A DNA stretch of 19,355 nt from JAFGIT01 sp016929465 [NCBI: Candidatus Coatesbacteria bacterium] (lineage in GTDB: Bacteria; B130-G9): positions 1 to 19,355 of the forward strand of contig JAFGIT010000329.1 in assembly GCA_016929465.1 (NCBI GenBank). The letters run 5' to 3'. The notes under the pieces are model-generated. The model made no database searches. It saw only the letters and a program-made list of their open reading frames with translations, and was not told where the DNA came from. Positions 1 through 19,355 of the stretch are shown piece after piece; position 1 is the first letter of the stretch; each line of letters opens with the position of its first letter. Position numbers and translations under genes: made by a program.

Positions 1-44
1 GAGGCTCAACACGACTATTAAGCGAATGGTATAGACGCATCACA

Positions 45-70
45 GGGAACATGCAAGGGAACATACAAGG
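45..70. repeat. 12-bp tandem repeat, two copies plus two bases
   Basis: GGGAACATGCAA at 45-56 is followed directly by GGGAACATACAA at 57-68, one base different, and then GG. No function is evident. Confidence 0.6.
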
Positions 71-95
71 ATGAAAATGGCAGAGGGTATGGGAC

Positions 96-122
96 GTCCA
101 TTGAGTCCATTGAGTCCATCAG
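96..122. repeat. 9-bp tandem repeat GTCCATNNN, three copies
   Basis: The units are GTCCATTGA, GTCCATTGA and GTCCATCAG. The same unit, GTCCAT plus three variable bases, recurs as four copies at 14273-14308, so it is a dispersed intergenic motif rather than a one-off. It lies outside any supported gene. Confidence 0.75.
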
Positions 123-204
123 CCCCCGCTACCCGAAGCGGCTGGAATTCTCCGCATCCCGGCCGGCATCTAATCTGGTGGCCCGACCGCCGCTCTAATC
201 AATA

Positions 205-232
205 CTTCATCCTTCATCATTCCGCCTTCATC
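205..232. repeat. 7-bp repeat CTTCATC, three of four units
   Basis: CTTCATC occurs at 205, 212 and 226, with a degenerate unit (ATTCCGC) at 219, all in the same 7-base register. It sits just upstream of the promoter at 251-279. Confidence 0.55.
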
Positions 233-250
233 CTTACGGAGTCCTCGCGC

Positions 251-279
251 TTGACAATGAACCGGCCCATATTTACTAT
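251..279 (+). promoter_or_regulatory. Sigma-70 promoter for the pentapeptide gene
   Basis: A perfect -35 hexamer TTGACA (251-256) is followed by a 17-base spacer and TACTAT (274-279), which matches TATAAT at four of six positions. Transcription would begin near 286, leaving a leader of about 77 bases before the ATG at 363. Confidence 0.6.
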
Positions 280-306
280 CTTATCGCATAATTTGAGCCG
301 CAGATT

Positions 307-331
307 GGCCGTTGGTGCGAGACGCACGGCC
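307..331 (+). other. Hairpin in the leader of the pentapeptide gene
   Basis: GTGCG (315-319) and CGCAC (323-327) form a perfect 5-bp stem with a three-base loop. It is flanked by GGCC at 307-310 and GGCC at 328-331, which can extend the stem after a four-base bulge. No ligand-binding riboswitch class is recognisable. Confidence 0.35.
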
Positions 332-362
332 CATAACATAAGACCGCTTCGAAAGGCGTTTA

Positions 363-1028
363 ATGAGCGAGTTGGGTCGCGAGGAGATACTCAACAGGGT
401 CGCCAAGGGCAAGAGTCTGCAAGGACTTGATCTATCAAAGGCGAACCTCGTCGAGGTGGACCTGACTGGCGTCAGCCTTCAGGGGTGCAGCCTCGAGGGA
501 GCGAATTTCTACGGTTCGATACTCGAGAGAACCGACTTCTCCGGAGCGTCGCTCTCTGGCGCCGACTTCTACAAGGCCGACCTTCAGGGCGCCAGATTGA
601 TGGGAGCAACTCTCACCAGGGCTCGGTTGAAAGACTGCGACCTCAGCGAGGCCAACCTATCCGGGGCCAACCTTTCGAATGCGAACCTGGAGTGGGCAGA
701 CCTAAAGTCTGCCGATATGACCGGCACGAATCTCGAGCGATGCAATCTCTATCAGGCGAACATGAAGCGTGCAAATCTGACCGGCGCTGATTTCAGGGGC
801 GCGAGTTTCGAGAATGCGAATCTCAAGGGCGCCATATTGGTTGGGAGTGCAGGTCAGGTTTGTAGTTTCTACAGGGCGCGGCTCGCCTATGCCGACCTTG
901 AGGGAGCCAAACTTGACGGAGTGAATCTGAAGCAGGCAGATCTTTCCGGAACGAACTTCGAAGGTGTCTCTGGTCTGACGGCCGAGCAGATCGAATATGC
1001 TCGTTCGGGAGGGGCAAAGGGCCTGTAA
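363..1028 (+). CDS. Pentapeptide-repeat protein
   Basis: A 221-residue protein made almost wholly of pentapeptide repeats of the A(D/N)LXX type, such as ANLSG, ANLSN and ADLQG. There are roughly 35 units between about residues 18 and 208, with a short interruption near residue 165 (GSAGQVC). Such repeats fold as a right-handed quadrilateral beta-helix. The C-terminal GLTAEQIEYA resembles the capping end often found in this family. No signal peptide, membrane segment or catalytic domain is seen, so it is probably cytoplasmic and may act as a protein-binding or DNA-mimic surface; the function is unknown. The start ATG is preceded by AAAGG six bases upstream. The gene appears to have its own promoter at 251-279, and 141 bases separate it from the transketolase genes. 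Confidence 0.9.
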   Translation: MSELGREEILNRVAKGKSLQGLDLSKANLVEVDLTGVSLQGCSLEGANFYGSILERTDFSGASLSGADFYKADLQGARLMGATLTRARLKDCDLSEANLSGANLSNANLEWADLKSADMTGTNLERCNLYQANMKRANLTGADFRGASFENANLKGAILVGSAGQVCSFYRARLAYADLEGAKLDGVNLKQADLSGTNFEGVSGLTAEQIEYARSGGAKGL

Positions 1029-1121
1029 TATTAGCCTTGTCTGATAGATTTAAGAGCAGGGCTTTGATTCGAGAAGCGGTTTGGTGTGACCATTAGGAAT
1101 GTATTTTTTCATTGTCCAGTA

Positions 1122-1149
1122 TTGAATGCCAGCAGCCATAAGTGATAAT
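1122..1149 (+). promoter_or_regulatory. Candidate promoter for the transketolase genes
   Basis: TTGAAT (1122-1127), a 16-base spacer and GATAAT (1144-1149, five of six matches to TATAAT) lie just before the ATG at 1170. The implied leader is very short, about 14 bases, and the ribosome site before 1170 is weak (TTGGGAA). Confidence 0.35.
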
Positions 1150-1169
1150 TTGGTTTTGGGAATTTTCAA

Positions 1170-2018
1170 ATGGAATTAGCGGAGCAGAAACGACTTTATG
1201 ATTTAGCAAAAAAAGTCCGTGTCCTCATCCTGAATATGCTCACCAACGCAGGATCCGGACATACGGGAGGCTCACTCTCTGTCGTCGAGATACTCACTTA
1301 TCTCTACTACAGCAAGATGAAGCATAGGCCCAATGAACCAACTTGGCCGGAGAGAGACCGCCTGGTCCTGTCGAAGGGCCACGCGGCACCGTGCCTCTAT
1401 GTCCTGCTTTCGTTGAACGGATATTTCCCGCAGGAGGAGCTATTCAAGCTGCGTCGCATTGACGGCTCGCTTCAGGGGCATCCGGACTTCAAGCGCACGC
1501 CGGGTGTTGATGCTTCCACCGGTTCCCTCGGCCAGGGGCTTTCGGTGGCGAACGGGATTGCTCTCGGGCTTCGTCTTTCGGGGCGAGATTCGAGAGTATA
1601 TGCGGTCCTGGGCGACGGCGAGCTTCAGGAGGGCCAGGTCTGGGAGGCAGCGATGAGCGCCGCACATTACAAGCTGAGCAAGGTGCTGGCCTTTGTCGAT
1701 GCGAATGGGCTCCAGATCGATGGTCGCGTCGAGGACATTATGAATATCGAGCCAATCGTGGATAAGTGGCGGGCTTTTGGGTGGAATGCCCAGGAGATCG
1801 ACGGTCACGATTTCCAGGAGATCGACAATGCAGTCAAGAGAGCACAAGTATCAGATAACGGCAGGCCGAACGTCATAGTCGCCAGAACGACGAAGGGCAA
1901 GGGCATTTCGTTCATGGAGAACAATGTTCGCTATCACGGTGTAGCGCCAACGATGGACGAGCTTCGACGGGCAATGCAGGAGATCGGTGGCGAGGTTCTT
2001 ATTGAGGAGAAGAATTAA
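1170..2018 (+). CDS. Transketolase, N-terminal (thiamine diphosphate) subunit
   Basis: A 282-residue protein matching the first half of transketolase, which moves two-carbon ketol units between sugar phosphates in the non-oxidative pentose phosphate pathway. The cofactor motif begins at GDGELQEGQVWEA (residues 148-160) and closes with the Asn in VDANG (179). Other conserved elements are SGHTGG (His31), SKGHAAP (His71) and the QGHPD region (His104). The length suits the separately encoded N-terminal subunit known from archaea and many anaerobic bacteria. The stop codon shares one base with the start of the next gene (TAATG), so the two halves are surely co-translated and assemble together in the cytoplasm. 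A full-length fused transketolase is excluded by the clean break. Confidence 0.93.
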   Translation: MELAEQKRLYDLAKKVRVLILNMLTNAGSGHTGGSLSVVEILTYLYYSKMKHRPNEPTWPERDRLVLSKGHAAPCLYVLLSLNGYFPQEELFKLRRIDGSLQGHPDFKRTPGVDASTGSLGQGLSVANGIALGLRLSGRDSRVYAVLGDGELQEGQVWEAAMSAAHYKLSKVLAFVDANGLQIDGRVEDIMNIEPIVDKWRAFGWNAQEIDGHDFQEIDNAVKRAQVSDNGRPNVIVARTTKGKGISFMENNVRYHGVAPTMDELRRAMQEIGGEVLIEEKN

Positions 2019-2986
2019 TGGGACTTGGAGACCTGTGTGTCAGCAAAGATCTCGTGGGGCTCAGGGATGTCTATGCTGAGACATTGATCGAGATGGCAGA
2101 GGAGAATGAGAATATAGTGGTCCTCGATGCGGACCTGTCACAGTCAACGAGGACTGCCAGGTTCGCGGCTCGGTTTCCGGACCGCTTCTTCAATATGGGG
2201 ATATCCGAGCAGGACATGATTGGGACTGCTGCCGGCCTCGCCCTATCAGGCAAGATCCCATTTGTGAGCACATTTGCGATATTTGAGACCGGGCGCGCCT
2301 GGGAACAGATCCGGCTCTCCCTTTGTCTCTCCAAACTTCCTGTGAAGCTGGTTGCTAGCCACGGCGGTGTAACGGTCGGCGAGGACGGCGCTTCGCATCA
2401 CTGCATCGAGGATGCCGCGCTAATGCGCGCCCTTCCCAATATGACTGTGGTCATTCCAGCCGATTCGTGCGAGATGAAGAACATCCTGATCGAGAGCCTC
2501 TCGATGAAGGGACCGCTCTATGTCCGGGGATCCAGGGAGAAATTCCCAACCGTTCACTGCCCACCCATGAAGCCGCGAATCGGCAAGGCCTCCGTTCTCA
2601 AGGACGGCAAGGATATCGCCATAGTCGCCTGTGGGCTGATGGTGGATTTCTCGCTTCAGGCGGCTGAGATGTTGAAGCAGGACGGGATAGACGCTCGAGT
2701 GATAAGCATGGCCACTCTGAAGCCTATCGACGAGGAGACGATAGTCGCAGCTGCAAGGGAGACCGGGGCAATTGTGACCGTCGAGGAGCACTCGATAATC
2801 GGTGGTCTCGGAAGTGCCGTCTGCGAGCTTCTGAGCGAGAAATGCCCCACACTCGTGAAGAGAATCGGGATCTATGACACGTTTGCCGCATCAGGTCTGC
2901 CATGCGAGTTGCTAAAGATGTGTGGTTTGACTCCGAAAGATATTAGGAGAAATGTCATCGAGATGCTGAACAAGCGGCACGTGTGA
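2018..2986 (+). CDS. Transketolase, C-terminal subunit
   Basis: A 322-residue partner of the preceding subunit, containing the pyrimidine-binding domain and the C-terminal transketolase domain. GISEQDM (residues 61-67) carries the catalytic Glu64, which activates the thiamine ring. SHGGVTVGEDGASHH is the conserved loop after it, and VTVEEHSIIGGLGSAV marks the C-terminal domain. The family resemblance extends to 1-deoxyxylulose-5-phosphate synthase, but that enzyme is a single chain of about 620 residues, so split transketolase is preferred. The start overlaps the upstream stop; AGGAG eight bases upstream provides the ribosome site. No terminator is obvious in the 80-base gap to the next gene. 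Confidence 0.93.
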   Translation: MGLGDLCVSKDLVGLRDVYAETLIEMAEENENIVVLDADLSQSTRTARFAARFPDRFFNMGISEQDMIGTAAGLALSGKIPFVSTFAIFETGRAWEQIRLSLCLSKLPVKLVASHGGVTVGEDGASHHCIEDAALMRALPNMTVVIPADSCEMKNILIESLSMKGPLYVRGSREKFPTVHCPPMKPRIGKASVLKDGKDIAIVACGLMVDFSLQAAEMLKQDGIDARVISMATLKPIDEETIVAAARETGAIVTVEEHSIIGGLGSAVCELLSEKCPTLVKRIGIYDTFAASGLPCELLKMCGLTPKDIRRNVIEMLNKRHV

Positions 2987-3066
2987 TGCTGCTGTCTTTT
3001 CTTGTGTATTTCGGAAAGCGGGTGTAGCGCCTTTTATCAAACCGTCCAATAGGTGAGGAACAAGCC

Positions 3067-4869
3067 ATGAAGAAAGCAATCGTTATCATTCTGATCCTGA
3101 TCGTCGTCGGTGCTGGGGTAGCATACTACATGACCCAGATGCGTGGTAAGGAGACCAGCCTGCTGCCTGGTCTGGGAACGACGAAGTCCACGAAGGCTGC
3201 GCCTGAGCCCAGCGGGCTCTTGACCTACATTCCGGACACGGCCGCCTTGTGCGTGTCATTTTCGGACATCGGCTCTCTGAAGACCTTGATAGAGAACAGC
3301 AACTACTACAAGACCCTTTCCTCGACGCCGGTCTGGCAGAAATGGACGTCCGAGATGGACATGCTGACGCAGATGGCCCTCAAGAACCGTCAATTGGAGG
3401 CAGGCGTCGAGAGCGAGCCCCCGGACCTGGGCCTCATCTGGAAGCTGTTGGGGGATGACATAGCAATTGCGTTCATGCCCGGGCTCGAGCCCGATGCCTG
3501 GACATTCGCGATGGTTGCGAAAGTGAAGGACGCTGCGAGTCTCACCAAGATAGTAACCTTCGTCAAAGACAGTGCAAAGGCCGAGGGGTTTGCTCTCACG
3601 GATGAAGAATACAAAGGCGAGACGGTCAGTAAGGGGGCCAGGTCTGAAGGTGTTGGAGAGTTCTATATCTGTGAAACCAACGGGATGCTGACCACATCGA
3701 CCGGGGTCGGCGCGATGCACTCCGTGTTGGACCTTATCTCTTCAGGAAAGCCGGAAGGCAGCCTCGCCGCAACGAAGGAGTATAAATCTCTCGCGGGTGA
3801 GCTGAAGGGAGGCCATTTAGGCGAGCTATACATGAAGCTCGGCACGAACATGAACTCGATGTTCACCTCATTGGCAGCCATGGAGGGAATGCCGGTCCAG
3901 ACAGGTGCCGATGGAGTGCCCAAGATGGCCGGAGACTCACTAACGCGGCTATATCTCAAGGACGGTCTGCAATTCGAGTCGTATTCGATGCTCGATACAG
4001 TCAAGAGCGACCCCAAGATCGTCAGCTTCTACAGATTTGAGCCCAATGATCTTCCGCTTCTTTCGGTTGTTCCGCAGGACTCGACGCTGGTATCAGTTCT
4101 CAACTGTCTAGATTCCAAGGCGGCCTATGAGATGGCCATCGACTCGGCCATGTCGCAGAATCCTATGGCCGCGGTGATGCTCTCCGGATTCATCACGGAA
4201 CTCGACAGGAAAATGGGTGTATCCCTGACAGAGGATATCCTGCCTGTTGTTGGTCCTGATGTCGCATTCTATTTCAAGGGGATGAGCTTCAAGCAGAATC
4301 TGCCCCTGCCGGAGTTCGGTTTCGCCTGCAACTCAAGCAATCCCAGCGTCCTATATAATGCATTCCCGAAGGTGGGGGACCACCTGCTGAGCTTCGCCGA
4401 GGATAAGGCTCCGGACGCCAAGCATGTCGATGAGGTCTATAGGGGATATCCGATACATCAGATAAAGCTGACCACACCGATAGGAGATATGAGCCTCGCG
4501 GCAGCCGTGGTTGACGACAAGTTCCTGATGGGCTTTGGCCGTGAGCAGGTCGATATGATGATCGACAGCCTTGATGGGGAGCACCCCAGGTTCAAGGACC
4601 AGGAGCAGTTCACTTCGATGAAGTCCAAGTATCCCGACAAGTCGAACCAAATCGTGTATATGGATTCCGAGTCTCTCTGGCGTCAGCTAAGGTCAACCAT
4701 CGAGCTCTACTCCCAGAGCTCGGATGCAGACCTGAAGGAGACCTTTGAGTTCGTCGATGTCCTGGTAAAGCCGATGAAGGCGATCCTCACCACATCCATT
4801 TACGAGCATCCGTCCGAGAATGTCGCTGCCCAGAGGACTTATGGGCACATTAAGATAGAGGCGGAATAA
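3067..4869 (+). CDS. Membrane-anchored protein resembling DUF3352
   Basis: A 600-residue protein with an N-terminal hydrophobic segment (about residues 4-24, after MKK) that acts as a signal anchor or uncleaved signal. A large soluble region presumably lies outside the membrane. The text TYIPDTAALCVSFSDIGSLK, followed by alternating helical and strand segments and recurrent 'LGDDIAIAF' and 'VGPDVAFYF' phrases, resembles the DUF3352-type proteins of cyanobacteria and other bacteria; I base this on recall of the family style, not an alignment. The LGDDIAIAF/VGPDVAFYF echo suggests two related halves. No catalytic motif is visible. The start is supported by GAGG eight bases upstream. It is followed nine bases later by the WalJ-like hydrolase and probably shares its transcript. 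Confidence 0.6.
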   Translation: MKKAIVIILILIVVGAGVAYYMTQMRGKETSLLPGLGTTKSTKAAPEPSGLLTYIPDTAALCVSFSDIGSLKTLIENSNYYKTLSSTPVWQKWTSEMDMLTQMALKNRQLEAGVESEPPDLGLIWKLLGDDIAIAFMPGLEPDAWTFAMVAKVKDAASLTKIVTFVKDSAKAEGFALTDEEYKGETVSKGARSEGVGEFYICETNGMLTTSTGVGAMHSVLDLISSGKPEGSLAATKEYKSLAGELKGGHLGELYMKLGTNMNSMFTSLAAMEGMPVQTGADGVPKMAGDSLTRLYLKDGLQFESYSMLDTVKSDPKIVSFYRFEPNDLPLLSVVPQDSTLVSVLNCLDSKAAYEMAIDSAMSQNPMAAVMLSGFITELDRKMGVSLTEDILPVVGPDVAFYFKGMSFKQNLPLPEFGFACNSSNPSVLYNAFPKVGDHLLSFAEDKAPDAKHVDEVYRGYPIHQIKLTTPIGDMSLAAAVVDDKFLMGFGREQVDMMIDSLDGEHPRFKDQEQFTSMKSKYPDKSNQIVYMDSESLWRQLRSTIELYSQSSDADLKETFEFVDVLVKPMKAILTTSIYEHPSENVAAQRTYGHIKIEAE

Positions 4870-4878
4870 AGCGCAAGA

Positions 4879-5661
4879 ATGAGAATCTGCGTCCTGGCAA
4901 GCGGCAGTTCCGGGAATTGCACGCTGCTCGAGTCTGGTGGAGCCCGCGTTCTGTTGGACGTCGGGCTTTCCTGGGTGCGAGTTGAGAGAGCTCTTCTTAG
5001 CGTCGACGTCGATCCCACATCGATAAATGCAATTGTGGTGACGCACGAGCATTCAGACCATTGCAAGGGCGTCGGCGTGGCCGCGCGGAAGCTGAAGTGC
5101 CCCGTTCACGTCAATGTCGAGACACTTGGCTTCATCGCCTCGAAGCTGGAGAACGTCGGCAGGAGACAGATCGTGCTCACGAAGGCCGGTGAGTCCTTCA
5201 TGATCGAGGACCTGGAGTTCACCCCCTTTCCGGTCCCGCATGACGCGGTGAATCCCGTCGGCTACGTAGTCCGGACGAACGGCCTCAAGGTGGGCGTTGC
5301 GACCGATTTGGGATATCCCACCAGCGTCGTAAAGCATTCACTGAAGGGCTGCAGAGCGCTCGTGCTCGAGTCGAATCACGACAGAGAGATGCTATTGAAT
5401 GGTCCCTACCCATTTGATCTGAAGCAGCGAATAGCAAGCAAGCGAGGTCATCTATCGAACGACCAATCTGCGGACCTGCTATCCGAGGTCATCCATGATG
5501 CGCTCGAGGTAGTGCTTCTCTCGCATATCAGTCAGGAGAATAACACCCGCGAGCTGGCCTTTAGCGTGGCCGCGAAGACCCTGAATGAACTCAATCGTCA
5601 GGATGTCACGATTGCAATGACCTATCAGGACCGCCCCAGCGATCTGGTTTCGATAGAGTAA
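4879..5661 (+). CDS. WalJ/YycJ-family metallo-beta-lactamase-fold hydrolase
   Basis: A 260-residue cytoplasmic metallohydrolase. It opens with LASGSSGNCTLLESG, typical of YycJ/WalJ, and carries the metal-binding THEHSDH motif (His56, His58, Asp60, His61). Other likely ligands are His121 (PVPHDAV), Asp143 (ATDLGYP) and the His of LLSHISQENN. LESNHDREML and KRGHLSN are family hallmarks. In Bacillus and Streptococcus, WalJ is linked to the WalRK cell-wall regulon and is reported to have nuclease activity. No WalRK gene lies here, so only the enzyme class is firm. It is nine bases downstream of the DUF3352-like gene with a weak ribosome site, suggesting translational coupling. It converges with the glutaredoxin-like gene. 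Confidence 0.88.
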   Translation: MRICVLASGSSGNCTLLESGGARVLLDVGLSWVRVERALLSVDVDPTSINAIVVTHEHSDHCKGVGVAARKLKCPVHVNVETLGFIASKLENVGRRQIVLTKAGESFMIEDLEFTPFPVPHDAVNPVGYVVRTNGLKVGVATDLGYPTSVVKHSLKGCRALVLESNHDREMLLNGPYPFDLKQRIASKRGHLSNDQSADLLSEVIHDALEVVLLSHISQENNTRELAFSVAAKTLNELNRQDVTIAMTYQDRPSDLVSIE

Positions 5662-5685
5662 GTCGATCGGCCAGGCGGCTACCCG

Positions 5686-5849
5686 GGTTTTTCCACAGCG
5701 GCTCATGGTCCATAGGCTTGGCCTTTGGCCGGCACCTACGGCTACCCATGGTATGCCCCGTCGGGGCATTCAAAGGCATCAACGCATATTTATTCGAGTT
5801 GACATCGTCCCCCAATCGAGCTTGAGATGGCCTACCTACAATTTTGAGT
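5686..5849. repeat. Dispersed palindromic element, copy A
   Basis: The core (5715-5770) matches 6513-6569 at about 46 of 57 positions. It contains two hairpins: GGCC-TTT-GGCC (5720-5730) and ATGCCCCG-T-CGGGGCAT (5753-5769). Both copies have GGTTTT 29 bases before the core and a 16-mer, ACCTACAATTTTGAGT here, 63 bases after it. The stretch between the core and that 16-mer is not clearly alike. It lies between two convergent genes and could end transcription from both sides, but no T-run is present. Confidence 0.6.
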
Positions 5850-5875
5850 CAGCCGGCGGCTACCAGCCCATCGAA

Positions 5876-6226
5876 TCAGAGCTCTGCTGGCTCGTCATCT
5901 TCCTCGGGCGTGTCCTCGAGCGGGATGCTCATCTGCCTATCCCGAGAGAAAAGCGATCTGTTCTCTATCTCCGAGATTGCGTGCATAACTGCACGAAACC
6001 TGGTGACGACCTCTCCGTCCTGCCTGACGAGGAGAAGAACCGGCCAATGTGAGCTCACCAGGCCGTAGAATGCGGCCTCTGCGAGTCCCTTTGCTGTGGA
6101 CACATTATAGTATTTGAATGGGATATTACGGTCCTGCAGCCGTGATTTGGCGTCTGCACATTTTGGGCAGGTCGAACTCCCAAAGACTTTGAGTATCGGT
6201 ACTCCAGTATAAGAATCGTATGACAT
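5876..6226 (-). CDS. Small glutaredoxin/thioredoxin-fold protein
   Basis: About 116 residues. The phrase VPILKVFGSSTCPKCADAK gives a first beta-strand followed by a CPKC redox motif, and HWPVLLLVR gives the cis-proline strand of the thioredoxin fold. This points to a dithiol oxidoreductase or redox relay of the glutaredoxin type; a NrdH-like or unclassified member cannot be excluded. The C-terminus (PLEDTPEEDDEPAEL) is a strongly acidic tail, unusual for a glutaredoxin. I chose the ATG at 6226 because AGGAGG lies upstream, though 14 bases away, which is long. A GTG at 6250 would add eight residues (MKEESLET) and would itself overlap the AGGAGG. The gene stands alone, flanked on both sides by repeat-bearing DNA. 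Confidence 0.8.
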   Translation of the reverse strand: MSYDSYTGVPILKVFGSSTCPKCADAKSRLQDRNIPFKYYNVSTAKGLAEAAFYGLVSSHWPVLLLVRQDGEVVTRFRAVMHAISEIENRSLFSRDRQMSIPLEDTPEEDDEPAEL

Positions 6227-6371
6227 GGTCTCCAAACTCTCCTCCTTCACCGGATAAACTTAGTGAATCTCGTGCCGAGTTGTCAACCAGTCCATCAATG
6301 TGGATTTGACCTCAGATTGTAGGTAGATGCCAGAGTTCGATTATCGTCGATGAGCACGATCGATACAACGC

Positions 6372-6385
6372 CGCCCTTTAGGGCG
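6372..6385. repeat. Hairpin CGCCCT-TT-AGGGCG
   Basis: A perfect 14-base palindrome with 6-base arms and a TT centre (five paired bases around TTTA in practice). It is the first of three successive inverted repeats in this gap. Confidence 0.65.
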
Positions 6386-6397
6386 ACACGTGAATGG

Positions 6398-6417
6398 CCC
6401 CACGTTTCAACGTGGGG
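6398..6417. repeat. Hairpin with perfect 9-bp arms (CCCCACGTT / AACGTGGGG)
   Basis: The arms are complementary without mismatch around a two-base centre, TC. It lies 12 bases after the preceding hairpin. No T-run follows, so it is not a classical terminator. Confidence 0.7.
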
Positions 6418-6439
6418 TAACGAGCCATCGACGACCTCT

Positions 6440-6486
6440 ACCTCCTCCTCGCGTCAATCGCTCCGCGATTGACGCGAGGAGGAGGT
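6440..6486. repeat. Perfect 22-bp inverted repeat with 3-base loop
   Basis: The left arm 6440-6461 and right arm 6465-6486 are exact reverse complements, separated only by TCC. On the plus strand the right arm runs into TTTTG, so it could terminate plus-strand transcription, but no plus-strand gene leads into it. A non-coding or mobile palindromic element is as likely. Confidence 0.8.
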
Positions 6487-6646
6487 TTTGCTTTGGCTTC
6501 CGCGAATCCGTGGGCTTGGCCTTCGGCCTGCACTCCACGGCTACTCACATGATGCCCCGCTGGGGCATTGGCTGAGCAAACCAGATCAATTTGGATGGTA
6601 ATTCACTGAAATTAACACTGGCCCCGAATTACCTTCAATTTTGAGT
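6484..6646. repeat. Dispersed palindromic element, copy B
   Basis: The second copy of the element at 5686-5849, in the same orientation. Its core (6513-6569) carries GGCC-TTC-GGCC (6518-6528) and ATGCCCC-GCT-GGGGCAT (6552-6568). An outer pair, CCGTGG (6508-6513) with CCACGG (6535-6540), closes the first hairpin. The 16-mer ACCTTCAATTTTGAGT at 6631-6646 matches copy A at 15 of 16 positions and nearly the same distance (61 against 63 bases). Confidence 0.6.
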
Positions 6647-6747
6647 TGCCCCTAGACTATTGTCAGTGTCTGCCGCGAATGGGGCCTCACGCGCAATCAC
6701 CCTTATGAGCCGCCTTTTGGTTGGCAACTACAGCCTCGTAGCGGGGG

Positions 6748-7374
6748 TCATCTCTCCAGGCGTGAGATTTTCTTCTTGACCTGCTCAGTCAGGTCATCAA
6801 GGAATGAAGTGGCCTGCTCCGATTCCATTCCGGAGATCTTGTCGGCCAGCACTTCCGAGAATTCTGCCTTATTCTGGGTGTTGCCGGAGTCAGAGGCCGC
6901 TTCTTCTGCGGTGCCGCCCTCCAGAGGCATGGTAGGCCCGATGTCTGCCAAGAGGTTCACCGAGTCGGCGCCCACACCGACAATCAAAGTCCTTCCCAGA
7001 ACCTCGACAACGGCGATGTACTTCCTCTCGACGATGTGCGTGACCGAAAGAACGGTCGCGATCCTTCCCGAGCCGAAGCGCTTACCTCGCATGAACTTCT
7101 TCATGCCGAATCCCAGCAATATGATCATTCCAATGATAACCAGAAGGACGATAAACATCCGTATCGAGAGGCTTGCGAATGATGGCTCTTCGGGGGGGCT
7201 GGTCCCTGACGGCGGGGGAGAAGAGAGACCTCCCAATTCCCGGTCTAGATAATCCTCTTGGCACAGGACGGGGACTCCGCAGGCGATGAAGCAAAGGAAC
7301 GCAAGAATCGCAATTGCGGTGATCGGGCGGCTCATGTCCCTTGGGGGCTTCCGGAGTGAGGTGCTAAATGCCAT
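6748..7374 (-). CDS. fliO: Flagellar biosynthesis protein FliO
   Basis: About 208 residues. The N-terminus has a hydrophobic, signal-like stretch (SRPITAIAILAFLCFIACG), and a second membrane segment lies near residues 72-92 (MFIVLLVIIGMIILLGFGMK). The FliO domain follows: RIATVLSVTHIVERKYIAVV, then LGRTLIVGVGADSVNLLADI. FliO is the small membrane chaperone of the flagellar type III export gate, helping FliP to assemble. The C-terminal third is charged and low-complexity. The start at 7374 lies 12 bases after the fliN stop; an ATG at 7335 (MSRPITAIA...) would put the signal-like segment at the very N-terminus and is a real alternative. Unusually, no fliP, fliQ or fliR follows. Confidence 0.8.
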   Translation of the reverse strand: MAFSTSLRKPPRDMSRPITAIAILAFLCFIACGVPVLCQEDYLDRELGGLSSPPPSGTSPPEEPSFASLSIRMFIVLLVIIGMIILLGFGMKKFMRGKRFGSGRIATVLSVTHIVERKYIAVVEVLGRTLIVGVGADSVNLLADIGPTMPLEGGTAEEAASDSGNTQNKAEFSEVLADKISGMESEQATSFLDDLTEQVKKKISRLER

Positions 7375-7386
7375 CCTGAGCCCCGA

Positions 7387-7701
7387 TCAACCGGCAAAAG
7401 GATTGACGATTTCTGCAATACGCAGCCCGTAGGTATCCTCGATAACCGTTACATCCACCTTGCCGAAGATCGAGCCATTTACATTCAAGTCGAGGCTCTC
7501 GCCAACAGGCCGATCGAGCTCTATAACAGTGCCGACTCTCATCTCGATAAGCTCTCTGATTGTAATCGTAGCATCGCCGAGCATGACGCTGATGCGCACG
7601 GGTATATCAGCAAGGAATTCTATGTCTGCCTTTGAATCATTTGTTTTGCCAAGGGCCCCGGAGAGTGCATTCTTCTCGGAAATATGCAGAGTCTTCGACA
7701 T
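7387..7701 (-). CDS. fliN: Flagellar motor switch protein FliN
   Basis: About 104 residues, essentially one SpoA (surface presentation of antigens) domain. FLADIPVRISVMLGDATITI and LDRPVGESLDLNVNGSIFGK, followed by VIEDTYGLRIAEIVNP, are diagnostic of FliN. It forms the lower C-ring of the flagellar switch and binds FliM and the export ATPase regulator FliH. The N-terminal region is shorter than in E. coli FliN (137 residues). ATG at 7701 (MSKTLH) is preferred, with GAGAGAGAAG upstream; a TTG at 7719 would add six residues. It ends 12 bases before fliO. FliM, its usual neighbour and partner, is not between it and fliL. Confidence 0.9.
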   Translation of the reverse strand: MSKTLHISEKNALSGALGKTNDSKADIEFLADIPVRISVMLGDATITIRELIEMRVGTVIELDRPVGESLDLNVNGSIFGKVDVTVIEDTYGLRIAEIVNPFAG

Positions 7702-7845
7702 CAAGCTTCTCTCTCGCAATAAGCCTCGGGGCAGATGCCCTGTGACTCGTGACTATCCCGGGGATATCTAATTGGATACCGCGCCCACTTGGGCAAATGA
7801 CTCACATCCTCGTGCATCGTGCGGCGGTCACCTGTCTGAAAGCCT
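7702..7845 (-). other. Gap between fliL and fliN with no fliM
   Basis: These 144 bases hold no supported gene. A 62-residue frame across it (7701-7889) overlaps the end of fliL and has no flagellar similarity. A small palindrome, GGGCA-GA-TGCCC, lies at 7729-7740. I see no trace of a fliM sequence. Confidence 0.6.
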
Positions 7846-8397
7846 TTACAATATCTGGAAGTCGGTGAAGTAAACGGAGGTAACGACATTCCGGAGATTC
7901 GGCAGTTTGTCCAGCGCGCTCTTTATGTCTTCTTTGAGCTTCATCTTTCCATGTTTAGTCGAGATCGTCTTCGAGCTCTTGGAGGACAATACGGTCAGGA
8001 TCGCATCTCTTACCTGTGTCGATTTGTCCTTCAGCAGCTGTTCGTGATCCACGGCGCCATATCCCAGTGCGATGCTTATCTTGAGGTAAGAGCTGTTATC
8101 AGCCAGATTCACCACGAAAGGTTGCAGCTCAACGGTTCCTAATTCCTGGACATCGCCCTGGCTAGCTGAGCTACTGTCCCCCTCGGTACCGCTCGATTGG
8201 GAGTCCTTCGAGCCACCAGAATCAGCAGATTCAGAACCCATGGTGAGCCACCACCAGACACCCAACCCAGCGCCCGCGAAGGCGACGAGTAGAACGAGAA
8301 GGAGTATGAGGATCTTGACTAGGGATATCTTCTTCTTGACGTTCGCTGGCTTCTTTTGGCCACCCGATTCTTTGGCCTGCGCAGTGTCATCAGCCAC
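7846..8397 (-). CDS. fliL: Flagellar basal body-associated protein FliL
   Basis: A 183-residue single-pass membrane protein. After a charged N-terminus (GGQKKPANVKKK) comes a transmembrane helix at about residues 26-50, then a Ser/Gly/Asp-rich linker (SADSGGSKDSQSSG). The FliL domain includes LQPFVVNLADNSSYLKISIA and the C-terminal RNVVTSVYFTDFQIL. FliL surrounds the stator units in the periplasm and supports motor torque. The start is GTG at 8397, the only suitable codon before the membrane helix, preceded by AAGGA six bases upstream. It lies 78 bases after motB in a single run of minus-strand motility genes. Confidence 0.9.
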   Translation of the reverse strand: MADDTAQAKESGGQKKPANVKKKISLVKILILLLVLLVAFAGAGLGVWWWLTMGSESADSGGSKDSQSSGTEGDSSSASQGDVQELGTVELQPFVVNLADNSSYLKISIALGYGAVDHEQLLKDKSTQVRDAILTVLSSKSSKTISTKHGKMKLKEDIKSALDKLPNLRNVVTSVYFTDFQIL

Positions 8398-8475
8398 GAT
8401 TATCCTTCCCCATTAATGTGTTAGATAAATACCAAATTCTAAGATAGCAGGTGGATGTCCCGGAAGCAATTGCAT

Positions 8476-9249
8476 TTATCTACTCTTCGTATTTGCGTTG
8501 TCCAAGTATGATTGCATCAATGCGTACCAGAAGGACTCCTCGTCCGGCGGATTCGTTATGAAGACATCCACCCGGCGATTGGCTTTCCTCTCGTCCTCGC
8601 TTGCCTCTTCAGGATAGACCGGATTGAACTCCCCGAAAGCGCCAATTGAGGCTCCATGGGGCGTGAACGACTTCTCCTCCAGTATGACCTTGAGTACATT
8701 CTCTGCCCTTCGACCGGATAGCTGCAAGTTGGAGTCATAACCACCGCCGGTAACTGGCGAGCGGTCTGTGTTCCCCTCGACACGCACCGTCTTAGCAAGC
8801 CGAGTTGCGAGAGCTGCTATTCTGTGTAATAGGGAGTGAAGCCTCTCTTCGACCACACTCGAGCCCGACGCAAACATCACGTCGGAAGAGATGGAGACCT
8901 TGATCCCTCGCTCGTTCCTGGACACATCGACCGAATCGTCGAGCTTCTCAGTTGTTATGAACTGCTTCATCTCATCGATGGCGGCCTTGATCTCGTCCCG
9001 TTTGTTCTTGAGTTGCACGCTCTCCACCCCCCCCGATGGCGGATTTCCCTCCCCCATCGAGCCTATGTCGAGAACCGTGAACTCATTCTGAAGAGCCTGA
9101 AGTGCGCGATTCAGATTATCGCTGTCCGTCGAAGCCATTGAGAATAGCAGGACGAAGAAAGTCAGAAGCAGCGTCATCATGTCCGAGAAGGTAAGCATCC
9201 AACTCTGATCGGCGCCGCCCTGGGCTCCTTGCTTTTTCTTCCTAGACAT
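8476..9249 (-). CDS. motB: Flagellar stator protein MotB
   Basis: About 257 residues from the ATG at 9249 (MSRKKKQ). The single membrane helix QSWMLTFSDMMTLLLTFFVL holds the ion-binding Asp (Asp23), equivalent to D32 of E. coli MotB and D24 of PomB. The periplasmic OmpA-like domain binds peptidoglycan: VEGNTDRSPV, NLQLSGRRAENV and KANRRVDVFI are its motifs. The chosen start has GAAGG eight bases upstream and overlaps the stop of the preceding MotB-like gene by eight bases; an in-frame start at 9297 would add 16 residues without support. This is the copy expected to form a working ion channel with MotA. Confidence 0.9.
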   Translation of the reverse strand: MSRKKKQGAQGGADQSWMLTFSDMMTLLLTFFVLLFSMASTDSDNLNRALQALQNEFTVLDIGSMGEGNPPSGGVESVQLKNKRDEIKAAIDEMKQFITTEKLDDSVDVSRNERGIKVSISSDVMFASGSSVVEERLHSLLHRIAALATRLAKTVRVEGNTDRSPVTGGGYDSNLQLSGRRAENVLKVILEEKSFTPHGASIGAFGEFNPVYPEEASEDERKANRRVDVFITNPPDEESFWYALMQSYLDNANTKSR

Positions 9250-9958
9250 CTTCTGCGCCTTCGTCGTCAACCAAATCCTCGACATTTCCAATATCAATCA
9301 GCATGGTCACCCTTCGGTTGAATTTCTCCTCTCCATCCTTGGCCGAGAGCGGATTGAACTCCCCGTAGCCATAGCTCGCGAGTTTCCCCGGAGACACTCC
9401 GGCCTCAATCAAGAAATTCGTGACCGCCTCGGCTCTCTCGATTGAGAGCGCCCATCCCGATGGAAAACCCGAGGCCGATATCTCCGATGCATCACAGTGT
9501 CCCTCGATGATGGCATGGCTCTCTGCATCTGCTATCAGTTCTGCAACCATCGTCAGAAACTCGGCGCTCTCCTGCCTTAGACTGGCTGATCCTTCGTCGA
9601 ACAGCACCCGCTCTGCCGTATCAATCCTTATCCCCTCCGAGCTATACCGAATACGAATACCGTGGCGCTTCTCGCAGTATTTTTTGAACGCGCGCAGCTT
9701 CTCGATCATGGACTCTGATGCTTCCCGTTTCGCCTCTTCCTTTGACCTCTCGACTGGCAACATCCCACGGTCAGTGAATAGCCCAAGTCCTCCGGATATG
9801 CCGAATGTGCCTCGCAGCGACCCAATCGCCTCCTTCGTTCGCGTATCGTCAAATGATGAATAGGCCACAAGGAGAATGAAGAACGCGCACATGAGTATGA
9901 TGAGCGAGGTAAAAAGCGGGACCCAACCGGGGAGCTCTTTGGATTCTTCTTCGGCCAT
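9242..9958 (-). CDS. MotB-like protein lacking the channel Asp
   Basis: A 238-residue MotB homologue directly downstream of motA. The membrane helix WVPLFTSLIILMCAFFILL aligns without gaps to the helix of the next gene, but Ser18 stands where the ion-binding Asp should be, and no other acidic residue lies in the helix. The segment after it (TRTKEAIGSLRGTFGIS) resembles the plug region of PomB. The OmpA-like domain looks intact: IIEGHCDASEI, LSIERAEAV, YGYGEFNPL and NRRVTMLID. The start has AGGAG six bases upstream; 88 bases separate it from motA. It may pair with MotB in a mixed stator, act as an inert or regulatory partner, or serve as a wall anchor. Both genes look intact, so it is not a relic. 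Confidence 0.88.
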   Translation of the reverse strand: MAEEESKELPGWVPLFTSLIILMCAFFILLVAYSSFDDTRTKEAIGSLRGTFGISGGLGLFTDRGMLPVERSKEEAKREASESMIEKLRAFKKYCEKRHGIRIRYSSEGIRIDTAERVLFDEGSASLRQESAEFLTMVAELIADAESHAIIEGHCDASEISASGFPSGWALSIERAEAVTNFLIEAGVSPGKLASYGYGEFNPLSAKDGEEKFNRRVTMLIDIGNVEDLVDDEGAEDV

Positions 9959-10046
9959 ATTGCGCTCCTAAATCAGAGGCGTGAATGCTTCGGAGTATGC
10001 ACGGCCTCGCCGTAGTCCGACCGCCGCATCTCTAGCCTCATCCAAT

Positions 10047-10805
10047 TTATTCGAAGGATGTGCCGCGCGCCTTGGGCGAGAGGAAGGTATTCAGCTTCTG
10101 CTCGACCAAACGGGGGTTGTCCCCGCTCTGAATCGACATGATTCCCGAGACGATCATCTCTTTGCGCAGCCTCTCCTCCTGTGACCTCTTCTTCAGCTTC
10201 GCAGCAAGAGGGATGAAGATGAGATTGGCCATCAGCGCGCCGTAGAATGTAGTGATCAATGCCACGGCCATCGCGGGGCCGATCGAACTCGGGTCGTCCA
10301 TCGATTGCAGCATCAGGATCAGACCTATCAGGGTGCCGACCATCCCGAATGCAGGTGCATATCCGCCCATCGCGTCTAGTATCGAGGCGCCGGCCTTATG
10401 GCGATCGGAGACGTAATCCATTTCGGTCTCGAGTATCTCCTTCACCAATTCCGCCTGCGTGCCGTCAACCGCGAGACTGATGCCCTTCTTCAAATACTCA
10501 TCGTCGATCTCTTTGGCCGCGCTCTCCAGAGAAAGCATTCCATCCCTTCTGGCCTTCTGAGAGAAGGAAACCAGTTGCTCCACCAGATCCGTAGGGGGCT
10601 TCACTTTGACAAAGACCGCATTCTGGATCACGCCCGTCAGACCGATCATGTCGCTCAACGGGAAGCTAATCAATGCTGCGCCGACTGTGCCACCCGCGAC
10701 GATCAGCAGCGACGGAACGTCGATGAATGCACTAACGGAACTCCCCATCCCAAATAGGACCAGGCCGCCACCGACCAGAAGTCCTACGATTGTAGCTAAA
10801 TCCAT
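10047..10805 (-). CDS. motA: Flagellar stator protein MotA, PomA type
   Basis: A 252-residue inner-membrane protein with four predicted helices (about residues 4-22, 32-50, 148-168 and 178-203) and a large cytoplasmic loop between the second and third. It resembles PomA of Vibrio from its first residues (MDLATIVGLL) to MDDPSSIGPAMAVALITTFY. Pro151, Thr158, Pro177 and Thr186 fall at the same numbers I recall for the key PomA residues; the two Thr residues are linked to sodium use. It would form the pentameric ring that pushes on the rotor. It is the first gene of the minus-strand motility run, with a weak ribosome site and no clear promoter. Confidence 0.93.
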   Translation of the reverse strand: MDLATIVGLLVGGGLVLFGMGSSVSAFIDVPSLLIVAGGTVGAALISFPLSDMIGLTGVIQNAVFVKVKPPTDLVEQLVSFSQKARRDGMLSLESAAKEIDDEYLKKGISLAVDGTQAELVKEILETEMDYVSDRHKAGASILDAMGGYAPAFGMVGTLIGLILMLQSMDDPSSIGPAMAVALITTFYGALMANLIFIPLAAKLKKRSQEERLRKEMIVSGIMSIQSGDNPRLVEQKLNTFLSPKARGTSFE

Positions 10806-11013
10806 TGCGTTGAGTTTCGCCTACCTTTCAACTCTTCCATCCTATCAAGGAATAAGATAAGGCAATTTAATTGCGCCAATACGTATCGTAATCATTAGGC
10901 CCTTTCTTAACCTTTGCCATCACACAAGCAACCGAATTCACAAATTGCTTGTTAAATGAGTGTAATCCATGAACTCATCAGAATAGGCAAAATGATCCGC
11001 AGGACCGCGCAAG
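10806..11013. other. Divergent intergenic region between motA and yjbQ-like gene
   Basis: This 208-base gap must hold promoters for both directions, but none is clear. A sigma-54-like pair on the minus strand (TGGCGC and TTGC, in 10862-10879) has two bases too many between its elements. A dyad at 10924-10952 is listed separately. Confidence 0.4.
10924..10952. promoter_or_regulatory. Dyad ACAAGCAA-N13-TTGCTTGT, possible operator
   Basis: Two perfect 8-bp complementary arms surround a 13-base AT-rich centre containing GAATTC. The position between divergent genes would suit a dimeric regulator. No regulator is encoded next to it, so binding is only inferred. Confidence 0.3.
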
Positions 11014-11433
11014 ATGCCCGTCGTATTGAAGGAATTCCGAGTCTCCACAAGAGGCTTCACTGATATTATCGATGTCACCGACAAGGTGAGGGCCGCTCTC
11101 TCCGAGAGTGGTATCAAGAGTGGCTTGGCAACTGTATGTGTGGCTGGTTCGACGGCTGGCATATCCACAATCGAATACGAATCTGGCGTTGTCCGGGACC
11201 TCAAGGACGCAATAGAGCGCATCGCTCCCTCTAACATTCCATACAATCACGACATGCGATGGGGCGATGGGAACGGATTCTCGCACGTCAGGGCAGCCCT
11301 CGTCGGAAGTTCCTTCTGCGTCCCATTTGACTCCGGACATCTTGTGCTGGGGACCTGGCAGCAGATCGTATTGCTCGACTTTGACAATAGACCTCGAGAC
11401 CGTAGAGTCTTCGTTCAGATCGTGGGAGAGTGA
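11014..11433 (+). CDS. YjbQ-family protein (UPF0047)
   Basis: A 139-residue soluble protein with all the hallmarks of the YjbQ/UPF0047 family: GSTAGISTIEYE (residues 45-56), NHDMRWGDGNGFSHVRAAL (78-96), VPFDSG and LGTWQQIVLLDFD (111-123). Members form small trimeric beta-barrels. E. coli YjbQ is reported to have low thiamine-phosphate synthase activity, but the true cellular role is unsettled. The length is typical. The ATG at 11014 has AGGA nine bases upstream. It is divergent from motA and lies about 207 bases before the sigma factor gene. Nothing in the context links it to motility. Confidence 0.9.
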   Translation: MPVVLKEFRVSTRGFTDIIDVTDKVRAALSESGIKSGLATVCVAGSTAGISTIEYESGVVRDLKDAIERIAPSNIPYNHDMRWGDGNGFSHVRAALVGSSFCVPFDSGHLVLGTWQQIVLLDFDNRPRDRRVFVQIVGE

Positions 11434-11529
11434 TTTAGGAACCGGCACCGTTTCACTCGGTTGTATCTTCGAGGAGCCTCGATTAGATGTGTGTTTATTC
11501 TTGCATCGTCCTCGGATTGATCGGTTGAT

Positions 11530-11557
11530 TTGCACCTTCGATTGTAGAAAGTAATAT
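11530..11557 (+). promoter_or_regulatory. Candidate promoter for the sigma factor gene
   Basis: TTGCAC (11530-11535), 16 bases and TAATAT (11552-11557) precede the ATG at 11641, giving a leader of about 77 bases. The -35 matches the consensus only in its TTG. Confidence 0.3.
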
Positions 11558-11640
11558 ATCCTAGGGAAAGGAAGCAGGCGGGCGCCCAATCGACTCTTGG
11601 GTCTTCGAGCTTGACTAGTAACCAAATGGAGCAATTGCGA

Positions 11641-12510
11641 ATGAGTAGTGATAGGAGACAGGAGGAGAGAGAGCCTGCCTCCGATGATATTCTCAGAACC
11701 TATTTGCGCGAGATATCCGAGACTCCTCTGCTGACAAAAAAGCAGGAAGTCGAGCTCGGAAGACGCGCCAGGAGGGGAGACAAGGAGGCAATGGAGCAGC
11801 TCGTTCGCTCCAATCTGCGCTTCGTCGTCTCACTTGCCAAAAAATATGCGAACAGCGGCGTTCCTCTTCTGGACCTCATCAATGAGGGCAACATAGGATT
11901 GATCGAAGCCGCAAAGAAATTTGATCCCGAGAAGGCTAACCGCTTTATAACCTATGCCAAATGGTGGATACAGCAGGCCATAAGGTCTGCTCTTGCCGCG
12001 CAAGCAAGCGTAGTTAGACTGCCTACAAAGCAGCGACTGAGACTCCAGACGATAAAGAATGCCTATGAGGAATTGAGGAATAAGCTGGACAGACCGCCTC
12101 AGCCGAGCGAAGTGGCAAGACACATAGGTCTCACAGAGGCCGAGGTCGAGGTCCTATTGAGGGCATCTGCTGACGCAGTCTCGATCGAGTCGTCAAGCGA
12201 ACAGGGCAGGGATGTCCTTCAGTCTGATCTCGACGACGAGGAGACATACGGAGAGAGCGAGATAGAACGCGCGCTCATACTTCAGAGCTATACTGATGTG
12301 TTACAGGAGCTGATTGAGAAACTAAGCAACCAGGAGCGCAAGGTGCTGACGCTCAGGTTTGGCCTTGTAGATGACGAGAAGAGGAGCCTCGAGAGCATCG
12401 GACAGGAAATGAATCTGAGCCGCGAGCGAGTCCGCCAGATCGAATCCATGGCGCTGCGCAAAATCCGTCAATACGCCAAAGAAAAGCGACTCAGCATTAT
12501 CCTCAATTGA
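11641..12510 (+). CDS. RpoD-type sigma factor (sigma-70 group 1 or 2)
   Basis: About 289 residues. Region 1.2 begins at DILRTYLREI. Region 2 includes RSNLRFVVSLAKKYANSG, LLDLINEGNIGLIEAAKKFD and the -10-binding YAKWWIQQAIRSAL. Region 3 follows (RPPQPSEVARHIGLTEAEVE). Region 4 contains LTLRFGLVDDEKRSLESIG and the helix-turn-helix LSRERVRQIESMALRKIR. There is no acidic region 1.1 and no long non-conserved insert, so it is smaller than E. coli RpoD. It may be a stress-type group 2 factor or a compact primary factor. It is not a FliA-type flagellar sigma, despite the nearby motility genes. The start has GGAG nine bases upstream; starts at 11611 and 11626 are possible but less supported. Confidence 0.92.
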   Translation: MSSDRRQEEREPASDDILRTYLREISETPLLTKKQEVELGRRARRGDKEAMEQLVRSNLRFVVSLAKKYANSGVPLLDLINEGNIGLIEAAKKFDPEKANRFITYAKWWIQQAIRSALAAQASVVRLPTKQRLRLQTIKNAYEELRNKLDRPPQPSEVARHIGLTEAEVEVLLRASADAVSIESSSEQGRDVLQSDLDDEETYGESEIERALILQSYTDVLQELIEKLSNQERKVLTLRFGLVDDEKRSLESIGQEMNLSRERVRQIESMALRKIRQYAKEKRLSIILN

Positions 12511-12628
12511 TTGCTCTGGTTGCCCGACCGTGAGTGGTCTTTAATGAGATTGCCAATCGAGCCCTGCGCCCATCCTGCATATCTTGCTCATCTCGCCATA
12601 AGCTCAGCCGTTCTACCTTTTATTACGC

Positions 12629-12658
12629 TTGAGTCGTGTGTCTGGAAGGTGATAGCAT
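12629..12658 (+). promoter_or_regulatory. Candidate promoter for RS1
   Basis: TTGAGT (12629-12634), 18 bases and TAGCAT (12653-12658), then 20 bases to the TTG start at 12679. The same elements with identical spacings precede RS2, which strengthens the case although each hexamer is only a four-of-six match. Confidence 0.4.
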
Positions 12659-12678
12659 CACGGCGTGGAGACTGAGAT

Positions 12679-14172
12679 TTGAGGATTGCACTTATTTCGC
12701 CCTATTCCGATATATTCACTCCCGGCCTGAGGAGCATTTCTGCATACCTTCGGGCAAATGGGGTGGATACAAGGCTGATCTTTATCCCGAACCTATACGT
12801 GCACAGGGTGCTCGAGGAGTTTCTGGAGCCATATAATTCCGATGTCCTAAGAGGGGCGACAGAGCTTTGCCGAGATGTCGATATCGTCGCGGTCTCCCTA
12901 TCGACCAACCTCTACAACCGCGCCGTTCAGCTGACCTCATATCTCAAGAAGAGAATCGATGTTCCCTTTGTGTGGGGAGGTATTCACGCAACGATAAGAC
13001 CAGAGGAATGCCTCGAACACGCGGACATCGTCGTGATTGGCGAGGGCGAGGAGACCATGCTCGACATAGCGAAACGCCAGGCGGATCCCGCGGCGTGCAT
13101 GGAAATTCCTAACGTCTGCATAAAGACGAATGACGGCATAAGGAAGAATCCCGTCAGGCCGCTTATCCAGGACCTGGACAGCCTGCCGGCACCCGACTTC
13201 GACAATCCCGACTATAACGTGTTCGATCCCGATGTCGGCAAGTTCGTCGTGCCCGATCTGAGGATGCTATTGAGACTCCATGGGAAGGGACCATCGCATG
13301 GCAAGAACTACCAGAAGTATCTTGCGATCACGACCAGGGGCTGTCCGTTCAGCTGCGCCTATTGCGTCAATGATGTCCTGGTGAAGCTCTATGGCAGGAA
13401 GGGCTATATTAGACGCAGAAGCGTCGAAGCGATCATATCCGAGCTCCAGGCCATAAGGAATCGCTACGAGTTCATCAATCGGATCGTTATTTTCGACGAC
13501 TCATTTCTCGCAGGACCGACCGAATGGATTGAGGGCTTCGCGGCCAGATACAAAGAGAGCATCAACCTGCCGCTCTTCTGCATGTCCAGCCCCAGCAATC
13601 TGTCGAAGAGGAAGCTGGACGCACTCGTCGATGCGGGATTGACCACGATTCAGGTCGGCATCCAGACGGGAAGTGACCGCATTAACGAGATATACAATCG
13701 CGCCGCAAAGAATGCTGACGTTGTAGAGGCGGCCGAATTGCTCAATGGCTATGCGGATCGGCTCCGCCCGCTATATGACATCATAGTCGATAATCCGTAT
13801 GAGACGCACGCCGACCGCATGGAGACCGTGAAGCTCATGATGAAGATTAAGAAGCCCTTCAGCATTCAGCTATTCTCGCTAACGATGTTCCCCGGGACCG
13901 AGATCTGCGAGCGGGCAAAGAGGGACGGCCTGGTCGAGGACGAGATGAAGGAAGTCTACAACAAGTTCTACATGGAGCCGGACGGCAAGTTCACGACGCT
14001 GTTGCTGTCACTAGTAAACCGTGGCGCCCCATCGTGGCTTATGCGCCTTCTGACTCGCGATTCGGTTTCGAGGCTGCTATCCGGACTCTGGCTGGGACCG
14101 ATGTATAAGGCGTTATATGTGCTCAATCTGAAACTGGGCTCGCTGAAGGACAGAGTCACCCGTCGCGTGTGA
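12679..14172 (+). CDS. Radical SAM enzyme with B12-binding-type domain, RS1
   Basis: A 497-residue protein. The N-terminal Rossmann-like B12-binding-type domain (about residues 1-135) shows MRIALISPYS, VSLSTN (72-77), VWGGIHATIRPEEC (98-111) and VIGEGEE (119-125). It lacks the DxHxxG motif that supplies a cobalt-binding His. The radical SAM domain holds TTRGCPFSCAYC with Cys222, Cys226 and Cys229 for the 4Fe-4S cluster, and the SAM-site segment QVGIQTGSDR (325-334). YDIIVDNPYE (366-375) and MFPGTEICERA (403-413) follow. The hydrophobic C-terminal tail (about 440-485) may touch a membrane. Family members methylate or rearrange lipids, hopanoids, tetrapyrroles and antibiotics; the substrate here is unknown. 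The TTG start has GGAG eight bases upstream. Confidence 0.88.
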   Translation: MRIALISPYSDIFTPGLRSISAYLRANGVDTRLIFIPNLYVHRVLEEFLEPYNSDVLRGATELCRDVDIVAVSLSTNLYNRAVQLTSYLKKRIDVPFVWGGIHATIRPEECLEHADIVVIGEGEETMLDIAKRQADPAACMEIPNVCIKTNDGIRKNPVRPLIQDLDSLPAPDFDNPDYNVFDPDVGKFVVPDLRMLLRLHGKGPSHGKNYQKYLAITTRGCPFSCAYCVNDVLVKLYGRKGYIRRRSVEAIISELQAIRNRYEFINRIVIFDDSFLAGPTEWIEGFAARYKESINLPLFCMSSPSNLSKRKLDALVDAGLTTIQVGIQTGSDRINEIYNRAAKNADVVEAAELLNGYADRLRPLYDIIVDNPYETHADRMETVKLMMKIKKPFSIQLFSLTMFPGTEICERAKRDGLVEDEMKEVYNKFYMEPDGKFTTLLLSLVNRGAPSWLMRLLTRDSVSRLLSGLWLGPMYKALYVLNLKLGSLKDRVTRRV

Positions 14173-14272
14173 TGCGCGTCGTGTCACGGCTTGTCGCTGT
14201 CCAATTTGTTCCCCTCCCTCTACATCTTCGGGCAGACACAAGGCCGGCCCCTACGGGTAGTATGAACGTCGC

Positions 14273-14308
14273 GTCCATTCAGTCCATCGCGTCCATTTTG
14301 TCCATATA
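14273..14308. repeat. 9-bp tandem repeat GTCCATNNN, four copies
   Basis: The units are GTCCATTCA, GTCCATCGC, GTCCATTTT and GTCCATATA. The first six bases are invariant and the last three vary freely. Three copies of the same unit occur at 96-122. Confidence 0.8.
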
Positions 14309-14360
14309 GACAGCCTTCGAGGCCTGCAATTTTGGATCGCACTCATACGCCCATCATCGC

Positions 14361-14390
14361 TTGAGCGGAAGCCCCATATAGTGTTAGGAT
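14361..14390 (+). promoter_or_regulatory. Candidate promoter for the RS2-RS3-RS4 operon
   Basis: TTGAGC (14361-14366), 18 bases and TAGGAT (14385-14390), then 20 bases to the TTG start at 14411. The layout is identical to that before RS1, without gaps. Confidence 0.4.
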
Positions 14391-14410
14391 CGGGGCATGG
14401 AGGTTAGGAT

Positions 14411-15907
14411 TTGAGAGTCGCACTTATTTCACCGTATTCGGATATATTCTCGCCTGGTGTGCGGAGCATCTCCGCATATCTGCGCGCGAATGGCGTCGAG
14501 ACCAGGTTGATCTGTTTCCCCAATCTATACGTTCAGCGTGTTCTCCAGGAGTTTCTCGAGCCGTACAGCCCCGAGCTGCTGGATGGGGTTGCACGGCTCT
14601 GTCAGGACGTCGATCTCGTCGCAATATCGCTCATGACCAACCTCTTCGAGCGGGCGATCCAACTCACGTCATACCTCAAAGAGCACCTCTCGGTGCCCAT
14701 CGTCTGGGGAGGGATCCATCCGACAATCCGGCCTGAGGAGTGCATCGAGCATGCGGACCTGGTCGTGATGGGCGAGGGCGAGGGGGCGATACTCGAACTC
14801 GCCGTGCGCGTCGCCAATGGTTACCCGGTCGATGGTCTAGAGAATATCTGCTCCCGCAACTCGAACGGGATCAGGAAGAATCCCGTCAGGCCGCTCATAC
14901 AGGAACTCGACAGCATCCCCCCGCCGGACTTCGACAATCCCGACTACCATGTCTTCGACCCAGAATCTCGCAAATTCGTCGTTCCCGATCTCAAGATGAT
15001 GATGCGCCTTCACGGCAAGGGTCCTCTCCACACCAAGGGTGAGCTCAACTACCAGACGATCACGACGCGCGGATGCCCATTCAATTGCGCTTATTGCGGA
15101 AACAGCGCCCTGATCAAGCTCTATGGCCGCAAGGGTTATCTGAGAAGAAGAAGCGTGGATAACATCATCTCGGAGCTCGTGACAGTGAAGGGCCAGATGG
15201 ATTTCATCAACAGAGTGTGCTTCTTCGACGATTCCTTCCTCGCGGGGAGCACGAAGGAGATCGAGGAGTTCGCCGGGAAATACAAGGCCAAGATCGGGCT
15301 TCCGCTTTTCTGTCTCTCCAGCCCAAGCAATATAACGCCGGAGAAGCTCGACCCGCTCGTCGATGCTGGCCTCACGGCGATCCAGGTCGGCATCCAGACA
15401 GGAAGCGACAGGATCAACAGCATTTACAACCGCACCGTGAAAAATGAAGCGGTTCTGAAGGCGGCCAAGCTGATAAACCACTATGGCGACAGGTTGCTCC
15501 CGCTTTATGACGTTATCGTCGATAATCCGTATGAATCGCCCTCTGACGGCCTCGAGACGGTCAAACTGCTGATGCAGCTCAAGAAGCCCTTCACGGTCCA
15601 GGTGTTTTCGCTGACGCTCTTTCCGGGGACAGAGCTATACGACCGCGCCAGCAAGGACGGCCTGATCAAGGACGAGACCAAGGAGATCTATGACAAGTTC
15701 TACATGGAACGAGAGGGCAAATACTCGACCCTCTTGATGGCCCTGGTGAACCGCGGCGCCCCGAAGTCGCTCATGAAATTCCTGACCAGCAAATACGTAG
15801 CAAGACTGCTTTCCTCATCCTGGTTGGGGCCGATATATAAACTGCTCTATATCATTAACGAGAAATTGAGTATTGCCAGAGACAGAATTGCCCATCGATC
15901 TGGCTGA
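14411..15907 (+). CDS. Radical SAM enzyme with B12-binding-type domain, RS2
   Basis: A 498-residue close paralogue of RS1; I count 72 identities in the first 100 residues without a gap. The cluster cysteines fall at the same numbers (CPFNCAYC, Cys222, Cys226, Cys229). Other shared parts are VWGGIHPTIRPEEC, MGEGEGA, LCLSSPSN, IQVGIQTGSDRIN, YDVIVDNPYE and LFPGTELYDRA. The DxHxxG His motif is absent. The C-terminal tail is again hydrophobic (LLMALVNRGAP, WLGPIYKLLYII). The start is TTG with GGAGG upstream, and the upstream region mirrors that of RS1. RS3 follows closely. Two such similar copies retained in tandem suggest related but distinct substrates, or two positions on one substrate; the actual reaction is unknown. 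Confidence 0.88.
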   Translation: MRVALISPYSDIFSPGVRSISAYLRANGVETRLICFPNLYVQRVLQEFLEPYSPELLDGVARLCQDVDLVAISLMTNLFERAIQLTSYLKEHLSVPIVWGGIHPTIRPEECIEHADLVVMGEGEGAILELAVRVANGYPVDGLENICSRNSNGIRKNPVRPLIQELDSIPPPDFDNPDYHVFDPESRKFVVPDLKMMMRLHGKGPLHTKGELNYQTITTRGCPFNCAYCGNSALIKLYGRKGYLRRRSVDNIISELVTVKGQMDFINRVCFFDDSFLAGSTKEIEEFAGKYKAKIGLPLFCLSSPSNITPEKLDPLVDAGLTAIQVGIQTGSDRINSIYNRTVKNEAVLKAAKLINHYGDRLLPLYDVIVDNPYESPSDGLETVKLLMQLKKPFTVQVFSLTLFPGTELYDRASKDGLIKDETKEIYDKFYMEREGKYSTLLMALVNRGAPKSLMKFLTSKYVARLLSSSWLGPIYKLLYIINEKLSIARDRIAHRSG

Positions 15908-15931
15908 ATGGGAGATTGAGCCGCACCCCGC

Positions 15932-15944
15932 GGAGAGGGGATTG
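15932..15944 (+). promoter_or_regulatory. Ribosome site that decides the RS3 start
   Basis: GGAG (15932-15935) lies six bases before an in-frame TTG at 15942. From there the protein begins a few residues before the (R)ITLISPYGDI strand, where the other three paralogues begin. Starts at 15873 or 15888 would overlap RS2 and add a non-conserved extension. Confidence 0.55.
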
Positions 15945-17474
15945 CTGCTCGATGGCCCTGCACCCAGGATCACGCTGATCTCACCCTACGGAGATATCAC
16001 CTGCTTCGGGATAAGGCTCCTGGCCTCCTGTCTCAAGCAGGCGGGCTTCAACGTCAGGATGATCTTCCTCCCGGTCTCCAGCCTCGAGTGTCGCGGCGAC
16101 ATCCCTTCGAACATCTATAAATACCCAAGGGCAGTGCTGGAGCAAATAGCCGAGCTCTGCGTCGGCTCCCTATTCGTAGGTGTCTCATTCATGACGAACT
16201 ACTACGACCGGGTGACCCAGCTCTGCAAGTTTTTGAAGCACAACCTCGACATACCGGTCGTCCTGGGCGGAATCCACCCCACTCTCGAGCCGGAAGAATG
16301 CGCCGCATTCGCCGATTATCTCTGCGTCGGAGAGGGTGAAGAAGCGATTGTCGAACTTGCGGTCAAGTTGGCGAGGGACAACGGGGCAGGGGAGATCAGG
16401 AACATCTGGCCGACCGAGGACGGTGCGCCGGTCTTCGGCCCCCTCAGACCGCTGATCAGGAACCTCGACTCGCTGCCGTTTCCCGATTACGACCTTAGCG
16501 ACGACCACGTCCTTTTCGACGACGACATCATCAGAATGACGCCGGACCTTCTGCAATTCTTTCTCCAGGAGGGGCCCGTCAAAACGGTGACCGGGGGCTC
16601 CTATTACATCACGCTGACGAGCAGGGGCTGCAAATTCAACTGCACATACTGCTGCAACACCGCACTCAGCAAGATGTATCCCGGCGAACCCTGGCTGCGA
16701 TACAGATCGCCCCAGAACATCGTCGATGAGATAGCCGGGATCGCCGAGAGAATGCCCTTCGTGGGCTCGGTGTTCTTCTGTGACGACTCTTTTCTGGATC
16801 GCGGCGTATCGGAGCTCGACCGCTTCCGGGAGCTCTATAGGAAGCACGCCGGATTGCCCTTCTTCTGCCTGGGGACCCCGCTCGGGATCACGAGGGAGAA
16901 GATGGAGATACTGACCGACGCGGGGCTCAGATATATCCAAATGGGCATCCAGACCGGAAGCCCCAGGACCGCGAGGCTCTACAAGCGGAGAATCGAAAAC
17001 GACAAGCTGCTCCAGGTTACCGACATACTTCATGATTTTGCAGATAAGACGCTGCCGCCGCGATATGACGTGATAGTCGATAATCCCTTCGAGACGAGCG
17101 AGGACGTTGCGAAGACGGTCAGATTGCTATCGAAAATCAAGCGGCCATATTTCATCCAGTACTTCTGCCTGACACTGCTCCCTGCAACCGAGCTATTGAG
17201 GCTCGCAAAGGAGGAGGGAATAATCGAGGACGTCATCGCCGAGGTCTATAGAAAGCAGCTGTTCAACAAGCGAAAGACCTACCTGAATTCGCTTCTGTAT
17301 CTCCTCAATACACCTTTTCCTCCTTTTCTGATAAGGTGGCTCTCGACGAAGCCCTTCAGGCTCTTCTTCGACAGGCGCTGGTTCGAGCGAATGATGGGGC
17401 TTATCGTCCGGCTCGAGACGAGGCTGCTCGGGGCACCAAGCAAAGGTATTAAAGGAATCTTGAGAAGGAAATGA
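15942..17474 (+). CDS. Radical SAM enzyme with B12-binding-type domain, RS3
   Basis: About 510 residues from the TTG at 15942 (533 if the TTG at 15873 is used, overlapping RS2 by 35 bases). It is more divergent than RS1 and RS2. The N-terminal domain has ITLISPYGDI, VGVSFMTNYYDR and VLGGIHPTLEPEEC with CVGEGEE. The cluster motif is CKFNCTYC (residues 230, 234 and 237 in the short numbering), followed by CN. The FFCDDSFLD, MGIQTGSPR and YDVIVDNPFE motifs are kept. The later PGTE motif reads PATE (LLPATELLRLAK), unlike its paralogues. The C-terminus is hydrophobic and basic (YLLNTPFPPFLIRWLS). The last codons overlap the RS4 start (ATGA), so RS3 and RS4 are co-translated. Confidence 0.87.
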   Translation: MLLDGPAPRITLISPYGDITCFGIRLLASCLKQAGFNVRMIFLPVSSLECRGDIPSNIYKYPRAVLEQIAELCVGSLFVGVSFMTNYYDRVTQLCKFLKHNLDIPVVLGGIHPTLEPEECAAFADYLCVGEGEEAIVELAVKLARDNGAGEIRNIWPTEDGAPVFGPLRPLIRNLDSLPFPDYDLSDDHVLFDDDIIRMTPDLLQFFLQEGPVKTVTGGSYYITLTSRGCKFNCTYCCNTALSKMYPGEPWLRYRSPQNIVDEIAGIAERMPFVGSVFFCDDSFLDRGVSELDRFRELYRKHAGLPFFCLGTPLGITREKMEILTDAGLRYIQMGIQTGSPRTARLYKRRIENDKLLQVTDILHDFADKTLPPRYDVIVDNPFETSEDVAKTVRLLSKIKRPYFIQYFCLTLLPATELLRLAKEEGIIEDVIAEVYRKQLFNKRKTYLNSLLYLLNTPFPPFLIRWLSTKPFRLFFDRRWFERMMGLIVRLETRLLGAPSKGIKGILRRK

Positions 17475-18955
17475 AAGTCACTCTGATATCTCCATACCTC
17501 GACGTGATCGCGCTTGGCATTCGGGGCATTTCGTCATTCCTTAAGGCAAACGGCCACGAATGTGAGCTCATCTTTCTGCCAGACCACAAGTCGCTCCTGA
17601 AAGACGATCCCCACTTCGAAGAGCGCTATCCCGACGGTCTCATGGAAGATGTGGTCCAGGCCTGCTCGGAGTCTGACGTGGTCGGAGTCTCACTCATGAG
17701 CAACTACTTCGACAGGGCAGCGCAGATCACGAAGTCGATAAAGGCCGAGCTGAAGGCGCCGGTCGTTTGGGGAGGCATACACCCGACCGTCATTCCCGAC
17801 GATTGCCTGAACCACTGCGACATCGTCTGCGTGGGCGAGGGTGAGTATCCGATGCTGAACCTCGTCAGGGCGATGGAGAAGAAAGAGGACATCCGCGGCA
17901 TCAAGGGGTTCTTCTTCAAGGAGAACGGGAAGGTGATCAGGAACGAACTCGAGCCGCTTTTGCTCGACCTCGACAGCCTGCCCTTCCAGGACTTCGACTA
18001 CGTGGACCACTACACGATCGGCAAAGACGGCAAGAGTCTGGTCCGCATGGACTACGAGATTCAGAAGGACCTTTTTGTGAACGGCCTACGTCTCGGCAAG
18101 GGCCTATGCTTCTACCAGACGATGACCACACGCGGCTGCCCCCACGCCTGCTCATACTGCTGCAACTACGCCTTCCGAAAGCTATTCCCCGGGCAGAAGA
18201 TATTAAGACGCCGTAGCGACGAGAACGTGATGCAGGAGCTGGAACTCGTAAAGGAGAAGATGCCATATATCGAGCTCATCGCATTCTCGGACGACTCGAT
18301 GACCGCAGTCACCGAGCAGGTTATGAAGGAGTTCTGTGAGGAGTATAAGCGGCGCATTGACCTGCCCTTCTTTGTGCTCGTCAGTCCACCCACGGTGACC
18401 GAAAAGAAATGCGAATACATGGTCGATGCGGGGATGCACGTCGTCGAGATGGGCATCCAATCCGGGAGCGATTCCACGAACAAGATGTATCGCCGTTCGA
18501 TTTCGAACGAACAGGTCGTCCGCGCCGCCGAGATTCTGAATATTCACAGGGACCGGATATACCCGCCCGTCTATGACGTGATCCTGGACAACCCGTTCGA
18601 GGTCCGCTCAGATGTGCTGAAGACGATACGCCTTCTATTGGAGCTGCCACAGCCATACATCATCCAGTTCTTCTCGCTGACCTTCTACCCCGGGACTGAG
18701 CTCTGGGATCGGGCCAGGAAAGAGGGCATTGTCGAAGACGCAATCGAGAACGTCTATCGGAAATACTACCACGAATTCAAGAAGTCTTTCCTGAACTTCC
18801 TGGTACTCGCGATCCACAACCGCCTCCCGAAGCCGCTGATAAGAATTCTCTCGAACTCGACCGTGGCCGCCATCCTCGACAGCAAGCCACTCAAGCCGTT
18901 CTGGAAACTCGCCTACAGGCTCCTCACGGGACTGAAGCGGTTGATGGGGAAGTAG
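17471..18955 (+). CDS. Radical SAM enzyme with B12-binding-type domain, RS4
   Basis: A 494-residue fourth paralogue, the only one starting with ATG; the start overlaps the RS3 stop by four bases and has GAGAAGGA upstream. The N-terminal domain shows MKVTLISPYLDV, VGVSLMSNYFDRA and VVWGGIHPTVIPDDC with VCVGEGE. The cluster motif is CPHACSYC (Cys223, Cys227, Cys230), followed by CN. It keeps MGIQSGSDS (Ser in place of Thr), VYDVILDNPFE and FYPGTELWDRA. In the DDSFL motif, Met replaces Phe (SDDSMTAV). Hydrophobic and basic residues end the chain. The region after it turns to the convergent glycosyltransferase, so RS4 closes the array. The substrate is unknown. Confidence 0.88.
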   Translation: MKVTLISPYLDVIALGIRGISSFLKANGHECELIFLPDHKSLLKDDPHFEERYPDGLMEDVVQACSESDVVGVSLMSNYFDRAAQITKSIKAELKAPVVWGGIHPTVIPDDCLNHCDIVCVGEGEYPMLNLVRAMEKKEDIRGIKGFFFKENGKVIRNELEPLLLDLDSLPFQDFDYVDHYTIGKDGKSLVRMDYEIQKDLFVNGLRLGKGLCFYQTMTTRGCPHACSYCCNYAFRKLFPGQKILRRRSDENVMQELELVKEKMPYIELIAFSDDSMTAVTEQVMKEFCEEYKRRIDLPFFVLVSPPTVTEKKCEYMVDAGMHVVEMGIQSGSDSTNKMYRRSISNEQVVRAAEILNIHRDRIYPPVYDVILDNPFEVRSDVLKTIRLLLELPQPYIIQFFSLTFYPGTELWDRARKEGIVEDAIENVYRKYYHEFKKSFLNFLVLAIHNRLPKPLIRILSNSTVAAILDSKPLKPFWKLAYRLLTGLKRLMGK

Positions 18956-19032
18956 CGTATATTCGAGCCCGGGGGCGGGAGAGGCCATCCCAATGCTCGG
19001 ATTCGCCAGGATATCTTCATCCTATTCCCCCC

Positions 19033-19059
19033 TTTGACCTCCTTGACCCCTTTGACCCA
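19033..19059. repeat. 9-bp tandem repeat (T/C)TTGACC, three copies
   Basis: TTTGACCTC, CTTGACCCC and TTTGACCCA follow one another in a 9-base register, in the short gap between RS4 and the convergent glycosyltransferase. The unit differs from GTCCATNNN but has the same period and the same intergenic setting. Confidence 0.65.
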
Positions 19060-19076
19060 TTGCCCTGTTATTCCCC

Positions 19077-19355
19077 CTACACTTCCAGAATCGCGTCGAG
19101 CTCCCCCAGCATCCTCGCTTCTGGACAATTCTCCGCTATGAACGCGCGGTGCTGATGGGGTGTGGGGAGGTGGTCCTCGAGGATGGTGCGGGCGTCGGCG
19201 GGGGTGTTGAATAGGAAATTCTCTGGGAAGAGGTTCTTTGCGCCCTTCCAGGCACGGATGAGCGGCATCAGTCCCGCGGCCATCGACTCCGCGAGCGTGC
19301 AGTGGACGCCCTCGCTCAGGCTGCAGGAGAGGAAGTAGTCCTTGTCTGCGAAGAA
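19077..19355 (-). CDS. Glycosyltransferase (GT4-type), C-terminal part, cut by the window
   Basis: The last 92 residues of a protein whose remainder lies beyond the window; the reading frame is open to the edge. SEGVHCTLAESMAAGLMPL contains the EX7E pair (Glu-seven residues-Glu) that binds the nucleotide-sugar in GT-B fold, GT4 family enzymes. WKGAKNLFPENFLFNTPADA is the usual region after it. Such enzymes transfer sugars to lipids or other sugars in cell-surface glycan synthesis. The ATG codons visible at 19283 and nearby are internal, not starts. The gene converges on RS4 with 121 bases between, so it is not in the same transcript but may belong to the same functional neighbourhood. Confidence 0.75.
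   Translation of the reverse strand, partial: FFADKDYFLSCSLSEGVHCTLAESMAAGLMPLIRAWKGAKNLFPENFLFNTPADARTILEDHLPTPHQHRAFIAENCPEARMLGELDAILEV

What the first reader, a model, noticed from the sequence alone, without database searches (positions are those of the whole stretch)
12679..18955. Tandem array of four B12-type radical SAM paralogues, possibly an undescribed pathway
Four consecutive full-length genes on one strand each keep a B12-binding-type N-terminal domain, an intact CX3CX2C motif and the shared GIQ(T/S)GS and YD(V/I)I(V/L)DNP(Y/F)E segments. RS2-RS3-RS4 look like one operon. Family members (BchE, HpnP/HpnR, TsrM, GenK, Fom3) usually act once in a pathway; four diverged copies in tandem suggest successive modifications of one scaffold or a set of related substrates. 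No maturase, carrier or known product gene lies inside the array.
Basis: partly seen in the sequence, partly recalled or inferred. Interest (0 to 1): 0.78.

Follow-up and report, generated by a model that had tools for sequence, protein, structure and literature searches.

The report
Conserved trio of B12-radical enzymes
Four neighbouring genes look like B12-dependent radical enzymes; three of them form an old gene set kept in the same order in all four genomes held of an uncultured bacterial family, and the fourth is a newer copy, so they probably work together on a still unknown cell molecule.

Summary
Four intact genes on one strand each carry a B12-binding and a radical SAM domain, CX3CX2C and the two quoted segments. 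"Four" needs unpacking. RS2-RS3-RS4 is an old cassette: 4 of 4 genomes held of this uncultured family keep its order and strand, although the flanks seen differ between the three genera. RS1 is a faster-evolving duplicate of RS2, seen only here. None reaches the cut-off of any NCBIfam family shown. The RS4 model (pLDDT 92.9) has the fold of cobalamin-dependent radical SAM enzymes. RS2, RS3 and RS4 share the cofactor motifs but differ, each in its own conserved way, elsewhere. Adjacent copies of the subfamily recur in at least 4 of 12 matching genomes outside the family. Four outside loci lie among envelope-polysaccharide or acyltransferase genes; the cassette's own flanks do not hold those gene types. 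I read it as a co-expressed set of methyltransferase-like enzymes acting on one envelope-associated, perhaps lipid-linked, molecule; reaction and substrate are inferred. Pathways with several such enzymes are known (bottromycin): new member of a known kind.

The parts
12679..14172 (+). RS1: B12-binding/radical SAM protein, 497 aa; duplicate of RS2 seen only in this genome
   Evidence: tree: sister to RS2 (96/84), end branch 0.45 against 0.13; dN 0.256, dS 1.61 against RS2
14411..15907 (+). RS2: first gene of the conserved cassette, 498 aa
   Evidence: orthologues 71-75% identical in 3 of 3 other family genomes
15942..17474 (+). RS3: second gene of the cassette, 510 aa (start revised from 15873 by eye)
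   Evidence: orthologues 67-74% identical in 3 of 3 other family genomes
17471..18955 (+). RS4: third gene of the cassette, 494 aa; overlaps RS3 by 4 nt
   Evidence: orthologues 77-79% identical in 3 of 3 other family genomes; AlphaFold2 model pLDDT 92.9, pTM 0.92

Best explanation
RS2-RS3-RS4 is a stand-alone, probably co-transcribed set of three old paralogues of cobalamin-dependent radical SAM enzymes, to which this genome has added a fourth (RS1) by duplicating RS2. Each enzyme most likely reduces SAM at its CX3CX2C [4Fe-4S] cluster, removes a hydrogen from an unactivated carbon and transfers a methyl group from methylcobalamin held by the N-terminal Rossmann domain. The three share the cofactor machinery but keep their own conserved residues elsewhere, so they probably modify different positions of one molecule, or two or three closely related molecules. 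The best guess for the substrate is a membrane or lipid-linked cell-envelope molecule. Shown: domains, motifs, predicted fold, conserved order, RS1 as a duplicate, each paralogue older than the split of the genera. Inferred: cobalamin use, methylation as the reaction, a shared scaffold, and the kind of substrate.
For: Class: Pfam in 4 of 4. The RS4 model aligns over 369-436 of 494 residues with MgmA (Z 27.1), AprD4 (26.7), OxsB (25.4), CysS (25.3), TsrM (23.6) and TokK (20.8); Foldseek ranks the same six first. The residues aligned with TsrM Arg69 (M75 of RS4) and TokK Trp76 (N77) are not histidine (my reading; lower-face residues from PMC13331322, one section read). Set: same order and strand in 4 of 4 family genomes while the flanks seen differ between genera; 4-nt overlap of RS3-RS4. 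Not redundant: 77 positions (one a gap) are fixed within each of RS2, RS3 and RS4 (4 sequences each) but differ between them, most in residues 201-225 and 426-450 (10 each). Old: RS2, RS3 (with the C70 type) and RS4 (with the C339 type) are each 100/100 clades spanning all four genomes. Envelope lean: of 19 subfamily loci outside the family, 5 carry a partner radical SAM gene, 4 AlkP-type phosphodiesterases and 3 LpxL-type acyltransferases, against 1, 2 and 1 of 71 background loci (Pfam). Further copies in this family sit beside a polysaccharide flippase (3 of 5 RS3-like loci) or WbqC (4 of 4 genomes). The C-terminal 60 residues are basic (+8 to +10) and about half hydrophobic.
Against: No substrate gene travels with the cassette: none of the sought accessory genes lies in the window, L009, L010 or L011. 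The query genes for that count came from the counted loci, so the enrichment is partly circular, the 19 loci include pairs from one genome, and some envelope types are not enriched (GT9 2 of 19 against 6 of 71). 14 of the 19 hold no partner gene. The basic C-terminus also marks 46 other B12-radical SAM-like ORFs (mean +6.7 against +8.5), so it is not specific. The best sequence hit in the PDB is AprD4, a dehydratase. The position analysis has no control, only 4 related sequences per group, some changes are conservative (I/L/V), and I had no coordinates to place them at the active site. RS2, RS3 and RS4 are not supported as each other's sisters, though one clade of the 22 family rows is not rejected (p-AU 0.099). 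CobS was found in 1 of 4 genomes, so cobalamin supply is open.
Confidence: 0.4

Rival explanations
1. Same class, but the enzymes of the cassette act on different, unrelated substrates and stay together only through shared regulation or descent as a block.
For: Paralogues are only 38-40% identical with group-specific positions; none of the sought pathway genes nearby; further copies of the RS3 and RS4 type lie on other contigs in 4 of 4 genomes.
Against: Order is kept in 4 of 4 genomes while the flanks seen differ between genera, which favours joint function.
Confidence: 0.25
2. The enzymes carry out other radical chemistry than methylation: ring closure, ring contraction or dehydration of a sugar or lipid, as BchE, OxsB or AprD4 do.
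For: AprD4 is the best sequence hit in the PDB (E 2.5e-6; 1.6e-36 with the 78-sequence profile, over profile positions 155-427 only) and reaches Z 26.7; BchE and HpnJ profiles match below cut-off; one outside pair lies in a polysaccharide cluster (L012).
Against: AprD4 aligns with CX3CX3C whereas RS1-RS4 have CX3CX2C. The methylase MgmA aligns as well as AprD4 (Z 27.1), CysS, TsrM and TokK somewhat less (25.3, 23.6, 20.8). Fold does not settle the reaction.
Confidence: 0.2
3. Gene amplification without a joint pathway: a lineage rich in B12-radical SAM genes keeps throwing up tandem copies.
For: G000 has 29 B12-binding-domain matches at E 0.001 (27 over the cut-off), its relatives 21-31; neighbouring B12-radical SAM genes elsewhere in this genome (C392, C221) and tandem copies in other lineages; RS1 is plainly such a copy.
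Against: RS2, RS3 and RS4 are older than the split of the genera; G001-G003 orthologue pairs have dN/dS 0.13-0.14 (computed); order is kept across three genera.
Confidence: 0.1
4. Members of a known lipid system (ladderane-type TIGR04072, hopanoid HpnJ/HpnR, or tetraether-type pathways).
For: TIGR04072 is the best NCBIfam hit of RS3 and RS4 (115.4 and 114 bits) and the second of RS1 and RS2.
Against: Far under the cut-off of 360. Squalene-hopene cyclase found in 0 of 4 family genomes. Tetraether-synthase-type zinc ribbon found in 0 of the 12 (of 16) matching genomes that I tested.
Confidence: 0.03

Closest known systems
Cobalamin-dependent radical SAM enzymes with solved structures (MgmA 9ccb, TsrM 6wte/6wtf, OxsB 5ul4, TokK 7kdx, CysS 9n1d)
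   Same: Predicted fold over most of the length (369-436 residues aligned, Z 20.8-27.1)
   Different: 15-23% identity; their substrates differ from each other and none is indicated here
AprD4 (6fd2), radical SAM 1,2-diol dehydratase
   Same: Best sequence hit in the PDB, Z 26.7
   Different: CX3CX3C in AprD4 against CX3CX2C; that AprD4 does not need cobalamin is recalled, not tested
TIGR04072 'lipid biosynthesis B12-binding/radical SAM protein' (model name rSAM_ladder_B12)
   Same: Best or second NCBIfam hit of 4 of 4 (96.9-115.4 bits)
   Different: Cut-off 360 not reached
Bottromycin pathway: three B12-radical SAM methyltransferases on one peptide
   Same: Several enzymes of this class in one pathway (PMC5682303, passages)
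   Different: That review gives Cx7Cx2C for those enzymes; short precursor-peptide ORFs were not sought here
Multi-copy B12-radical SAM arrays in Omnitrophota (L042, L043)
   Same: Tandem paralogues, 30-35% identical to RS proteins
   Different: Interleaved with tetraether-synthase-like genes, whose zinc ribbon was found in 0 of 12 genomes tested

Membership tests
Class 1 cobalamin-dependent radical SAM enzymes (OxsB, TsrM, TokK as grouped in PMC13331322) | B12-binding Rossmann domain followed by radical SAM domain and C-terminal helices | tested here: met
   Both Pfam domains over cut-off in 4 of 4; whole fold by model for RS4 only; class
Class 1 cobalamin-dependent radical SAM enzymes (OxsB, TsrM, TokK as grouped in PMC13331322) | CX3CX2C cluster motif (usual radical SAM motif, recalled) | tested here: met
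   4 of 4
Class 1 cobalamin-dependent radical SAM enzymes (OxsB, TsrM, TokK as grouped in PMC13331322) | No histidine at the lower-face position in the loop after strand 3 | tested here: met
   S[LF].[ST]N in 4 of 4; M75/N77 of RS4 align with TsrM Arg69/TokK Trp76 (my reading)
Class 1 cobalamin-dependent radical SAM enzymes (OxsB, TsrM, TokK as grouped in PMC13331322) | Cobalamin bound and used in catalysis | not testable with these tools
   Needs purified protein
TIGR04072 ladderane-associated lipid enzyme | Score at or above the curated cut-off (360 bits) | tested here: not met
   96.9-115.4 bits
HpnJ / HpnR hopanoid enzymes | Score at or above cut-off (577.6 / 650) | tested here: not met
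   HpnJ 69.8-92.6, HpnR 24.6-50.1 bits
HpnJ / HpnR hopanoid enzymes | Squalene-hopene cyclase in the genome | tested here: not met
   PF13243 in 0 of 4 family genomes, which are 83-95% complete
BchE | Score at or above cut-off (481.35) | tested here: not met
   46.7-77.7 bits
AprD4-type diol dehydratases | Score at or above NF033070 cut-off (500) | tested here: not met
   RS1 31.5, RS2 28.7, RS4 36 bits; RS3 not listed
RiPP methyltransferase clusters (bottromycin kind) | Precursor peptide or other RiPP genes beside the enzymes | tested here: inconclusive
   Only ORFs of 80 aa or more were considered in the relatives and 90 aa in the window; short peptides were not sought

The most novel reading that the evidence does not exclude
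A membrane or lipid-linked envelope molecule of this uncultured family is built by three or four successive B12-radical steps (consecutive C-methylations or C-C bond formations) encoded by nothing but a cassette of paralogues, with RS1 adding a species-specific extra step.
Probability: 0.22. Interest if true: 0.72.

Novelty: new member of a known kind. Interest (0 to 1): 0.4.

Why it matters
A review calls cobalamin-dependent radical SAM enzymes a largely untapped reservoir of chemistry, with some 7,000 to 10,000 members (PMC8992657, passages). A cassette of three paralogues that keeps its order while its surroundings change is a clean target: express one, two or three genes and look for stepwise mass shifts. 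The natural duplicate RS1 offers a test of how such an enzyme gains a new role.

Tried and rejected
Hopanoid role: squalene-hopene cyclase found in 0 of 4 genomes. Tetraether-type link: an Omnitrophota neighbour matches tetraether synthase 7tol, but the zinc ribbon is in 0 of 12 genomes tested. LpxL link inside the family: LpxL-type genes exist in 4 of 4 genomes; of five further contigs looked at, four show no B12-radical SAM gene beside the LpxL-type gene by my reading, but in G002 (L151) one lies two genes from another B12-radical SAM gene that is not of the RS subfamily. Flagellar link: the window's upstream flank is flagellar and L022 has a Rod-binding/M23 gene next door, but the G001-G003 flank genes tested are not flagellar. 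One-clade test of the 22 family rows: not rejected, p-AU 0.099; a second test in that script did not finish. CobS in 1 of 4 genomes: not followed. Mmp10 is only a partial Foldseek match and not among the listed VIA rows; that excludes nothing. The 92-aa ORF cut off at 19077-19355 looked to me like a glycosyltransferase, but Pfam finds nothing. Papers: nine searches (open-licence library); I saw listings and abstract starts, none about this cassette; one search found no paper. Passages of PMC9213671 on the Auka genomes did not name this family. One search's ORF choice hid the RS genes of L023 and L026; redone.
Full report
What is there. Four ORFs on the + strand (12679-14172, 14411-15907, 15873-17474, 17471-18955) each pass Pfam's cut-offs for B12-binding and Radical_SAM, and each has one CX3CX2C, one GIQ[TS]GS and one YD[VI]I[VL]DNP[YF]E. 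RS3 probably starts at TTG 15942, behind GGAGAGGGG (by eye). RS2-RS3 are then 34 nt apart, RS3-RS4 overlap by 4 nt, and RS1 stands 238 nt before RS2. The window is all of contig C53 of a 3.19 Mb, 423-contig, 86% complete genome.

Three plus one, not four. RS1 and RS2 are 66% identical; the other five pairs are 38-40%. Three other genomes of the family are held (G001 and G003 of one genus, G002 of another). In 3 of 3, RS2, RS3 and RS4 lie in the same order and strand. Their 19 matches to RS4 at 1e-60 (6, 7 and 6) hold no RS1: the tree places them with RS2, RS3, RS4 or the three outlying types. G002 has one extra gene, with an FGE-sulfatase domain, between RS3 and RS4. In the 74-row tree RS1 and RS2 are sisters (96/84) inside a 100/100 clade with the other RS2 genes, and RS1 has the longer branch (0.45 against 0.13). 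RS1 against RS2 gives dN 0.256 and dS 1.61, near saturation; for two other pairs dS could not be computed. RS1 departs from 10 of 99 columns invariant in the 12 RS2-RS4 sequences; as a control, window RS2 departs from 2 of 101 invariant in the other 11. One RS1 change, M75S, falls in the loop expected under the cobalt; that is inference from the alignment and the section read.

The cassette keeps its order in different surroundings. Non-RS ORFs of the three relatives' cassette loci are shared only between G001 and G003, which are one genus (FtsK-type and DprA-type). The window's listed ORFs find no match in L009, L010 or L011 except the RS genes. The flanks compared are short: L011 is a 9.4 kb contig, L009 12 kb of a longer one, and the window ends 400 bases after RS4. 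On this view there were at least two changes of surroundings with the order intact. Neighbours do not co-vary.

Age and division of labour. RS2 (with RS1), RS3 (with the C70-type copies) and RS4 (with the C339-type copies) are each 100/100 clades; how they join is unresolved, and one clade of the 22 family rows is not rejected (p-AU 0.099). In four sequences each, 77 positions (one a gap) are fixed within RS2, RS3 and RS4 but differ between them, most in residues 201-225 and 426-450 of RS4. The count has no control, some changes are conservative, and I had no coordinates, so that these parts face the substrate is inference.

What class. No protein reaches the cut-off of any NCBIfam family shown (the best 25 of 32 for RS1 and of 28 for RS2, all for RS3 and RS4): best TIGR04072 at 115.4 of 360, TIGR04013 at 109.7 of 251, HpnJ at 92.6 of 577.6. 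RS4 alone finds AprD4 (2.5e-6) and CysS (6.4e-5) in the PDB; the 78-sequence profile finds AprD4, MgmA, CysS, TsrM, TokK and OxsB first. The RS4 model (pLDDT 92.9, pTM 0.92) aligns with these over most of its length; RS1-RS3 were not modelled. AprD4 shows CX3CX3C in the alignment, the RS proteins CX3CX2C.

Distribution. Of 386 genomes searched, 16 match RS4 at 1e-75 or better, the four family genomes included; only the four best candidates per genome were scored, so copies are undercounted. Of the 12 outside the family, at least 4 have directly adjacent copies: G223 three, G044, G270 and G109 two each. G068 has two copies about 8 kb apart and G208 two on different contigs. L019-L026 (proteobacterial or deltaproteobacterial titles, one Nitrospirae) each hold one copy, 39-42% identical, in the 8-21 kb fetched. 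The outside arrays do not match RS2-RS3-RS4 one to one in the tree.

Hints at the substrate. L012, L019, L119 and L121 put subfamily members among envelope genes: LpxL-type acyltransferases (3 of the 4), AlkP-type phosphodiesterases (3), DUF362 (3), flippase (2), Wzy/Wzz-like genes (3), and a second radical SAM gene (4); L126 has the partner gene, phosphodiesterases and APS kinase only. By count, 19 subfamily loci outside the family hold the partner in 5, phosphodiesterase in 4 and LpxL in 3, against 1, 2 and 1 of 71 background loci; GT9 is 2 of 19 against 6 of 71. The 13 family loci hold none of the first three types, and flippase in 3. The partner in L012 shows no B12-binding domain. The queries came from the counted loci, so this is descriptive. 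In the family, the RS3-like extra copy lies beside a polysaccharide flippase in 3 of 5 loci, the more distant copy beside WbqC in 4 of 4 genomes, and G002's cassette is next to a glycosyltransferase. The C-terminal 60 residues are basic and about half hydrophobic, as in other B12-radical SAM-like ORFs. Together this leans to a membrane or lipid-linked envelope substrate, no more.

Judgement. Class membership is near certain; that RS2-RS4 act as a set is likely (about 0.75); methylation about 0.6; one shared scaffold about 0.5; a lipid or lipid-linked substrate about 0.4. These are judgements, not computed, and the checks did not change them. Several such enzymes in one pathway have precedent (bottromycin three, polytheonamide two; PMC5682303, passages), so the kind is known, even though the listings of nine paper searches in an open-licence library showed nothing on this cassette.

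Noticed in passing
L043 1634-17660 and L042 1670-11443: Two Omnitrophota loci hold 5 and 3 tandem B12-radical SAM paralogues interleaved with 4 and 3 related proteins, one of which was tested and resembles tetraether synthase (PDB 7tol, E 1.4e-29). This could be a lipid pathway worth its own study.
   Followed up: partly
L121 2907-17925; L119 1167-20000; L126 7621-16493; L012 1530-18842; L019 6261-17622: Recurring cluster in several lineages: RS-type gene plus partner radical SAM gene (5 of 5), AlkP-type phosphodiesterase (4), LpxL-type acyltransferase (3), DUF362 (3), Wzy/Wzz (3), flippase (2), APS kinase (2).
   Followed up: partly
L010 8844-10064: In G002 a gene with an FGE-sulfatase domain sits between RS3 and RS4, same strand.
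   Followed up: no
L151 9320-14108 (G002 C139): LpxL-type acyltransferase two genes from a B12-radical SAM gene, with a second B12-binding-domain gene beyond it, in a family genome.
   Followed up: partly
G000 C392:7182-9943, C221:1209-4109: Further neighbouring B12-radical SAM genes in this genome, which has 29 B12-binding-domain matches; CobS was found in only 1 of 4 family genomes.
   Followed up: no
window 6748-10805: Flagellar run on the - strand: FliO, FliN-type, FliL, two MotB-type and a MotA-type gene by Pfam.
   Followed up: partly
L132 5804-8091, L133 6449-8861, L134 6241-8555, L135 3760-6003: A more distant paralogue lies directly after a WbqC-family gene in 4 of 4 family genomes.
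   Followed up: partly
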